DNA of 64,000 bases, taken from the NCBI RefSeq assembly GCF_030409835.1, contig NZ_JAUFQO010000016.1, positions 1-64,000 on the forward strand, given 5' to 3'. The DNA comes from Lutimonas halocynthiae. Lineage in GTDB: Bacteria; Bacteroidota; Bacteroidia; Flavobacteriales; Flavobacteriaceae. The notes under the pieces are model-generated. The model was given only the letters and a program-made list of their open reading frames with translations, ran no database searches and was not told the DNA's origin. The translations under genes were made by a program, and so were the position numbers. Numbering within the stretch: position 1 is the first letter of the stretch; each line of letters opens with the position of its first letter. Positions 1 through 64,000 of the stretch are shown one piece after another.

Positions 1-648
1 AAGTTCCGGCCACAAAGTAATATCGACAGGTCCAATTAATTTCTTATCATCCTGAATATAGTAATAAGATCCATTGGTCATATCCTTGACATCAGGCTCT
101 TTGGGTACAATATTAACCTCGAATGATTCACCCCATTTGCTCGGATCTTTTTTAGGGCCAAACATTGTTTTGCTATTTAAATCAATAGAATATGATCCTA
201 TGGCATCATCATCCTTTTTACTCGAAAATTCGATTAGTGTTTCAACAGTGACACTAGTCAATTCTGGGGCTTTTTTAGGCCCGTATAACTTAGGTATTCT
301 AGTGTCCAGGTAGTAATCACCTTCAGCACCCATTTCATTGATCTTTAATGCTTCAGAAACTACAAATAATTTAGCACTTTGAAAATCTATAGGAGGTGAA
401 TCCAGTCCTTTCACTCTAAATTGAATCTTAGGCCGCGATAAAGGGTTAGGATCTTCATATATTGACATAAATTCTGCAAGAGAATTAATCTTTTTAGCCT
501 TATTGATAAGGCCTTTTCCCTTTTTATCAGTCGTTTTTTGCGTGTAACCAATAAAGGCGGGGACAGCCGTTGGCACTGGAACTACAGCATTCCCAAATGC
601 ATCCAGTTCTCGAATGTATACGCCTGGGGTTTTCATTTCATTTGACAT
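1..648 (-). CDS. Contractile injection system tail sheath protein (3' end outside window)
   Basis: The reverse strand is open from the ATG at 646-648 to the window edge (216 codons seen). The N-terminus has the TPGVYIREL signature, followed by a PVPTAVPAFIGYT stretch, which is how sheath proteins of phage-tail-like particles of the Afp/PVC/MAC group begin. The sheath surrounds the inner tube and contracts to drive it through a target membrane. A GPKK motif occurs twice (YGPKK and FGPKK), possibly a repeated surface element of the insertion domain. A second ATG lies four codons in, so the start is uncertain by that much. It sits 15 bp after the 347-residue gene in the same operon; tube, baseplate and ATPase genes would be expected beyond position 1. 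Identity as a sheath protein is confident; the subtype is not. Confidence 0.88.
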   Translation of the reverse strand, partial: MSNEMKTPGVYIRELDAFGNAVVPVPTAVPAFIGYTQKTTDKKGKGLINKAKKINSLAEFMSIYEDPNPLSRPKIQFRVKGLDSPPIDFQSAKLFVVSEALKINEMGAEGDYYLDTRIPKLYGPKKAPELTSVTVETLIEFSSKKDDDAIGSYSIDLNSKTMFGPKKDPSKWGESFEVNIVPKEPDVKDMTNGSYYYIQDDKKLIGPVDITLWPEL

Positions 649-663
649 AAGATTTGATTTAAG

Positions 664-1707
664 TTATACATATACTATTGTTGTTGAACAGAATGGATCA
701 TCATTCTTTTCGGTATTGGTTTTAAATAAATTTTCGATTCCCGGATTGGGGAGTTTTATATTCAAACTTTCCTTCCTCTGTGAAAAAGGGGCTAAGTATT
801 TCAATTTCAATGTGGGGTTTTCTATAAGATGGTTTTGTAAGGCATAAGGACTTTTAGATTTGAAAACTTTTACCAATTGACCATTTATCAATTTTGGTTC
901 TTTGGTTGTGACTCTTTCATAAATTTGATCACCTATTCCTTGAATTTCAACTTCTTCATCATCAATACTCCAGTTCGAGGGGAATATTATTTGGTATTCC
1001 CAATACACTTTTCTCGATTTAAAATTGATCGTATAAATTGGTGACTTTTCTTGTTCTGCGCGTATCTGTTTACTCTTAAGTTCTAAAATGCCTAGACAAT
1101 TTGAAGCCAAATCAGTATCGAAATGGTAAAAACCTTGCGCGAATTGATTATCGACAAACAGCTTAAATTTACCATAGGTAAGATTCTTATAATTTACAGC
1201 GGGAATCTTGTTTTCAGGATCCTTTTTCTGTTGAACAGTGAGCCCTATTTCATTTTTTATTGCAACACTTGAAGATGAATTCATTGCTGCCTGCAAAGCA
1301 TCTAAATCCAATAAATTAACTCTATAATTAGAATCATTTATCTGAAGTCCAATAGCGTTATTAGGAAATTGAAATAAGAATAATTGTCTATGATTAACTT
1401 CAGGTATATCGGTATAATTCATAAATAATTCATCCTCAACAATCAATTGAAAATACAGATTACTAAGATTCTTAATATTTTCTTTAATTATCGAATCGGA
1501 TACATTAGTTGCACTTAAATCCGACACATTAGCAACTCCAAGATAAAAGGTAAATAAGTTATTGTTCTTCTGAATTAAAATATTATAGTTTTTTAATTCA
1601 ATAGTAGTGCTATTCAAGGGAATCATCTCAAAATATGGACAAACTCCATTTTCAAAGTAATTATTGGTTACTTCTATGTCTAGCCATTTGTAATACTTAA
1701 TATCCAT
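664..1707 (-). CDS. Unrecognised eCIS-operon protein between terminator and sheath genes
   Basis: A 347-residue protein that I do not recognise. It has no signal peptide or membrane segment and looks beta-rich, with alternating aromatic and polar residues. It starts 4 bp after the DUF4255 gene and ends 15 bp before the sheath gene, so it is co-transcribed with structural genes of the injection system. Position between the tail-terminator (cap) and sheath suggests a structural part at the non-baseplate end, perhaps the cap adaptor described for the Algoriphagus eCIS, but this is inference from gene order only. The C-terminal 30 residues (PNPGIENLF onward, ending in STTIVYV) look extended and could be a docking strand. 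Confidence 0.6.
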   Translation of the reverse strand: MDIKYYKWLDIEVTNNYFENGVCPYFEMIPLNSTTIELKNYNILIQKNNNLFTFYLGVANVSDLSATNVSDSIIKENIKNLSNLYFQLIVEDELFMNYTDIPEVNHRQLFLFQFPNNAIGLQINDSNYRVNLLDLDALQAAMNSSSSVAIKNEIGLTVQQKKDPENKIPAVNYKNLTYGKFKLFVDNQFAQGFYHFDTDLASNCLGILELKSKQIRAEQEKSPIYTINFKSRKVYWEYQIIFPSNWSIDDEEVEIQGIGDQIYERVTTKEPKLINGQLVKVFKSKSPYALQNHLIENPTLKLKYLAPFSQRKESLNIKLPNPGIENLFKTNTEKNDDPFCSTTIVYV

Positions 1708-1711
1708 GCCG

Positions 1712-2290
1712 TTATTCTGATCTAAATTTAGTTTCCAATCCGGTAATCATTGGTATTTCTCTTGTTACTTTATCTTCTTGTATGGTTATCATTCTCATTT
1801 TATAGACTAAAGAGGGAACATATTTGGCCCCTATTCCGCTCCATATATGACTGAGTTCAGTTAGAGGCACATTAAATATTTCCATAGTTAATTTAGTCAA
1901 TGGATCTGCCATCTCTGGGTGTTTCTTCTTTGTAAAATATGGGTTTGATTGTAAAACACTTATAACAGCTGAGAGATTTTTAAATGCCTCTAAATAATTG
2001 TCAGAATTATAATTAGCGGAAATCATGAGGTAGATATTTAGATAAATAGGCGGAGTAACTTGTCCCAATGTCGACCCCGTACCTCTTTTATATACCTCAT
2101 TTGGATTCATATATGTTTCATGCTCCATATTGATTACAGATATAACAATTTTATTCCCAATGTTTTCGGTGATACTTCCATCTGGATTGATTAAGCTACT
2201 GGCCATAACAGGGTTGTTCATTAAGTCATATGAATTATTCAATTGCTTATTAAGAAAAGTGGTTAAGAAAATTAATGCTTTTGCTATCAT
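1712..2290 (-). CDS. DUF4255 (Pvc16/Afp16-type) tail-terminator protein of eCIS
   Basis: A 192-residue protein with the hallmarks of the DUF4255 / Pvc16 N-terminal family: an N-terminal helix, a central strand ending in LNIYLMISANY, then a helix with LSAVISVLQSNPYF, and the signature LSHIWSGIGAKYVPSLVYK near residue 150. Family members cap the end of the tube and sheath distal to the baseplate and set tail length. It is preceded by the small membrane-protein gene (4-bp gap) and followed by the 347-residue gene. This marker supports an eCIS-type particle rather than a classical tailed prophage, whose terminator is a different family. Confidence 0.88.
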   Translation of the reverse strand: MIAKALIFLTTFLNKQLNNSYDLMNNPVMASSLINPDGSITENIGNKIVISVINMEHETYMNPNEVYKRGTGSTLGQVTPPIYLNIYLMISANYNSDNYLEAFKNLSAVISVLQSNPYFTKKKHPEMADPLTKLTMEIFNVPLTELSHIWSGIGAKYVPSLVYKMRMITIQEDKVTREIPMITGLETKFRSE

Positions 2291-2294
2291 GGTA

Positions 2295-2615
2295 TTAATT
2301 TTTAGGCTTCTTAACTAGAGTTTTTATAGATCCGATTATCGCCCGTATGAAATAAATACCTGCCGCACTCAATACATAGGTGGGTAAGAATAATTCTGTA
2401 CTATGCATTAAACCGGCAATATAAGCCTTAAAACTAGGCGAGTAATTATCCAAAATCGCTTTAAATAACTCAGCTAATGGAAGGGCCAATATGGCTACGA
2501 ATACAACCCATAAGAACTCTTTTGCAAGAAATTTTTTAAGGGCTGCGAAAAATTTCATCAGCTTACCCTGCTCTTTGGTCAAGGCCTCTTTTTCTGTTGC
2601 TAATATCCCACTCAT
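2295..2615 (-). CDS. Small two-helix membrane protein in eCIS operon (holin-like in layout)
   Basis: A 106-residue protein with a charged N-terminal segment of about 30 residues rich in Lys and Glu, and two hydrophobic helices (roughly residues 34-55 and 75-98) joined by a loop containing NYSPSF, ending in a Lys-rich tail. No family is recognised. Its start codon overlaps the stop of the GH18 gene by 4 bp (ATGA), so the two are translationally coupled. Size, two helices and basic tail are holin-like, and the partner is a cell-wall-type hydrolase, so a release or membrane-anchoring role for the injection particle is plausible. This is inference only. Confidence 0.6.
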   Translation of the reverse strand: MSGILATEKEALTKEQGKLMKFFAALKKFLAKEFLWVVFVAILALPLAELFKAILDNYSPSFKAYIAGLMHSTELFLPTYVLSAAGIYFIRAIIGSIKTLVKKPKN

Positions 2616-4501
2616 GGTAAATTCTTATAATTATTAAGTAATATTTTATTGATAAAAAACAATCCAACAACACCAAAAGAGAAACCAAGTATTAACATCG
2701 TCTTTTTGGAATTGGTGTTGTTCATTAAAATTGCCATGAGACTTACCATCATAATTCCTACATAAAAAATCAAGTACTTGCCACTAAAAAAGATTATTCT
2801 AATATGTGGTTGAAATAATGAAATTATGAATCCGACACCTCCAAAGATTATTATGAATGCTAATATGAATAAAACCAAATGCTGTGAATTCTTGTAGTTC
2901 ACTGTCTTTAAGAATTTTTTAAATTCAGCCCAATTATTGGTCTTGTAATTCCCTTTTTCAACCTTTGTTATTCTTTCAGAAAGGATAGTGTCTTTAGCTT
3001 TTAAATCTTTAATCGACTTGTCATATTTAGAGAATTCAGCCAATATGAAATTTGGTAAAGTATCTAAGCCTGCTTCATTTTTACCAGTAATAACTATTTC
3101 TATTGTATCGGGATATTTATATTCTGGTTTAATGGGTTTTGGTTTTAGTTTTGAAGAATCTTTTTTTACTACAATTTCTTTTAAAATATTCCAATAATTT
3201 TGATGTTCATTATTATATCCTAAGGCCCATATACCAAGGCCATTTAAAGATTCATGATCCACTAAACTCATTTTAGCCTTCATATCCTTATCAGTATCAA
3301 ACCACAATTGTCTCCATTGCCTTTTATAACTAGGAGCAGAAGGAGTTATAATATAAGAATACCAAGAACTCTTACTTATAGAATCATTGCGTATTAATAT
3401 GGAATCATTATGTTTTAATTCGAGCTGTTTTTCCTTTAAAAAGTTTTGAGCTGAATCTTGAGTTAGGTGTTTTATGAAGCGATATACTTTTGAACCCTTT
3501 AAGCCATTTTTTGTTTCCCACAAATTAGCATAAAATGGTAGAGCCAAAATTATTTTCTCTCGAGGCACCTCTTTTTTCTTGCAGTAAACATTGATCGATT
3601 CTGTTAAACTAAAAGGACTTTTTACATCACTTTCAAGGGGAGCTGATGGTCCTGACACCTTACTAGTTGAACTATAGTAGTCATATCCCATAATTACATA
3701 TTGATCAATATAATCGTTTAGATCATCGAACAACAAATAATCATTATAATCAACAGAAGGAACCGTTAAATATAAAAGGTAGTTTTTATCCGAGGATTTA
3801 AATTTCTCTCCTAAAAGCGCAATAAAAGTATTGAAAACCTCCTTATCAGATTTTGAAACACCTTCAAAATCTATACAGACTCCATCAGCATCTGTTCTTT
3901 CTAATTCTTTTAAAATTTTATTAATCAGTCTGATTCCTGCTTCATTATTATTTAAAAACAAACTATTTCTGTCGAACCCAAAGAGTGACAAAGTAATCAA
4001 TACACTCTTATCATGATTATATTTTGCGTGAGTAATTAATTTAGATAACTCAGATCCTTTTGGGCATTCCATATCACCTGAATGGGGATTTACCTTATAA
4101 CCAAAATAGGCAATCGTTGTCAACATGGAATAATTTAAATACCTGTAAAGATTTTTACTCCAATGTGGATAAAAACCTAAGACTTCTTTATTTAGTATAA
4201 TCTGGCTCGTATCTTTAGGTACAAAAAGATCCATTGAATCCTCGTTAATATTTACTCTAAACTCCTTTTTTCCAGAATTTCTTAAGTTCTTATGCCATCT
4301 TATATAACGTTTTGCCAGTTTTGAAGAATCGCTATGATGGAAAAATTTTTTTACTGAAAACTTTTTCTCAACTTTTTTCGTATCTTTTTCTATCGTCTTT
4401 ATTGAAGTGGTTTCTTGTGAGTAAATCACACCATTAAATGGATTCAACCACAATAGGAGAAGAAAATAAATGAAAAAATTACAGGACTTCGAGGGGGTCA
4501 T
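2612..4501 (-). CDS. Secreted/membrane-tethered GH18 hydrolase at the head of the eCIS operon
   Basis: A 629-residue protein. Residues 8-29 form a signal peptide or membrane anchor. A GH18 barrel runs from about residue 105 (EVLGFYPHW) to 440 (GLGIWALGY), with the catalytic motif DGVCIDFEG at 206-214, in which Asp211 and Glu213 are the expected catalytic pair. The usual second Asp of DGxDxDxE is Cys here; Asn at this place is familiar in YaaH-like GH18 enzymes acting on peptidoglycan, so a cell-wall substrate is more likely than chitin. After a linker come three membrane helices (about 545-625). It is the first gene of the leftward operon that includes the tail terminator and sheath. Possible roles are local wall opening, particle release or an exported effector; none is proven. 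Confidence 0.75.
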   Translation of the reverse strand: MTPSKSCNFFIYFLLLLWLNPFNGVIYSQETTSIKTIEKDTKKVEKKFSVKKFFHHSDSSKLAKRYIRWHKNLRNSGKKEFRVNINEDSMDLFVPKDTSQIILNKEVLGFYPHWSKNLYRYLNYSMLTTIAYFGYKVNPHSGDMECPKGSELSKLITHAKYNHDKSVLITLSLFGFDRNSLFLNNNEAGIRLINKILKELERTDADGVCIDFEGVSKSDKEVFNTFIALLGEKFKSSDKNYLLYLTVPSVDYNDYLLFDDLNDYIDQYVIMGYDYYSSTSKVSGPSAPLESDVKSPFSLTESINVYCKKKEVPREKIILALPFYANLWETKNGLKGSKVYRFIKHLTQDSAQNFLKEKQLELKHNDSILIRNDSISKSSWYSYIITPSAPSYKRQWRQLWFDTDKDMKAKMSLVDHESLNGLGIWALGYNNEHQNYWNILKEIVVKKDSSKLKPKPIKPEYKYPDTIEIVITGKNEAGLDTLPNFILAEFSKYDKSIKDLKAKDTILSERITKVEKGNYKTNNWAEFKKFLKTVNYKNSQHLVLFILAFIIIFGGVGFIISLFQPHIRIIFFSGKYLIFYVGIMMVSLMAILMNNTNSKKTMLILGFSFGVVGLFFINKILLNNYKNLP

Positions 4502-5025
4502 TCGTAAATCTATATAGGTTGATTAAAAAAAATGTTTTTCAATTCTAGAATGGAGTGACAAATGAAATTTTAATTAACTTAAAATGTGCAATAGAACATA
4601 CCATTTCGAAAAAAGATCATTACATTTCCAACCCTATATAAGTTAATAATAAATAAAACTAGAATTTGGGACTCACCAAAAATACCCAGTAACCACCAAT
4701 TTTTATTACCTGTAATTAAATTGTTATTTCAAATTAATTAAGGATGAATAGACAATATTCTTATCCCAAGGGGTATGTTTATTTTTCAAAGCCTAATCTG
4801 ATCGCTTAAATTATATTTTTTAGAAGAATTAAAATACTAACACCAAAATCAGTTTTTTAAATAAAAAACGCAGATTTCTATATTTTTCAGATGATTTTTG
4901 AATAAAAAGTTAATTTCTCATATAATCTAAAACCAGTTATCAGAAGATTAATATCAAGAGAAACTTTTGAAAATATTGGCATAATAGATTTTCATTTCAA
5001 AATGAAGAATAAATCCTCGGGTTAA
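4502..5025. other. Intergenic stretch between eCIS operon and island
   Basis: About 520 bp of very AT-rich DNA with no supported gene. It must contain the leftward promoter for the injection-system operon, but I see no clean TAnnTTTG box on the minus strand. Short open stretches, such as one from 4744, end within about 20 codons and match nothing I recognise. The left boundary of the island should lie here; no copy of the tRNA-Arg 3' end could be found by eye. Confidence 0.5.
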
Positions 5026-5196
5026 AATAAACAGTATAGAAGCTCTTATACCAGAAAATATAAAGTATTAACTAAAATAGACACATTAACCATAATGAAA
5101 ATAACTGGTCATAAGACAGAGAAACAGTTTATTGACTATATTAAAATTACTCCTTCAGAATACGCTAAAAAGTTAGAGGAGTATTGGGAGACCTAA
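5026..5196 (+). pseudogene. C-terminal stub of a tyrosine recombinase (phage/ICE integrase)
   Basis: The frame ending at the TAA 5194-5196 reads IMKITGHKTEKQFIDYIK, then ITPSEYAKKLEEYW. This is the C-terminal end of Bacteroidota tyrosine integrases: the conserved GH(K/R)T histidine motif followed about ten residues later by the nucleophilic Tyr in FIDYIKIT. The frame is closed by a TAA at 5023-5025, and the Arg-containing upstream catalytic parts are not visible, so the gene is a 50-60 codon remnant. It marks the left part of the island and explains how the island could have entered; in its present state it cannot be active. Confidence 0.8.
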
Positions 5197-5228
5197 GATC
5201 TTAAAGAATCAGACTAATAAATATGATA

Positions 5229-5663
5229 TTAACTAAACCTCTTAATTGCTCGATATACAGTTCCATATTTTATATTAATACGATATTTCGTTTGAATGTC
5301 TCTACATAATAGCTTACATGATAAATCTAAACTTCTATGGCTTCTCAAAGCTAGCCAATCTTTTATAAATTCTTCAACTTCATCATTTATCACTCTTCGA
5401 GTTCTTCTTCCGGACTTATATTTTTTAAATAACCTCTCGATACCTCCTTCCTCAAAATTAATCTGCCACCTTTTAACCGTTCTTCTGTTGACACCTAGTT
5501 TTAATCCAACAGATGTATAGGTAGATCCTTTCTTGAAATCAAGTAATAGGTATAAAAATGACCTCTTCTTATTAAATCTAATACTGTCATATTCATATTT
5601 ATTTACCTCCACATCTAATTCAAATGTGTCTATATATGATTTGATTTTTTCTCCTCTTTTCAA
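5229..5663 (-). CDS. HTH protein resembling the N-terminal half of IS630-type transposases
   Basis: A 144-residue protein. Residues 30-75 form a helix-turn-helix of the kind STYTSVGLKLGVNRRTVKRW, then EGGIERLFKKYKSGRRTRR, which resembles the double HTH arm of IS630/Tc1 transposases. The DDE catalytic domain is absent: the frame stops at residue 144 after the second HTH, and no continuation is seen between 5197 and 5229. It may be a truncated transposase or a domesticated DNA-binding protein that belongs to the mobile element. It points left, toward the integrase stub. Confidence 0.6.
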   Translation of the reverse strand: MKRGEKIKSYIDTFELDVEVNKYEYDSIRFNKKRSFLYLLLDFKKGSTYTSVGLKLGVNRRTVKRWQINFEEGGIERLFKKYKSGRRTRRVINDEVEEFIKDWLALRSHRSLDLSCKLLCRDIQTKYRINIKYGTVYRAIKRFS

Positions 5664-5791
5664 TTGATGATCTTTATTATTGGCATGTATTAAAATTAAA
5701 CATATTTATTTGATTATAAGCATATTAAATAAATATATTATTATTTTACTCTACGCAACCTTGATGAAGAACTTTTACTTTAAATAATATT

Positions 5792-6184
5792 ATGATCAAT
5801 TCAAATCAATTTAGAGTAAAAATTAAAGAGATCATGGCAGAGGAATTTCTGTCATTATTAGAACAACACTCCCACATCATTTTGGAGAATTACCAATTAA
5901 ATGAATCTTGTTCGGAAGAATTAGATTCTAATATTACCGGAGTTCCCTTGAAAATCTGCCTTTTAAAGCAACTTGGAATACTAAATTTACTAAAGGGAAA
6001 TTTCAATAATTGTAATCAAACTAAATTCAGTTTACTTGTTTCCGTATTAATAGGTGAAAACCAAGAAGCTGTTAGAAAATGCATTAATGAACTATATAGT
6101 GGTAATGAGCATTCTAGAAATTACCCTTGTAAAACAGATTATCATGTGCCAATAATTAAGAATTTTTTACAAAAATTTGAATAA
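5792..6184 (+). CDS. Small helical protein of unknown function, mobile-element associated
   Basis: A 130-residue, mainly helical soluble protein with no motif I can assign. The stretch KICLLKQLGILNLLKGNF followed by ...LLVSVLIGENQEAVRKCINELY resembles small regulatory or accessory proteins that precede excisionase-like genes in Bacteroidota mobile elements. It precedes the HTH gene by 60 bp, which contain a strong palindrome. I would treat it as an accessory gene of the replication module, function unknown. Confidence 0.55.
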   Translation: MINSNQFRVKIKEIMAEEFLSLLEQHSHIILENYQLNESCSEELDSNITGVPLKICLLKQLGILNLLKGNFNNCNQTKFSLLVSVLIGENQEAVRKCINELYSGNEHSRNYPCKTDYHVPIIKNFLQKFE

Positions 6185-6207
6185 AGGGGATATCCCCAAA
6201 ATCCCCT
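6185..6207. promoter_or_regulatory. Nested palindromes upstream of the HTH-rep operon
   Basis: GGGGATATCCCC at 6186-6197 is a perfect 12-bp palindrome. The left arm AGGGGAT can also pair with ATCCCCT at 6201-6207. It begins right after the stop codon of the 130-residue gene and lies about 40 bp before the HTH gene. It could be an operator for the excisionase-like HTH protein or a weak hairpin; there is no T-run to make it a terminator. Confidence 0.45.
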
Positions 6208-6244
6208 ACCATAAAATTGCAGAATAATTATAAAACTAAAAAAT

Positions 6245-6439
6245 ATGCATTATCAAAAGGATTTACAAAAGGAATATTTAAACACTCAAGAATGTATGCT
6301 TCTGTTGGATATATCAAGAACGACTCTTTGGGAATTAAGACGAGAAGGGCGGATACCATTCATTCGTTTAAGAAATAAAATTCTTTATAGTCGCCAAGCA
6401 ATCGAAGAAAGTCTAACAAAAATAAATTATACAAAATGA
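6245..6439 (+). CDS. Excisionase-like helix-turn-helix protein (HTH_17 / MerR-type)
   Basis: A 64-residue protein that is almost entirely one winged-HTH domain: LNTQECMLLLDISRTTLWEL, then REGRIPFIRLRNKILYSRQAIEE. This is the pattern of HTH_17 proteins that serve as excisionases or operon regulators in Bacteroidota mobile elements. Its stop overlaps the start of the next gene by 4 bp, so it heads an overlapping three-gene operon with the replication initiator. Whether it acts in excision or in control of rep cannot be decided from sequence. Confidence 0.75.
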   Translation: MHYQKDLQKEYLNTQECMLLLDISRTTLWELRREGRIPFIRLRNKILYSRQAIEESLTKINYTK

Positions 6440-6918
6440 GAGATCTAAGTAATATAGTATTCCCATTCAATTACACACAGTGTGAAATTTTTGAAAAAAT
6501 TGATTTTAACAAGGCTTATCATGAATCAAACATATTATTTGACCAATACAGGTTCAAATTAGTCAATGGAATTCAAAAAAATAATGAATTACATTATATG
6601 GACGAATATGAAAGTAAAAGGAAAACTATAAAGGGTCATTTAATCGAATATGAATCACTAATTCGCAATCAATTTACCCAAGTTTCGGTGCAAGTAGAAC
6701 CCCATTCAACGCACGACTATAATGAATTTTACCATGACATATTGTTCCAAGAATGCATAGCGTTACAAATCTATCAAGAGAATCAAATTCTCCAATTAGA
6801 TCACTTTGCAAACGAGTTGCTAATAGATTTCTTTATTAAGTTGCAATGCGGACGTGAGCTAAATTACATTAGTTACAGTAATAATAAATTACAATTCCTT
6901 TATTCCAAAGAAGAATGA
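6436..6918 (+). CDS. Unknown 160-residue protein coupled to rep
   Basis: An acidic, soluble, apparently helical protein that I do not recognise. It overlaps the HTH gene at its start and the replication initiator at its end (4-bp ATGA overlaps both times), so all three are translated as a unit. This tight coupling suggests an accessory role in replication or its control. No catalytic motif, signal peptide or membrane segment is seen. Confidence 0.6.
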   Translation: MRDLSNIVFPFNYTQCEIFEKIDFNKAYHESNILFDQYRFKLVNGIQKNNELHYMDEYESKRKTIKGHLIEYESLIRNQFTQVSVQVEPHSTHDYNEFYHDILFQECIALQIYQENQILQLDHFANELLIDFFIKLQCGRELNYISYSNNKLQFLYSKEE

Positions 6919-7814
6919 TCGATAATATAAAAATCAATATACTCTTTGAGGCACCTTCATCGGTGCTTCAGAGAGTTAATTCCACATTAAGAATATTTGG
7001 ATTGAATTTTGACCCAGTAGTGAGAAAAGGAGTTGTAGTGAGGTATGTTTCCAAATTAGATAATCTCCATCTTACAATCAGAGAAGACCAATTAACTATT
7101 CAGAATAGTATTACAAAGTATTATCACGGAAACAACTATACAAATCTCACTTATACACAACTGCAAGAGGCCATATGTAATATTGAAAATATTTTAGGCG
7201 TTTCTATCAGAAAAGCGAAGATAATGAGCTTTGAGTATGGATGTGTTATTGAAGACAATAATATTCCATGGACATTATCCCGACTCGGCCATTATAAAGA
7301 TAAGTCTCCACTCTCAATGCATGCCAATGGATTAATCTATGGCTCTTTCTACGCCAACACTACCCATAAGCTAAAGATGTATGACAAAACCTCAGAGATT
7401 AAGCGAAGGGAAGGAATCATTCTAGATAAGAATCACCTGAGAGTAGAAAAGTGTTACACTAGGTCTCACCTTAACAGTCTTAGATGCCTTAAAAGCAACC
7501 CTATTATAACATTAGATGATTTGGCTAGCTGGAAGGCATACGAAATTCTTTCCCAGGATTTGATTAACAGTTTAAGCAAAATTGAACTTAAGCCTATGTC
7601 CAAGGACCTTGAAAATTTGAGCTCCATGAACCTGAGGCGCTGGTGCTACATTCAAGACCCTTACTTTAGAAAGGTCATGCAAAAGAATCATCCTAAAGCG
7701 TTTGAATCCGACCGAAGAGAATTAAATAAATTAATCCAAGAATATCGTGAAAGTGGACACTTTATGATGATAGAAGAAGTAACACATAAACTAGCCTTTA
7801 ACTTGGCTAATTGA
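6915..7814 (+). CDS. Rolling-circle replication initiator, phage/plasmid II/X family
   Basis: A 299-residue protein with the signature of initiators of filamentous phages and small mobile elements: an N-terminal half containing NSITKYYHGNNYTNLTY, and a central block HKLKMYDKTSEIK then LRVEKCY, matching the (F/M)YDKxxE...LRxE pattern of the II/X and Rep_trans families. Such enzymes nick one strand at a double-stranded origin through a tyrosine and start rolling-circle replication. It overlaps the upstream gene, is followed by a long hairpin and then ssb. No Zot-type morphogenesis gene is nearby, so this looks like a replicating or mobilisable element and not a complete inovirus. The catalytic residues could not be assigned with certainty. 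Confidence 0.72.
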   Translation: MIDNIKINILFEAPSSVLQRVNSTLRIFGLNFDPVVRKGVVVRYVSKLDNLHLTIREDQLTIQNSITKYYHGNNYTNLTYTQLQEAICNIENILGVSIRKAKIMSFEYGCVIEDNNIPWTLSRLGHYKDKSPLSMHANGLIYGSFYANTTHKLKMYDKTSEIKRREGIILDKNHLRVEKCYTRSHLNSLRCLKSNPIITLDDLASWKAYEILSQDLINSLSKIELKPMSKDLENLSSMNLRRWCYIQDPYFRKVMQKNHPKAFESDRRELNKLIQEYRESGHFMMIEEVTHKLAFNLAN

Positions 7815-7821
7815 GGCTATC

Positions 7822-7875
7822 GAAAAGGGAATGGTTTACTGCTTGTATGAATATAGGCAAGTAACCCCCCTTTTC
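7822..7875 (+). other. Long imperfect hairpin between rep and ssb (candidate replication origin)
   Basis: Outer arms GAAAAGGG (7822-7829) and CCCTTTTC (7868-7875) pair perfectly. Inside them GGTT (7833-7836) pairs with AACC (7863-7866). The top is closed by GCTTGTA (7841-7847) against TATAGGC (7852-7858), using two G-T pairs, over a TGAA loop. It begins 7 bp after the rep stop and is not followed by a T-run, so an intrinsic terminator is unlikely. A structured element beside a rolling-circle initiator is what a double- or single-strand origin looks like; that role is inferred. Confidence 0.55.
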
Positions 7876-7936
7876 AAACTTCGATTATACCTTTTAAAGA
7901 ATACTGACAAAACAAACAATTATAAAAACATAAATC

Positions 7937-8278
7937 ATGAGAAATAAAATAAACCTAATTGGTAAAATTCAAAACAAAGGAAAAGTAAAGACTTACAAAA
8001 ACAATGTGAATCGTATTCACTTCAAATTAAGGATAGATGAGAGTTATAAAAATAATGATGGTGAAATGATTCCAAACTATTCATATGTACCATTAGTTGC
8101 TTGGAATGGCACAGCGAAAGTAATTGACAAATATCTTAAAAACGGAAAGGAAGTTGCAATTGAAGCTAGGTTTGATTCATCATCATTTAAAGATAAAGAT
8201 GGCTCAACTCAATATGTGCTTCAAAATGTAGTAAATGACATAATCTTTTTGGAAAGTAGCAAGAAGGTAAAGAGTTAA
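7937..8278 (+). CDS. ssb: Single-stranded DNA-binding protein of the mobile element
   Basis: A 113-residue OB-fold protein: it begins INLIGKIQNKGKV, continues with strands containing FKLRIDESYKN and YVPLVAWNGTAK, then KYLKNGKEVAIEARF, and ends with VVNDIIFLE. This is the SSB core without the acidic C-terminal tail that recruits other replication proteins, as is common for phage and plasmid SSBs. It would coat the single strand displaced during rolling-circle replication. It lies 122 bp after rep, with the hairpin in between. Confidence 0.85.
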   Translation: MRNKINLIGKIQNKGKVKTYKNNVNRIHFKLRIDESYKNNDGEMIPNYSYVPLVAWNGTAKVIDKYLKNGKEVAIEARFDSSSFKDKDGSTQYVLQNVVNDIIFLESSKKVKS

Positions 8279-8716
8279 TCGGGAAAATGGTTCTATCAGC
8301 AATTCTCTTAACCTCTCTCGTTGTTTCACAGTAGTCTTACTGCAAGTACTAATGGAATAGCCAAAAACTCTTAGAGGCTAAGGATTAAAATACTCATGAT
8401 ATACCCTATCTGCAATGTAATAAATCCATTCTGCCGGTATAAGTTCAAAATGACTATTATTGAGATAACAATCTATAGAGTCTATGGTTAGTCATTTGAT
8501 GAAGGTTTATCTTCTAAGAGACAGTGAAAATTATATAATATAAGTATCCAAAATAAACTAGTTAAGTGAAGATTGGATATGTAGTTAAAAGCGATACAAG
8601 TTATTGGTCAGTCTTCCTATGCATTAAGTGATATATTGCAACAACTTATTTATTGCATGAATCAATGAAAAAAAGTTAACTAAATAAAACACACACTCAT
8701 TTGGTTAGGAAGTAGA
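8279..8716. other. 438-bp gene-free stretch between ssb and the ImmA/IrrE gene
   Basis: No supported gene on either strand; frames are closed every few codons. A short hairpin CAGTA(gtct)TACTG lies at 8329-8342, and the rest is AT-rich without clear repeats. It separates the replication module from the defence cargo, so it may be the junction where cargo was inserted, but I see no direct or inverted repeats that prove it. Confidence 0.4.
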
Positions 8717-9511
8717 TTAATCTTCCCAAATAACACTTAACGCCATATTCCTAAACGGAATGATGTGCTCATATATATTTCTTTCTTCATCTTCATATTT
8801 ATAGCATTTAAACCAATCCCCAACCGATAAATCTTCTGTTCTTTTTTCCCCTCTTCCTGTTTTAAAGTAACTCGCAGCAAGAGAATCTTCAGGTATTTTT
8901 GAATTCCCTTCAGCCAAATATTTATATGGAAAATCTTTACTTGCCCATTTCCATGCTATCTCATTATTCACGCTAAAAATTATTTGAATTGGATGATTCC
9001 CAATATCGGAAAACCTTATGGCACTTGCAGTTAGACTAACTCGATATTTTTTTGCAAGATTTTCTATAATCGCAAATTCAAATTTTCTTCCTACACAATC
9101 CTTAGAATATCTTTTTTCTGGCATTAATAAACACGAAGAAAAATAATCCGCTTCACGCTCAATTCTGTTATATTTTTGTTTATCATTAAAAGAAGGGTGA
9201 GGCTTCAATAGACCATTCATCAAGCCTATTCTATGTGAATCTATAAAATAATGTCCTAATTCATGCGCCAGCGTAAATCTTCCTCTTGTAGAATCAATAT
9301 CATTACCTCTTTCTGTATTTATATGAATATAAAAACGGTTGTCATCATAAATGGTTATTCCATCAAAAGATTTTCCATAATCATCATAAAACACAAATAA
9401 ATTTTCTGAATCTACAATCTTGTCTAATGGTGTTATAATTTCTTCATGCTCTAATGCAATGAACTCTGCTAAATCCTTTATATAATTTTTAGACGTATTA
9501 CTTACTTCCAT
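8717..9511 (-). CDS. ImmA/IrrE-family zinc metallopeptidase
   Basis: A 264-residue protein with the zinc site HELGH at residues 83-87 inside FTLAHELGHYFIDSHR, and the third ligand region EREADYFSSCLLMP around residue 120, the standard ImmA/IrrE layout. There is no HTH domain; a C-terminal part of about 90 residues is unassigned. Family members cleave regulators in response to DNA damage or foreign DNA (ImmA cuts ImmR, IrrE cuts DdrO, CapP cuts the CBASS repressor CapH). The gene overlaps the 112-residue gene by 14 bp and is the last of a three-gene operon headed by a sigma factor and divergent from CBASS. A regulatory protease for this defence cluster is the likely role. Confidence 0.82.
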   Translation of the reverse strand: MEVSNTSKNYIKDLAEFIALEHEEIITPLDKIVDSENLFVFYDDYGKSFDGITIYDDNRFYIHINTERGNDIDSTRGRFTLAHELGHYFIDSHRIGLMNGLLKPHPSFNDKQKYNRIEREADYFSSCLLMPEKRYSKDCVGRKFEFAIIENLAKKYRVSLTASAIRFSDIGNHPIQIIFSVNNEIAWKWASKDFPYKYLAEGNSKIPEDSLAASYFKTGRGEKRTEDLSVGDWFKCYKYEDEERNIYEHIIPFRNMALSVIWED

Positions 9512-9836
9512 TCTTATGTTTACTTCTCATCTTTTGAAGAATTTCCTTTGGAATTTCATTTTCACCTTTTCTGGCAACCATTTTAAAATCATCAAAATTA
9601 TCTATTTCATCCTTTTTCAATAATGAAACAACTTTTCCTTTAAAGCTAAAGTTCCCCTCAATAATTTTGTTCGTATCTATACGTGACAAGTCAATCTTAT
9701 GTTCAAAATTTTCATACAACTTCTCAAAAACATCAAGCTCTGTTTCATTTCTAGGGAATAAATAGCCAGTTGAACTAAGCCAAAAGTCAAAATTGTTCTT
9801 ATCCACTAATCCACTTAATTTATCTTTTTTAGCCAT
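9498..9836 (-). CDS. 112-residue protein linking sigma factor and metallopeptidase
   Basis: A charged soluble protein that I do not recognise. It overlaps the sigma-factor gene by 8 bp and the peptidase gene by 14 bp, so the three products are made together. It is Lys/Asp/Glu-rich, with a central FSFKGKVVSLLKKDE stretch and a C-terminus ending in basic residues (MRSKHKNGSK). Given its position, it could be an anti-sigma factor, an adaptor or the substrate of the peptidase; this is inference with no motif to support it. Confidence 0.55.
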   Translation of the reverse strand: MAKKDKLSGLVDKNNFDFWLSSTGYLFPRNETELDVFEKLYENFEHKIDLSRIDTNKIIEGNFSFKGKVVSLLKKDEIDNFDDFKMVARKGENEIPKEILQKMRSKHKNGSK

Positions 9837-10497
9837 TTATCCTATTTAAATATGATTCAATTGCCTTATTAGCTTCCTGTTTATACTTCCTTATCGATCC
9901 TGTTGTTAATTCAAGTTCAACTTGTAATTTTTTGCTAATCGCCCTAGGAATATTTTTGTTGTTTTCTTGAACATATAACTTATAGTTTAAATAAATTATT
10001 CTATGTTTCTCAGTTAATTGTGAAAGTGCTTTCTCTACAACTTCGAGTCTTTTTCGAAGCATTCTTCTTCCATCTTCGGATGGAGATGAAATATCAATTA
10101 ATTCTTGAACAGAATAAATCAAGGAGAGATCCGTGTCTTTATCAGGTTCATAACATGTTCCTTTAGATTTGTAATTAACTAGTTGAGTAAAAATAATTCT
10201 ATAAAGCCATAATTTGATTCCTTTTTCAACATTTGAGGCTTTTGATTTTTTATGATCATATGTTGGGTACTTCCAAACTTTATTAAAAACACATTTAGAA
10301 ATGTCTAAAGCAATGATTTCGTTATAACCCCAATTGCAACAAATTATTTCTGAATTTTTCAAAACATCTTGCTCAAACCTAAGCATAAATTCTTCAAAGG
10401 CTCTTTTTGCCTCTTCAGGGTATTCATCTTTCCAAGCAATATATTCAATTAAGTCATCAGATGTTGCTTTTTGCAACTCTTCTACTGAAACCTCCAT
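9829..10497 (-). CDS. ECF-like sigma-70 family factor of the island
   Basis: A 222-residue protein with a region-2-like N-terminal half (around residues 60-115, including KGIKLWLYRIIFTQLVNYK) and a region-4 HTH (about 150-215: ALSQLTEKHRIIYLNYKLY, then SKKLQVELELTTGSIRKYK). The layout is that of an ECF sigma factor with a slightly extended linker. It heads the leftward operon with the 112-residue protein and the ImmA/IrrE peptidase and is divergent from the CBASS effector gene, with 144 bp between the two starts. It may drive its own operon, CBASS, or both. It is distinct from the chromosomal ECF gene at 55352. Confidence 0.72.
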   Translation of the reverse strand: MEVSVEELQKATSDDLIEYIAWKDEYPEEAKRAFEEFMLRFEQDVLKNSEIICCNWGYNEIIALDISKCVFNKVWKYPTYDHKKSKASNVEKGIKLWLYRIIFTQLVNYKSKGTCYEPDKDTDLSLIYSVQELIDISSPSEDGRRMLRKRLEVVEKALSQLTEKHRIIYLNYKLYVQENNKNIPRAISKKLQVELELTTGSIRKYKQEANKAIESYLNRING

Positions 10498-10518
10498 AGG
10501 TTTATATTAATCATACCA

Positions 10519-10537
10519 AAAGCGTGAGTCACGCTTT
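10519..10537. promoter_or_regulatory. Perfect 19-bp palindrome in the divergent sigma/CBASS promoter region
   Basis: AAAGCGTGA (10519-10527), one central G, and TCACGCTTT (10529-10537) form a perfect inverted repeat of 9+1+9 bp. It lies 21 bp upstream of the sigma-factor start and about 105 bp upstream of the CBASS effector start. Its GC-rich core stands out from the AT-rich surroundings. This is the form of an operator for a dimeric regulator; which protein binds it is not known. Confidence 0.55.
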
Positions 10538-10553
10538 AAGTAGATGGTTGAGA

Positions 10554-10615
10554 CCTGTCCTCTAACAGGAATTTAAGACTATCAAAATACATATCATTTT
10601 GGAGGAAAAGATAGT
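10554..10615. promoter_or_regulatory. Structured leader upstream of the CBASS operon
   Basis: Three short inverted repeats occur between the palindrome and the effector gene: CCTGT/ACAGG (10554-10569), CAAAAT/ATTTTG (10583-10601), and an outer pair ACTATC (10578-10583) with GATAGT (10610-10615) that encloses the second. No T-run follows. They may be folded leader RNA or further protein-binding sites. A -7 box is not obvious; TCATTTTG at 10594-10601 differs from TAnnTTTG by one base. Confidence 0.3.
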
Positions 10616-10641
10616 TCAATTTAATAATAAATAAAATTTAA

Positions 10642-11259
10642 ATGAAACAAGATTTTTTAAAATATTATAAGTCTAATTTTCTAGTTTTTTTAATAGGAAT
10701 ACTATTATTCATAGTTATTTCAGCTAAAAGTCACTGGAATTTATCCATTTCAATATTTAGTATAGTAACTACTTTCTTGGTGACTATTACAAACTATTTA
10801 TGGAAATACAAACCATTTAAATGGTTGTTTACTTTCGATGATTTTTCCGGTCGATATGAAGGAATTTTAAGATACCAATACAAAAATGAATCCGGTGAGC
10901 TTATTACCGATGATTTAAGGCATATCAAAATCATTAAACAAAATGGAAGTGGCATATCAGTGTCTTCTTTTACATATGGATCAAATGGAACAAAATCATC
11001 TGAATCTGTTAACAAAGGAATGCATATTGAAAAAACAAAGGATGAGCAGCACCACATACTAATTTATAATTTCTTAAATGATGGGAATCAAAATAAAAGT
11101 TTCCCGCCGCACTATGGAACTGATGTGCTAAAATTCATTAAAAATGGGAATATGAAATTATTATCTGGAAGATATTTCACAGAAAGATATCCATTTCAAA
11201 CCAGAGGTGAGTACATAAAACTTCAATGGGTCAGTAATAACTTAAATCACGATTTTTAA
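10642..11259 (+). CDS. cap15: CBASS effector, Cap15-like (2 TM + cyclic-nucleotide-binding beta-barrel)
   Basis: A 205-residue protein with two membrane helices (about residues 13-31 and 35-54) and a beta-rich cytoplasmic domain starting at FDDFSGRYEGILRYQY. That is the architecture of Cap15 (S-2TM-beta effectors): the barrel binds a cyclic nucleotide, then the protein multimerises and disrupts the inner membrane, killing the phage-infected cell. It is followed after 14 bp by the CD-NTase gene, the expected partner. Identification rests on architecture, the GRYEG...LRYQY strand pattern and context; a structure prediction would confirm the barrel. Confidence 0.8.
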   Translation: MKQDFLKYYKSNFLVFLIGILLFIVISAKSHWNLSISIFSIVTTFLVTITNYLWKYKPFKWLFTFDDFSGRYEGILRYQYKNESGELITDDLRHIKIIKQNGSGISVSSFTYGSNGTKSSESVNKGMHIEKTKDEQHHILIYNFLNDGNQNKSFPPHYGTDVLKFIKNGNMKLLSGRYFTERYPFQTRGEYIKLQWVSNNLNHDF

Positions 11260-11273
11260 AAAATAGTAAAACT

Positions 11274-12275
11274 ATGGCAGTATTACATAAGGAATTTATA
11301 GAATTTAATAAGAACATAAGCCTAACATCTAAGAGAAAAGAAAGTTTAAAAAATAGCCGTAAGGAGTTGCGAAAGAAAATTCGCAAATGGTTTAAAGATA
11401 ACAAGCCAGATGAATTACAACCAAAATTTAATGGGCAAGGCTCATACAGCATGAATACTGTTATTAATCCTTTGCCGGTGACAGATAGTCAAGGAAAACA
11501 AAAGTTAATGTACGACTTAGACGATGGTGTTTATTTTATTAAAAAGAATGAACAAAACGATCATAGATCAATCAATACATTGCATAACTGGATTTTTGAC
11601 TCAGTAGATAATCATACAGGGCAAAGTTCAATAAAAAAAAATACATGTATTAGAGTCGTTTTTGCGGATGGTCATCACATAGATTTACCAATTTATTATA
11701 AAAATGAAGAATCTATCTTGTTGGCTCATAGATCAAAAGGTTGGTTGGAGAGCGACCCAAAAGAGTTTACCGAGTGGTTCAATGGTAAAAAAACAACTCA
11801 GCTGGAGCGTATTGTTAGATATTTAAAAGCATGGAAAAATTTTAGAGAAACAAATAATAATAGCTTAAAATTACCTAGTGGTTTTGAACTTACCATTTTG
11901 GCCACTGAAAATTATTTTGAAGATGATAATGATGACAGAGCTTTTCGAGAAACAATAAGAAACATAGAATCTCAATTGACTAATACATTTGGATTTAAAT
12001 GTTTACGGCCAACTACCCCAGCGGGTGAAGATCTATTCGCAAACTATTCCGATACTAGAAAAAGTAATTTCTTGAGCAGCATATCGAGTTTATTAAACGA
12101 TTTGGATCGAGCGGATGAGGAGCCTAACTTTAGAAAAGCCTCTAATATATTAGTGAAAAATCAGTTTGGAAGTCGATATCCACTTGGTGAAGACAATGAC
12201 AGTGACACTAAAAATAAGGAATTAATTAAGGCCTTGGGCATGGCAACCGTAACACCGAAACCCTATGGATATTAA
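11274..12275 (+). CDS. CD-NTase (cGAS/DncV-like nucleotidyltransferase) of CBASS
   Basis: A 333-residue enzyme with the nucleotidyltransferase motif GQGSYSMNT (residues 54-62), the metal-binding pair in YDLDDGVYF (Asp81, Asp83) and a third Asp at 137 in HHIDLPIYY. Further matches to the Vibrio DncV pattern are GWLESDPKEFTEWFN and RIVRYLKAWKNFRE, so it is DncV-like, although about 100 residues shorter. It makes a cyclic di- or trinucleotide when phage is sensed, which activates the Cap15-like effector upstream. The C-terminus ends PKPYGY, with the Gly penultimate. Its last 11 bp overlap the E2-like gene. The nucleotide product cannot be read from sequence. Confidence 0.88.
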   Translation: MAVLHKEFIEFNKNISLTSKRKESLKNSRKELRKKIRKWFKDNKPDELQPKFNGQGSYSMNTVINPLPVTDSQGKQKLMYDLDDGVYFIKKNEQNDHRSINTLHNWIFDSVDNHTGQSSIKKNTCIRVVFADGHHIDLPIYYKNEESILLAHRSKGWLESDPKEFTEWFNGKKTTQLERIVRYLKAWKNFRETNNNSLKLPSGFELTILATENYFEDDNDDRAFRETIRNIESQLTNTFGFKCLRPTTPAGEDLFANYSDTRKSNFLSSISSLLNDLDRADEEPNFRKASNILVKNQFGSRYPLGEDNDSDTKNKELIKALGMATVTPKPYGY

Positions 12276-12918
12276 TACTGAAATTAATCAGGTTATTGAG
12301 AATTTTCCAGAACTAAATTACGATCGCAATAATAATTGCCTATGGGGAATTATTAAGGTGTCAGGATTTGATTTTTATCAGATAAAAATTGACCTTAAAC
12401 CTTACCCTGAATTTTTTCCTTTGGTATATGAGTTAGATGGACGTATTCCTCGAAGAATTGAAAGACATGTATATTCTGATTCTGGTTCATGCTGTTTTAC
12501 CACTAAGGCAAGATCGCAGATTTTATTAAAAACAAAGATTACAAGTATTTATCTGTTTATAAAAAATATTGTCATTCCTTATTTTCAAAATAACTCATAT
12601 TATGAAATCAATATGAAATATAAAACCGATGAATATTCTCACAATGGAGAAGGGGTGATTGAAGGATATAGAGATATTCTTCAAATTCATAACGATTTAA
12701 AAATTGCGGAATTATTGTTTAATCGATACAAAGGAGGGAAACTTAAGGTTAGAGACTTATGCTATTGTGGCAGTAATATTAAACTAAAAAAATGCACCAA
12801 TGGTATCCACGATATTTGCTATAGAGACTTTAAAAAAATCGATAAAAATATTTTAGGAACTGATCTTATAAACTATTTCTACCCACACCTAAAATCATTG
12901 GGTTTGGTTAATTCTTGA
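12265..12918 (+). CDS. E2-like protein of type II-short CBASS with C-terminal SEC-C-type motif
   Basis: A 217-residue protein. Residues 1-110 fit a prokaryotic E2 (ubiquitin-conjugating) fold: a beta-meander ending in YPEFFPLVYELDG, then RHVYSDSGSCCF, with His68 and the candidate catalytic Cys76/Cys77. No E1 (ThiF) domain and no JAB protease gene follow, so the operon is of the short type II form, in which the E2-like protein alone modifies the C-terminus of the CD-NTase. Near the C-terminus, CYCGSNIKLKKC (residues 166-177) is a SEC-C-like zinc-binding motif, perhaps with His182. The 11-bp overlap with the CD-NTase gene implies coupled synthesis. Confidence 0.77.
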   Translation: MDINTEINQVIENFPELNYDRNNNCLWGIIKVSGFDFYQIKIDLKPYPEFFPLVYELDGRIPRRIERHVYSDSGSCCFTTKARSQILLKTKITSIYLFIKNIVIPYFQNNSYYEINMKYKTDEYSHNGEGVIEGYRDILQIHNDLKIAELLFNRYKGGKLKVRDLCYCGSNIKLKKCTNGIHDICYRDFKKIDKNILGTDLINYFYPHLKSLGLVNS

Positions 12919-12942
12919 CAAAGGTAACCGTAAAGAAATACC

Positions 12943-13042
12943 ATCTCGATAATGTCTATTAGCTGGCGACTTTGTGGAGTAACAATTATCCTATTTAAAA
13001 CGGTTATAAATGTTAATAATTTACGGAATTCCTTATCGAGAT
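12943..13042. repeat. 10-bp inverted repeat pair before the hsdM relic
   Basis: ATCTCGATAA at 12943-12952 and TTATCGAGAT at 13033-13042 are exact reverse complements, 80 bp apart, in the 177-bp gap between CBASS and the hsdM stump. It may be the trace of a lost insertion or recombination site, or chance in AT-rich DNA. Confidence 0.35.
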
Positions 13043-13095
13043 TCATGCTAACTTAGCTACTTTAGATAATTGAAAAAGATTAAATCAAATAATAA

Positions 13096-13422
13096 ATGAT
13101 TTCAAAGCAAGCATTAGGAAGTATACTGTTTGGAATGGCAGACATTCTGAGAGACAAAGTAGAAGATTACAAATCTTACATATTAACCCTGTTATTCTTT
13201 AAAAGACTTTCTGACAACTATGAATGGGAAACTGAAAACGCCATTAAGGAATTTAAAAACGAGTACGGTTCTGAACCTAATGAAAAACAGCTTAAAAAGA
13301 TTTTAGAGAAAAAGCACGATTTTAAAATTCCAGATAATTGTTTTTGGACTCTATTACGTTCATACTTTCCTGAATATAAAAAAGCTGTAAAATGGTTAGA
13401 CTTATATGGAAACAGTTTATGA
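13096..13422 (+). pseudogene. hsdM: Truncated type I restriction-modification methyltransferase (hsdM N-terminal stump)
   Basis: The first 90 or so codons are a clear HsdM N-terminal domain: GMADILRDKVEDYKSYILTL, then FFKRLSDNYEWE, then EPNEKQLKKILEKKHDFKIP and NCFW. After that the sequence diverges and the frame stops at residue 108, whereas HsdM is about 500 residues. No hsdM catalytic domain, hsdS or hsdR follows. The start codon and frame are intact, so the break is a deletion or replacement just after codon 90. It shows the island once carried a type I system. Confidence 0.85.
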
Positions 13423-13528
13423 TTCTCAAATCGGTGATCAGGCACATTTGAATTATATAGAAACGAGTTGTGCTGAATTTTTTCAACTTTGATTCAATCA
13501 ATATATAATATGAACCAACATATAATAA

Positions 13529-14362
13529 ATGAACTACGAAAATAGAGTTACCGTATTTATTGACATACTCGGTTTTAAAGATATGCTTTCAAAAACCACT
13601 GATAGAAAAGGGGAAGATAACTCTGAAAAAATTGAAGAAATATTTTCAGCTTATAGGGCTATTCGTGATGTTTGGAATTTGGACGAATACAAATTCGGAA
13701 AAACCATACCCCAAAACAGCAAAGAAATAACTACTTTTTCCGATTGTCTTGTTATTTCATTTAAAACAGAGGAAAAAAGTGAAATATTTTCAACATTACT
13801 TGAGATTAAATGGATGATTATGAGACTTATTTACATGGGCATTCTTTGTAGAGGAGCAATTACTTATGGCAAGTTAATTCACACAAAGGAGGTCTTGTTT
13901 GGGCCCGCTCTTGCCGAAGCTTACATTCTAGAATCCAAAGCTGCATTATATCCAAGAGTGATATTGCATAAAGATATAATTGATTTAGCAGGAAAGGCAA
14001 CAATGGAGCATCATACTTCCAAAGAGGAAAAGGAATTTGTAGAATCCTTGTTGGAAAAGGATTCAGATGGAATGTATTATATTGATTATTTTGCTAAAGC
14101 TCAGGAAGAATTGGATGATCCTCAATATGGATTCCCCGATTACATTGAAAAAATTGGTAAGAAAATACGGAAAGGCCTTATGGGATCAAGTAACGTATAT
14201 AAATCTGATCTAAAAGTCAAATATCGATGGATGAAAGAACGCTACAATAAACTAATAGAAAATGTTCAACAAGAATCATTTATAAATTGGTTAAGAAATG
14301 AAGGGGAGTATGAATTGGCAGAGACATATTTGACTTTTAAAAAAATAAATCCTAATGCCTAG
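13529..14362 (+). CDS. Nucleotide-cyclase-like protein (class III fold, Pycsar-cyclase-like), orphan
   Basis: A 277-residue protein that follows the class III cyclase pattern: FIDILGFKDM (metal-ligand candidate Asp12), FSDCLVISF (second Asp candidate, Asp72), RGAITYG (108-114) and FGPALAEAYILES (124-136), the last aligning with the GxxVNxAxRLE block of adenylyl/guanylyl cyclases but without its Asn and Arg. PycC cyclases of the Pycsar anti-phage system are divergent members of this fold that make cCMP or cUMP. Pycsar normally has an adjacent effector (PycTM or PycTIR); none is visible here, since the neighbours are the hsdM stump and a tRNA gene. Membership of the fold is fairly sure; a Pycsar role is a guess. 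Confidence 0.65.
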   Translation: MNYENRVTVFIDILGFKDMLSKTTDRKGEDNSEKIEEIFSAYRAIRDVWNLDEYKFGKTIPQNSKEITTFSDCLVISFKTEEKSEIFSTLLEIKWMIMRLIYMGILCRGAITYGKLIHTKEVLFGPALAEAYILESKAALYPRVILHKDIIDLAGKATMEHHTSKEEKEFVESLLEKDSDGMYYIDYFAKAQEELDDPQYGFPDYIEKIGKKIRKGLMGSSNVYKSDLKVKYRWMKERYNKLIENVQQESFINWLRNEGEYELAETYLTFKKINPNA

Positions 14363-14457
14363 GTACAATTAGTGAAACTTACATTCTTTCTTTTTTATAT
14401 GGAATAAAAAATTTCCTAAACAAAAAATAAATTTATAAACCCGAACTTAGTGCAATC

Positions 14458-14475
14458 GATCAATCATAATTGATC
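14458..14475. repeat. 7-bp-stem hairpin downstream of the cyclase-like gene
   Basis: GATCAAT (14458-14464), loop CATA, ATTGATC (14469-14475). It lies about 95 bp after the cyclase-like gene in a 240-bp gene-free stretch; there is no following T-run, so it is not a typical terminator. Confidence 0.35.
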
Positions 14476-14523
14476 CAAAAGTCAAATTGAGAAATAAGTC
14501 AAATATCAAGCAAATGAAAAGGT

Positions 14524-14545
14524 TCAGGGGTTCGATCAGGGGTTC
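14524..14545. repeat. Two 10-bp direct repeats near the tRNA-Arg 3' end
   Basis: TCAGGGGTTC occurs at 14524-14533 and again at 14536-14545, a 12-bp period, in the stretch between the cyclase-like gene and the tRNA. It is 59 bp beyond the tRNA 3' end on the island side, where recombinase arm sites could lie. No third copy was seen elsewhere in the island. Confidence 0.4.
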
Positions 14546-14603
14546 TTTTAAAAACAAAAAAGTTTAACAGTTAGTTTATCAAATTGTTAAGCTTATTGAG
14601 TTG

Positions 14604-14675
14604 TACCCTCGCTAGGAATCGAACCTAGATCTAAAGTTTAGGAAACTTTTGTTCTATCCGTTGAACTACGAGGGC
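14604..14675 (-). tRNA. tRNA-Arg (anticodon CCU)
   Basis: The reverse strand folds into a 72-nt cloverleaf: acceptor GCCCTCG / CGAGGGT with a first G-U pair, D arm GTTC/GAAC, anticodon stem AAAGT/ACTTT with loop TTCCTAA (anticodon CCT), T arm CTAGG/CCTAG with loop TTCGATT, and discriminator A. The 3' CCA is not encoded. Its 3' end points toward the island, the usual orientation when a tRNA gene is the integration site. A box TATATTTG on the same strand (14711-14718) is a good -7 promoter element. Confidence 0.93.
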
Positions 14676-14710
14676 ATAGAAATGATGCCATATAAAGCAA
14701 TTTTCGTAGA

Positions 14711-14718
14711 CAAATATA
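14711..14718 (-). promoter_or_regulatory. Bacteroidota -7 box for tRNA-Arg
   Basis: On the minus strand this reads TATATTTG, a match to TAnnTTTG, 36 nt upstream of the tRNA 5' end. No convincing -33 TTTG was found at the right spacing. Confidence 0.5.
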
Positions 14719-14793
14719 ATTGTTAATTGGAATAATGTAAAGCTTATCAAGAGAGATTTTTTATATTTATAATCTATTCCAAACACTGGCTTT

Positions 14794-16764
14794 ATGACTT
14801 CTTTTACTTCTTTAAAAAAACTATCTTTTTTTATTCTTTTTCTAATCTTGCATAGCGTTGTTTTGGCTCAAATAAAACCTCTATACTCACCTGATAATAG
14901 GATTCACCTTGAAGTGAATACCCAAGGGCAGATAAGCTGGACGGTGCATTTTGACAATCAAGTGGTAATAGAAAATGCGATTATTTCCATGACAATGGAT
15001 AAGGGCAGGGTTTTAGGAGTTGATCCAAGATTAAAGGATGTCAAGCTAAAATCTAAGGAGGAGATTTTTAATCCGCAGATCGCACATAAAGACAGTCATA
15101 TTGAAAGTAAGTTCAATGAAATGACATTATTATTTAAAGGTGGTTATCAAGTTGTTTTCAGGGTGTATAACGATGGCGTAACGTATAGATTTATCGATAA
15201 TCATAAGAAAAGCAAAGAAGTATATGATGAAACAATGACCTTGAAATTCCCTGAAGGATCAAGCACCTATTTTCCGGAGGAAGAATCTATGTATTCGCAT
15301 AATGAAAGGATCTATTTGTATAAACCATTGAGTGAATTGGCTACGAATGACTTTTGTAGTTTACCTGTGCTATTTGAAGCAAGTAAAGTAAAGGTCTTGT
15401 TTACTGAAGCATCGCTGCATGACTATCCAGGCATGTTTTTAAAGAGTACCAAGCCAGGTGTCTTGGAAGCTGATTTTCCGAAATATGTTTTAAGTGCCCG
15501 GGCTAATGAAAAGGATTCGCCTGATAGAAATCAAATTCTTGAAAAGGAAGCTGCATATATAGCGACAGTAAATGGAGGTAGATCCTATCCTTGGAGGGTA
15601 TTTATGATCAGTGATGACGATAGGGTATTTGTAGAATCAAATCTGGTTACACAGTTGTCTGGACGCTCTAAAATTAAGGACGCTTCATGGATCAAGCCGG
15701 GTAAAGTGGCCTGGGACTGGTATAATGCAAACAATATATACGGTGTTGATTTCAAGGCTGGAATCAATACCGAAACCTACAAGTACTATATTGATTTTGC
15801 CGCAGATAACGAGATTGAATATGTAATACTCGATGAGGGCTGGACCAAGTCAACTACTGAGATTCTGGAGGCCAATCCTGAAATTGATATTCTGGAACTT
15901 ATTGCCTACGCGAAAGACAAAGGTGTGGAAATTATTTTATGGGTCTTATGGAAGCCCTTGGATGAAAATACAGATGAAATTCTAGAGCGATACGCTTCAT
16001 GGGGAGTAAAAGGCATCAAAGTTGATTTTATGCAAAGAAGTGACCAGTATATGGTAAAATCTTATGAAACCATCGCTTCCAAAGCGGCTGACTTACAATT
16101 AATGGTTGATTATCATGGGGCTTTTAAGCCGGCTGGTATTGAAAGAGTTTGGCCCAATGTGATTAACTATGAAGGAGTAAAGGGCAATGAAAATAATAAA
16201 TGGAGTGCAGATATTAGTCCTGAACATAACGTGACTATTCCTTTTATCAGGATGGCCGCCGGGCCCATGGATTTTACACCGGGCGCTATGGAAAATGCAC
16301 ATTTAACTAATTATAACATCAGTTTTACAAGACCGATGGCACTGGGGACGCGTTGTCATCAACTGGCCATGTATGTTGTATTTGAAGCGCCATTACAGAT
16401 GTTATGTGAATCGCCAAGCAGATACAAACAAGAGCAGGAGTCAGTTGATTTTATGACAAGTATTCCAACTACCTGGGATGAAACTAGGGTTCTTGAGGCC
16501 AAAGTAGCCGACTATATTTTATTAGCGAGAAGAAATGGGAAAAACTGGTACTTGGGTGCCATGACAGATGATACCCCACGAGACATGAATATCAAACTTG
16601 ATTTTCTGGGACCAGGAACCTTTACTATGGAAATCATGAAAGATGGCATGAATGCAGCACATCACGCTCAGGATTATAAAAGAGAAATTATAGAAGTTGA
16701 TAAAAATTCAGTTATCCCCATTCATATGGTCAGCGGAGGAGGTTGGGCAGCTAAAATCTATTAA
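14794..16764 (+). CDS. Glycoside hydrolase family 97, probably retaining alpha-galactosidase type
   Basis: A 656-residue secreted enzyme with a signal peptide ending near VVLAQ (residue 26). It has the GH97 layout: N-terminal beta-sandwich (about 30-285), a catalytic barrel starting at KPGKVAWDWYNANNIYGVDF, and a C-terminal beta-domain. The barrel strand GIKVDFM places an Asp at residue 411, matching the nucleophile Asp415 of the retaining Bacteroides enzyme BtGal97a; inverting SusB-type enzymes lack it. Glu in INYEGVKGNE (about 459) is the candidate acid/base. It therefore likely cleaves alpha-galactosides in the periplasm. It is a single gene outside any SusCD locus in this window, and its last codon overlaps the convergent gene by 4 bp. 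Confidence 0.88.
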   Translation: MTSFTSLKKLSFFILFLILHSVVLAQIKPLYSPDNRIHLEVNTQGQISWTVHFDNQVVIENAIISMTMDKGRVLGVDPRLKDVKLKSKEEIFNPQIAHKDSHIESKFNEMTLLFKGGYQVVFRVYNDGVTYRFIDNHKKSKEVYDETMTLKFPEGSSTYFPEEESMYSHNERIYLYKPLSELATNDFCSLPVLFEASKVKVLFTEASLHDYPGMFLKSTKPGVLEADFPKYVLSARANEKDSPDRNQILEKEAAYIATVNGGRSYPWRVFMISDDDRVFVESNLVTQLSGRSKIKDASWIKPGKVAWDWYNANNIYGVDFKAGINTETYKYYIDFAADNEIEYVILDEGWTKSTTEILEANPEIDILELIAYAKDKGVEIILWVLWKPLDENTDEILERYASWGVKGIKVDFMQRSDQYMVKSYETIASKAADLQLMVDYHGAFKPAGIERVWPNVINYEGVKGNENNKWSADISPEHNVTIPFIRMAAGPMDFTPGAMENAHLTNYNISFTRPMALGTRCHQLAMYVVFEAPLQMLCESPSRYKQEQESVDFMTSIPTTWDETRVLEAKVADYILLARRNGKNWYLGAMTDDTPRDMNIKLDFLGPGTFTMEIMKDGMNAAHHAQDYKREIIEVDKNSVIPIHMVSGGGWAAKIY

Positions 16765-17276
16765 TCGTTAGTGGATTGCTTCATTTTGCTTTCAATGGAA
16801 AAGATCAAATCTTTCATTTTTGCATCTATTCGTTTATAGAATGCAGGGTTGTATTTTTGTAATTTTTTTTCGTCCATTTGATAGATTTCCAACTGTGATT
16901 CCTGTTGTGGTTCTTTTACCACAAAATTGAAAATTTTATATTGATAGCGTCCATTTTTTGTAGTAAGACTGATTCTGCATTGAATTTTTTTGTAGAGTTC
17001 AGGATAATCATTTGGTCCCCATAGTTCCTTAAAAACGTAAAGTCCGGAAATTAAATCATGAGTTTCATCCTGGGCCATTTTTTGATCAATTTGAAGCTCA
17101 TTTTCTTCAAACCATTCAACAGCTTTATTTGTTAATACAAGTTTGGAATCTCCTAAAACTTCATTTACATTTTTGAAAACTACTTTATGGTCGTCAAGGG
17201 GTAAGACATCTAAAAGCAATTCTTGCCCATATATCTGGAAACTAGTCATTAATAAAAGGAACAAGATTTTTTTCAT
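16761..17276 (-). CDS. Secreted protein of unknown function
   Basis: A 171-residue protein with a signal peptide MKKILFLLLMTSFQIYGQ. The frame opens 11 codons earlier, but the ATG at 17274-17276 directly begins the Lys-Lys signal peptide and is the better start. The rest is soluble and charged, with no recognised domain. It is convergent with the GH97 gene, sharing 4 bp at the stops, and divergent from menC. Confidence 0.6.
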   Translation of the reverse strand: MKKILFLLLMTSFQIYGQELLLDVLPLDDHKVVFKNVNEVLGDSKLVLTNKAVEWFEENELQIDQKMAQDETHDLISGLYVFKELWGPNDYPELYKKIQCRISLTTKNGRYQYKIFNFVVKEPQQESQLEIYQMDEKKLQKYNPAFYKRIDAKMKDLIFSIESKMKQSTND

Positions 17277-17375
17277 AGCATCATAATTGAAAAATCTTAT
17301 AAAATTCAAGTTTAAATTTAGTAAAAATATTTTTTATTGTCTTTTCAGACTGAGTTTCTAAATTTAAAAATAGCA

Positions 17376-17383
17376 TATATTTG
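17376..17383 (+). promoter_or_regulatory. -7 promoter box for menC
   Basis: TATATTTG, an exact TAnnTTTG match. A transcript from here would start near 17390, which places the first plausible codon of menC after that point and supports the AUA start at 17410. Confidence 0.6.
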
Positions 17384-17409
17384 CTTATACTTCATTAAAA
17401 GAATTTGTT

Positions 17410-18459
17410 ATAAAAGCTTCATTTCATAAATATCTGCTAGATTTTAAAAGGCCAGGGGGTACGTCTCGTGGTGTTTTGCATCAAAAAGAAACCTATTTTT
17501 TATCAATAAGAGCTGCTGCTAAAACTGGAGTAGGTGAGTGTGGTCTTTTTAGAGGTTTGAGTTATGATGACAGGCCAGATTATGAAGATAAATTGCAGTG
17601 GTTATGCGATAACATCAATGCTGATCAAGAATCACTTTTTCAGGAACTCAAAGAGTTTCCTTCTATTCAGTTTGGTTTGGAACAGGCCTTACTTTCTTTG
17701 GCGTCTCAAGATAAGTACGAATTGTTTCCTTCGAATTTTTCTAAAGGTTTGGATTGCATTCCGATTAATGGCCTGATATGGATGGGAGCGGAATCTTTTA
17801 TGAATGAACAAATTTCAAACAAGCTCAAAGAAGGCTTTACGACCTTGAAAATGAAAATTGGTGCGATTGATTTTCAAACCGAATTAGAAATACTCAAAGG
17901 AATAAGAAATCAATACGATCCATCTGAGCTTGAACTGAGAGTTGACGTAAACGGCGCGTTTTCAATGGAGAATGCCTTAGAGAAATTAGAGAAATTGGCT
18001 GTTTTTGGCATTCATTCCATTGAGCAGCCTATCAAGGCTGGACAAATTGAAGCTATGCGAGAATTATGCAGCTCCAGCCCTATACCTATTGCATTAGATG
18101 AGGAATTGATAGGTGTGCTTGAGAAAGAGCAAAAGCGGGCTTTATTGGTTTCAATAAACCCCCAGTATATCATTTTAAAACCGAGTTTGGTAGGAGGGTT
18201 CAAGGGAAGCCGGGAGTGGATAGAAATGGCTGAGGCGCTCGGAATCGGATGGTGGATCACATCGGCCTTGGAAAGTAATATCGGATTAAATGCCATTGCA
18301 CAATTTACATATACTTTGAAGAATGAGCTACCTCAAGGTTTAGGAACCGGAGCCTTATTTAGTAATAATATCGAGGCCCCGCTATTTGTTTCAGCAGGTG
18401 AATTAGGCTATGATAGCACACATAATTGGGGTGATTTGAAGCAATTTCTTAACGAATAA
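17410..18459 (+). CDS. menC: o-Succinylbenzoate synthase (menaquinone biosynthesis), AUA start likely
   Basis: An enolase-superfamily enzyme that dehydrates SHCHC to o-succinylbenzoate. From the ATA at 17410 it has 349 residues. Catalytic lysines are in LKMKIG (Lys147, Lys149) and ILKPSLVGG (Lys257); metal ligands are Asp179 (RVDVNG), Glu205 (SIEQP) and Asp230 (ALDEE). The first standard start codon in frame is a TTG at 17476, but the 22 codons before it encode KASFHKYLLDFKRPGGTSRG, the conserved N-terminal capping strand of the family. No ATG, GTG or TTG exists between the upstream stop (17371) and 17476. The ATA sits where ATG is expected. It is first in an operon with a CPBP protease and menE. 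Confidence 0.88.
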   Translation: MKASFHKYLLDFKRPGGTSRGVLHQKETYFLSIRAAAKTGVGECGLFRGLSYDDRPDYEDKLQWLCDNINADQESLFQELKEFPSIQFGLEQALLSLASQDKYELFPSNFSKGLDCIPINGLIWMGAESFMNEQISNKLKEGFTTLKMKIGAIDFQTELEILKGIRNQYDPSELELRVDVNGAFSMENALEKLEKLAVFGIHSIEQPIKAGQIEAMRELCSSSPIPIALDEELIGVLEKEQKRALLVSINPQYIILKPSLVGGFKGSREWIEMAEALGIGWWITSALESNIGLNAIAQFTYTLKNELPQGLGTGALFSNNIEAPLFVSAGELGYDSTHNWGDLKQFLNE

Positions 18460-18489
18460 CACTATTTTTAGCAAGATTAAAAACAACGC

Positions 18490-19452
18490 ATGAATTATAT
18501 AGAACAAGCATATAAAGGAAAGAATGAATGGTGGAGGTACCTGCTGTCTATAATAACCATTTTTTTAGGTTGGCAATTTTTAGGAGTGATCCCTCTTTTT
18601 ATGGCTGCCTATAATGAATCTGATGATTTAAGTGAACTCATAAGGAGTTCAGAGAACGCTTTTGGAGACCTTGGTATCAATTCAAATGTATATTTATTTG
18701 TGATGTTGTTGACCTTTGTCTTCGGATTGATATTCCTCTTATTTTCTGTGAAGAAGATACATCTGCGAAGTATTAGGAGTCTGATAACCTCTCGTGATAA
18801 AGTAGACTGGAAAAGGGTTGTTTTTGGTTTTGGCATGTGGTTTTTACTCTCTCTGTTTTCTTTGATTGTGGATTACGCCGTTTCACCTGAACATTATGTG
18901 TATAATTTTAAACCAGAACCTTTTCTTATTCTTGTAGTGATTGCCTTTGTTTTAATGCCGCTTCAGACTAGTTTCGAAGAGTTGCTATTCAGAGGTTATC
19001 TAATGCAAGGCATAGGAGTGTGGTTTAAAAATGCGGCTGTTCCTTTTCTTTTCACTTCGATTGTATTTGGCCTAATGCATGGGTTTAATCCGGAGGTTGA
19101 AAAATTGGGGTATATTATCTTGGTCTATTATATAGCCACTGGCTTTTTATTTGGCATCGTCACCTTAATGGATGATGGATCCGAATTAGCGCTGGGCATG
19201 CATGCGGCCAATAATATTGTTGCTTCCATATTTGTCACTGTTAATTGGTCTGCGTTTCAGACGGATGCCCTATTTGTAGATATATCAGAACCCTCATTGA
19301 GTGTTTATATGTTTGTTCCAGTATTTATTATTTATCCAGTAGTAATTATTTACCTTTCTAGAAAATATGGATGGTCTGACTGGAAACATAAACTATTTGG
19401 CAGGATAAGTCAACCCGAAATTGTGAATGAAAGCGAAACGACTACATATTGA
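18490..19452 (+). CDS. CPBP-family intramembrane metalloprotease
   Basis: A 320-residue membrane protein with about eight helices and the CPBP (Abi/CAAX-like) motifs: SFEELLFRGY (Glu163, Glu164, Arg168), GLMHGFNP (His197) and LGMHAANN (His238), all expected catalytic or metal residues. Its substrate is unknown. It lies between menC and menE and overlaps menE by 26 bp, an arrangement seen in other Flavobacteriales; a link to quinone metabolism is not established and co-transcription may be incidental. Confidence 0.87.
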   Translation: MNYIEQAYKGKNEWWRYLLSIITIFLGWQFLGVIPLFMAAYNESDDLSELIRSSENAFGDLGINSNVYLFVMLLTFVFGLIFLLFSVKKIHLRSIRSLITSRDKVDWKRVVFGFGMWFLLSLFSLIVDYAVSPEHYVYNFKPEPFLILVVIAFVLMPLQTSFEELLFRGYLMQGIGVWFKNAAVPFLFTSIVFGLMHGFNPEVEKLGYIILVYYIATGFLFGIVTLMDDGSELALGMHAANNIVASIFVTVNWSAFQTDALFVDISEPSLSVYMFVPVFIIYPVVIIYLSRKYGWSDWKHKLFGRISQPEIVNESETTTY

Positions 19453-20506
19453 TTTTACCTGGAATGGAAGTTCTTTTGCGTCTTATGAAGGCTTCAAAGG
19501 TTTTATAGACTTAAACTATCCGGAGTTGTCTGAATTCATTGAAGAGTGGTTCGGGGAGATGGGAATTATCCATATGAAAACATCAGGTTCTACTGGAAAG
19601 CCGAAGCTGATTGGTCTTAAAAGAGCACATATGATCAATTCAGCTCAGACAACAGCATCTTTTTTTAATTTATCAAGTGGCTCAAGAGTCTTACTTTGTT
19701 TGCCATTGGGTTATATAGCCGGGAGAATGATGTTGGTTAGGGCTATGGTTCTGGGATGGCAATTGGATGTGGTCACACCTGGTTCTAAACCTGAATTTTC
19801 AAATCAGGTTCAGTATGATTTTGCTGCGATGGTTCCATTACAACTGCATAACAGCCTAGACTCAATTGAGCATATTAAGACCCTGATCGTTGGAGGAGGA
19901 CTTGTGCCTAATTCACTATTAGAAAAAATAAAAAAACTCCCATCCAGAATTTTTGCAACCTACGGAATGACAGAAACCATAACACATATAGCTGTTAGCC
20001 CTTTGAATTTGGCAGCTGGAGCTAAGGAGTCTGAACTTGTGTATCAAGCTCTCCCGAATGTTTCTTTTTCCGTTGATGACAGATCTTGCCTAGTGATTGA
20101 TGCAGATCATGTGAGTGACGAGGTTATTATTACTAATGATGTGGTAGCATTGCATTCAGAAACTTCTTTTACATGGCTAGCAAGATATGACCACGTGATC
20201 AATTCAGGTGGGTTAAAGTTTTTTCCGGAGCTGATCGAGAAAAAATTAGATACCTTACTAAAAGAATCATTTTTCATATCAGGCTTAAGTGATGAAGTGT
20301 TGGGAGAAAGAATCGTCATGTTCGTTGAGGGTCAAAAAAATGATGCGCTAATTGACAGGATTAAAAGGCATCAAAAAAAATATCCCGAAAAATTGTCTAA
20401 AAAAGAAATTCCTCGGGATATATATTTTCTAAAAAGTTTTCAGAGAACTGAGACTGATAAGATTGATCGCAGTACAACAGTTAAGTTGTATTTAGGCGCA
20501 AATTAA
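19427..20506 (+). CDS. menE: o-Succinylbenzoate-CoA ligase (menaquinone biosynthesis)
   Basis: An AMP-binding enzyme of 359 residues, short for the superfamily but normal for Bacteroidota MenE. The phosphate loop is TSGSTGKPK (52-60), the A5 motif ATYGMTETITH (177-187), and the hinge/C-terminal domain begins at YDHVINSGGLKFFPE. The final catalytic Lys motif is RTETDKIDR. It activates o-succinylbenzoate with ATP and CoA, the step after MenC, which fits the shared operon. Its start lies inside the CPBP gene (26-bp overlap). Confidence 0.88.
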   Translation: MKAKRLHIDFTWNGSSFASYEGFKGFIDLNYPELSEFIEEWFGEMGIIHMKTSGSTGKPKLIGLKRAHMINSAQTTASFFNLSSGSRVLLCLPLGYIAGRMMLVRAMVLGWQLDVVTPGSKPEFSNQVQYDFAAMVPLQLHNSLDSIEHIKTLIVGGGLVPNSLLEKIKKLPSRIFATYGMTETITHIAVSPLNLAAGAKESELVYQALPNVSFSVDDRSCLVIDADHVSDEVIITNDVVALHSETSFTWLARYDHVINSGGLKFFPELIEKKLDTLLKESFFISGLSDEVLGERIVMFVEGQKNDALIDRIKRHQKKYPEKLSKKEIPRDIYFLKSFQRTETDKIDRSTTVKLYLGAN

Positions 20507-23500
20507 TCGTCAGATGTCAAGACCCATTGCCCTTTTTCAATCAATGGAATGGCTTGCTTATATTTTACTGTTTTAGCTTCACCAGTTGCAATATTTTTAA
20601 TTGAAACCTTTTCATTTCGTCCAATTTTGCGTTCAGTCCTGACAATTGTTTCTGTAACCTGTTGCGCTTGGGTTTGATTGGTTTGTGTATCTTGTGTTGG
20701 ACTATTGAACTCAGCCTTGCTTAACTGAACTTTCTCTTGCTTTTGTTCACGAGCCTGAGAAACTTCCTGAGCACTTTGACTAGGTAACTCTCCTTTAAAT
20801 AAGAATGACAATACTTCCTTATTTACTTTGTCTAACATGATTTTAAACAACTCAAAAGCCTCAAATTTATAGATCAATAGAGGGTCCTTTTGCTCATAAG
20901 TGGCATTCTGAACAGATTGTTTTAAGTCATCCATTTTTCTTAAATGGTCTTTCCAGGTATCATCAATGATGGCAAGGGCAATATTCTTTTCGAAATCCTC
21001 TACCAATTGCTGACCCTTACTCTCATATGCTTCCTTTAGATTGGTAACAACCTGAAGGGTTTTAATCCCGTCAGTAAAAGGAACAACAATTCGTTCATAA
21101 CGATCGCCTTGTTTTTCATAGACATCCTTGATCACAGGGAAGGCTGCAACAGCACTTCTCTCAATCTTAGCCTGATAATGCTTATAAACAACCTCGAATA
21201 ACTCATCCACCAAAACTCTTTCATCTTTGGTTTCAAAATCTTCTTTACTAAACGGAGAAGTAGAAGAAGAAAAACGAATCAATTCAAATTCGAAATTTGA
21301 ATAATCATTGGTCATCTTATTGTTTAAAACAATAGAATCACAGGTATCATAGATCATATTCACGATATCCACCTGAAGCCTCTCGCCGTATAAAGCGTGC
21401 TTTCTTCTTTTGTAGATCACTTCTCTTTGGGCATTCATGATATCATCATACTCCAGCAAACGCTTACGAATACCAAAGTTATTTTCTTCAACTTTTTTCT
21501 GTGCTCTTTCGATAGATTTGGAAATCATAGAATGTTGAATTACTTCACCTTCTTTAAGGCCCATTTTATCCATCATTTTAGCAATTCTTTCTGATCCAAA
21601 AAGGCGCATGAGGTTATCCTCTAACGATACATAGAATTGTGTTGATCCAGGATCTCCCTGACGACCAGCACGTCCGCGCAACTGTCTGTCAACCCTTCTT
21701 GAATCATGTCTTTCAGTACCAACAATGGCTAAACCGCCATTCTTTTTAACTTCATCAGATAGCTTGATATCAGTACCCCGACCAGCCATATTCGTTGCAA
21801 TGGTAACCACACCCGGATTACCAGCAGACTCAACAATGTCAGCTTCTTTCTTGTGCAATTTTGCGTTTAGTACATTATGAGGAATCTTACGTATTGACAA
21901 CATTTTAGATAACAATTCCGAAATTTCAACGGATGTTGTACCCACTAGTACGGGTCTTTTTTGGTCTACCAGAGTATTGATTTCATCAATAACGGCATTG
22001 TATTTTTCTCTTTTGGTCTTGTAGATAAGATCTTCTCGGTCATCTCTGATCAATGGCATGTTGGTTGGAATCTCAACAACATCTAATTTGTAGATTTCCC
22101 AAAATTCACCTGCTTCTGTGATCGCTGTACCGGTCATACCTGAAAGCTTGCGGTACATTCTAAAATAATTCTGCAAGGTGATCGTAGCAAATGTTTGGGT
22201 AGCGGCTTCGATCTTAACATTTTCTTTCGCTTCCAAAGCCTGGTGCAAACCGTCTGAATACCTTCTTCCGTCCATCACACGACCAGTTTGTTCATCCACG
22301 ATTTTGATCTGGTCTTCAATGATCACATATTCAACATCTTTTTCAAATAAAGTATATGCCTTAAGTAGCTGATTTAATGTGTGAATTCGCTCACTTTTAA
22401 TACTGAAGTCTCTGTATAATTCTTCTTTCTCCTTGGTCTTTTCTTCAGGAGAAATCTCTTGGGCATCAATTTTTCCCACTTCAATACCCATATCAGGTAA
22501 AACAAAGAAATGGTCTTCATTGTCTCCAGAAAGATGGGCAATACCTTTGTCAGTCAGATCGATGGAATTATTTTTTTCCTCAATTACAAAAAGAAGCTCC
22601 TCATCGACTCTAGGCATTTCCCTGTTATTATCCTGCATATAGAAATTCTCAGTCTTCTGCAGTAATTGTCTAATACCTTCCTGACTTAGGAATTTGATCA
22701 GCGCCTTGTTTTTTGGTAATCCTCTAAATACCCTGTATAATAGGAAACCACCTTCTTTGGTGTCTCCTTCGCTGATTAGTTTTTTAGCTTCAGCCAAAGC
22801 ACCAATCAGGTATTTATTTTGAATTCTTACAAGTTCATCAACCTTGGGTTTTAATTCATTGAACTCATGGCGATCACCTTGAGGGATTGCTCCGGATATA
22901 ATTAATGGCGTTCTGGCATCATCTACCAATACTGAATCTACTTCATCAACAATTGTAAAGTTATGCGGTCTCTGTACAAGATCTTTAGGCGAATGCGCCA
23001 TATTATCTCTTAAGTAGTCAAAACCAAATTCATTATTGGTTCCGTAAGTAATATCAGAGAGGTAGGCTTTTCTTCTTTCGTCAGAATTCGGCTTGTGGTT
23101 ATCAATACAGTCAATACTCAAACCATGAAATTCAAAAATTGGACCCATCCAGGCGGCATCACGTCTGGCCAAATAATCATTAACCGTTACTACATGTACC
23201 CCGTTGCCGGTTAGTGCATTTAAATAGATAGGTAAGGTGGCTACAAGTGTTTTACCTTCCCCAGTCATCATTTCAGCAATATTACCTTGATGCAACACAG
23301 CACCTCCAATTAATTGGACATCATAATGAATCATGTCCCAGGTAATTGGTTTCCCGGCAGCATTCCATGTATTTGACCATAAGGCATAGTCACCATCAAG
23401 GTTTACATAGTCATGGGCTGATAATTCTCTGTCAAAAGCAGTCGCTTTAACCTTAAGGGTTTCGTTATTAGTAAATCTTTTAGCAGTTTCACGCATTACA

Positions 23501-23838
23501 GCAAAAGCTTCCGGCTGGATATCATTCAATACATTTTCGGAAGCTTCATATGCCTCGTCCTTTATTTGATCGATCTCCTTATAAATCGCTTCTTTTCTGT
23601 CTATTGTAGCTGTTTCAATTTCTTTATTCAGCTCAGCTATCTGATCCTCAAAAGTTTGAATGGCATCAGCGATAATTTTTTTGAAAGTTTGGGTTTTGCC
23701 TCTTAGGTCATCAATTGAAAGATTTTCCATTTCCTGATCAAAGGAGCGAACTTTCCCTACTAGGGGTTGTAATAGCTTAAGGTCTTTCTTTTTCTTGTCT
23801 CCAACAAAAGCCTTAAGCACTGAATTTAAAAAACTCAT
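20503..23838 (-). CDS. secA: Preprotein translocase ATPase SecA
   Basis: A 1,111-residue motor of the Sec pathway that pushes unfolded preproteins through SecYEG. It has Walker A MTGEGKTLVATLP, DEVDSVLVDDARTPLIISG, the helicase block RHDSRRVDRQLRGRAGRQGD and the scaffold region DDTWKDHLRKMDDLKQS. The usual C-terminal CxCxSG zinc motif is absent; instead it ends with a Gln-rich linker and IGRNEKVSIKNIATGEAK, typical of Bacteroidota SecA. Two inserts between residues about 345 and 470 also fit that phylum. It is convergent with menE (4-bp overlap). Confidence 0.96.
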   Translation of the reverse strand: MSFLNSVLKAFVGDKKKKDLKLLQPLVGKVRSFDQEMENLSIDDLRGKTQTFKKIIADAIQTFEDQIAELNKEIETATIDRKEAIYKEIDQIKDEAYEASENVLNDIQPEAFAVMRETAKRFTNNETLKVKATAFDRELSAHDYVNLDGDYALWSNTWNAAGKPITWDMIHYDVQLIGGAVLHQGNIAEMMTGEGKTLVATLPIYLNALTGNGVHVVTVNDYLARRDAAWMGPIFEFHGLSIDCIDNHKPNSDERRKAYLSDITYGTNNEFGFDYLRDNMAHSPKDLVQRPHNFTIVDEVDSVLVDDARTPLIISGAIPQGDRHEFNELKPKVDELVRIQNKYLIGALAEAKKLISEGDTKEGGFLLYRVFRGLPKNKALIKFLSQEGIRQLLQKTENFYMQDNNREMPRVDEELLFVIEEKNNSIDLTDKGIAHLSGDNEDHFFVLPDMGIEVGKIDAQEISPEEKTKEKEELYRDFSIKSERIHTLNQLLKAYTLFEKDVEYVIIEDQIKIVDEQTGRVMDGRRYSDGLHQALEAKENVKIEAATQTFATITLQNYFRMYRKLSGMTGTAITEAGEFWEIYKLDVVEIPTNMPLIRDDREDLIYKTKREKYNAVIDEINTLVDQKRPVLVGTTSVEISELLSKMLSIRKIPHNVLNAKLHKKEADIVESAGNPGVVTIATNMAGRGTDIKLSDEVKKNGGLAIVGTERHDSRRVDRQLRGRAGRQGDPGSTQFYVSLEDNLMRLFGSERIAKMMDKMGLKEGEVIQHSMISKSIERAQKKVEENNFGIRKRLLEYDDIMNAQREVIYKRRKHALYGERLQVDIVNMIYDTCDSIVLNNKMTNDYSNFEFELIRFSSSTSPFSKEDFETKDERVLVDELFEVVYKHYQAKIERSAVAAFPVIKDVYEKQGDRYERIVVPFTDGIKTLQVVTNLKEAYESKGQQLVEDFEKNIALAIIDDTWKDHLRKMDDLKQSVQNATYEQKDPLLIYKFEAFELFKIMLDKVNKEVLSFLFKGELPSQSAQEVSQAREQKQEKVQLSKAEFNSPTQDTQTNQTQAQQVTETIVRTERKIGRNEKVSIKNIATGEAKTVKYKQAIPLIEKGQWVLTSDD

Positions 23839-23931
23839 AATTGTATATGTTATTATAACTGATTCAGAATCAGTGTTTATTTTTTGACAGCCATTAGCAT
23901 AGAAAAATTAATTTTCTCACTAGTTTGATGT

Positions 23932-23958
23932 AAAAAAAAAAGCCTCGTAAGAGACCTT
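23932..23958 (-). terminator. Rho-independent terminator after the DUF2795 gene
   Basis: On the minus strand AAGGTCTC, a TTAC loop and GAGGCTT form a stem with two G-T pairs, followed by a run of ten T. It lies just after the stop of the 73-residue gene. Confidence 0.6.
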
Positions 23959-23964
23959 TGTTTT

Positions 23965-24186
23965 TTAGTATTCATCTTCATTCCAAAGGAAATCTTCATC
24001 CGTTGGATAGTCCGGCCAAATTTCTTGGATGATCTCGTAACTCTCACCCTCATCTTCGAGCGCCTGTAAGTTTTCTACAACTTCCAAAGGAGCTCCGGTT
24101 CTTATTGCATAATCAATCAGCTCGTCTTTTGTTGCCGGCCAAGGTGCATCACTTAAATAGGATGCTAATTCTAATGTCCAATACAT
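23965..24186 (-). CDS. Small acidic DUF2795 protein
   Basis: A 73-residue acidic protein starting MYWTLELASYLSDAPWPATK and ending in an Asp/Glu-rich tail (DFLWNEDEY). This matches the short DUF2795 proteins of Bacteroidota, whose role is unknown. It is monocistronic, with its own -7 box and a terminator. Confidence 0.8.
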   Translation of the reverse strand: MYWTLELASYLSDAPWPATKDELIDYAIRTGAPLEVVENLQALEDEGESYEIIQEIWPDYPTDEDFLWNEDEY

Positions 24187-24212
24187 AATTGAAAATTATT
24201 TAATTTGAATTG

Positions 24213-24220
24213 CAAAAGTA
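24213..24220 (-). promoter_or_regulatory. -7 box for the DUF2795 gene
   Basis: On the minus strand TACTTTTG, matching TAnnTTTG; a TTG lies 19 bp upstream (24240-24242), the expected spacing for a -33 element. Confidence 0.55.
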
Positions 24221-24320
24221 ATTTTTTTACTGAAAAAAGCAAGCTTTTTAATTACTATTTTTCAGCTGTCAAAAGAACGTGTTTTTTAGTTATCTAAAAA
24301 CCTTTAAATACGCTGTGTTT

Positions 24321-24884
24321 TTAGCCTTTCCAAGGGATTTCTGTAACCTTATAATCCTTAGTCAATTTCCGTGCCAATACAAATAAATAATCTGATAAAC
24401 GATTGAGATAGATTAAAACATAGGCGTTAATCTCTTCTGTGTCAGCTAATTCTACAGTAATTCTTTCCGCTCTTCTGCAAACACAACGAGCAATATGACA
24501 GAATGACACAACGGTGTGTCCTCCTGGCAATATAAAGTGAGTCATGGGCGCCAGGCGCTCATTCATAGTATCCATTCTGCTTTCAAGAAACTGGATTTCA
24601 GTCTCTTCAATTTTTTCGATTTTAAGTCGATCAGAGCCATCTTTGAGCTTTTCCTTGTCTAAAGGCGTGGCAAGCATCGCACCTAAAGCAAATAATTTAT
24701 TCTGTATTCTCAATAAATCTTCAATGACAATTTTATCTTCGAGTTGGTCTTTTACAAGACCAATATATGAATTGAGTTCATCCACAGTACCATAAGCATC
24801 TATACGTAAATTACTCTTCTTAACCCTTGTTCCTCCATAAAGCGAGGTTTTGCCCTGGTCACCTGTTTTGGTATATATTTTCAT
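24321..24884 (-). CDS. Corrinoid adenosyltransferase, PduO type
   Basis: A 187-residue enzyme that transfers adenosyl from ATP to cob(I)alamin. It has the N-terminal ATP motif YTKTGDQGKTSLYGG, VDELNSYIGL and the active-site helix HIARCVCRRAERI. The frame extends 7 codons upstream to an ATG at 24905, but that would lie in the -7 box (24903-24910), so the ATG before KIYTKTGD is the start. The window holds no other cobalamin genes, so it probably supports a B12-dependent enzyme elsewhere. Confidence 0.9.
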   Translation of the reverse strand: MKIYTKTGDQGKTSLYGGTRVKKSNLRIDAYGTVDELNSYIGLVKDQLEDKIVIEDLLRIQNKLFALGAMLATPLDKEKLKDGSDRLKIEKIEETEIQFLESRMDTMNERLAPMTHFILPGGHTVVSFCHIARCVCRRAERITVELADTEEINAYVLIYLNRLSDYLFVLARKLTKDYKVTEIPWKG

Positions 24885-24902
24885 GTAATTCGCATTTTTA
24901 TT

Positions 24903-24910
24903 CAAAAATA
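24903..24910 (-). promoter_or_regulatory. -7 box for the adenosyltransferase gene
   Basis: TATTTTTG on the minus strand (TAnnTTTG), 19 nt upstream of the chosen start codon. It decides the start of the gene. Confidence 0.5.
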
Positions 24911-24947
24911 AACATATTAGTTCATTCGCTTGTACGATTCTTTCGTA

Positions 24948-25721
24948 TTAAATTCTGATGGTAAAATGTTGTTTTTCTCTTCCTTTTGAAAAGAAAACGA
25001 GTCCCCATTTATAAGTATCTACGCTCATGCTCACTTTTTCATGATTTTTGATTTTCTCCCAGGCTGCTTCCATACCTTTTGACCAATGGATGTCATCAAA
25101 GATAAAAACGCTTTTTTCATGTGCTAGCTCCAGGCATTTTTTGAAATAACGAATCGTTGCCTCTTTTTGATGGTTTCCGTCAAAAAAAATCAAGTCGTAT
25201 GCATGGTTATGATGCAATTGATCAAGGGACTGGTCAAATTCTCCGATTTTGACCTCAATGTTTTTTAAATTCAACTTTTCGAAATTCTCTTTTGCAATTT
25301 GAGCCGTAGCAGGACATCCTTCCAGGGTTGTGATATTCGCCTTGGGTGCACCCAGAGCCATATAAGAAGTTGCAATCCCTAAAGAAGTTCCAATTTCAAG
25401 AATGTGTGTAGGATTAAAATACTTAGTGGTCCTTGCGAGTAATCCCCCTCTTTTTTTTGAAATACCGGCAGTGGTAGCAATTTTTGAAACAACTCTTTTA
25501 TTACTGTTGAAAATTCTTGAGCCAGCTCCAAAATCCGTGACCTGGATTTTGCTGTGATTCCTCGATAATTCCTTTCTTAATAATGTCACCTTTTTTAAAT
25601 CAATATGTGTGCTGTTTCTCAGGCCTTTTGTGATATAAGCGAAAAGGAATGGTGAATGCACTCCAAATTGATTTTTTGAAGTGATTAGGTATTTGTAGTA
25701 TGAGTAAATGGCATGCAGCAA
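24948..25721 (-). CDS. Class I SAM-dependent methyltransferase (O-methyltransferase-like)
   Basis: A 257-residue protein with an N-terminal helical part (HAIYSYYKYLITSKNQFGVHSPF) and a Rossmann methyltransferase core: HILEIGTSLGIATSYMALG (motif I), ITTLEG (motif II) and YDLIFFDGNHQKEAT. It resembles class I O-methyltransferases of the YrrM/CCoAOMT type. The substrate is unknown. It is divergent from the exopolysaccharide operon (90 bp between starts). Confidence 0.8.
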   Translation of the reverse strand: MLHAIYSYYKYLITSKNQFGVHSPFLFAYITKGLRNSTHIDLKKVTLLRKELSRNHSKIQVTDFGAGSRIFNSNKRVVSKIATTAGISKKRGGLLARTTKYFNPTHILEIGTSLGIATSYMALGAPKANITTLEGCPATAQIAKENFEKLNLKNIEVKIGEFDQSLDQLHHNHAYDLIFFDGNHQKEATIRYFKKCLELAHEKSVFIFDDIHWSKGMEAAWEKIKNHEKVSMSVDTYKWGLVFFSKGREKQHFTIRI

Positions 25722-25781
25722 AGCCTCTTTATTTATTTGCTAAATTAGAAAGAAAAATTATTGTAATAATAATTTTAAAAT

Positions 25782-25789
25782 TATATTTG
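25782..25789 (+). promoter_or_regulatory. Promoter of the exopolysaccharide operon
   Basis: -7 box TATATTTG at 25782-25789, with a TTG at 25761-25763 as a possible -33 element (18-bp spacing). The first gene starts 22 nt downstream. Confidence 0.6.
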
Positions 25790-25811
25790 CCATTGACTCA
25801 AAATTGAAAAT

Positions 25812-26600
25812 ATGAGGAAGATTATAGCTGTTTTATTGCTATTTGCCGCATTCACATCTTGTATCCCATTGAAGAAGCAAGTTTACTTCCAAGGGGATTT
25901 GGATCAAAATGATTCCCTTGCCAGAATTCAAGACCAGCCTTATAGGCTACAGGTGGATGATTTTTTGGATATTCAGATCAAATCTTCGGATGAGAATATA
26001 ACCAATACTTTTAGTCCTTCAACTTCTGAAAACACAAACAATCTAAGAAACAATGAAGCAAGTATTTATTTTAACTCTTATTCCGTGGATAAACATGGAA
26101 ATATTAGATTGCCTTATTTAGGAGATATTAACGTACTGGGTTATACTACTCAGGAAGTACAGGGAAAGATCAATACAGAGTTTGAAACCTATTTTAAAAA
26201 CCCGGATGATGTATTTGTAGAAGTTCGTTTGGCTGGAATCAGGTTTACAACTATTGGTGAGGTAGGCAAAACAGGAGTCAATGTCGTTTATCTAAATCAG
26301 TTAAACCTCATACAAGCGCTCGCATCATCAGGAGATATAAAAATTACTGGGAATAGAGAAAATGTGCATGTGTATAGAAAAGGAATAGATGGTACGAAAA
26401 TGTACACGATTAATATGTTGGATGTCAACACTTTTGACTCAGACACTTTCTATATACAACCCAATGATATCATCTATGTAGAACCGCTAAAGCAAAAGTC
26501 ATGGGGAACGGGAACATCAGGTATGCAGACTATTACCTCTTTGATCGCAGTTTTATCGCTTGTAACGACTACTATATTATTGGTTAATGCTGTAAAATAA
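25812..26600 (+). CDS. Polysaccharide export lipoprotein (Wza-like)
   Basis: A 262-residue outer-membrane export protein. The lipoprotein signal peptide ends at the lipobox AFTSC (Cys17). A polysaccharide-export domain starts at YRLQVDDFLDIQIKSSD, followed by an SLBB-like domain (FTTIGEVGKTGVNVV), and a C-terminal hydrophobic helix ITSLIAVLSLVTTTILLVN that would span the outer membrane. It forms the exit channel for the polymer; the next gene, 3 bp on, is its inner-membrane kinase partner. Confidence 0.92.
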   Translation: MRKIIAVLLLFAAFTSCIPLKKQVYFQGDLDQNDSLARIQDQPYRLQVDDFLDIQIKSSDENITNTFSPSTSENTNNLRNNEASIYFNSYSVDKHGNIRLPYLGDINVLGYTTQEVQGKINTEFETYFKNPDDVFVEVRLAGIRFTTIGEVGKTGVNVVYLNQLNLIQALASSGDIKITGNRENVHVYRKGIDGTKMYTINMLDVNTFDSDTFYIQPNDIIYVEPLKQKSWGTGTSGMQTITSLIAVLSLVTTTILLVNAVK

Positions 26601-26603
26601 TTT

Positions 26604-29051
26604 ATGAAAGAAGTAAATAAATTCGATCTTGAAATACAATCCTTTGATATTAAGGAATACCTGTATAAAATTGCAAGTTACTGGAAGTTATTTGCCGTGG
26701 TGATCGTGTTTGCTTTGGTCATGGCTAATATTATCAATGCGACTTCTCAAAGGGTATATAATCTAAAATCTTTAATTACCGTTAGCGATGAGCAAAACCC
26801 TCTGTTTTCTTCTAGTACCAATATAGCTTTTAATTGGGGTGGCCCGAGTGACAAAGTGGAAACCATTATGACAATATTACAGTCTCGAACACATAATGAA
26901 AAGGTTGTTGAACAATTGAATTTTACATTGGATTATTTTGAAGATGGCACGTTTAGAAAGGTGGATGTTTATGGGAGGTCTCCTTTTCTGGTTGAAATCG
27001 ACACCTTGCAGTTTCAGTTGCAGAATACGGATTTTAAATTGGAATTTTTAAGTAATGAAGAGGTTCTGATATCCTTTGAGATGGATGATGAAAAGAATAC
27101 ATTAATCAATTACAGTAACAACAAAACCAAAGAGTATATTCCTGAGGACGATGAGTTTTCAAATGTTTATCCTTTAAATGAAATGTTGGACACTTCTTTG
27201 TTTAGTTTTCGAATTAGCAAGAAGGATCCTTCTTTTGATTTGACTGGAAAGGAATATTTTATCAGGTTTCATAATTTTGATGGGATTGTAAAGAAATATC
27301 AAAAAGTAGATGTCGCTACCTTGAAAAAAGGGACTTCAATCATAGAACTAAGTTTTGAAGGAGAGAATAAAAAGAAGATTGAAGATTTTTTAAATACGAC
27401 TGTTGCGGTACTGGATAAAGACCAAAGAGCCCAAAAGATCAAATATGCTTTAAGTACACAAAGATACATTGACACCTTATTTCAAGTAGAAGCTAACAGT
27501 TTGAGGGATATTGAAACAGACCTTGGCGATTATAAACAAAAGAATAGGATTTATAACCTTTCCGTCGAAGGGGAAACATTGCTAAATGAGGTGACATTGC
27601 TTGATCACGAAGCACAGCAAACTTCAAAAAGGATTAGTTACCTGAATAATTTAGAAAGTTATTTGGTCAATAATAATGTTATCAATAGTGAGTATATACC
27701 AGCTCCTGCTTTAGTTGAAATGGAGGACCCTGGTATCGCGATTAGTGTTAACAACCTGATTATGTTGGTTAAAACCAGAGAAGGAATGGAAAAAAAGGTA
27801 AAAGCATCCTATCCTCCTTTGATCCGCGTAAATGATCAAATTAAATTAGAAAGTCAGATTCTTTTAGAACAAATTAACTCTTTAAAACAGATCACAAAAG
27901 ATAATCTTTCTAGTGTGAATAGAAGAATGGCTAATACGAATTCTAAGTTAAGTCGCCTGAACCCAAAGGAACAGCAACTGTTGAATTTTCAACGTAAATA
28001 TAATATTACGGAATCTAATTATAATTATTTAAAACAAAAAAGTTATGAAGCAGGAACTGCGATTGCAGCAAATGTTTCAGATATTAAAATTCTTGACGAG
28101 GCTAAAGACGTTGGTCAACTACCTGTCAAACCCAAAAAATCATTTAATTATTTAATTGCCTTAATGTTAGGCTTTATGTTGCCTATGTTATTTGTTCTAA
28201 CAAAAGAAACATTGAATAACAAGATTCAAACGGTAGAAGAAATTGAAAAGGCATATAAGATTCCTGTACTTGGTGTGATAGGGAGGAATAGGCATGATAA
28301 AGACCGATTGGTAGTGCATAGAAAACCAAATTCAACGGTTTCAGAATCTTTTAGAGCCTTACGATCTAATATTCAGTTCATGTTTCAAAATAAAGGCGCT
28401 TCAAAGACGATAGTGATTACTTCTTCTGTGAGTGGAGAAGGGAAAACACTATGTGCTGAAAATATGGCGACGGTTTTTGCTTCATCTGGAAAAAAAACTA
28501 TCTTGGTGGGCTTAGATCTTAGAAAGCCCAAGATGCATACTGATTTTGATGCGGACAATTCAAAAGGGATTGTAAACTATTTAATTGGAGAAAATACTTT
28601 GGATGAAATTACTTTGGATTCAGGGATACCCAATCTTGAGATTATAACTTCTGGGCCTGTCCCGCCGAATCCTTCAGAATTATTGATTAGTGATCAGACA
28701 CAGACGCTATTTGAAATTTTAAAAGAGAAATATGACTATGTCATTATCGATACACCACCTGTAGGGTTGGTGGCTGACGCATTGGAATTATTTACTTATG
28801 CTGACGCCATAATCTATATGATACGTCAGGACTATACCCAAAGAGGTATGCCAAAAATGATTGACAGTAAATATGAACTGGGTGAAGTGAAACACATTTC
28901 TTATGTGTTAAATGATTTTGAGGTAAAGAACAAGTATGGTGGAGGATATGGCTACGGTTATGGCTACGGTTATGGCTATGGTAAATATGGCAATGGGTAC
29001 CACGAAGTTGAAAAACAAAGCTGGCTGAAGAAATTGTTTAGCAAAGCATAA
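26604..29051 (+). CDS. Tyrosine-protein kinase / chain-length regulator (Wzc-like BY-kinase)
   Basis: An 815-residue inner-membrane protein: a Wzz domain with a first helix near residues 28-48, a long periplasmic coiled coil (about 275-480), a second helix near 510-530, then a cytoplasmic BY-kinase. Kinase motifs are SSVSGEGKT (Walker A), LVGLDLRKPKMH (A') and VIIDTPPVGLVADAL (B). The C-terminal tail has six consecutive Gly-Tyr pairs plus further Tyr, the autophosphorylation cluster that controls polymer length. It follows the export lipoprotein, as in Wza-Wzc systems. Confidence 0.93.
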   Translation: MKEVNKFDLEIQSFDIKEYLYKIASYWKLFAVVIVFALVMANIINATSQRVYNLKSLITVSDEQNPLFSSSTNIAFNWGGPSDKVETIMTILQSRTHNEKVVEQLNFTLDYFEDGTFRKVDVYGRSPFLVEIDTLQFQLQNTDFKLEFLSNEEVLISFEMDDEKNTLINYSNNKTKEYIPEDDEFSNVYPLNEMLDTSLFSFRISKKDPSFDLTGKEYFIRFHNFDGIVKKYQKVDVATLKKGTSIIELSFEGENKKKIEDFLNTTVAVLDKDQRAQKIKYALSTQRYIDTLFQVEANSLRDIETDLGDYKQKNRIYNLSVEGETLLNEVTLLDHEAQQTSKRISYLNNLESYLVNNNVINSEYIPAPALVEMEDPGIAISVNNLIMLVKTREGMEKKVKASYPPLIRVNDQIKLESQILLEQINSLKQITKDNLSSVNRRMANTNSKLSRLNPKEQQLLNFQRKYNITESNYNYLKQKSYEAGTAIAANVSDIKILDEAKDVGQLPVKPKKSFNYLIALMLGFMLPMLFVLTKETLNNKIQTVEEIEKAYKIPVLGVIGRNRHDKDRLVVHRKPNSTVSESFRALRSNIQFMFQNKGASKTIVITSSVSGEGKTLCAENMATVFASSGKKTILVGLDLRKPKMHTDFDADNSKGIVNYLIGENTLDEITLDSGIPNLEIITSGPVPPNPSELLISDQTQTLFEILKEKYDYVIIDTPPVGLVADALELFTYADAIIYMIRQDYTQRGMPKMIDSKYELGEVKHISYVLNDFEVKNKYGGGYGYGYGYGYGYGKYGNGYHEVEKQSWLKKLFSKA
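28944..28979 (+). repeat. Short tandem repeat coding the Gly-Tyr tail of the BY-kinase
   Basis: Six 6-bp units coding Gly-Tyr, with GGCTACGGTTAT as a 12-bp repeat present twice. Slippage here would change the number of tail tyrosines without breaking the frame. Confidence 0.7.
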
Positions 29052-29061
29052 GTTGCATATC

Positions 29062-29667
29062 ATGATTGAAGGCTTAAACAACCATCAAAAAAGACTAAAG
29101 AGATTATTTGATCTCTTTTTTTCTTTTGTAGGACTTTTGATTTTTCTAGTCCCAATATTTATTTTAATCATCTTGTCCACAATATCTACTCGAAAAATTG
29201 GTTTATATAGCCAAAATAGAGTAGGATTAGCTGGACTAGTCTTTGTCATGTATAAAATCAGGTCAATGAAAACAGGTGAGTCTTTAAACCATATAACATT
29301 GAGCAATGATCCAAGGATTACCCGTTTTGGAAGCTTTATAAGGGCTAATAACCTAGATGAGTTACCTCAATTATGGAATATTTTCATGGGGGATATGAGT
29401 TTTGTTGGACCCAGGCCGGATGTACCAGGATATGCTGATAAATTGATTGGAAAGGATAGGATTGTATTAAGTGTAAGGCCCGGAATTACCGGCCCTGCTA
29501 CTTTGAAATATAGGAATGAGGAAAAGATATTATCAAAGGAGATTGATCCGTTGATTTATAATGACGAAATCATTTGGAAAGACAAAATTGAAATAAATAA
29601 ACATTACATTAAAAAATGGTCGTTAAGAGGAGACGTGAACTATATTCTTAAGACAATTTTTAGTTAA
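29062..29667 (+). CDS. Initiating sugar transferase (WcaJ/WbaP-type)
   Basis: A 201-residue member of the bacterial sugar transferase family: one N-terminal hydrophobic segment (LFDLFFSFVGLLIFLVPIFI), then the catalytic part with RVGLAGLVFVMYKIRSM, LDELPQLWNIFMGDMSFVGP and RPGITGPATLKYR. It transfers the first sugar phosphate to undecaprenyl phosphate and so starts repeat-unit assembly. A TTG three codons earlier is possible, but the ATG at 29062 is better. It starts 10 bp after the kinase gene. Confidence 0.9.
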   Translation: MIEGLNNHQKRLKRLFDLFFSFVGLLIFLVPIFILIILSTISTRKIGLYSQNRVGLAGLVFVMYKIRSMKTGESLNHITLSNDPRITRFGSFIRANNLDELPQLWNIFMGDMSFVGPRPDVPGYADKLIGKDRIVLSVRPGITGPATLKYRNEEKILSKEIDPLIYNDEIIWKDKIEINKHYIKKWSLRGDVNYILKTIFS

Positions 29668-29692
29668 TTTTTAAAGTTTAATATTAGTGAAA

Positions 29693-30994
29693 ATGGAGAA
29701 TAAAAGAATTGCAATTATTGGTTTAGGCTATGTTGGCTTGCCTTTGGCGGTTGAGTTTGCCAAAAAATTTCAGGTTGTTGGATTTGATATCAACGAGCAA
29801 CGTATTAAAGAACTTAGAAATAATGAAGACGTCACTTTGGAGACAACTTCTAAAGAATTGGAATCGGTCAATGTAGCATCTAATGATGTTTTGAATTCTC
29901 AAAGCACGGGTTTATGGATTTCGAATCAATTAGAGGACATTGCGTCATGTAATTTTTATGTAGTAACAGTCCCAACACCAGTTGATAAGAATAATAGACC
30001 CGATCTAACACCTTTGTATAAGGCCAGTGAATCTGTAGGTAAGGTGCTAACCAAAGGGGATATTGTAGTCTATGAGTCTACTGTTTTCCCAGGAGCTACA
30101 GAAGATGAATGTAGACCAATTTTGGAAAAATGTTCTGGTTTAACTTATAATAAGGATTTCTATTTAGGCTATTCTCCCGAACGAATCAATCCGGGAGACA
30201 AGGAACATACCGTGACGAAAATATTAAAGGTGACTTCGGGCTCAACACCAGAAGTGGCTAAAATAGTGGACGATTTATATAAAACGATAATTGTTGCAGG
30301 TACGCATTTAGCACCTTGTATCAAGGTAGCCGAAGCGGCAAAAGTGATTGAAAATTCTCAACGTGATGTGAATATCGCATTTGTAAATGAATTGTCGAAA
30401 ATTTTCAGATTGATGGATATTGACACCAATGACGTTTTAGAGGCAGCAGGTACGAAATGGAATTTTCTTCCTTTTAGACCAGGGCTAGTGGGAGGTCATT
30501 GTATTGGAGTAGACCCTTATTATTTAGCCCATAAAGCAATGGAATTAGGTTATAATCCAGAAATTATCTTGTCAGGAAGAAGGCTAAATGACAGTATGGG
30601 GCCTTATGTGGCTCAGGAGACCATTAAGCTCATGATTAAAAAAGGGATTAAAATTTCTGATTCAAATATTTTGGTACTAGGAATTACGTTTAAAGAAGAT
30701 TGCCCGGATATTAGAAATTCGCGAGCTATTGATATTATTGAAGAGTTGAAGTCCTATTCCGTGAATGTGGATGTTTTTGACCCTTGGGCTTCTAAGGAGG
30801 AAGTTCATCATGAATATGGAATTGACCTTATGAATAATGAAAGCGAGTTTGATAAAAAGTATGATGGAGTTGTATTAGCGGTCTCTCATAAAGAGTTTTT
30901 ATCTTTCGACTTGAAAAAATATGTAAATTCGGATAATGTTTTGTTTGATGTTAAATCGATTTTAGCAAAAGGTGTAGCAGATAGCAGATTATAA
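29693..30994 (+). CDS. Nucleotide-sugar (UDP-HexNAc) 6-dehydrogenase, WbpO/TviB-like
   Basis: A 433-residue enzyme oxidising C6 of a UDP-sugar to a uronic acid. It has the Rossmann motif GLGYVGLPLAVEFAK, the PTPVDKNNRPDL and YESTVFPGATE blocks, and the catalytic Cys in GGHCIGVDPYYL. The pattern fits UDP-N-acetylglucosamine/galactosamine dehydrogenases better than UDP-glucose dehydrogenase, but the substrate is inferred. A GTG two codons upstream is an alternative start. It lies with the sugar transferase and epimerase in the exopolysaccharide operon. Confidence 0.88.
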   Translation: MENKRIAIIGLGYVGLPLAVEFAKKFQVVGFDINEQRIKELRNNEDVTLETTSKELESVNVASNDVLNSQSTGLWISNQLEDIASCNFYVVTVPTPVDKNNRPDLTPLYKASESVGKVLTKGDIVVYESTVFPGATEDECRPILEKCSGLTYNKDFYLGYSPERINPGDKEHTVTKILKVTSGSTPEVAKIVDDLYKTIIVAGTHLAPCIKVAEAAKVIENSQRDVNIAFVNELSKIFRLMDIDTNDVLEAAGTKWNFLPFRPGLVGGHCIGVDPYYLAHKAMELGYNPEIILSGRRLNDSMGPYVAQETIKLMIKKGIKISDSNILVLGITFKEDCPDIRNSRAIDIIEELKSYSVNVDVFDPWASKEEVHHEYGIDLMNNESEFDKKYDGVVLAVSHKEFLSFDLKKYVNSDNVLFDVKSILAKGVADSRL

Positions 30995-31015
30995 AATTAA
31001 TTGAAATAAAATAAT

Positions 31016-32059
31016 ATGAAAGTATTGGTTACCGGTGCAGCCGGATTTATAGGACATCATCTGTCTAAGTTGTTATTAAAGGAAGGATATGAGGTTGTAG
31101 GAATTGATAATATCAATGACTATTATGACCCTGCCTTAAAGATAGCAAGGTTACAAGACATGAACATCAATACGGAACATATTGAATATAACGTTCCTTT
31201 GCATGGTGATATCACTTTTGTTAAATTGGATCTTACGGATAAAGATGAGATTCGGAATCTATTTGAAAAGTTCGGATTTGATTTTGTAGTGAATTTAGCA
31301 GCTCAGGCTGGGGTTCGTTACTCACTGATTAATCCACACTCCTATGTTGATAGTAATATTACTGGATTTTTGAATATTCTGGAAGCTTGTAGGGCTTTTC
31401 CAGTAAAGCATTTGGTTTATGCTTCTTCAAGTTCTGTTTATGGTTTAAATCAAAACATACCTTTTAAGACCAGTGATCACACAGATCATCCTCTGGCGAT
31501 GTATGCGGCAAGTAAGAAGGCCAATGAGATGATGGCACATTCTTATTCTCAACTCTATGATATTCCTACAACGGGGCTAAGATTTTTCACGGTCTACGGA
31601 CCATGGGGAAGACCTGACATGGCTTTGCATATTTTTACCAAAGCAATTGTAGAGGATAAAGAATTTGAGGTGTTTAATTTTGGTAAGATGAGTAGGGATT
31701 TTACCTATGTTGCTGATATAGTAGAAAGCGTAAAGCGATTGATCCCGCTTCCACCAAAAGCTAATAATCCTGACTTTGATCCGAAGCATCCAAACCCTTC
31801 GATCAGCTCTGCTCCGTATCAAATTTTTAATATTGGTAATAACAGCCCGGTTGAACTCATGGATTATGTTCATGCCATAGAAGATGCTTTAGGGAAAAAA
31901 GGAAAAATAGTATATAAAGAAATTCAACCAGGAGATGTTCCATCAACTTATGCCGATGTACAAAGTTTATATGATTATATAAATTTCAAACCGTCTACAA
32001 CAATAGAAGAAGGTATTCAAGCGTTTGTTAAAAGATATTTAGAACTAAATAAATCATGA
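31016..32059 (+). CDS. NAD-dependent nucleotide-sugar epimerase (UDP-glucuronate 4-epimerase-like)
   Basis: A 347-residue short-chain dehydrogenase/epimerase with GAAGFIGHHL at the N-terminus, the IDNINDYYDPALK segment typical of UDP-uronate epimerases, LAAQAGVRYSL, and the catalytic Tyr/Lys pair in YAASKKANE. Together with the dehydrogenase it would supply a uronic-acid sugar. Its stop overlaps the start of cysQ by 4 bp, tying sugar synthesis and sulfate activation into one transcript. Confidence 0.88.
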   Translation: MKVLVTGAAGFIGHHLSKLLLKEGYEVVGIDNINDYYDPALKIARLQDMNINTEHIEYNVPLHGDITFVKLDLTDKDEIRNLFEKFGFDFVVNLAAQAGVRYSLINPHSYVDSNITGFLNILEACRAFPVKHLVYASSSSVYGLNQNIPFKTSDHTDHPLAMYAASKKANEMMAHSYSQLYDIPTTGLRFFTVYGPWGRPDMALHIFTKAIVEDKEFEVFNFGKMSRDFTYVADIVESVKRLIPLPPKANNPDFDPKHPNPSISSAPYQIFNIGNNSPVELMDYVHAIEDALGKKGKIVYKEIQPGDVPSTYADVQSLYDYINFKPSTTIEEGIQAFVKRYLELNKS

Positions 32060-32850
32060 ATAAAGATTTAGCGATTGCGGTGAAAGCTGCTGTAGAAGGT
32101 GGTGCTGCCATCATGGGCATCTATTCCCAAGAAGATTTAGGTGTTGAATACAAGGATGATAAATCACCTTTGACTTTGGCAGATAAAAAATGTAATGATG
32201 TGATCAATTCATATTTAATAGGAACAACACATCCTATTATTAGTGAAGAGAACAGGCAATTGGAATTTAAGGATAGAAAAGACTGGGACACCTGTTGGAT
32301 CGTTGATCCATTAGATGGTACTAAGGAATTTGTAAAACGCAATGGTGAATTTACTGTAAACATTGCTTTGGTTAAACATGGAAAACCCTTGTTAGGGGTC
32401 ATCTATGTTCCTGATACAAAGGAATTATATGTGGCGGATGTTACTCAAAAAAAGGCAGGAAAATTTATTTTGGATCAGCATGAGGTAATTGTAGCAGATC
32501 TTGATATGGATGCAAATCTTATTGGACCAAAAGCTGCGAATACTGAATTAGTGCGCGTTGTTGGGAGTCGATCCCATATGAGTGAGGCTACAGAGAATTT
32601 TGTTGAATCGCTTAAGGGAATTTATGAAAAGGTAGATATCGTGTCTAAAGGAAGTTCTTTAAAATTTTGCTTGGTCGCTGAAGGAAAGGCTGACGTATAT
32701 CCGCGGTTTGCACCTACTATGGAGTGGGACACTGCAGCAGGACAAGCCATTTGCGAAGCTGTTGGATTGCAGGTTATTTCTAAGGAGACAGATGAGCCAC
32801 TGTTATACAATAAAGAGAATTTATTGAACCCTTGGTTTATCGTAAAATAG
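32056..32850 (+). CDS. cysQ: 3'(2'),5'-bisphosphate nucleotidase
   Basis: A 264-residue inositol-monophosphatase-fold enzyme: metal site ISEENRQLEF, DPLDGTKEFVKRNGEF and EWDTAAGQAI. It degrades PAP, the by-product of sulfotransfer from PAPS. Placement directly after the epimerase (4-bp overlap) and before cysC/D/N suggests it recycles PAP during polysaccharide sulfation rather than, or as well as, during cysteine synthesis. Confidence 0.92.
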   Translation: MNKDLAIAVKAAVEGGAAIMGIYSQEDLGVEYKDDKSPLTLADKKCNDVINSYLIGTTHPIISEENRQLEFKDRKDWDTCWIVDPLDGTKEFVKRNGEFTVNIALVKHGKPLLGVIYVPDTKELYVADVTQKKAGKFILDQHEVIVADLDMDANLIGPKAANTELVRVVGSRSHMSEATENFVESLKGIYEKVDIVSKGSSLKFCLVAEGKADVYPRFAPTMEWDTAAGQAICEAVGLQVISKETDEPLLYNKENLLNPWFIVK

Positions 32851-32851
32851 C

Positions 32852-33286
32852 ATGAAAGACCAGTCACGTAAAAGACATTTTGCAAAAGCGGTGACCTGGA
32901 GAGTTGTTGGGACGATTGATACCATTTTACTGTCCTGGTTGATTTCTGGTAATCCTCTTACTGGATTAAAAATTGGTTTTACAGAGGTACTGACTAAAAT
33001 GGTCTTATACTATTTTCATGAACGTGCTTGGTTTAAAATTAATTTGACAAAGGATGGTAAATTATTAGAGAGTCGAAAACGTCATATTGGAAAGACCATT
33101 ACCTGGAGAATAGTGGGTACGATAGACACCATGCTTTTGGCCTGGTGGATCTCAGGAAACCCATTAACCGGAATGAAAATAGGGGTAGCGGAATTATTTA
33201 CTAAAATGATTTTTTACTATATCCATGAAAGAATTTGGCATAAAAGCAGGTATGGATTAACAACGAATAATGTAAAAGAAGCATGA
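32852..33286 (+). CDS. DUF2061 membrane protein, tandem duplication
   Basis: A 144-residue protein consisting of two copies of a DUF2061 unit (about residues 3-60 and 69-126). Each has the pattern SRKRH...TWR(V/I)VGTIDT, then ISGNPLTG(L/M)KIG, then HER.W, with one or two membrane helices per unit. The function is unknown. It overlaps cysC by 4 bp, inside a sulfate-activation operon that has no recognised sulfate permease, so a role in sulfate handling is possible but unproven. Confidence 0.85.
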   Translation: MKDQSRKRHFAKAVTWRVVGTIDTILLSWLISGNPLTGLKIGFTEVLTKMVLYYFHERAWFKINLTKDGKLLESRKRHIGKTITWRIVGTIDTMLLAWWISGNPLTGMKIGVAELFTKMIFYYIHERIWHKSRYGLTTNNVKEA

Positions 33287-33876
33287 AGGAAAATATCATT
33301 AGACATAATTATCAGGTAAGTAAATTAGAGCGGCAAGAATTATTAGGTCAAAATTCTTTATTACTTTGGTTTACTGGTTTGTCTGGATCTGGAAAATCGA
33401 CTATTGCAAATGCCTTAGAACATAAATTACACGTAGAAGGCATTAAAACCTATGCCCTTGACGGTGATAATATAAGAAAGGGAATCAATAATGATCTGAC
33501 ATTTAGCCCGGAAGATCGAAAGGAGAATATTCGAAGAATCGCTGAAATTGCTAATTTAATGGTAGATGCTGGAGTTGTTGTATTAGCTGCTTTTGTATCA
33601 CCCTACAAAAAAGATAGGGAAAACATTGCCCGTATTGTGGGAAATGATAACTTTGTCGAAATTTTTGTAAATACGTCTATAGAAGAATGTGAAAAAAGAG
33701 ACGTCAAAGGTTTGTATAAGAAAGCAAGAGCTGGAGAAATAAAAGATTTTACAGGAGTTAATGCTCCGTATGAAGCACCTGAGAACCCTGAAGTTGAAAT
33801 CATCACAGATGGTCTTTCGATTGAAGAGTGTGTTTTGAAAATATATGATAAGATAAAACCAAAATTAAAAATATGA
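33283..33876 (+). CDS. cysC: Adenylylsulfate (APS) kinase
   Basis: A 197-residue P-loop kinase: WFTGLSGSGKSTIANALEH, the APS-binding DGDNIRKGINNDLTFSPEDR and the lid region GLYKKARAGEIKDFTGV. It phosphorylates APS to PAPS, the sulfate donor for sulfotransferases. It overlaps both neighbours by 4 bp. A complete PAPS pathway (cysD, cysN, cysC) plus PAP removal (cysQ) in one operon favours sulfation over assimilation as the purpose. Confidence 0.95.
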   Translation: MKENIIRHNYQVSKLERQELLGQNSLLLWFTGLSGSGKSTIANALEHKLHVEGIKTYALDGDNIRKGINNDLTFSPEDRKENIRRIAEIANLMVDAGVVVLAAFVSPYKKDRENIARIVGNDNFVEIFVNTSIEECEKRDVKGLYKKARAGEIKDFTGVNAPYEAPENPEVEIITDGLSIEECVLKIYDKIKPKLKI

Positions 33877-34778
33877 CAAAGTATTTTTTAAATTATTTAG
33901 ATGAATTAGAGGCCGAAGCTGTATTTGTATTGCGCGAGGTCTATGCACAATTCCAAAATCCTGTGATCTTATTTTCAGGAGGTAAGGACTCGATCGTATT
34001 GGCACATTTGGCTAAAAAGGCATTTTATCCTGCAAAGGTTCCTTTTCCATTAATGCATATTGATACGGGTCATAATTTCCCTGAAACGATTCAGTTTAGA
34101 GATGACTTAATTAGCAAGTTAGGCGCAACATTATTGGTTGGTTCTGTTCAAGAAGCGATTGATACGAACAGAGTTGTAGAAGAACAAGGAAAGAACGCAA
34201 CTAGAAATGAATTACAAATTACCACTTTGCTCGACGCCATTGAAAGCAATCAGGTTGACTGTGCCATTGGAGGAGGAAGACGTGATGAAGAAAAAGCCAG
34301 AGCAAAAGAAAGGTTCTTTTCTCACAGGGATGACTTTGGTCAATGGACGCCTAAAAATCAAAGACCAGAACTTTGGAATATATTTAATGGGAAAATGAGA
34401 CAAGGTGAGCATTTTAGAGCTTTCCCTATCAGTAATTGGACTGAGATGGATGTTTGGAATTATATTACTAGAGAGAATATAGCTATTCCAAGCTTGTATT
34501 TTGCCCATGATCGTAAAGTAGTTTGGAGAAGTGACAGTTGGATTCCTGTTTCAGACTATCTGATCATGCAGGAGGACGAAGAAGTTCAGACTAAAAAAGT
34601 ACGGTTTAGAACACTTGGGGATATTACCATTACCGGTGGTATTGAAAGTGAAGCGGATACTTTGGAAAAGATTGTTGAAGAAGTTGCTGCAATGAGAGAA
34701 ACTGAAAGGGGTAACAGAACAGATGACAAACGTTCTGAATCGTCGATGGAAGATAGAAAAAAACAAGGTTATTTTTAA
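33873..34778 (+). CDS. cysD: Sulfate adenylyltransferase subunit 2
   Basis: A 301-residue PP-loop ATPase subunit with FSGGKDSIVLAHLA, the family block AIGGGRRDEEKARAKERFFS and NQRPELWNIFNG. It forms APS from sulfate and ATP together with the GTPase subunit encoded 23 bp downstream. The C-terminus ends with the charged KRSESSMEDRKKQGYF expected of full-length CysD. Confidence 0.95.
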   Translation: MTKYFLNYLDELEAEAVFVLREVYAQFQNPVILFSGGKDSIVLAHLAKKAFYPAKVPFPLMHIDTGHNFPETIQFRDDLISKLGATLLVGSVQEAIDTNRVVEEQGKNATRNELQITTLLDAIESNQVDCAIGGGRRDEEKARAKERFFSHRDDFGQWTPKNQRPELWNIFNGKMRQGEHFRAFPISNWTEMDVWNYITRENIAIPSLYFAHDRKVVWRSDSWIPVSDYLIMQEDEEVQTKKVRFRTLGDITITGGIESEADTLEKIVEEVAAMRETERGNRTDDKRSESSMEDRKKQGYF

Positions 34779-34801
34779 TATAAAGCAAAAGAAAAAGTAT
34801 T

Positions 34802-36058
34802 ATGAGTATTGATAAGAACCAACTTTTAAGATTTACAACAGCAGGTAGTGTTGATGATGGAAAAAGTACGCTAATAGGAAGATTGCTTTATGATTCAAAA
34901 TCTATTTTTGAGGATCAGATGGCTTCTGTTGAAAAAACAAGTAAGCGTAAAGGATTTAAAACTGTTGATTTAGCTCTTTTTACGGATGGGTTGAGAGACG
35001 AGAGAGAGCAAGGTATTACGATTGACGTAGCCTACCGTTATTTTACCACACCAAAGCGTAAATTTATTATCGCTGACACACCAGGCCATGTTCAGTATAC
35101 AAGAAATATGGTTACGGGAGCATCAACAGCCAATGTGGCTTTGGTACTTATTGATGCGAGAAAGGGTGTAATAGAGCAGACTAAAAGACATTCATTTATA
35201 GCATCTCTTCTTCAAATATCACATATTATTGTTTGTGTGAATAAAATGGACCTTGTTGAATATAAAGAAGAAGTATTTGATGACATTGTGGAACAATATG
35301 AAGAAATGTCTGGAAAAATGATGATCAAGGATGTGCGTTATATTCCATTATCTGCTTTGAATGGAGATAATGTGGTGAATCGTTCTGATAAAATGCCTTG
35401 GTATCAAAATGCACCATTATTGCATACACTTGAGACACTGCATATAGCCAGTGATAACAATATGGTGGATGCAAGATTCCCGGTACAAACTGTTCTAAGA
35501 CCCCAGGATGATGAGCACCATGATTACAGAGGTTATGCCGGATCAGTTGCCGGAGGTATTTTTAGGGTTGGAGATGATGTAAGATTGTTACCATCTGGAT
35601 TTGAATCCAAAATCAAATCGATCAATCGTTATGAAGAGGAAGTTAAAGAGGCTTTTGACGGGATGAGTGTTGCCATTACCCTTGAAGATGACATTGACCT
35701 CAGTAGAGGGGATATGATTGTTAAACCTAATAATTTACCTGTAAAAGATCAGCGACTTTCTGCAATGATCTGTTGGTTCCATGAAAATTCGGCTAGACCA
35801 AGGGCGAAGTATATTCTGAAACATACTTCTAATGAACCAATGGCGATGATCAATGAGATCGAATATAAGGTAGACGTAAACACACTTCGTCGAATCACAG
35901 ATGATCAGGAGATCAATATGAATGATATTTGTAAAGTCAAGATTCGTACGACTGCGCCAATTATGATGGATGAATATTCAAGAAATAGGAAAACAGGAAG
36001 TTTTATTCTGATAGATGCCGGTACCAATGAAACCGTAGCTGGAGGAATGCTCCTATAG
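34802..36058 (+). CDS. cysN: Sulfate adenylyltransferase subunit 1 (GTPase)
   Basis: A 418-residue translation-factor-like GTPase: G1 TAGSVDDGKSTLIGRLL, the switch-2 DTPGHVQYTRNMVTGAS, and NKMDL. It couples GTP hydrolysis to APS formation by CysD. It is the short form without a fused APS kinase, in keeping with a separate cysC upstream. A clear terminator follows, so this is the end of the operon that starts at 25812 or of a sub-operon within it. Confidence 0.95.
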   Translation: MSIDKNQLLRFTTAGSVDDGKSTLIGRLLYDSKSIFEDQMASVEKTSKRKGFKTVDLALFTDGLRDEREQGITIDVAYRYFTTPKRKFIIADTPGHVQYTRNMVTGASTANVALVLIDARKGVIEQTKRHSFIASLLQISHIIVCVNKMDLVEYKEEVFDDIVEQYEEMSGKMMIKDVRYIPLSALNGDNVVNRSDKMPWYQNAPLLHTLETLHIASDNNMVDARFPVQTVLRPQDDEHHDYRGYAGSVAGGIFRVGDDVRLLPSGFESKIKSINRYEEEVKEAFDGMSVAITLEDDIDLSRGDMIVKPNNLPVKDQRLSAMICWFHENSARPRAKYILKHTSNEPMAMINEIEYKVDVNTLRRITDDQEINMNDICKVKIRTTAPIMMDEYSRNRKTGSFILIDAGTNETVAGGMLL

Positions 36059-36084
36059 AAAATATATATAGATTTAAATTAAAG

Positions 36085-36111
36085 AGACTGTTTTTATAAC
36101 AGTCTTTTTTT
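36085..36111 (+). terminator. Rho-independent terminator after cysN
   Basis: AGACTGTT (36085-36092), a 5-nt loop, AACAGTCT (36098-36105) and a T-run. It closes the exopolysaccharide/sulfation transcript. Confidence 0.85.
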
Positions 36112-36184
36112 ATGGCACAAATTCAGGATGGTTTCGCAGGAATTTTATCAGTCACTTAAAGATAAAAAAACAATAATAATCGCC

Positions 36185-36192
36185 TATATTTG
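36185..36192 (+). promoter_or_regulatory. -7 box for ychF
   Basis: TATATTTG, an exact TAnnTTTG, 20 nt before the ychF start codon. Confidence 0.55.
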
Positions 36193-36212
36193 CAATCCAA
36201 AAAATTTATACA

Positions 36213-37307
36213 ATGAAAGCAGGAATTGTAGGACTTCCTAATGTAGGAAAATCGACTTTATTTAATTGTCTGTCAAATGCCAAGGCACAATCAGCGAACT
36301 TTCCATTTTGTACCATTGAGCCTAATATAGGTGTTGTGAATGTGCCAGATGAAAGACTTGAAAAGCTTGAAAGTTTGGTGAACCCAGAAAGGGTTATGCC
36401 CGCCACTGTTGAAATAGTGGATATTGCAGGTCTGGTAAAAGGTGCCAGTAAGGGTGAAGGGCTTGGAAATAAGTTCTTGGCAAATATAAGAGAAACAGAT
36501 GCGATCATTCATGTTTTACGATGTTTCGATAATGATAATATTATTCATGTTGATGCAAATATAGATCCTGTTCGAGATAAGGAAACGATCGATATGGAGT
36601 TGCAATTGAAGGATCTTGAAACAGTTGAGAAAAAATTAGACAAGGCTAAGAAAGCTTCAAGAACCGGCGACAAAGCAGCGATAAAGGAGTTGGCAATTTT
36701 AACTAAGGTGGTTGAAAACCTTGAAGCTGCCGTTTCTGTAAGAGCGATTGAATTTACAGAAAAAGAAAGAGAAGAATTTATAAGTCCGCTTCAACTACTA
36801 ACAGATAAGCCAGTATTATACGTTTGCAACGTTGATGAAGCGGCTGCGGTTAGCGGCAATGCTTATGTAGATAGGGTTATGGAAGCGGTTAAAGATGAAA
36901 ATGCAGAAGTTTTGGTATTAGCTGTAGCCACCGAAGCTGATATTATGGAACTTGAAGCCTATGATGAGCGCCAAATGTTTTTGGAAGATCTCGGCTTAGA
37001 TGAGCCAGGGGTTTCAAAACTAATCAGATCGGCTTATAAATTATTAAAACTACAGACGTATTTTACAGCTGGTGAAAAAGAAGTTAGGGCTTGGACCATA
37101 CATATTGGTGATTCAGCTCCACAAGCAGCCGGTGTTATACATACTGATTTTGAAAAGGGATTTATTAGAGCGGAAGTAATCAAATATGACGATTTCGTTC
37201 ATTTTGGAAGTGAGATAAAAGTCAAGGAGGCTGGAAAATTGTCGGTTGAAGGAAAAGAATACATCGTTAAAGATGGAGATATGATGAACTTTCGTTTTAA
37301 CGTTTAA
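36213..37307 (+). CDS. ychF: Redox-responsive ribosome-associated ATPase YchF
   Basis: A 364-residue Obg-family protein with G1 GLPNVGKSTLFNCLSN, switch DIAGLVKGASKGEGLGNKF, the coiled-coil hairpin (about residues 130-200) and a C-terminal TGS domain. YchF/OLA1 proteins bind ATP rather than GTP and affect translation and the oxidative stress response. It is monocistronic or followed by tgt after 32 bp. Confidence 0.95.
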   Translation: MKAGIVGLPNVGKSTLFNCLSNAKAQSANFPFCTIEPNIGVVNVPDERLEKLESLVNPERVMPATVEIVDIAGLVKGASKGEGLGNKFLANIRETDAIIHVLRCFDNDNIIHVDANIDPVRDKETIDMELQLKDLETVEKKLDKAKKASRTGDKAAIKELAILTKVVENLEAAVSVRAIEFTEKEREEFISPLQLLTDKPVLYVCNVDEAAAVSGNAYVDRVMEAVKDENAEVLVLAVATEADIMELEAYDERQMFLEDLGLDEPGVSKLIRSAYKLLKLQTYFTAGEKEVRAWTIHIGDSAPQAAGVIHTDFEKGFIRAEVIKYDDFVHFGSEIKVKEAGKLSVEGKEYIVKDGDMMNFRFNV

Positions 37308-37339
37308 TTTGCTTATTAGGCTCTTGAAAAACACACCTT

Positions 37340-38470
37340 ATGAAGTTTGACATCAAACATAGCGATACGAAAAGTTCTGCAAGAGCGGGAACTATAACTA
37401 CTGACCATGGTAAAATTGAGACGCCTATTTTCATGCCGGTTGGGACAGTCGCTTCAGTTAAAGGTGTGCATCAGAAAGAACTGGAAGATGACATTAATGC
37501 CGACATTATTCTAGGGAATACCTATCATTTGTACCTGCGCCCCAAAACAGATATTTTAGAAGCTGCAGGTGGTTTGCATAAATTTATGAACTGGCAAAGA
37601 CCTCTTTTGACTGATTCAGGAGGTTATCAAGTTTATTCTTTGTCGGATAATAATAAAATCAAAGAAGAGGGTGTTAAGTTTAAATCCCACATAGATGGGT
37701 CTTCTCATTTTTTTTCTCCGGAATTTTCTATGGAAATTCAAAGGAAAATCGGAGCTGATATTTTTATGGCGTTTGACGAATGTACGCCTTATCCATGTGA
37801 ATATAATTATGCGAGAAACTCTATGCACATGACGCATAGATGGCTTGAGAGATGTTTGACTTATTTAAAAGACCATCCTGAAAAGTATGATTTTAAACAA
37901 ACGTTTTTCCCCATAGTACAAGGCAGTACCTATAAGGATCTTCGGAAACAATCAGCAGAATATATTGCGGGAGTAAATGCAGAAGGAAATGCTATTGGAG
38001 GTTTATCAGTTGGAGAACCTGCTGAAGAAATGTATGAAATGACAGAAATTGTTACAGCCATTCTTCCGAAAGATAAGCCCAGGTATTTGATGGGTGTTGG
38101 AACGCCAATTAATATCCTAGAAAACATTGCCCTGGGGATTGACATGTTTGATTGTGTCATGCCGACAAGAAACGCCAGAAATGGAATGCTTTTTACGGCA
38201 CATGGAACCATCAATATTAAAAATAAAAAATGGGAGGATGATTTTTCTCCATTAGATGAAATGGGTATCACGACTGTTGACACTTTGTATTCCAAGGCCT
38301 ATGTTAGACATTTGTTTGCAGCCAATGAATATCTGGGGAGACAAATAGCCTCTATTCATAATTTGGGATTTTACCTATGGTTGGTTCGTGAGGCCAGAAA
38401 GCATATCTTAGCAGGAGATTTTACTGAATGGAAGCATATGATGGTCCTTCAAATGGATAAAAGACTATAG
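37340..38470 (+). CDS. tgt: Queuine tRNA-ribosyltransferase, zinc cysteines absent
   Basis: A 376-residue TIM-barrel enzyme that exchanges guanine-34 of GUN-anticodon tRNAs for a queuosine precursor. It has the substrate-binding GTVASVKGV, the active-site Asp in LTDSGGYQVYSL, GGLSVGEPAEEM and the second catalytic Asp region DMFDCVMPTRNARNG. The C-terminal zinc site, usually CxCxxC and a His, reads SPLDEMGITTVDTLYSKAYV here, with no cysteine; only the His in SIHNLGF is kept. I believe this loss is shared with other Flavobacteriales, so activity is probably retained. Confidence 0.93.
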   Translation: MKFDIKHSDTKSSARAGTITTDHGKIETPIFMPVGTVASVKGVHQKELEDDINADIILGNTYHLYLRPKTDILEAAGGLHKFMNWQRPLLTDSGGYQVYSLSDNNKIKEEGVKFKSHIDGSSHFFSPEFSMEIQRKIGADIFMAFDECTPYPCEYNYARNSMHMTHRWLERCLTYLKDHPEKYDFKQTFFPIVQGSTYKDLRKQSAEYIAGVNAEGNAIGGLSVGEPAEEMYEMTEIVTAILPKDKPRYLMGVGTPINILENIALGIDMFDCVMPTRNARNGMLFTAHGTINIKNKKWEDDFSPLDEMGITTVDTLYSKAYVRHLFAANEYLGRQIASIHNLGFYLWLVREARKHILAGDFTEWKHMMVLQMDKRL

Positions 38471-38516
38471 GAGGTAAAAATTCCTGAGATAGCCATTTAA
38501 TTAATACGATTCGAAT

Positions 38517-39608
38517 TTGAAAATTCTAGATAAGTACATACTTAAGAAATATTTCACTTCTTTTATTTTCACCTTGCTAATTTTGATACCAATTGCCATG
38601 GCAATTGATGTATCTGAAAAAGTGGGGAAATTTCTAAAAGCAGAGGATCTTACAGTAGAGGAGATTATCAATGATTATTACCTTAATTTTATCGTGAATT
38701 ACGGGAATACTTTTATGCCTTTGGCGCTTTTTATCTCCGTAATTATGTTTACTTCCAAATTATCTGGAAATTCTGAGATCATTGCCATTCACAGTTCGGG
38801 AATTTCTTTTACCCGCTTTTTAAGACCTTATTTAATCGGAGCGACAATCATTACTGTCATCTCATTATATGCTAATCATTTTGTGGTTCCAAATTCCAAT
38901 AAGTCATTGGAGAAGTTTGAAGAGACCTATTTAAGATCTATTTATAAGAAAAAAACAAAAAGCTCTGTGAGTAAAGTGAGTTTGCAACTCAGTGAAGATG
39001 ATTACGTTTACTTTGGGTATTTCAATTTTAAATCTAAGAATGGCTATAATTTTTCATACGAACATTTTGATGGAAATAAATTGGTTTATAAAATTATTTC
39101 CCAGAACATACGTTGGAATGAAAATGATAGTACCTACAGATTAAGTACCTATAGAAAGCGTTTTATTGGATCACATCAGGATAGCCTTGATTCAGGAAGT
39201 TTTATGGATACTACTTTTAATTTTCAACCCAAAGACCTCTTATATGTTGATTATTTGGCACGAGAAATGCCTTCCTTGGAGCTAAGTGAACACATTAAGA
39301 AATCTGAAAACAGAGGTGTAGAGAATCTCAATAATTATAAGGTCGAAATCTATAAAAGAACGAGTTTGCCAATTTCTTCTTTTGTTTTAACATTGATTGC
39401 TGTGACTCTAGCATCAAAAAAGAGAAGGGGAGGGATAGGTGTGAATCTTGCCGCTGGAATTAGTTTGATGTTTTTGTACGTATTCTTTATGAAAGTTTCT
39501 GAAGTTTTGGGATCAACGGCTGAATCTATTCCATTATTAATGGTGTGGATACCAAATATTATTTTTGGAATTATAGCCGCTTATCTTTATGTCAATGCCA
39601 ACAAATAA
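38517..39608 (+). CDS. LptF/LptG-family lipopolysaccharide export permease
   Basis: A 363-residue YjgP/YjgQ permease: two membrane helices at the N-terminus (about 13-33, 62-80), a third near 100-120, a periplasmic beta-domain (about 125-270), and three C-terminal helices. It would work with LptB in LPS extraction from the inner membrane. Start is TTG (38517): the following KILDKYILKKYFTSF is the conserved N-terminus. It overlaps the next gene by 20 bp. Whether it is LptF or LptG is not clear. Confidence 0.9.
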   Translation: MKILDKYILKKYFTSFIFTLLILIPIAMAIDVSEKVGKFLKAEDLTVEEIINDYYLNFIVNYGNTFMPLALFISVIMFTSKLSGNSEIIAIHSSGISFTRFLRPYLIGATIITVISLYANHFVVPNSNKSLEKFEETYLRSIYKKKTKSSVSKVSLQLSEDDYVYFGYFNFKSKNGYNFSYEHFDGNKLVYKIISQNIRWNENDSTYRLSTYRKRFIGSHQDSLDSGSFMDTTFNFQPKDLLYVDYLAREMPSLELSEHIKKSENRGVENLNNYKVEIYKRTSLPISSFVLTLIAVTLASKKRRGGIGVNLAAGISLMFLYVFFMKVSEVLGSTAESIPLLMVWIPNIIFGIIAAYLYVNANK

Positions 39609-40494
39609 ATTTAAAAACCAGCTTCATCTTCATTTCATTGTTTTTATTTGGGGATTTACAGCCATTCTTGGCGCATTGATTTCAATTGATGCAATACCCT
39701 TGGTTTGGTTTCGCGTTCTTTTGGCCTCAGGGGTGTTATTTCTCTTTTTAAAAATCAGAAAAATTCCATTTAATGAAAATGGAAGTGATATGCTGAATTT
39801 ATTTATAGGAGGGGTTTTGGTAGCACTGCACTGGGTTACATTTTTCTATGCCATTAAAATATCCACGGTATCAACAACCTTAATAACACTGTCATCCAGC
39901 GCATTTTTTGTAGTGATTATCAAACCTCTCTTTGAGAAAAAAAGGATTGAGATCTACGAGCTATTATTGGCATTTTTGACTATGATCGGTTTTGTTGTGA
40001 TTTTTTATAGCGAAAAATTATACACAGTTGGGATACTAGTTGCATTGGTATCGGCAATTCTCGTCGCATTATTTTCTGTTTATAATAGTAAACTGATAAA
40101 AAGCTATAGCGGCAGTAAAATTGCTTTTTATGAATTGTTTTTTGCAGGTGTTTTTTTGACTATAATCCTGCTTGTCAAAAAAGATTTTAACATAGCGTAT
40201 TTTCAACTTAGTCAATCGGACTGGTTCTATTTGTTGGTGCTGGCTGTTATTTGTACTGCCTATCCATTTGTAGTGGCTACCAACCTTTTAAAAAGGATGA
40301 GTCCTTTTACTATAGTACTTACAAACAACCTGGAGCCAGTCTATGGTATTATTTTGGCATTGATCATTTTTAAAGAAAAAGAACAAATGAGTATTCAATT
40401 TTATATTGGTGCAGCTATTATATTTAGTAGTGTTCTATTGAATGGAATTTTGAAAAGCCAGAAATTTACAGGAAGAATGAGAACTAAAGAATAA
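39589..40494 (+). CDS. EamA/DMT-family transporter
   Basis: A 301-residue membrane protein with ten predicted helices in two EamA halves (first around HFIVFIWGFTAILGALI, second around LVALVSAILVALFSVYNSK), characteristic of drug/metabolite transporters. The substrate is unknown. The start lies 20 bp inside the LptF/G gene. Confidence 0.9.
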   Translation: MSMPTNKFKNQLHLHFIVFIWGFTAILGALISIDAIPLVWFRVLLASGVLFLFLKIRKIPFNENGSDMLNLFIGGVLVALHWVTFFYAIKISTVSTTLITLSSSAFFVVIIKPLFEKKRIEIYELLLAFLTMIGFVVIFYSEKLYTVGILVALVSAILVALFSVYNSKLIKSYSGSKIAFYELFFAGVFLTIILLVKKDFNIAYFQLSQSDWFYLLVLAVICTAYPFVVATNLLKRMSPFTIVLTNNLEPVYGIILALIIFKEKEQMSIQFYIGAAIIFSSVLLNGILKSQKFTGRMRTKE

Positions 40495-40511
40495 TAGTTG
40501 CTCAAAGTTTA

Positions 40512-40519
40512 TATATTTG
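40512..40519 (+). promoter_or_regulatory. -7 box for accA
   Basis: TATATTTG, matching TAnnTTTG, 36 nt before the accA start codon. Confidence 0.5.
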
Positions 40520-40555
40520 TAGCCTTAAAGATTATAAAAAATCAACTCAACGAAA

Positions 40556-41509
40556 ATGGAATATCTGGATTTTGAATTACCAATAAAAGAGTTAGAAGAC
40601 CAGTTGGATAAGTGCAAGCTCATTGGAGAAGAAAGCGATGTGGATGTGACTGAAACTTGTCAGCAAATTGAGTCTAAATTAGAAGTTACTCGAAAAGAAA
40701 TATTTAAGAACTTAACAGCCTGGCAAAGAGTGCAGTTGTCTAGACATCCGTCTAGACCGTATACCTTAGATTTTATTAAAGCCCTTACCAAAGGAACTTT
40801 TATGGAATTGCATGGTGACCGTACGGTAAAAGATGATAAGGCTATGGTGGGCGGATTAGGTAAAATAGGCGATCAGTCGTATATGTTTATTGGCCAGCAA
40901 AAAGGATATAACACCAAGACGAGACAGTACCGAAATTTTGGCATGTCGAACCCTGAAGGATATAGAAAAGCCTTAAGGCTAATGAAAATGGCTGAGAAAT
41001 TCGGAATTCCAGTTGTTACATTGATTGATACTCCTGGTGCTTACCCAGGTTTGGAAGCTGAAGAAAGAGGACAAGGCGAGGCTATAGCAAGGAATATTTT
41101 AGAAATGACCAGGCTGAAAACACAGATAATTTCTATTGTAATAGGTGAGGGTGCCTCAGGTGGCGCTATTGGTATTGGCGTTGGTGACAAGGTCATGATG
41201 CTGGAAAATACTTGGTATACAGTAATATCTCCTGAATCCTGTTCTTCTATTCTTTGGAGAAGCTGGGAATACAAGGAAGAAGCAGCCGAAGCCCTTAAGT
41301 TGACAGCGAAAGATATGAGTCGTCAGAAACTTATTGATGGAATCATCAAGGAACCTTTGGGGGGAGCGCATACCGATAGAGAAAAAACGTATAAGGCGGT
41401 TGAAATGGCCATTAAAAAAGCCTACAAAGAATTAAGTGGTTTATCTACTGAAAAGCTCATCGAACAACGTATGGACAAATATGCCAACATGGGCGTCTAT
41501 AAATCATAA
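40556..41509 (+). CDS. accA: Acetyl-CoA carboxylase carboxyltransferase, alpha subunit
   Basis: A 317-residue AccA: an N-terminal helical region ([12 protein letters not shown]), then the crotonase-fold carboxyltransferase with [40 protein letters not shown] and [15 protein letters not shown], the oxyanion-hole glycines. It makes malonyl-CoA for fatty-acid synthesis together with AccD and biotinylated AccB. It is monocistronic, with a strong terminator. Confidence 0.96.
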
Positions 41510-41533
41510 GAAATTTTAGCTTAAATATAATAG

Positions 41534-41567
41534 GACCCTGGGTAGCTTATATCCAGGGTCTTTTTTT
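41534..41567 (+). terminator. Rho-independent terminator after accA
   Basis: GACCCTGG (41534-41541) pairs perfectly with CCAGGGTC (41553-41560), followed by seven T. Confidence 0.92.
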
Positions 41568-41627
41568 GTCGTGACTTTTCACATGCCTTGTTGATTTTTA
41601 TGTACTTTTATTGGTATATAGCGACTT

Positions 41628-43130
41628 ATGAAAATTCTCTCAGCAAAACAGGTTTATAAGGCCGATCAGGCCACAATGAAAAACTTGTCAATTTCATCTA
41701 CAGATTTGATGGAAAAAGCAGGCCTAGCTTGTTTTAATTGGATATATCAGGCTTTTCAACATGCTAAGAGGCCAATTCATGTTTTCTGTGGGATGGGTAA
41801 TAATGGAGGAGATGGTTTAGTTATAGCCAGACTGTTAGCTGAAAAAGCCCTAGATGTAAAAACTTACCTGGTCAATTTTAGTGATAAAAGAACTGATGAT
41901 TTTCGCATAAACCTTGAAAGACTAAAGAAGCTAAATAGTGATGTTTATGAGATTAATGCGGAAGGAGATTTTCCGAAGATTAGCAATAAGCACATTGTTG
42001 TTGATGCTATTTTCGGTATAGGACTTAAACGAGCTATTGATGGTTTCACAAGACAATTGGTTATGTGTCTTAACGCTTCAAAAGCCACAATTATTTCTAT
42101 TGACATACCTTCAGGTTTGTTCGCAAATCAACATATGATCGATAATGATGCGATCGTAAAAGCTGATCAGGTTTTAACCTTTCAGGTACCTAAATTAGCA
42201 TTGTTAATTCCGGAGAATCAAAATTTTATTTCAGAATGGATAGTTCTTGATATTGAGCTGGATAAGACCTATCTAGAAACGGTTGATGTTAAATATGAGT
42301 TTATAACAACAAATGATATCAAGAGAATCTATAAGAAAAGAAAAAGGTTTTCGCATAAAGGAAGCCACGGTCATAGTTTGATTATTGGAGGTAGTTTTGG
42401 TAAGATAGGCGCGGTTATACTGGCTTCAAGAGCTGCTATAAAATCTGGATCAGGTTTGGTGTCATCTTATATCCCGAAATGCGGCTATACGGCCATGCAG
42501 GTTTCAGTTCCAGAGGTAATGGTAGAAGTAGACGATGAAAAAATAGTCCAATTCTTTAATTTCAAGACCAAACCCAGTGCAATTGGTATTGGCCCGGGAT
42601 TAGGGACCCATCTAAAGACCAAAAAGGGATTTGTGGATTTTTATTCAAACTGTAAAATTCCGATGGTTATTGATGCGGATGGCTTAAATATTATCTCCGA
42701 ATTCAAAGACCTTAAGAAATTAATTCCAAAGAATACGATTTTAACGCCACACCCAAAAGAATTTGAACGTTTAGCAGGAAAATGGACTGATGATTATCAC
42801 AAGCTTGAAATGCTCAAGAAATTTTCTGTTAAGTATAAATGTGTTGTGGTTTTAAAAGGAGCCTACACGGCTGTTGCCTATCAAGGAAAGATCTGGTTTA
42901 ATTCCAGTGGTAATGCAGCCTTGGCAACTGCGGGAAGCGGCGATGTATTAACAGGAATTATTTGCTCCTTGCTAGCTCAAGGATATACCTCTATTGAAGC
43001 TGCTCTTATGGGTGTTTATATTCACGGACGAACTGCTGATATTGGTATTGAGTCAGAAGAATCGATGGAATCATTTATTGCTTCTGATATTATAGCGAAT
43101 CTAGCCAAGGTATTTAAAGAGCTTGCTTGA
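41628..43130 (+). CDS. nnr: Bifunctional NAD(P)H-hydrate epimerase / ADP-dependent dehydratase
   Basis: A 500-residue fusion that repairs damaged NAD(P)H. The N-terminal YjeF epimerase domain (about 1-215) contains FCGMGNNGGDGLVIARLL and VDAIFGIGL; the C-terminal ribokinase-fold dehydratase (about 235-495) contains SHGHSLIIGGSFGKIGA and the catalytic TAGSGDVLTGII. The fusion and length are standard. It overlaps the next open frame, but the real start of that gene is 47 bp further on. Confidence 0.94.
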   Translation: MKILSAKQVYKADQATMKNLSISSTDLMEKAGLACFNWIYQAFQHAKRPIHVFCGMGNNGGDGLVIARLLAEKALDVKTYLVNFSDKRTDDFRINLERLKKLNSDVYEINAEGDFPKISNKHIVVDAIFGIGLKRAIDGFTRQLVMCLNASKATIISIDIPSGLFANQHMIDNDAIVKADQVLTFQVPKLALLIPENQNFISEWIVLDIELDKTYLETVDVKYEFITTNDIKRIYKKRKRFSHKGSHGHSLIIGGSFGKIGAVILASRAAIKSGSGLVSSYIPKCGYTAMQVSVPEVMVEVDDEKIVQFFNFKTKPSAIGIGPGLGTHLKTKKGFVDFYSNCKIPMVIDADGLNIISEFKDLKKLIPKNTILTPHPKEFERLAGKWTDDYHKLEMLKKFSVKYKCVVVLKGAYTAVAYQGKIWFNSSGNAALATAGSGDVLTGIICSLLAQGYTSIEAALMGVYIHGRTADIGIESEESMESFIASDIIANLAKVFKELA

Positions 43131-43177
43131 CTTGGATTGTGGCATTGATTTTGTGTTATATTAATAAAACCTACCCT

Positions 43178-43591
43178 ATGCGATTTTTACCTCTAATAAT
43201 GATAATAGGAATTTGTCTTTTCTCTTGTAACAGCAGTAAAAAAAGTGTTGACAAAGTAAATGAGGTGTCACCTAGTGCCGTAGTTGATACAATCAGAATA
43301 GAGAATAAGGAGCTTGATTACCAGATCATCATAATGGATATAGGATTTGAATCGTGGCTTGCAACACAGCGAAGTTCCAATTTTTACATCCAGCCAACTT
43401 TAGAGAGTAAAAATAAATTTTATGTTATGGAGTGGAATAGAAGGGTGATGAATCCACAAGTTTATAATTCAAACCTCTATATGCAACCGATCGACTATGA
43501 TCACCAGATCGATTATGGAATGGAAGTAAATTATCTGTTATATATGTACTTTCAATTCTTTCAAGATAAATACAATCAGCGACTTTACTAA
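43178..43591 (+). CDS. Lipoprotein of unknown function
   Basis: A 137-residue lipoprotein: MRFLPLIMIIGICLFSC gives a lipobox with Cys17. The frame can be opened from a TTG at 43127, but those residues would precede the signal peptide, so the ATG at 43178 is chosen. The mature part is Tyr/Asn-rich (FESWLATQRSSNFYIQP) and ends FQDKYNQRLY. Similar small lipoproteins (DUF6146-like) occur in Flavobacteriales; role unknown. Confidence 0.75.
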   Translation: MRFLPLIMIIGICLFSCNSSKKSVDKVNEVSPSAVVDTIRIENKELDYQIIIMDIGFESWLATQRSSNFYIQPTLESKNKFYVMEWNRRVMNPQVYNSNLYMQPIDYDHQIDYGMEVNYLLYMYFQFFQDKYNQRLY

Positions 43592-43601
43592 AGAATTCCT
43601 T

Positions 43602-44261
43602 TTAGGTTTTCTTGAGATCAATTAAAATCGAAAAAGTTTTATTAATATCTGCTTCTTTTACAACAAGTGTAATCTCATGAGTAGTGGATATAACCTCCTG
43701 TACAGGAATATTTGCCCAAGCCAGTTGTTTCAGAATAAAATAGTAGATACCCGATTGTTCAAGGTTTTTTTTAGGTAATTTGATTGTGATTGAGGCCAGT
43801 TTGGCCATAGAATTGATCAATTCCTCATCTTTAAAAATACCCTCTATTTCTTCTTTTAAATCAGCGCTGATTACAATATTGGTTTCAAAAATACCTTGTG
43901 AAACAGTAAAAAATGATTCCCGATTGTCACCAATCTTAGCAAAGATTAATGATATCTGTTTGGGAAGGGTACTGGAGTTTTTAAAGGTATAATCGAAAAG
44001 ATCAGATCTTACTATAAAATCACCAAGTTTAAGAGAAAGCGATTTTATATTCTTGCGAATTTTTAAAACTTCCACAGGAGACATTCTGTTGATAGACATC
44101 ATAATGGCCCCTGTTTTCACCTCTTTACCAAGTGATTCTTCAACTTCTGGTTGTATAATTCTGGCAAGTGAAGAAACATTGATAAGCTTATCTTGCATTG
44201 CCTCCTCTATAAAAGGTGTCCTTTGAATAATAGTTTCGACCGTTTCCTGGATTGTTTTCAT
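43602..44261 (-). CDS. ACT-domain regulatory protein divergent from aspartate kinase
   Basis: A 219-residue soluble protein with an N-terminal winged-helix-like part (ETIIQRTPFIEEAMQDK ... TGAIMMSINR) and one or two ACT-like folds (about 80-215), including ASITIKLPKKNLEQSGIYYF and the following strand pair. ACT domains bind amino acids. It is transcribed away from lysC with 95 bp between the starts, which suggests it may sense an aspartate-family amino acid; that link is inference. Confidence 0.7.
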   Translation of the reverse strand: MKTIQETVETIIQRTPFIEEAMQDKLINVSSLARIIQPEVEESLGKEVKTGAIMMSINRMSPVEVLKIRKNIKSLSLKLGDFIVRSDLFDYTFKNSSTLPKQISLIFAKIGDNRESFFTVSQGIFETNIVISADLKEEIEGIFKDEELINSMAKLASITIKLPKKNLEQSGIYYFILKQLAWANIPVQEVISTTHEITLVVKEADINKTFSILIDLKKT

Positions 44262-44356
44262 TGTTGAAATTTGAACAATATGTTATAATATGTAAATATA
44301 TTACAAAAATTTTATCGTAAATCTCTTTTTTTCAATATTTGTAGAAAATAATAATT

Positions 44357-45697
44357 ATGATCGTTTTAAAATTTGGAGGAACTTCAGTAGGCTCAGTAGA
44401 GAATTTTAGAAAAGTAGCGAGAATCGTGCAAGATTGTCAGGAGGATAAGATTATCGTCTTATCTGCAATGTCTGGTGTAACCAATACGCTGGTCAGCATT
44501 TCTGAATTGTTGAGAGCATCTAAAACCAAGGAGGCTCTGGAACTGATCAATGGTTTAAATCAAAAATATTTGGTTGTTGCTAAAGACCTTTTAGAAAGTG
44601 ATGAAGGGTTTTACAAGGCACAGATTGTATTGAAAAAACAACACCAGGTTTTACTCTCTATTGTTGAAGAATCATTTACAATCCAAAATGAAAAAATAGT
44701 AATGGCACAAGGCGAATTGGTCTCTACAAATTTGTTCCAACTCTATATGGAAGAAATTGAGCTTGAATCGGTACTATTGTCAGCGCTTGATTTTATGTAT
44801 ATCGATAAGTTTGGAGAACCTAAAAGTGCGGTGATTAAAGATAGGATAGGAAAGGTTCTTGCAAATTACAGCGTGAACACTTTTATAACTCAGGGATTTA
44901 TTTGCAGAAATGAACAGAATGAAATTGATAATTTGAATAGGGGAGGTAGTGACTATAGCGCCTCGCTCATTGGAGCTGCTGTAGAAGCAAACCAAATTCA
45001 AATTTGGACTGATATTGATGGGATGCACAATAATGACCCGCGTTTTGTTGATCACACCTTCTCTGTTAAAGAAATGTCTTTTGATGAAGCTGCAGAGCTG
45101 GCTTATTTTGGAGCCAAAATTTTACATCCACAAAGTATCATCCCGGCTCAGGAAAGCAATATTCCTGTTTTGCTAAAAAACACATTTAAGCCTGAATCTA
45201 TAGGTACACTTATTCACAATAAAGCCAAAGTTCAGAAAATAAGAGCTATTGCAGCAAAAGATAATATTACAGCAATTAAGATTAAATCGTATCGAATGTT
45301 AATGGCTTATGGTTTTATAAAAAAAATATTTGAAGTTTTTGAAGACCATAAAACTGCGATTGATATGATTACCACATCTGAGGTAGCGGTATCTTTAACC
45401 ATTGATAATACGTCTAAATTAAAAGAAATTATAAATGAGTTACAAGCCTTCGGAAATATTGAAGTAGATTCGGATTTAAGTATTATTTGTATTGCCGGAG
45501 ATTTGGCTCAGAATAAAAAAGGTGTTACTTCAGCCATCTTTAATGGATTAAAAGATATTCCGATAAGAATGATCTCTTATGGAGGAAGTAATTACAACCT
45601 TTCATTTTTGGTAAAAAGTATTGATAAAATAGCAGTCTTAAATATCCTCAACGAAGGATTATTCAAACGGCTTGAAATTGAAGTACTACAAGCATAA
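44357..45697 (+). CDS. lysC: Aspartate kinase (monofunctional)
   Basis: A 446-residue enzyme for the first step of Lys/Thr/Met synthesis. The kinase domain begins VLKFGGTSVGSVENFRK and contains FICRNEQNEIDNLNRGGSDYSA and WTDIDGMHNNDPR. Two ACT domains follow (about 300-440: IKSYRMLMAYGFIKKIFEVF; IPIRMISYGGSNYNLSFLV), so feedback control by lysine or threonine is expected. There is no homoserine dehydrogenase fusion. A shared terminator separates it from the convergent DUF3276 gene. Confidence 0.94.
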   Translation: MIVLKFGGTSVGSVENFRKVARIVQDCQEDKIIVLSAMSGVTNTLVSISELLRASKTKEALELINGLNQKYLVVAKDLLESDEGFYKAQIVLKKQHQVLLSIVEESFTIQNEKIVMAQGELVSTNLFQLYMEEIELESVLLSALDFMYIDKFGEPKSAVIKDRIGKVLANYSVNTFITQGFICRNEQNEIDNLNRGGSDYSASLIGAAVEANQIQIWTDIDGMHNNDPRFVDHTFSVKEMSFDEAAELAYFGAKILHPQSIIPAQESNIPVLLKNTFKPESIGTLIHNKAKVQKIRAIAAKDNITAIKIKSYRMLMAYGFIKKIFEVFEDHKTAIDMITTSEVAVSLTIDNTSKLKEIINELQAFGNIEVDSDLSIICIAGDLAQNKKGVTSAIFNGLKDIPIRMISYGGSNYNLSFLVKSIDKIAVLNILNEGLFKRLEIEVLQA

Positions 45698-45701
45698 ATA
45701 A

Positions 45702-45733
45702 AAAAGCCACCAGTTAAGACTAGTGGCTTTTTC
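45702..45733. terminator. Bidirectional terminator between lysC and the DUF3276 gene
   Basis: AAAAAGCCAC and GTGGCTTTTT enclose CAGT/ACTA with a mismatch; A-run on one side and T-run on the other allow use from both directions by the convergent genes. Confidence 0.75.
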
Positions 45734-45736
45734 TAT

Positions 45737-46120
45737 TTAAATATCTTCAAAATTTACATCTGTAAAGCTGTCAGTTGAAGATTCGCTGACTTCACTTCCG
45801 TTCAGCTCTTCTCCATTTACTCTGTGATAGTCTTTTTGATGACGTTCACTTATCACTTCCTGACCTTTTTCATTTACTATGAAAGATGTCGCTTTGTTTA
45901 AGATTTCACCAAACTCTGTAAAATCTTCTTTGTACAAATAAATTTTGTGTTTCTTATAATGGAATGATCCGTCGTCATGCGTAAATTTCTTACTCTCCGT
46001 AATGGTTAAATAATAATCTCCTGCCTTAGTTTCTCTTACATCAAAAAAATAGGTTCTTCTACCTGCTCTTAATACTTGAGAAAAGATTTCTTCCTGTTCA
46101 ATAAACCCTTTTTCGTCCAT
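45737..46120 (-). CDS. DUF3276 / PUR-alpha-like nucleic-acid-binding protein
   Basis: A 127-residue protein with one PUR repeat: REIFSQVLRAGRRTYFFDVRETKAGDYYLTITE-type strands followed by YLYKEDFTEFGEILNKA. The acidic, Ser-rich C-terminus (ESSTDSFTDVNFEDI) is low-complexity. Bacterial PUR proteins bind single-stranded DNA or RNA; the Borrelia homologue is a regulator. It is monocistronic, with its own promoter. Confidence 0.87.
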   Translation of the reverse strand: MDEKGFIEQEEIFSQVLRAGRRTYFFDVRETKAGDYYLTITESKKFTHDDGSFHYKKHKIYLYKEDFTEFGEILNKATSFIVNEKGQEVISERHQKDYHRVNGEELNGSEVSESSTDSFTDVNFEDI

Positions 46121-46161
46121 ATTAATTTTAAATTTAAATTAACTTTTAACAATTCTTGAGA

Positions 46162-46194
46162 CAAATCTATAAAATTAAATAACGTATGCAACAA
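46162..46194 (-). promoter_or_regulatory. Promoter of the DUF3276 gene
   Basis: On the minus strand the -7 box is TAGATTTG (46162-46169) and a TTGTTG lies at 46189-46194, spacing 19 bp; both elements fit the Bacteroidota consensus. Confidence 0.6.
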
Positions 46195-46222
46195 TTATTT
46201 GTTCCATTTATGAGCATGAAAC

Positions 46223-47986
46223 TCACTGATTTGTTAACTTTTCTTCAAGTTGTTGATTATAAATATCTTGATAATACCCAGGTATGGCTACCAATTCATC
46301 ATGTGTTCCCGCTGACACTATTTTTCCTGCTTCTAAAATGATGATTTGATCAGCGTTTTTAACTGATGAGGCCCGATGACTAATAATGATGGTTGTTTTA
46401 TCCTTCGTGGCTTCACTAAGGTTTTGAAGAATTATTTCTTCCGTTTCAGTGTCAACTGCTGATAGACAATCATCAAAAATTAATATTTCCGGATCAGATA
46501 TTAAAGCCCTTGCGATTGAAACTCTTTGTTTTTGCCCTCCGGAAAGTGTGACACCCCGTTCACCAACCAACGTTTCAAATTTATTACTAAAAGCATCTAT
46601 ATTGTGATAGATATAAGCTGATTTAGCGGCCTGAGCAACTTGTTCATCACTTGCATTTTCATTTCCAATCTTGATATTTTCTTTTATCGTATCGGAAAAT
46701 AAAAAAGCGTCCTGAGGCACAAAGCCTATACTTTCTCTCAAGGAGTCAAGATTTATTTTTTTTATGGGTTGATCATCTATCAGGATCGTTCCTCCGTCAA
46801 CATCGTATAAGCGAGCAATTAAAGCTGCTATAGTAGATTTCCCAGATCCTGTTCTACCTAGAATGGCAAGTGTTTTGCCTTTTTTAATTTTAAAACTAAC
46901 TCCATCCAAAGCAGTAATTTGGGTGTCCTCAAAGGTAAATGAGACATTATCAAATTCAATTTCGCCTTTGATCTGGGTTTTATTTGGCTCGTAATTGATG
47001 ATTTTTGGCTTTTCTTCCAAAAACTCATTGATTCTTGTTTGTGACACTTCAGCTTGCTGTACAATTGAAGTTACCCACCCTACAACAGCTACAGGCCAGG
47101 TAAGCATATTTACATAGATAATGAATTCAGCGATGATACCAATGTTTTCTATTTCGCCATTTATGTATTGCATTCCACCTACATAGATCACTAATATATT
47201 ACTCAATCCAATTAATAGAATCATCAAAGGGAAGAACAAAGCCTGGGCCTTATAAAGTGAAATGTTTTTATCTTTACTTGTATTCGCTAATTCTTCAAAT
47301 GAATTAGATGAAAAACCTTCAATACCATAGGCTTTAACAACGTTTATTCCTGAAAAGGTTTCCTGTGCGAAGGTTGTTAATTTTGATAAGTATTGTTGCA
47401 CAATATTACTTCTCTTATTTATGATCCTACTCAGAAAATAAATAGATAATGATAATATGGGAAGCGGTAATAAGGTATAAAGGGTTAATTTTGTGTCAAT
47501 ATTGGCCATCTTTGTGATGGCGATAATGAATAAGACCAGCATATTCATGGTGTACATGATGGCGGGCCCAAAATACATTCTGACTTTTCCCACGTCCTCG
47601 CTTATTCGATTCATGAGGTCACCAGTCCTGTTTTTTTTATAAAAGTTTAATGATAGGAGCTCGTATTGATGGAATATCTCATTTTTAAGATCGAATTCTA
47701 TTAACCTTGACATTACAATCAATGTCTGTCTCATGAGAAATGTGAAAAAACCTGCAAGTAATGCGGCTCCAATAATATAGAGAATATTAATAATAAGTTG
47801 TGATTTAACAATCTCTAAGTCAGTAATCTGATTACTTCTGTAATCTTCAACAATATTCAGGGACTCTTTAATTAATTGGGGTATTTGTAAGGCGAATACC
47901 TTGGAAACCACAGTGATTAAAATTCCAAGAATTAATCTTGACCTGTATTTGTAGAAAAATTTATTTAAATACTTTAATGCCTTCAT
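46223..47986 (-). CDS. ABC exporter (fused permease and ATPase)
   Basis: A 587-residue half-transporter: six membrane helices (about 15-300) and an ATPase domain with Walker A GRTGSGKSTIAALIARL, the signature LSGGQKQRVSIARAL, Walker B ILIFDDCLSAVDTETEE and the H-loop IISHRASS. It resembles MsbA/MdlB-type multidrug or lipid exporters; the substrate is not readable. It is divergent from nusB, as in other flavobacteria. Confidence 0.93.
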   Translation of the reverse strand: MKALKYLNKFFYKYRSRLILGILITVVSKVFALQIPQLIKESLNIVEDYRSNQITDLEIVKSQLIINILYIIGAALLAGFFTFLMRQTLIVMSRLIEFDLKNEIFHQYELLSLNFYKKNRTGDLMNRISEDVGKVRMYFGPAIMYTMNMLVLFIIAITKMANIDTKLTLYTLLPLPILSLSIYFLSRIINKRSNIVQQYLSKLTTFAQETFSGINVVKAYGIEGFSSNSFEELANTSKDKNISLYKAQALFFPLMILLIGLSNILVIYVGGMQYINGEIENIGIIAEFIIYVNMLTWPVAVVGWVTSIVQQAEVSQTRINEFLEEKPKIINYEPNKTQIKGEIEFDNVSFTFEDTQITALDGVSFKIKKGKTLAILGRTGSGKSTIAALIARLYDVDGGTILIDDQPIKKINLDSLRESIGFVPQDAFLFSDTIKENIKIGNENASDEQVAQAAKSAYIYHNIDAFSNKFETLVGERGVTLSGGQKQRVSIARALISDPEILIFDDCLSAVDTETEEIILQNLSEATKDKTTIIISHRASSVKNADQIIILEAGKIVSAGTHDELVAIPGYYQDIYNQQLEEKLTNQ

Positions 47987-48117
47987 AAACTACCAACGCT
48001 AGTCGTTGCAACGGCGAAGATACATAAATATTAGGTTCAGTTATTTGAAGGTTTTCTATTCGTTTAAATTTTAACCTTTTCTTTAGACTTTAAAAATATA
48101 GTTTAAAAAAAAAGTAG

Positions 48118-48125
48118 TAATTTTG
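48118..48125 (+). promoter_or_regulatory. -7 box for nusB
   Basis: TAATTTTG, matching TAnnTTTG, 49 nt upstream of the nusB start. Confidence 0.45.
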
Positions 48126-48174
48126 CCACCATTAAAATATCAAATAATTTATTTGAACTACGATCTTTATAATA

Positions 48175-49113
48175 ATGGTAAATAGAAGACATATTCGTAT
48201 CAAAGTGATGCAATCAATATATGCTGTGCTTCAGTCTAAGAGCGATAACTTACCTAAAGAAGAGAAATTCCTATTATTCAATATTAAAAAAGCGACTGAC
48301 CTGTACGTACTTCAACTAATGTTGATGGTAGAGGTGAGAAACCTTGCTTTGGAGCACTTGGAGATAAAAAAGAAGAATTATCTCGCTACAGATGAGGATA
48401 AGAACCCTAATTTGAAATTCATTAATAATGAAGTCATTTTAGCCATCACAGAAAGTACTGAGGTAAAAGAATTCCTATCCAAATCTAAATTAATGGACTG
48501 GAAGGATAACAGAGAGTATGTGAGAATCATTCTTGATGATATGACCGGAAGTGATATTTACAGGAATTATTTAAATTCGGGAGATTCAAGCTTTGCAGAA
48601 GACAAGGCCTTTGTTGCTGACTTCTTCAAGAACATTCTTGCTCCGAATGAAAAGTTATTTGATTTTTATGAGAGTCTAAACCTTAGTTGGGTTGACGACT
48701 ATCCTTTAGTGAATACAGCTATTCTTAAAGCAATCAAGCAACTGAATAAAGGAGATTCGATTCAATTGAGCCAATTGAAGGTAAAAGCCGACGATGAAGA
48801 GTTTTTAGTAGATTTGTTTCGGAAAACAATCTTGCATCAACAGGAATTCACTAGTGAGATTGACGAAAAGACACCAAATTGGGATACAGAACGTATAGCC
48901 GATATGGATATGATATTGATAAAAATGGCCCTGACAGAATTTTTGTATTTTCCATCAATTCCTACTAAGGTTACAATTAATGAATACATAGAGATCGCCA
49001 AGGATTATTCTACAAGAAAAAGTAGTTATTTTATCAATGGTGTTTTGGATAAACTTTTAAAAGATTACAATAAATCCAATAGATTGAACAAAATCGGAAG
49101 AGGATTGTTGTAA
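48175..49113 (+). CDS. nusB: Transcription antitermination factor NusB, extended form
   Basis: A 312-residue protein. It begins NRRHIRIKVMQSIYAVLQS, the NusB N-terminus, and the C-terminal half holds the family helices (DMDMILIKMALTEFLYFPSI; VTINEYIEIAKDYSTRKSSYFINGVLD). At about 310 residues it is more than twice the E. coli length, because of a middle insertion of about 150 residues that is normal for Bacteroidota. With NusE it binds boxA RNA in rRNA transcription. The next genes follow closely. Confidence 0.93.
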   Translation: MVNRRHIRIKVMQSIYAVLQSKSDNLPKEEKFLLFNIKKATDLYVLQLMLMVEVRNLALEHLEIKKKNYLATDEDKNPNLKFINNEVILAITESTEVKEFLSKSKLMDWKDNREYVRIILDDMTGSDIYRNYLNSGDSSFAEDKAFVADFFKNILAPNEKLFDFYESLNLSWVDDYPLVNTAILKAIKQLNKGDSIQLSQLKVKADDEEFLVDLFRKTILHQQEFTSEIDEKTPNWDTERIADMDMILIKMALTEFLYFPSIPTKVTINEYIEIAKDYSTRKSSYFINGVLDKLLKDYNKSNRLNKIGRGLL

Positions 49114-49149
49114 AAAATTATATTTTTACAAAAATTAAATTTAATAGAC

Positions 49150-49620
49150 ATGAAAAAAGTAATTGTTTTATCGATTCTTAGTTTGAGTTTGATGACTATT
49201 TCTTGCAATGAAAACGCAGCGAAAAAGATCAAGTCTGAAAATCTGGAATTGGCGAAAGAGCGTGATAAGGAAATCAAAGTTGGAGGAGCAAAAGTAAAAT
49301 TTGACAAAACCGAACATGATTTTGGAGTTATTAATGAAGGAGATGTGGTTGAAACTGTATTTACCTTTACCAATTCAGGTAAAGCTGAATTAATAATTAC
49401 TTCTGCCAAAGGAAGTTGTGGTTGTACAGTTCCTGAATGGCCAAAAGAGCCAATCATGCCAGGTGAAGAAGGTCAGATAAGAGTTAAATTCAATTCTGAT
49501 AAAAAACCTAATTTACAGCAGAAAAGTATTACGCTTGTTACGAATACGGAGCAGGGTAAAGAAATTTTAAAGATTAAGGCTCAGGTAACGCCAAAATCAA
49601 AAGTTCAACAGAATAGTTAA
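49150..49620 (+). CDS. DUF1573 lipoprotein
   Basis: A 156-residue lipoprotein, lipobox MTISC, with one DUF1573 immunoglobulin-like domain: FDKTEHDFGVINEGDVVETVF, then FTNSGKAELIITSAKGSCGC and PGEEGQIRVKFNS. These small periplasmic domains are widespread in Bacteroidota, and their role is unknown. It lies between nusB and yajC, a conserved flavobacterial order. Confidence 0.9.
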   Translation: MKKVIVLSILSLSLMTISCNENAAKKIKSENLELAKERDKEIKVGGAKVKFDKTEHDFGVINEGDVVETVFTFTNSGKAELIITSAKGSCGCTVPEWPKEPIMPGEEGQIRVKFNSDKKPNLQQKSITLVTNTEQGKEILKIKAQVTPKSKVQQNS

Positions 49621-49628
49621 TAAAATTT

Positions 49629-49952
49629 ATGTATCAAACAATATTTTTACAAGCCGGAGGTGGTGGCATAGGGAACTATGTACTGATTCCTTTAATGTTT
49701 TTAGTGTTATATCTTTTTATGATTCGTCCTCAAATGAAGAAGCAGAAGAATGAAAAGAAATTCCAATCATCTATCAAGAAAGGTGCTAAGGTTATCACTA
49801 CAAGTGGTGTTCATGGTAAAATAGTTGATTTAATTGATTCGGATAACACCTGTGTTATTGAAACAGGAGCGGGTAAGATCAAATTTGAAAGATCTGCCAT
49901 ATCTATGGAATTAAGTAAAAAATACGCGCCAAAAGAAGTTAAGAAAAAATAA
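49629..49952 (+). CDS. yajC: Preprotein translocase accessory subunit YajC
   Basis: A 107-residue protein with a single N-terminal membrane helix (YVLIPLMFLVLYLFMIRPQ) followed by the YajC cytoplasmic part KKGAKVITTSGVHGKIVDLI. It associates with SecDF. It starts 8 bp after the DUF1573 gene and is followed by a strong terminator. Confidence 0.94.
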   Translation: MYQTIFLQAGGGGIGNYVLIPLMFLVLYLFMIRPQMKKQKNEKKFQSSIKKGAKVITTSGVHGKIVDLIDSDNTCVIETGAGKIKFERSAISMELSKKYAPKEVKKK

Positions 49953-49973
49953 CTTTTTTGTCAATAATAAAGA

Positions 49974-50017
49974 AGAGGCTATCTTAATTAATATTTTTAG
50001 GATAGCCTCTTTTTTTA
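49974..50017 (+). terminator. Rho-independent terminator after yajC
   Basis: AGAGGCTATC (49974-49983) and GATAGCCTCT (50001-50010) pair perfectly over a 17-nt loop, followed by seven further T. Confidence 0.9.
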
Positions 50018-50049
50018 TACATTTAGGGTAATAAGCAAAGTGAAAATTT

Positions 50050-51018
50050 ATGACTGATACAAACGGGAAACAAAACCCTGAAATTAAACAGAATCAAAAG
50101 AAATTAAGGGTCTTCCTTTTGTTCCTGATACTGTCCATTTTGTTTTGGTCTTTGATAAAATTGTCGAAAGAATATATTGCTGATGTTGAATTTGATCTAG
50201 TTTACTCTGATATCCCAAATAATAAGCTGATTCAAAATGAGCCAGATCAAAAAGTCAAGTTAACATTAAAAACCATAGGCTTTAAATTACTCAAGTACGA
50301 ATTTAGGAAAAAGTTTTTGGATTATTCCTTAACTGAAATTGAGAGAAAAGGAGGGTCTATGTATTACAGCGAAACGCGTTCAAATATAAATTATTTGCAA
50401 GCACAGCTCTCTGCAGAGACTGTGGTACTGAATGTTGAACCAGATACTTTGTTTTTTGACCTCGGCGTTAAAAGATCTAAAAAGGTACCTGTAGTTTCAC
50501 AAATGGAGTTTTCATTCAAAACAGGGTTTAATTTTGTAGGTAATCATACATTGAGCCCTGCAGAAGTAACCATATCTGGTCCTGAAAAAGTAATTGACAC
50601 AATTAATGAGGTATTGACCTCAAGCTTCCATTTAACAGATATATCCGAGTCATTTGAACAAAGTGTTTCTTTAGAAGTGCCTAACGAATCAATTGTATTG
50701 TCTGAAGAATCGATAATGGTTATTGGGGTTGTAGATAAGATTACAGACGGTTCTTATAATTTACCCTTTGAAGTAATCAACTTACCTCGTAATGTGATCA
50801 TTAGCACCTACCCGAAAAAAGTTAAAGTTGTATACCAGGTAGCCCTTAAAGACTACAATAAAATTCCGGAGAATAGTTTTAGGATTCAATGTGATTATAA
50901 GCAAACGCAAGACAATGATTTGGATTATTTAATTCCAAAATTAGTTGACATGCCCGAAATGATTACCAATGTAAAAATAGTGCCGAATAAAGTTGAGTTT
51001 TTACTCAAGAAACAATAA
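50050..51018 (+). CDS. YbbR-domain protein (CdaR-like)
   Basis: A 322-residue protein anchored by one N-terminal helix (RVFLLFLILSILFWSLIKL) with extracytoplasmic YbbR-like beta repeats (for example VPVVSQMEFSFKTGFNFVG then LSPAEVTISGPEKVI). In Firmicutes the homologue CdaR controls the c-di-AMP cyclase; whether that holds here is unknown. It precedes coaE. Confidence 0.85.
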   Translation: MTDTNGKQNPEIKQNQKKLRVFLLFLILSILFWSLIKLSKEYIADVEFDLVYSDIPNNKLIQNEPDQKVKLTLKTIGFKLLKYEFRKKFLDYSLTEIERKGGSMYYSETRSNINYLQAQLSAETVVLNVEPDTLFFDLGVKRSKKVPVVSQMEFSFKTGFNFVGNHTLSPAEVTISGPEKVIDTINEVLTSSFHLTDISESFEQSVSLEVPNESIVLSEESIMVIGVVDKITDGSYNLPFEVINLPRNVIISTYPKKVKVVYQVALKDYNKIPENSFRIQCDYKQTQDNDLDYLIPKLVDMPEMITNVKIVPNKVEFLLKKQ

Positions 51019-51045
51019 CATCACCCATCTTTAAATTTTGATATT

Positions 51046-51633
51046 TTGAGAATTGTTGGTTTAACAGGAGGCATTGGAAGCGGTAAGAGTACTGTTGCCA
51101 GAATGTTTGAAAGATTAGGAGTTCCGGTCTACTATAGCGATGTCAAAGCTAAGCATCTCATGAACACTTCAGATGATATAAGAAAAGGATTGATTGATGT
51201 TTTTGGGCCTAAATCTTTTGAAAACGGAGAATTGAATCGCTCCTATATTGCAAGCCTTGTTTTTAATAATGAAGCAAAATTAAAAAAGCTCAATTCGATT
51301 GTACATCCTGAAGTTAAAAGAAATTTTAAGAAATGGATATCGAAGCAAAGTGCTTCATATGTGATCGAGGAAAACCCTTTGATTTTTGAAAACAACAGTC
51401 AACATGATTTTGATTTAATCATCACCGTGACGGCTCCAAAGAAAATTAGAATTCAAAGAGTTATGGAAAGAGATGGGCTTAGTGAAAATGAAGTTCTTGC
51501 TCGAGTAAAAAACCAGTTAGAAGATGAATTAAAGATCAATGGTTCTGATTTTGTCATAACAAATGAGTCCCTAAATGCTACAAAAACCCAAGTTGATAGA
51601 ATAAATGAAGCGATAATGGCTCAAATTCCTTAA
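51046..51633 (+). CDS. coaE: Dephospho-CoA kinase
   Basis: A 195-residue P-loop kinase catalysing the last step of coenzyme A synthesis: VGLTGGIGSGKSTVARMFERLG at the N-terminus, VHPEVKR, and the lid region RIQRVMERDGLSENEV. The start is TTG (51046), as the P-loop follows within four residues. It lies 27 bp after the YbbR gene. Confidence 0.94.
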   Translation: MRIVGLTGGIGSGKSTVARMFERLGVPVYYSDVKAKHLMNTSDDIRKGLIDVFGPKSFENGELNRSYIASLVFNNEAKLKKLNSIVHPEVKRNFKKWISKQSASYVIEENPLIFENNSQHDFDLIITVTAPKKIRIQRVMERDGLSENEVLARVKNQLEDELKINGSDFVITNESLNATKTQVDRINEAIMAQIP

Positions 51634-51722
51634 TAAAATTGAAATAAACTTAAAATTTTGTTAAATAAATTGAAATTTTCGTTAACATCTGTTAAAAGAT
51701 TAATTAAACCCTAAAGAAACTA

Positions 51723-51730
51723 TAAATTTG
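51723..51730 (+). promoter_or_regulatory. -7 box for the two-component operon
   Basis: TAAATTTG, matching TAnnTTTG, only 5 nt before the histidine-kinase ATG. The transcript would therefore be nearly leaderless if the ATG at 51736 is right. Confidence 0.5.
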
Positions 51731-51735
51731 TTTCA

Positions 51736-53298
51736 ATGAGTAAACGGATTTTTGTACTTTTAGTGATGCTGATGGTAATTTCTTTGTTGGGAATTATCAC
51801 TGTTCAGATATTTTGGATTCGATCATCTATTGAGATGAGAGAAGAGCAGTTTTCTACAAGTGTAAAATTCGCACTTGCAAGAGTTTCAGAGAATATTCAG
51901 AAAAGAGAGTTTAAAGAAAATATATCCCGATATGCGCCGCTGATTGATAGTTTGCAAAAATCTAAGCAGAGCAATGTTAGGGATTTTTATTTTCAGCAAG
52001 TTGACACAAGTAGAAATGAAATTTTCACATTCCGTCAAAGTATTCTGGAGAATAATTATAAATCTCAATTTTCCCCATTTGAGGCAGATACGGTTAATTT
52101 TAAAACATTCTTAAGTAGAGAAGAAACCCAGATTGAGAAAATCGAGTTTACATCGAAAGATTTTAGTGAACTGTCGCCTAAAGATAGGATGGTTAAGGTG
52201 GAAAGGCTGGATAGATATGATAAACTTGAATTAGAAAGCATATTTAAAAATATAGTATCAAGAACGCCAATACACGATAGGGTGAGTAACAATGAAATCA
52301 GGATGAACCTTGATAATGAGCTGAGAGCAAGAAATATTGATACAAAGTTTGAATTTGGTGTTTTTAGTGAAGAATTGATTACGAAAGTTAAATCGGATAG
52401 GTTCGTGCAAAAAAGAGGGTATACTTATAATGTACCTTTGTTTGTTACTGATGATAGTATTGATTATGATTTATACGTAAGTTTTCCTGAAAAGAAGGAG
52501 TATATTCTTTCAACTATTTCATGGATTCTTATATTATCAGCTGTTTTTATTTTCATCATCATCGTTTCGTTTGCCAGTGCTTTATACCAATTGATACGTC
52601 AAAAACAGATTTCAGCCATTAAAACGGATTTTATAAATAATATGACTCATGAGTTTAAAACTCCCATAGCGACGATTAATCTTGCTATTGATTCTATTCG
52701 AAATCCTAAAATTATTAATGATAAGGAAAAGGTGATCAGGTATGCTGAAATGATTCGTGAAGAAAACAAAAGGATGCATGCACAGGTAGAAAATGTATTG
52801 CGAATCTCTAAGCTTGAAAAAAATCAACTTGACCTTAGTAAGGATATAGTTAATTTTCACGACATAATAAAGGATGCAGTATCACATGTAAACTTGATTA
52901 TCAGAGACAGAGAGGGTGATATTGAGCAAAATTTAAATGCGAAACAAACAGAAATGTTGGCAAGTAAGTTTCATATGACAAATGTAATTACCAATATGCT
53001 TGACAATGCTATTAAATATTCTGAAGGAGCCCCAAGAATAAGTATTGAGACGGTAAATGCGGGTAATAATATTGTATTAAAAATAGCTGATAAAGGCATA
53101 GGAATGTCAAAAGCAGCCCAAAGAAAAGTATTTAATAAATTTTATAGAGAACAAACAGGAAATATACACAATGTAAAAGGACACGGCCTTGGGCTTTCTT
53201 ATGTGAAGAGTATCGTTGAAAAACATCATGGAAATGTTTATGTTGAAAGCGAGAAAGGAAAGGGAAGTACTTTTACAGTTAAATTACCAATTATTTAA
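51736..53298 (+). CDS. Sensor histidine kinase
   Basis: A 520-residue membrane sensor: helix 1 (about 5-27), a periplasmic sensor domain of some 230 residues with no recognised fold, helix 2 (about 258-282), then HisKA with NNMTHEFKTPIATI (phospho-His) and HATPase with ITNMLDNAIKYSEG, DKGIGMSKAAQRKVF and HGLGLSYVK. There is no HAMP domain that I can see. It pairs with the response regulator 11 bp downstream; the stimulus is unknown. Confidence 0.93.
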   Translation: MSKRIFVLLVMLMVISLLGIITVQIFWIRSSIEMREEQFSTSVKFALARVSENIQKREFKENISRYAPLIDSLQKSKQSNVRDFYFQQVDTSRNEIFTFRQSILENNYKSQFSPFEADTVNFKTFLSREETQIEKIEFTSKDFSELSPKDRMVKVERLDRYDKLELESIFKNIVSRTPIHDRVSNNEIRMNLDNELRARNIDTKFEFGVFSEELITKVKSDRFVQKRGYTYNVPLFVTDDSIDYDLYVSFPEKKEYILSTISWILILSAVFIFIIIVSFASALYQLIRQKQISAIKTDFINNMTHEFKTPIATINLAIDSIRNPKIINDKEKVIRYAEMIREENKRMHAQVENVLRISKLEKNQLDLSKDIVNFHDIIKDAVSHVNLIIRDREGDIEQNLNAKQTEMLASKFHMTNVITNMLDNAIKYSEGAPRISIETVNAGNNIVLKIADKGIGMSKAAQRKVFNKFYREQTGNIHNVKGHGLGLSYVKSIVEKHHGNVYVESEKGKGSTFTVKLPII

Positions 53299-53309
53299 AT
53301 TCATTAACC

Positions 53310-54005
53310 ATGGCAAATAAAAAAATATTACTGGTGGAAGACGATCCTAATTTCGGGACCGTATTGAAAGATTATTTAGCATTGAATGATTACGACGTAC
53401 ATCACGCTAAAGATGGCTTAGATGGTCTGATTGCTTTTAAAAATGACGATTTTGACATTTGCATTTTAGATGTTATGATGCCAAAGAAAGATGGGTTTTC
53501 GTTAGCTAAGGATATTAGAGCAGTGAATGCTGATATTCCTTTGTTTTTTTTAACGGCAAAATCGATGAAAGAAGATGTGCTTAAAGGATATCAGGTTGGA
53601 GCCGATGACTATTTGAATAAACCTTTTGATTCAGAGATTTTGTTGCATAAAATAAAAGCAATTCTGCAAAGAAAAGCATCAGATGCGGCGAATGATGATA
53701 ATCAATTCGAATTTGAAATAGGTGGTTTTCATTTGAATTCCAAGCTTAGACAATTAACTTTTAATGGTGAAGAACCTAGAAAACTATCTCCAAAAGAGAA
53801 TAAACTTTTAAAGTTATTGGCGATGTACAAAAACGATTTGCTTCCGAGAGATCTTGCATTAACAAAAATATGGAGAGATGATAATTATTTTACATCAAGG
53901 AGTATGGATGTTTATATTGCAAAATTGAGAAAATACCTTAAGCCTGACGAGAAGGTTGAAATTATTAATATTCACGGAGAAGGTTTCCGACTTGTGGTTG
54001 ATTGA
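53310..54005 (+). CDS. OmpR-family response regulator
   Basis: A 231-residue two-domain regulator. The receiver domain has the acidic pair LLVEDDPNFG and phospho-acceptor Asp in CILDVMMPKKDGF, followed by KPFDSEILLHKI. The C-terminal winged helix contains SPKENKLLKLLAMYKN and SRSMDVYIAKLRKYL. It is the output of the adjacent kinase and is followed by a terminator. Confidence 0.94.
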   Translation: MANKKILLVEDDPNFGTVLKDYLALNDYDVHHAKDGLDGLIAFKNDDFDICILDVMMPKKDGFSLAKDIRAVNADIPLFFLTAKSMKEDVLKGYQVGADDYLNKPFDSEILLHKIKAILQRKASDAANDDNQFEFEIGGFHLNSKLRQLTFNGEEPRKLSPKENKLLKLLAMYKNDLLPRDLALTKIWRDDNYFTSRSMDVYIAKLRKYLKPDEKVEIINIHGEGFRLVVD

Positions 54006-54025
54006 TAATTTAATTTATATAGGAA

Positions 54026-54058
54026 AAAGGCTGTATCTGTTTGATGCAGCCTTTTTTT
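54026..54058 (+). terminator. Rho-independent terminator after the response regulator
   Basis: AAAGGCTGTATC and GATGCAGCCTTT form a stem with one G-T pair and a 5-nt loop, followed by a T-run. Confidence 0.85.
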
Positions 54059-54085
54059 ATTTGTAGTTTTACCGAATAAGCGCTT

Positions 54086-54721
54086 ATGTCATTCAAAAAT
54101 ATGTCGAAATTATTAAAGGTTTATGAAAAAAATCCTGATCAGCGGGTAATTGATCAAGCAGTAGATGTGCTTCGTAAAGGTGGTCTTATTATTTATCCAA
54201 CGGATACTGTTTATGGTCTAGGATGCGACATAACCAAAACAAGAGCACTAGAGAAAATTGCCAGGTTAAAACAAGTAAAACTTGAAAAGGCTAATTTTTC
54301 GTTTATATGTTACGATCTCAGCAACCTGTCTGAATATGTGCGACAAATTGATACCCCAACTTATAAGATTCTAAAAAGAGCTTTGCCAGGGCCGTATACA
54401 TTTATTTTGAAAGGAAATAATAATCTCCCGAAGGTATTTAAAAAGAAAAGTACCGTGGGGATTAGAGTACCGGATAACAATATCATTAGAACAATTGCTC
54501 AGCAACTCGGAAATCCAATAATTTCAACTTCCATTTATGATGAAGATGATGTGATAGAGTATACCACAGATCCTGAACTCATCTTTGAAAAATGGCGAGA
54601 TAAGGTTGATCTTGTTCTCGATGGCGGATATGGTGATAATATTGCCTCAACAATTATAGATCTTACAGAAGATGAAATAGTTGTTGTTAGAGAAGGCAAG
54701 GGCTCAATAGATATTTTATAA
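54086..54721 (+). CDS. L-threonylcarbamoyladenylate synthase family protein (Sua5/YrdC/YciO)
   Basis: A 211-residue YrdC-fold protein: GGLIIYPTDTVYGLGCDI, KTRALEKIARLK, then PGPYTFILKG and the S/T-rich nucleotide site NPIISTSIY. It makes threonylcarbamoyl-AMP for t6A tRNA modification, or belongs to the closely related YciO branch. The SxST segment near residue 150 reads IISTSIYDE, in keeping with the family. It stands alone, with a terminator before it. Confidence 0.87.
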   Translation: MSFKNMSKLLKVYEKNPDQRVIDQAVDVLRKGGLIIYPTDTVYGLGCDITKTRALEKIARLKQVKLEKANFSFICYDLSNLSEYVRQIDTPTYKILKRALPGPYTFILKGNNNLPKVFKKKSTVGIRVPDNNIIRTIAQQLGNPIISTSIYDEDDVIEYTTDPELIFEKWRDKVDLVLDGGYGDNIASTIIDLTEDEIVVVREGKGSIDIL

Positions 54722-54728
54722 GACTACT

Positions 54729-55349
54729 TTACAAATCACCTTGATGAGATAAGGCGGCATAATTCTTTTTAAGCTTCTTTAAAAAGAACCCATAAATTAT
54801 TCTGTAAAAACCCCAGAAAATAATTAGAGCAAGACTTAACAGGACAATAGAAATAATCCATATTTTAAGCATGCTTGTTCCTTCTGTGAGGGTGTTTTGA
54901 AATTCTATGGAGCTGTATACCGCATAGAAAATATTGATTCCTATGATCCCCATTATGGTAAGGTTATAATAAATATAATTTTTAACTGTTCTTCTTGTTT
55001 TTAGAATGTTACTAAGGAGGTTTTTGACGTTGCTATCAGAACTAATGTTTTTATAATTTTTATAAAATATGTAAATAAAACCTATGATAACGACGATATG
55101 AATGGCCGAGTAGATCATCATGCTATTGCTTAGGCCATATTGCTCGTAAAATTGTTTTGTTGCATCAAAATCAGTGAAGGCGAATAGCAAATTAGGTAAA
55201 ATAAATTCCAATAAGCTAATAATCAGAATCCATCTTACAATAGAAGATGATTTTTTCTGAACCATCTGGCTGATATCATCTTGGGTAAACCTAATTTTAG
55301 ATTCTCCTTGATTTTTCCATAGGTCTTTTAAGTTGTCTAAATTTTCCAT
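54729..55349 (-). CDS. Four-helix membrane protein, partner of the ECF sigma factor
   Basis: A 206-residue protein with a soluble N-terminal segment of about 35 residues (LDNLKDLWKNQGESKIRFT) and four membrane helices (about 38-60, 76-97, 117-140, 160-190). It begins 2 bp after the stop of the sigma gene, the position normally held by an anti-sigma factor. No zinc anti-sigma (HxxxCxxC) motif is present, so it is not of the ZAS type; a membrane anti-sigma or unrelated partner are both possible. Confidence 0.65.
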   Translation of the reverse strand: MENLDNLKDLWKNQGESKIRFTQDDISQMVQKKSSSIVRWILIISLLEFILPNLLFAFTDFDATKQFYEQYGLSNSMMIYSAIHIVVIIGFIYIFYKNYKNISSDSNVKNLLSNILKTRRTVKNYIYYNLTIMGIIGINIFYAVYSSIEFQNTLTEGTSMLKIWIISIVLLSLALIIFWGFYRIIYGFFLKKLKKNYAALSHQGDL

Positions 55350-55351
55350 TC

Positions 55352-55849
55352 TTATGGATTTAATATGTTTTTTAACTTCGTCTTTGTCCTGTTCATCTTA
55401 ACTCTTGCATTAACTTCACTAATACCAAGTGTTTTAGATATCTCTTTATAACTTTTATCCTCAAGATACATTAAAGCCAAGGCTTTTTCAATGTCATTAA
55501 GACTATAGATAGCCTCGTATAAAAGTTTTAATTGTTTGTCAGTTGAGTCGTCATAATCATGATACTCCAGCTCTTTTAGATTGTCGTAAATCTGAGTAGT
55601 CTCAACATTTCTTTTACTTTTTCTAAAAAGAGAAATAGCTGTGTTAAAGGCTACACGGTACATCCAAGTACTAAATTTAGATTCCCCTCTAAACTTTGGG
55701 TAAGCCTTCCATAGCTGTATAGTGATCTCCTGAAATAGATCCTTATGAGCTGCTTCATTATTCGTATATGACCTGCATACTTTGTGAATAATGTTTTGAT
55801 GTTGCTCAAGTTCCTTAGCAAATTTTTGTTCCAATTCTTTGGTCACCAA
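55352..55849 (-). CDS. ECF sigma-70 family factor
   Basis: A 165-residue sigma factor: region 2 with AHKDLFQEITIQLWKAYPKF and STWMYRVAFNTAISLFRK, region 4 with SLNDIEKALALMYLEDKSY and KEISKTLGISEVNARVKMNR. It is typical of chromosomal Bacteroidota ECF factors and is cotranscribed with the four-helix protein. It is divergent from the 2TM/LytS operon. Confidence 0.93.
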   Translation of the reverse strand: MVTKELEQKFAKELEQHQNIIHKVCRSYTNNEAAHKDLFQEITIQLWKAYPKFRGESKFSTWMYRVAFNTAISLFRKSKRNVETTQIYDNLKELEYHDYDDSTDKQLKLLYEAIYSLNDIEKALALMYLEDKSYKEISKTLGISEVNARVKMNRTKTKLKNILNP

Positions 55850-56048
55850 CAGTTGATTTACTTATTAGTAGTGTGATGCATCAATTTGTTACGAATTCTT
55901 TAAAACAAATTGATTTTGGTGCAAACTACACAAAAATGACAATTCATCCTAGAAATTTGACAATTGGGTAAATGTAAATTTAAAATTCAACCATGTTGCC
56001 TGATATTTGCTTCATCAAACAACAATAAGAATCTTAAATAATCAAACG

Positions 56049-56273
56049 ATGATACGAATTTTTATAACTGCTATTCTTTATTTTATAGGGATGTTCACAC
56101 AAGCCCAAGACAATCCAAATAAGGATATTTTGGGAAAGAGTTTTTCAACAGAGGTAGGTTCGTTTGAAAATTATGTACCGCCCTGTAATTTGCAAAATGC
56201 CATAGCATTTGAGTTTGAGGCGGCAAAATTTGAAGTAATAAATAAAGACCTTACATTTGATAGTAGATTTTAA
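56049..56273 (+). CDS. Short secreted protein of unknown function
   Basis: A 74-residue product: the signal peptide MIRIFITAILYFIGMFTQAQ is cleaved to leave about 54 residues (DNPNKDILGKSFSTEVGSFE ... DLTFDSRF). The frame opens 14 codons earlier, but the ATG at 56049 begins the signal peptide directly. It is 16 bp upstream of the sensor-kinase gene and so may be part of that signalling operon; no motif is recognised. Confidence 0.55.
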   Translation: MIRIFITAILYFIGMFTQAQDNPNKDILGKSFSTEVGSFENYVPPCNLQNAIAFEFEAAKFEVINKDLTFDSRF

Positions 56274-56289
56274 TAGTTAGCATAATATT

Positions 56290-57612
56290 ATGAGCGAAAA
56301 CGGAAAAAACATATTAATTGTCTTTATCATAGGAACAATCATTTTTGTATTTGGAAGCGGATTTTTCAACCAGTTTCAATATGAAGGATTCGACGATTTT
56401 ATCCAGGAGTTTTTAATTTATCAGCTTTATGCTTTTGTTTTAGGCTATTCTAATATGAACTATTTTAAATATTTGGAAAGTGTAAAATGGGGAGAAGGGA
56501 CCAGAGCGAAAAGGATTGCTATTGGAATTATTGGATCCACTATTATTTCAATTATAGGCTTGTTTATTATAAGAATGGTTCTTTCAGTCTTTTATCAAGG
56601 CAATACCTTTATGGAATATTGGCAAGACGAGAGAATAGAGAATTTCTATTTCGGCATATGGGCCACAACTACTGTGGTGATCATTTTTCATGTTATCTAT
56701 TTTTATAATAGGTATCAAAAAACCAAAGTAAAGGAGTCGCAAATAGTTGCCAAAAACGAGACTGCAAAATTCGAGTCTTTAAAAAACCAGTTGGACCCGC
56801 ATTTTTTGTTTAACAGTCTAAACGTACTAACCTCACTAATCAGTGAGAACCCTATTCAGGCAGAAAAATTTACGACTAAACTATCAAAGGTTTATCGTTA
56901 TGTGCTGGAGCAAAAGGATAAAGATCTGGTGGCTCTTGAGGAAGAATTAAAGTTCGCCAAATCGTATATGCAATTATTGCAAATGAGGTTTGAAGATGCC
57001 ATTGTGTTTTCAATTCCTGAAAGTGTGAGCAGGGATGATTTAAAAATCGTGCCTTTATCACTTCAATTGCTCTTGGAGAATGCAGTAAAACACAATGTGA
57101 TTTCTTCAGAAGAACCGCTCAAAATTAATATTTATGAACATGAAGGATATCTGGTTATAGAGAACTCATTAAATGAAAAAGCTTCTTTAGAGAAAAGTAC
57201 TAAAGTGGGGTTGCAAAATATACAACAACGCTATGAATTGGTCTCTTCAAACAAAGTGAGCATTGAAAAAGATCAGAAACTATTCAGAGTAAGGTTACCA
57301 TTATTAACGCAAAAAATAAAAGTTATGAGAACAGATTATATGGATGATAGTGCCAAGTATATCAGAGCTAAGAAGCGAGTAGATGAGCTCAAAGGATTTT
57401 ATGGAAGTCTTGTTGCTTATGTTATTGCGATACCTTTTTTCATCACATTGAATTATAAAACATCATGGCAATTTCAATGGTTCTGGTTTCCAATTTTGGG
57501 TTGGGGATTGGGCATAGTCATTCAGGCATTTAATATTTACGGGATTGGTGGCAACTGGGAAGATCGTAAAATAAGAGAAATAATGGAAAATAATAAAAAA
57601 TATAAATCTTAA
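56290..57612 (+). CDS. LytS-type sensor histidine kinase fused to a C-terminal 2TM domain
   Basis: A 440-residue protein: four membrane helices (about 5-25, 35-55, 72-95, 120-138), then a His_kinase domain with NQLDPHFLFNSLNVLTSLI (phospho-His) and an HATPase-like part containing LQLLLENAVKHNV and GLQNIQQRYEL. From residue 345 a 2TM domain follows (YIRAKKRVDELKGFYGSLVA ... WFWFPILGWGLGIVIQAF ... NWEDRKIREIM). The 2TM unit is repeated as separate genes downstream. It pairs with the LytTR regulator at 58236. Confidence 0.88.
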   Translation: MSENGKNILIVFIIGTIIFVFGSGFFNQFQYEGFDDFIQEFLIYQLYAFVLGYSNMNYFKYLESVKWGEGTRAKRIAIGIIGSTIISIIGLFIIRMVLSVFYQGNTFMEYWQDERIENFYFGIWATTTVVIIFHVIYFYNRYQKTKVKESQIVAKNETAKFESLKNQLDPHFLFNSLNVLTSLISENPIQAEKFTTKLSKVYRYVLEQKDKDLVALEEELKFAKSYMQLLQMRFEDAIVFSIPESVSRDDLKIVPLSLQLLLENAVKHNVISSEEPLKINIYEHEGYLVIENSLNEKASLEKSTKVGLQNIQQRYELVSSNKVSIEKDQKLFRVRLPLLTQKIKVMRTDYMDDSAKYIRAKKRVDELKGFYGSLVAYVIAIPFFITLNYKTSWQFQWFWFPILGWGLGIVIQAFNIYGIGGNWEDRKIREIMENNKKYKS

Positions 57613-57616
57613 CAAA

Positions 57617-57904
57617 ATGGATCAGGAGCAAAAAAACACAAGCGAAGAGTATAATAGGGCAAGGGCACGAGTAACTGAGTTAAAGGCTTTTTATTCAAAT
57701 GTAGCCGCCTATTGTTTGATCATTCCCTTTTTAATTTTTATTAACTACATGACTTACTGGGATTATAAATGGTTTTGGTATCCAATGGCAGGCTGGGGAT
57801 TAGGTATTATCATCCATGGGATGGTCACTTATGGTTTCGGGTCAGACTGGGAAAAAAGAAAGATAGAACAGATAATTGAGGAAGAAAAACACAAGAAATC
57901 ATGA
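57617..57904 (+). CDS. 2TM-domain protein
   Basis: A 95-residue protein that is one 2TM domain: RARARVTELKAFYSNVAAYC, two helices with FLIFINYMTYWDYKWFWYPM and GWGLGIIIHGMVTYG, then DWEKRKIEQIIEEE. It is very close to the C-terminal domain of the kinase upstream (4-bp gap) and overlaps the next 2TM gene by 4 bp, so the three probably arose by duplication and form a complex. Function unknown. Confidence 0.85.
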   Translation: MDQEQKNTSEEYNRARARVTELKAFYSNVAAYCLIIPFLIFINYMTYWDYKWFWYPMAGWGLGIIIHGMVTYGFGSDWEKRKIEQIIEEEKHKKS

Positions 57905-58224
57905 AAACATACCACACAGACGAGGAATTATATAGAATAGCTGAAAAAAGAGTAAAGGATATTAAAGGGTTTTACTGGCATTTATTTTGGTATTTGGCGG
58001 TGAACATATTTCTAACTTTTGGAGGAACGATTAAACGATTTGTTTTTGAAGGAACTTTCGACATTAGTTATATTCATTTCTCGGCTTTTTCAGTTTGGTT
58101 TTTTTGGGGCATTGGACTAGTTAGCCATTGGTTACATGTATTTGGTAAGAATGTTTTCTTTTCAAAAAACTGGGAAGAAAGAAAAATAAAGGAGTTTATG
58201 GAAAAAGATAAATTTGACAACTAA
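57901..58224 (+). CDS. 2TM-domain protein
   Basis: A 107-residue protein, third copy of the 2TM unit: YRIAEKRVKDIKGFYWHLFW, two helices, then WFFWGIGLVSHWLHVFGKNV and NWEERKIKEFMEKD. It is more diverged than the other two copies, with a longer loop between helices. It overlaps the previous gene by 4 bp and lies 11 bp before the LytTR regulator. Confidence 0.85.
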   Translation: MKTYHTDEELYRIAEKRVKDIKGFYWHLFWYLAVNIFLTFGGTIKRFVFEGTFDISYIHFSAFSVWFFWGIGLVSHWLHVFGKNVFFSKNWEERKIKEFMEKDKFDN

Positions 58225-58235
58225 ATTAATTCAAG

Positions 58236-58994
58236 ATGATCAAAGTTATAATAGTTGAGGATGAGAAACCTTCTGCAAGAAGGTTACAAAGAATGCTTTC
58301 TGAGTTGAATATAGAAGCATTGGCAATGTTGCACTCTGTAAAGGAAGCGGTAGACTGGTTTAAAAATAATGAGCATCCTGATCTGATCTTATTGGATATA
58401 CAATTGTCTGATGGATTATCGTTTGAGATTTTTGAGCAGGTAACTGTGAATAGCGCTATTATATTTACAACAGCCTATGATGAATATGCATTGAAGGCTT
58501 TTAAACTCAATAGTATTGATTATTTATTGAAGCCTATTGATGACGAAGAACTTGAAACAGCTATTAATAAGTTTACAGTAAACCAACCTGTAAAGCATGA
58601 CTTATTGGTTGATATAAATCAAATTAAAAAATTATTAATCAATCCATTAGATAAGTCTTATAAAAAAAGATTTACCATTAAAATAGGTCAGCATTTAAGG
58701 GTGGTAGACACCGAAGATATAGAGTGTTTTTACAGTGAGCAAAAGGCCACTTATGCCTATACAGTAGAGAGAAAAAATTACTTAATGGATTTCAGTCTTG
58801 AGCAATTAGAAGACGAATTGGACCCTTCTAAATTTTTCAAGGTAAATCGCAAGTTCATTGTTAATATTTCAGCCATTAATGATATCATATCCTATACAAA
58901 TAGTAGGCTCCAAATCAAACTAAATAACTTTTCTGATCTTGAAATCATCGTAAGTAGGGAGAAGGTCAAAGAGTTTAGAAAATGGCTAGAATAG
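58236..58994 (+). CDS. LytTR-family response regulator
   Basis: A 252-residue regulator: receiver domain with IVEDEKPSARRL and the phospho-Asp in DLILLDIQLSDGLSF, ending in DYLLKPIDDEELETAINKF, then a LytTR DNA-binding domain (about 145-250: FTIKIGQHLRVVDTEDIECF ... FFKVNRKFIVNISAI). It is the output of the LytS-type kinase in the same operon. Targets are unknown. Confidence 0.93.
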   Translation: MIKVIIVEDEKPSARRLQRMLSELNIEALAMLHSVKEAVDWFKNNEHPDLILLDIQLSDGLSFEIFEQVTVNSAIIFTTAYDEYALKAFKLNSIDYLLKPIDDEELETAINKFTVNQPVKHDLLVDINQIKKLLINPLDKSYKKRFTIKIGQHLRVVDTEDIECFYSEQKATYAYTVERKNYLMDFSLEQLEDELDPSKFFKVNRKFIVNISAINDIISYTNSRLQIKLNNFSDLEIIVSREKVKEFRKWLE

Positions 58995-59001
58995 CCTAAT
59001 T

Positions 59002-59556
59002 TCATTCTGAGTCAGGCACATTGTCTTTAAAGAAGCTAAAAACATTACCGCCATATTTTCTGGAACGCTCAAAATTAGTGTGATCAGATAGATTTGTTTG
59101 TTTACCGTGCTCAATAATCAATAGGCCGTCGTCTTTTAATAGACCTTTACTAAAAATAAGCTCTAATAAACGATTGAACCTTTCTTCTTCCATAGCGTAA
59201 GGAGGGTCCGCGAAAATGACATCGAATTTTCGAGAATTTCTTTCTAGAAAACTAAATACATCACTTTTAATAGTCTGAATGCCTGATTCCAGGAGCTTAT
59301 CCGTACTTTCAAGAAATTTGATGCATCCTGCATGTTCATCAACAGCCACAATGTCAGTTGAGCCCCTTGATGCAAATTCAAAACTAATGCTTCCAATTCC
59401 AGCGAAAAGATCTAAAACAGATATGTCTTCTAAATAATAAGTATTATTTAGAATGTTGAACAAAGCCTCTTTAGCCATGTCAGTAGTAGGTCTTACAGGC
59501 AGGCTGGCTGGAGCCGTAAGGCGCCGCCCCCTGTGTTTTCCGGATACAATTCTCAT
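59002..59556 (-). CDS. rsmD: 16S rRNA (guanine966-N2)-methyltransferase
   Basis: A 184-residue methyltransferase: RIVSGKHRGRRLTAP at the N-terminus, TTDMAKEALFNIL, DLFAGIGSISFEFASRG (motif I) and FADPPYAMEEERF (catalytic DPPY). It modifies G966 of 16S rRNA. It overlaps the DUF3822 gene by 4 bp, an arrangement common in Bacteroidota. Confidence 0.94.
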   Translation of the reverse strand: MRIVSGKHRGRRLTAPASLPVRPTTDMAKEALFNILNNTYYLEDISVLDLFAGIGSISFEFASRGSTDIVAVDEHAGCIKFLESTDKLLESGIQTIKSDVFSFLERNSRKFDVIFADPPYAMEEERFNRLLELIFSKGLLKDDGLLIIEHGKQTNLSDHTNFERSRKYGGNVFSFFKDNVPDSE

Positions 59557-60407
59557 GAATACTGATTTAGCAGCGTGAAATGCCTTCTTTTAGTAGTTTC
59601 TTTGCTGGTCGGTGGGAATTTATACTCTGAACGATTTTCCATTAGGCCAACCTTTCGAACGTATCGATATGCTATTTTATAGAGCTCACTTTCTGTGTCA
59701 ATGATACCAGCTAAAATTAGTTCAAATTTTTCAGGGTTAAGCGCTAATTGTTCCGCCGTAAAAAGTATATAGTATATGAAATCCTCCTTACTTTGATAGT
59801 CAAAGCTATTGTAGAACAAAAGTTTGTTATTTGCTATGACCAAAATTTCAAATTGTCGTTCTCCAATATGCGCGAACATATGAGGGTGTTCACTGAATTT
59901 AAAGGTATTAAGCAGGTTGTTGACCAAGACGGTTGAAAAATGTTTATATTCAAAACTTCCAAATCTCTCAAGGAAAAAATTATTCACATTAACAAATGGG
60001 ATATATACATTAACCATGTCATGATTTTCAATTTCGTCATGCACTACATAGTCATTTGTATAGGTTTTAGATGAGAACTTCAGGTAATCCCTGATACGGT
60101 CTTCATCAAATAAAGATTTGGGAACAAGGGTTGAGAGTTGGTTGACATGCGTAATGTTTGTTGAGCCATATCGCTTCTGCAGGGCTCTTTCTTTTTTGAA
60201 AACACTTTCCACATTTTGAAGTAATTTGTCTGGAGTAGGAGAGTGGTCATTAAATCGAAAGTGCTCAAGCCTTTCGATTTGCATTTCATTTTTATTAATT
60301 ATACAAAAAGAAAATCCATCCAAACTGAGTTGGATGGATAGATGTTTATTACTAAGATTATTAAAATCTATAGATGTATTAGTCTTGTGCGTTTTCTTTA
60401 ATTCCAT
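59553..60407 (-). CDS. DUF3822 family protein
   Basis: A 284-residue protein of the DUF3822 family, an actin/hexokinase-like (ASKHA) fold of unknown role, with LSIQLSLDGFSFCIIN at the N-terminus, THVNQLSTLVPKSLF, and FAHIGERQFEILVIANNKLLFYNSF. The frame opens 12 codons earlier, but the ATG at 60405-60407 (MELKKTHK) fits the family N-terminus. It overlaps the upstream gene by 29 bp and rsmD by 4 bp. Confidence 0.85.
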   Translation of the reverse strand: MELKKTHKTNTSIDFNNLSNKHLSIQLSLDGFSFCIINKNEMQIERLEHFRFNDHSPTPDKLLQNVESVFKKERALQKRYGSTNITHVNQLSTLVPKSLFDEDRIRDYLKFSSKTYTNDYVVHDEIENHDMVNVYIPFVNVNNFFLERFGSFEYKHFSTVLVNNLLNTFKFSEHPHMFAHIGERQFEILVIANNKLLFYNSFDYQSKEDFIYYILFTAEQLALNPEKFELILAGIIDTESELYKIAYRYVRKVGLMENRSEYKFPPTSKETTKRRHFTLLNQYS

Positions 60408-61107
60408 CGTAGAAAGGAGGCCAGTTACCATTTGAGTTAACATCTTCCAAAGATCCTACAGCGATATATTCACCAGGGACATTAATACCCCCTAGCGCTT
60501 CTTTTTCCTGACGTACAAGATCTTTGTTCATACCTTCAAGAACTACTGCCTTGTCAACTTTTGCTTCAAAAACTGAAGCCATAACACCTTGAACCTTCTC
60601 AACAGAACCAGTTTTTAATTCAAATTTAGCGTCTGTTCCTGGAACGTTCATCATGTCTTTATAGTTCCTTCCTTCAAATTGATTCTTAACCATTTCAAAT
60701 CCAACGGTATCAACAACTCTTTTCTCTACATCAATTGTGATTCGACCTCTTTGTTCAGTTACAACAACGTTTTTAACTTCTGTAATGGCAAAAGAGTCTT
60801 TTTCAATAAAATTGACCAAGTCTTCGAACTTACTTGTAAACCTTCTATTAACAGAAGCATAAGCCAATTCAGCATCACGAATAGTCTTCAGATTTTCGAT
60901 AACCAAGGCATAACGCTCCTTTTTCTTTTTATTGAATTTAATTGGCGCCATTATACTCATGTATATTTGATAGCCGAAAAATACTATAACTACCCATAAC
61001 ACAATGGACAATACAGGTTTCATTTTAGCCGGCAACTTATTTACAATTAAGTATGCTAATCCTCCTACTGCAAGAATAGACACAATAATTATTAAAATAG
61101 AAATCAT
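60379..61107 (-). CDS. Membrane-anchored protein of unknown function
   Basis: A 242-residue protein with two N-terminal membrane helices (about 2-23 and 31-50), then a charged soluble part: KKKKERYALVIENLKTIRDA and an ELAYASVNRRFTSKFEDLVNF stretch. That part resembles the start of a pilin-like or secretin-associated fold, but no family is certain. It is the first gene of the operon with DUF3822 and rsmD. Confidence 0.7.
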   Translation of the reverse strand: MISILIIIVSILAVGGLAYLIVNKLPAKMKPVLSIVLWVVIVFFGYQIYMSIMAPIKFNKKKKERYALVIENLKTIRDAELAYASVNRRFTSKFEDLVNFIEKDSFAITEVKNVVVTEQRGRITIDVEKRVVDTVGFEMVKNQFEGRNYKDMMNVPGTDAKFELKTGSVEKVQGVMASVFEAKVDKAVVLEGMNKDLVRQEKEALGGINVPGEYIAVGSLEDVNSNGNWPPFYDGIKENAQD

Positions 61108-61136
61108 TTTTTAGGTTTTTTTAATTACGTCAGTGA

Positions 61137-61144
61137 CAAATCTA
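61137..61144 (-). promoter_or_regulatory. -7 box for the rsmD operon
   Basis: On the minus strand TAGATTTG, matching TAnnTTTG, 29 nt before the first start codon. Confidence 0.5.
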
Positions 61145-61314
61145 CAAAAATTTTTCAATCAGGAAAGTAATATTTTTAGTTTATCTGCTAATTTTTTAAG
61201 GGACAATATAACTAAAAAACAGGAGCGATAATTTGAAAGTGGATTTATTCTTATAGTTTGATTCCTATGATTAATTTGATCTCTTGCAAGATGGAAACTA
61301 TAATTAATTCTAGT
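61145..61314. other. Intergenic region between divergent operons
   Basis: No gene is seen; AT-rich DNA between the rsmD operon and the helicase gene, with promoters at each end. Confidence 0.5.
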
Positions 61315-61322
61315 TAAGTTTG
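61315..61322 (+). promoter_or_regulatory. -7 box for the helicase gene
   Basis: TAAGTTTG, matching TAnnTTTG, 33 nt before the start codon. Confidence 0.45.
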
Positions 61323-61355
61323 TGAAACAAAAAAAATAGCACTTAAATTGATATA

Positions 61356-62777
61356 ATGCAAAATGTAAATAATCTTTTTTCTGAGTTTGTAAAGGGTTTC
61401 GGTTTTGAGCCCACTAATTTACAGAATGAGTTGCTTAGAAAATTGGCAGATTTTGTGTTAAATGCATCTAAAAATGATCTTTTTCTAATGAAAGGTTATG
61501 CAGGAACCGGTAAAACAACCATTGTAAGTACAGTGGTTAATAATTTAGGATCTGTAAATTTAAAAGCAGTTTTATTAGCCCCCACAGGAAGGGCTGCCAA
61601 GGTTATGGGCTCCTATTCTAAAAAACCAGCTTTTACGATCCACAAGAAAATCTATTTTCCAAAGAATGATCCGAACTCAGGCATGAGTTTTGTTCTTCAG
61701 CAAAATAAGCACCGTAATACTGTTTTTATCGTTGATGAAGCGTCAATGATTCCTGACAGGAATCCAGATGCCAGATTATTTAATAATAGGTCATTATTAG
61801 CTGATTTGATCAGTTATGTTTATTCGGGTATAAATTGCAAGCTGATTTTGGTTGGAGATGTGGCACAATTACCACCTGTTAAGTTAGATTTGAGTCCGGC
61901 GCTTGACAAATCTCTTTTGGAAATTGAATTTGATAAAGAAGTGAAGTCGATTGAGCTCGATGAGGTGATGCGGCAACATGAAGACTCCGGAATTCTGTAT
62001 AATGCAACTGGTATACGCGAATCGCTTTTTCAGAATCTTTTGAATCAATTCAAATTCGATTTGAATTTTAAAGATGTGATTCGGCTAACTGATGGTTATG
62101 ATATTCAGGACGCCATTTATAATGCGTATTATGAGGGGTTAAACAATACAGTCTTTATTGTGAGGTCAAATAAGAGGGCCAACCTCTATAATCAGCAGAT
62201 CAGAATCAATATTTTAGGATATGAAAATGAAATCACTTCTGGTGATTTCGTAATGATCGTGAAGAATAATTATTTTTGGCTTCAGGATGCTCCAAAAGTT
62301 GGATTTATTGCCAATGGTGACATATGCGAAGTATTGGAAATTTTTAGTTTTAAGGAGCTTTATGGATTTCGTTTTGCTGAAGTTAAACTGCGACTTGTGG
62401 ATTACGAAGATGAGCCTCCTTTCGAGACGGTGCTATTATTAGATACACTCCACAGTGAGGCACCCTCATTGTCATATGAAGATTCAAACAGATTGTATCA
62501 CGCTGTAGGAGAAGACTATGCAGAAGAAAGATCGAAGTATAAGAGGTTATTAGCCATTAAAAGCAATAAGTATTTTAATGCCTTGCAGGTAAAATTCTCC
62601 TATGCGCTTACCTGTCATAAAACACAAGGAGGGCAATGGGACAATGTGTTTATAGAGCAGCCTTACATGCCTGAAGGTGAAGATATTTCGTATCTTAGAT
62701 GGTTATACACGGCGGTTACCCGTGCTCAAAAGAAATTATTTTTAATTGGTTTTAAGGAAGCGTACTTTGAAGAATAG
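61356..62777 (+). CDS. RecD-like superfamily 1 DNA helicase
   Basis: A 473-residue helicase: Walker A MKGYAGTGKTTIVSTVV, APTGRAAKVMG (motif Ia), IVDEASMI (Walker B) and GDVAQLPPV (motif III), with the C-terminal UvrD_C_2 block TCHKTQGGQWDNVFIE and LYTAVTRAQKKLFLIG. Such small RecD-like enzymes are common in Bacteroidota and not part of RecBCD. Its end overlaps the carboxypeptidase gene by 11 bp. Confidence 0.92.
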   Translation: MQNVNNLFSEFVKGFGFEPTNLQNELLRKLADFVLNASKNDLFLMKGYAGTGKTTIVSTVVNNLGSVNLKAVLLAPTGRAAKVMGSYSKKPAFTIHKKIYFPKNDPNSGMSFVLQQNKHRNTVFIVDEASMIPDRNPDARLFNNRSLLADLISYVYSGINCKLILVGDVAQLPPVKLDLSPALDKSLLEIEFDKEVKSIELDEVMRQHEDSGILYNATGIRESLFQNLLNQFKFDLNFKDVIRLTDGYDIQDAIYNAYYEGLNNTVFIVRSNKRANLYNQQIRINILGYENEITSGDFVMIVKNNYFWLQDAPKVGFIANGDICEVLEIFSFKELYGFRFAEVKLRLVDYEDEPPFETVLLLDTLHSEAPSLSYEDSNRLYHAVGEDYAEERSKYKRLLAIKSNKYFNALQVKFSYALTCHKTQGGQWDNVFIEQPYMPEGEDISYLRWLYTAVTRAQKKLFLIGFKEAYFEE

Positions 62778-64000
62778 CTTAATCATAGGTGTTTTACTCA
62801 TATCATTGTTCATGTCATGTTCAGCATCGAAAAGCCTGGAAAAGGATCTTGCTGAGATGAATGAAAGCAATTCGTATTTCATGGGTTTGTCGGTAGTTGA
62901 CGCATCAAATGGTCGCACTATAATTGATTTTCAAGGAAACAAGTATTTTACACCGGCATCTAACGTTAAATTGTTTACGCTATATGCTGCATTAAAAACC
63001 TTAAAGGATTCTGTACCAAGTTTTGAATACTACAAATCTGGCGATTCTTTAATCATAAGAGGAGCAGGAGATCCAACTTTTTTAAACGATTCACTCCATG
63101 TTAACTCTATAGACTTTTTAAAAAACAAGGACTTTAAACTGTATTTTTTGGATAGAGATCTGGATGATGATGTATATGGCCCAGGATGGTCATGGGATGA
63201 TTATCAATACACTTATATGCCCGAGAAAAGCCTGATGCCTCTATATGGTAACACCATAAGAATTGCTCATAGTCAAGATAATTTACAGGTGTTTCCATCA
63301 TTTTTCACGAATAGGGTCCACATAAGTGATCATCATAAAAAAGCAAGAGATCTAAATGAAAATAATTTTTATATTTCGAAATCAGGAGGAAATTCGGATA
63401 AAAAAGTGCCGTTTATAACTTCAAATCAATTGGTGGCCGACCTTTTAAGCCAGGAATTGGATGTCAAAGTCACATTAGTTAAGGAAATGTCAGATAGAAA
63501 ATTCGAAGCATTCAAAGAGGTCCCTTATGATTCACTTTATGCCAAAATGATGAAAGAATCAGACAATTTCATTGCTGAACAGCTGATGCTACAGGTAGGA
63601 AATAGGTCTGTTCAACAATATAGTATTCCCAAAGGCATTAATTATATTTTGGATAGCTGTTTAGCTGATTTACCACAAAGACCACGTTGGGTAGATGGTT
63701 CTGGTTTGTCTAGGTATAATTTGTTCAGTCCTCAGAGCATCGTCTTTTTGTTGCAAAAAATGTATGCTGAAATCCCGAATGAAAAACTGATGTCCTATTT
63801 TCCTCAAGGGGGAATAGACGGGACACTTAAAAATGATTATAGCGAACAAGAGTATATTCGCGCTAAATCGGGTACATTGTCTAATAATTATAGTTTATCC
63901 GGTTACCTGACTACTAAGAAAGGTAACTTGCTTGTATTTAGCTATATGAACAACCATTATCCAGGAAGTTCAAGAGAGCGAAAAAAGGAAATGGCTATTT
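62767..64000 (+). CDS. dacB: D-Ala-D-Ala carboxypeptidase/endopeptidase, PBP4 type (3' end outside window)
   Basis: The frame from TTG 62767 is open to the window edge (411 codons seen). It encodes a lipoprotein-type signal (SLIIGVLLISLFMSC) and the peptidase S13 motifs: SxxK in PASNVKLF, SxN in DGSGLSRYN, and KSGT in RAKSGTLSN. The enzyme trims or cuts peptidoglycan cross-links in the periplasm. The distance between SxxK and SxN (about 230 residues) shows the extra domain typical of PBP4. The TTG start follows closely on the helicase stop, which it overlaps. Confidence 0.92.
   Translation, partial: MKNSLIIGVLLISLFMSCSASKSLEKDLAEMNESNSYFMGLSVVDASNGRTIIDFQGNKYFTPASNVKLFTLYAALKTLKDSVPSFEYYKSGDSLIIRGAGDPTFLNDSLHVNSIDFLKNKDFKLYFLDRDLDDDVYGPGWSWDDYQYTYMPEKSLMPLYGNTIRIAHSQDNLQVFPSFFTNRVHISDHHKKARDLNENNFYISKSGGNSDKKVPFITSNQLVADLLSQELDVKVTLVKEMSDRKFEAFKEVPYDSLYAKMMKESDNFIAEQLMLQVGNRSVQQYSIPKGINYILDSCLADLPQRPRWVDGSGLSRYNLFSPQSIVFLLQKMYAEIPNEKLMSYFPQGGIDGTLKNDYSEQEYIRAKSGTLSNNYSLSGYLTTKKGNLLVFSYMNNHYPGSSRERKKEMAI

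Follow-up and report, generated by a model that had tools for sequence, protein, structure and literature searches.

Introduction

How suicidal immune operons stay off and how they get switched on is an open question, which we address here at a CBASS locus. According to the available part of one study (PMC13373217), the damage-responsive controls CapW/BrxR, CapH+CapP and CapK+CapS all act via repressors; in the CapH+CapP system described there, ssDNA activates CapP, and CapH is cleaved. An initial annotation of the window, the 64,000-nucleotide stretch of Lutimonas halocynthiae DNA analysed in this work, had proposed that a sigma factor, a 112-residue protein and an ImmA/IrrE protease form a CBASS control module, in which the protease cleaves the 112-residue protein as an anti-sigma factor. 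The locus raises the question of whether a sigma factor could stand in the place of a repressor and switch a neighbouring immune operon on.

Results

Layout of the locus

The three open reading frames lie on the - strand at 8717-10497, where they had been annotated, in the order sigma70-like gene, 112-aa gene and CapP-type ImmA/IrrE protease gene (Table 1). The sigma and 112-aa frames overlap by 8 bases, and the 112-aa and protease frames by 14 bases. The trio diverges from a + strand operon at 10642-12918 that encodes Cap15, CD-NTase and E2 proteins, with 144 intergenic bases between the two, confirming the annotated arrangement of three overlapping genes transcribed away from CBASS. The combination of a CD-NTase and an effector, by which CBASS is recognised, is found in the facing operon and not in the trio itself. 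The SEC-C match of the E2 protein (0.0055, Pfam) is below the cut-off.

Table 1. Features of the trio, the intergenic region and the facing CBASS operon in the window
Feature	Position	Strand	Evidence
sigma70/ECF-like sigma factor, 222 aa, first trio gene	9829-10497	-	TIGR02937 below cut-off; family-level sigma matches
112-aa protein, proposed anti-sigma factor	9498-9836	-	N-terminal domain GYLFPRNETEL..FEKLY and C-terminal (A/V)AR tail
CapP-type ImmA/IrrE zinc protease, 264 aa	8717-9511	-	Pfam M78 4.5e-12; PADLOC capP 5.9e-64
Inverted repeat, divergent promoter region	10511-10545	.	two half-sites, 1 bp apart
Cap15-type membrane effector, CBASS	10642-11259	+	Pfam Cap15_CD_rec 5.5e-8; PADLOC 2TM effector 5e-86
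CD-NTase (cGAS/DncV-like), CBASS	11274-12275	+	NCBIfam cGAS 2.2e-69; PADLOC cyclase 1.2e-116
E2-like protein, CBASS ancillary, C-terminal SEC-C-like motif	12265-12918	+	PADLOC E2 1.4e-60

The sigma-like protein and the protease

The first trio protein is predicted to be a diverged sigma70/ECF-like factor. The ECF-like assignment made by the initial annotation stands for the family profile and the relatives but is weak for the window protein alone, which has no Pfam sigma match and matches TIGR02937 (NCBIfam) below the cut-off (E=0.029). In the PDB, the sigma family profile finds ECF sigma chains (best 0.0023), and Sigma70_r2 is matched by 3/8 relatives (best 5.6e-6). Among four further members scanned, two (L105, 25.0 bits; L114, 30.3 bits) pass the Sigma70_r2 cut-off of 24 bits, and the other two (L107 and L110) have no sigma match in the Pfam scan. 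Region 4 is matched below threshold only, in one of the eight relatives (0.092) and in L114 (0.0032); sigma70/ECF membership is therefore placed at the family level, for region 2. The protein has no match in phages or, with near-exact peptide patterns only, in viral contigs, and at this search sensitivity there appears to be no sign of a phage origin.

The protease assignment was borne out by both the Pfam M78 and the PADLOC capP matches, the latter covering residues 9-264 and thus nearly the full length. The PDB match of the protease is the solved CapP 7t5t (1.3e-12), and hhalign aligned it with the Thauera CapP at 99.1% over 205 columns, with the C-terminal part included. The HExxH motif (H83 E84 .. 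H87) and the third ligand E118 are invariant in 8/8 aligned proteases. The protein therefore shows the M78/IrrE fold, HExxH plus E and the conserved C-terminal domain that characterise CapP; Pfam and PADLOC returned M78/CapP only, with no Lon or SAVED match. In a tree of 49 ImmA/CapP proteins, which carries long-branch warnings, three HTH-paired CapPs, the L019 protein and a planctomycete protein share one side of the midpoint root.

The 112-residue protein in the position of CapH

Residues M1, G24, A88 and R89 of the 112-residue protein are invariant in 42/42 sequences, and its (A/V)AR tail reads MVARKG in the window. Neither an anti-sigma nor an HTH family match was found in Pfam or NCBIfam, and the PDB gave no useful match. 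CapH is an HTH DNA-binding repressor encoded upstream of CapP, and the 112-residue protein was not found to be of this type. Three HTH proteins beside CapP (Thauera, Salipiger and Acinetobacter) gave no match to two 112-aa family profiles at E<=10, and hhalign of the family against these CapP-paired proteins aligned 7 columns with a probability of 0.2%.

The PADLOC capH profile matches the window protein at 7.8e-10 and 8/8 of the members scanned (best 2.2e-13), and in L017 and L020 the N- and C-terminal fragments match separately. The same profile rings in 14/14 unrelated control genomes, and we rejected this unspecific match as proof of CapH membership; given the matches in 8/8 members, some room is left for a hidden relation to CapH. 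The (A/V)AR tail was also considered as a CapP-cut segment common to CapH, and this idea was dropped, as the CapH-type proteins read here lack the tail.

Records of Thauera K11, Salipiger and Acinetobacter likewise show HTH+CapP pairs that are transcribed away from CBASS. The Thauera protease is the solved CapP by matching sequence letters, and those of Salipiger and Acinetobacter are CapP-like by annotation and similarity. The HTH+protease pairs and the trio are thus placed alike, with the sigma/112-aa pair where CapH would stand. This supports the annotated control module in the CapH+CapP position, in which a sigma-like protein replaces the HTH repressor.

Spread of the trio and the operons that it faces

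The 112-residue protein is present in 6/395 genomes of the class and, by profile search, in 9/395 genomes of the phylum, the genome of the window being included in both counts; its N-terminal domain was found in 15/245 genomes of family f16. A phylum search with the N-terminal domain gave 19/395 at E<=0.01, comprising the same 9 real cases and ten weak matches (E 4.8e-4 to 9.0e-3) that were rejected as unrelated genes on inspection. A scan of 84,980 species genomes with the sigma profile yielded 36 loci, and the order sigma, 112-aa, ImmA is kept in 35/36, where L036 is taken via its twin contig L015 and L062 and L069 are cut by contig ends. The exception is L071, in which the sigma and ImmA frames are broken. 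Dozens of genomes share this gene order, which makes the arrangement more than chance.

The survey comprised 56 distinct loci (the window, L015-L021, L030-L035, L037, L039-L042, L044-L054, L056-L058, L060-L067, L069-L071 and L103-L114). Dropped were four that proved to be the same contigs as others (L036=L015, L038=L033, L043=L016, L059=L031) and two near-identical ones (L055 to L054, L068 to L066); other close pairs remain, and the loci are related rather than independent events. L069 has no upstream sequence, which leaves 55 loci readable on the divergent side. The survey of defence neighbours suggested with the annotation favoured the association, since 49/55 readable loci face CBASS (28), Pycsar (8) or E1/E2 ubiquitin-like operons (13). 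The remaining ones face a PIN-TPR-GreABC gene (one, L111), DUF1508 (two, L103 and L104) or no recognised immune operon (three, L018, L021 and L108), where the gene is unassigned or none is close. When immune genes were not required, in the sigma scan, 31/31 readable loci, out of 32 examined among the 36, face an immune operon (20 CBASS, 7 Pycsar and 4 E1/E2). The presence of Pycsar and E1/E2 operons goes against a control module specific to CBASS, as had been annotated. Collectively, the placement of the relatives suggests one reusable way of switching on bacterial immunity.

Operon family names come from scanned representatives, with the others named by clustering, BLAST or likeness to these. 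The CD-NTases of L109, L110, L112 and L113 were assigned by BLAST, that of L110 also by PADLOC. The weakest E1/E2 calls are L034 and its like L105 (ThiF 0.0052, below the cut-off; YukD 4.3e-8), and the E2 calls of L037 and L040 are also weak (L037 21.1 bits, below the cut-off).

Co-variation of the trio

Pairwise distances of the three proteins correlate strongly over 36 loci (sigma and 112-aa r 0.914; sigma and ImmA r 0.940; ImmA and 112-aa r 0.905), and for each pair 0/999 permutations reached the observed value. The test left out the six duplicates, a further six loci (L019, L034, L035, L062, L069 and L071), L015 and L021, whose 112-aa frame is missing from the ORF table, and loci fetched later. 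Over 14 CBASS loci with CD-NTases of one cluster, CD-NTase and sigma correlate with r only 0.545, as against 0.962 for sigma and 112-aa on the same loci. The trio thus appears to have been inherited together while immune operons were exchanged.

Paired exchange of the C-terminus and the protease

Loci of family f16 keep the sigma gene together with the N-terminal domain of the 112-residue protein, and the remainder changes. L035 and L107 carry a protein of roughly 280 aa with a Panacea-like C-terminus, a small, membrane-bound-looking protein and a caspase (Pfam 3.4e-14 in L035 and 3.3e-18 in L107). L106 encodes both the long and the membrane protein, with no caspase seen in the stretch. In L108-L113, proteins of 240-255 aa end in a C-terminus similar to the Panacea-like one, and no adjoining protease was recognised by eye. 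L114 combines a 99-aa protein bearing another tail with a subtilase (2e-28). The Panacea label refers to one sub-threshold match (L111, 0.0062) and visible similarity; the match is absent in L035 and in four other such proteins scanned.

The (A/V)AR tail follows the same division. It occurs in 52/52 loci that have ImmA next door, with six duplicates counted among them, and in 0/10 loci without ImmA after one regex match inside the Panacea-like domain of L107 was discounted. The 52 are 51 by the distance rule and L032, whose ImmA adjoins, out of 62 loci in all including six duplicates. Such pairing of tail and protease is to be expected if the N-terminal domain contacts the sigma factor and the tail contacts the protease. 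Because the C-terminus of the 112-residue protein and the protease type swap as a pair, the idea of an anti-sigma factor removed by cleavage gains support, and this natural part-swapping is the strongest mechanistic clue.

An inverted repeat between the divergent operons

The intergenic region contains the half-sites TCACGCTTTTGGTATGA (10511-10527, - strand), which faces the sigma gene, and TCACGCTTTAAGTAGAT (10529-10545, + strand), which faces CBASS. The motif TnACGCTTTTnGGTATA lies upstream of the sigma gene in many loci, facing the gene, and an inverted partner often faces the immune operon; the partner is at exactly 1 bp in 16/53 regions, window included. In one group of loci, where some 600 bp separate the operons, a variant of the repeat is present instead, and the half-sites of L019, L021 and L035 are further apart.

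The motif was first spotted by eye in the same regions that were later used for the shuffle test, in which the window half-sites reached p 0.005 (sigma-facing) and p 0.025 (partner). With leave-one-out and simple shuffles, the sigma-facing site had p<=0.01 in 22/53 regions only, and the partner had p<=0.01 in 7/53 and p<=0.05 in 17/53. With up to 1 mismatch allowed, the core of the window repeat has a single occurrence in the genome, and a reversed-pattern control also gave 1 match per strand. The sigma-facing half-site is exact only here in the genome; allowing one mismatch adds one further place, and the control has none. Reading the repeat as -35/-10 boxes was rejected, as its spacing fits no standard pair. 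The inverted repeat is compatible with joint control of the two divergent operons by the local sigma factor; a repressor site is equally possible for such a near-palindromic element.

Discussion

Taken together, these data make it very probable that the trio is a control switch of the neighbouring operon. We further consider it reasonably likely that a sigma factor and an anti-sigma 112-residue protein, destroyed by the protease, act here in the place of CapH. The 112-residue protein would keep the sigma factor silent by means of its N-terminal domain. Upon damage or infection (ssDNA for the kin of CapP), the ImmA/IrrE protease would become active and destroy the 112-residue protein at or near the conserved (A/V)AR tail at its C-terminus. 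Once free, the sigma factor would guide RNA polymerase to the promoter region with the inverted repeat, and CBASS, and probably the trio operon too, would be transcribed more. Our data show how the trio is ordered and conserved, that its proteins co-vary, that it is associated with immune operons, that the protease is of the CapP type, that the 112-residue protein does not match true CapH, that a promoter element is conserved and that C-terminus and protease are swapped as pairs; we infer sigma binding, cleavage, trigger, promoter recognition and induction.

Other assignments of roles within the trio have to be weighed against this model. The 112-residue protein could be a DNA-binding repressor, that is, a diverged CapH removed by the protease, with the sigma-like protein as an accessory. 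Such a role would agree with the capH profile matches in all eight members, including the separate fragments of L017 and L020, with the near-palindromic element and with the CapP-like protease. We nevertheless judge it unlikely, as that profile is unspecific in the control genomes, no HTH family was found in Pfam or NCBIfam, the CapP-adjoining HTH proteins show no profile match or meaningful hhalign alignment, and the N-terminal domain follows the sigma-like gene in the loci fetched. It is also conceivable that the target of the protease, for cleavage or activation, is the sigma factor itself, and that the 112-residue protein is a protease inhibitor or adaptor, whose C-terminus would track the protease type just as observed. 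The N-terminal domain, however, tracks the sigma gene and persists without ImmA, and known CapP cuts the partner encoded beside it, as described in the available part of PMC13373217; both points make this assignment quite unlikely.

Alternatively, the trio may be a separate stress or toxin-antitoxin-like cassette that resides in defence islands and does not control its neighbour, as might be thought from the three loci that face no recognised immune operon (L018, L021 and L108) and from a planctomycete plasmid trio that has none in the stretch read. We see little chance of this, in view of the head-to-head divergent placement in the large majority of loci, the inverted repeat common to part of them and the HTH+CapP pairs that hold the same position.

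Compared with known systems, the trio as we interpret it, with the protease destroying an anti-sigma factor, resembles CapH+CapP in its CapP-like protease, in the partner gene just upstream, in its divergence from CBASS and in the presumed logic of a protease that removes an inhibitor. It differs in having a sigma-like protein and an unrelated small protein with no match to HTH CapH, and a freed sigma factor would activate transcription, in contrast to the loss of repression in CapH+CapP. Pycsar and ubiquitin-like operons are further neighbours of the trio; for CapW or CapH+CapP, a position beside Bub operons has been reported in the available part of PMC13373217. In the Calp system of type III CRISPR, which consists of CalpL (Lon-SAVED), CalpT (anti-sigma) and CalpS (sigma), cleavage of an anti-sigma factor by a protease sets a sigma factor free at an immune locus, according to the portion of PMC12751052 available, and the same is proposed for the trio. 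The trio protease, in contrast, is ImmA/IrrE (caspase or subtilase in relatives) without a Lon/SAVED match and adjoins CBASS, Pycsar or E1/E2 operons, the comparison covering the protease and the neighbouring operons.

CapK+CapS is similar in being a damage-responsive control unit that is reused next to immune operons of several kinds and that resembles anti-sigma machinery. It is made up, however, of a kinase and a phosphorylated DNA-binding STAS-wHTH repressor upstream of immune operons, and the available part of PMC13373217 describes no sigma factor and no protease for it. EACC2 systems have ECF sigma factors near caspases in an arrangement different from the trio, as far as the available text of PMC8195603 goes. 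None of the entries listed in our literature search described a sigma/ImmA module at CBASS; a mention in Lau 2022 or in a nucleotide-centric conflict survey (probably Burroughs 2015) is possible.

If true, a protease-released sigma factor would be a positive control that could amplify itself, and it would give CBASS, Pycsar and bacterial ubiquitin-like systems a common logic. We give about even chances to a broader reading, a plug-in switch with a single sigma/anti-sigma core, in which the anti-sigma factor has interchangeable tails at its C-terminus, one for each type of protease or adaptor. This reading spans ImmA/IrrE, caspase, subtilase and Panacea-like types placed before CBASS, Pycsar and ubiquitin-like systems, and different danger signals would then lead to the same transcriptional output. 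The natural swapping of caspase, subtilase and ImmA with matching tails makes the sensor-inhibitor pairing directly testable and is reminiscent of the protease-sigma output of type III CRISPR. The sigma/small-protein/ImmA idea may reach beyond the family of the window.

Similar gene arrangements were also noted elsewhere. The planctomycete plasmid encodes an annotated sigma factor (Sigma70_r2 23.9 bits, just under the cut-off) followed by a 132-aa protein and ImmA, with no recognised immune operon within the stretch read. Pontibacter and Spirosoma plasmids carry trios of a 200-aa protein, a protein of about 140 aa and ImmA, which are unrelated or very diverged; they were rejected as members, as their first and middle proteins do not match the family profiles. 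The Spirosoma trio is divergent from genes that are ubiquitin-like by eye only, and the Pontibacter trio from genes annotated as multiubiquitin and ThiF.

Divergent operons and genes

Eight of the eight Pycsar operons found facing the sigma module carry, in addition to PycTM and PycC, a gene for an E2-like protein, and in this they resemble CBASS, which likewise has an E2-like gene. A regex search of the intergenic regions revealed that the first gene of the immune operon encodes a small basic protein of 41 aa (MAKDSSGKKFNRIPEHKRKV...) or 57 aa (MATNPPKDGSRKGAVRQRSQ...) in 12 of 56 regions, counting L055, a near-identical copy of L054.

Other genes also face the module. In two loci (L103 and L104), this is a DUF1508 gene, which we take to be YegP-type; the Pfam match is 3.2e-43 in L104, and L103 was assigned by likeness to L104. 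A YegP-like gene has also been reported alongside CapK+CapS, a kinase and STAS-wHTH repressor unit controlling immune operons (PMC13373217). The divergent 417-aa (L018) and 322-aa (L021) proteins, which matched nothing in Pfam (E<=0.01) or PADLOC (E<=0.001), may be so far unrecognised immune proteins.

Features by locus and position
Feature	Locus	Position	Evidence
Small basic protein	L033, L039, L044, L045, L046, L048, L049, L051, L054, L057, L065	intergenic regions
Pycsar with E2-like gene	L020	divergent operon	PADLOC E1-E2 1.7e-56
Pycsar with E2-like gene	L039, L047, L050, L053, L061, L065, L071	divergent operons	clustering
HsdM N-terminal fragment, 108 aa	window	13096-13422	Pfam 1.7e-15
Helix-turn-helix ORF, excisionase-like 64-aa ORF, single-strand-binding protein	window	5229-8278	by eye (both ORFs); Pfam SSB 1.2e-15
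Sigma factor/132-aa/ImmA trio	L118 (Isosphaeraceae plasmid, Planctomycetota)	2520-4400

Genomic surroundings and plasmid-borne trios

The HsdM fragment adjoining CBASS is likely left over from a type I restriction system. Ahead of the trio, the genes are arranged as on an integrated mobile element, and the helix-turn-helix ORF looks like a transposase fragment.

ImmA trios also occur on plasmids of other bacteria. No immune operon was recognised near the planctomycete trio within the stretch read of its plasmid. A Pontibacter plasmid (L116) carries a 200-aa/140-aa/ImmA trio with genes for multiubiquitin and ThiF on its divergent side; the trio is succeeded by umuD and a gene for a Y-family polymerase, which hints at a connection with DNA damage.
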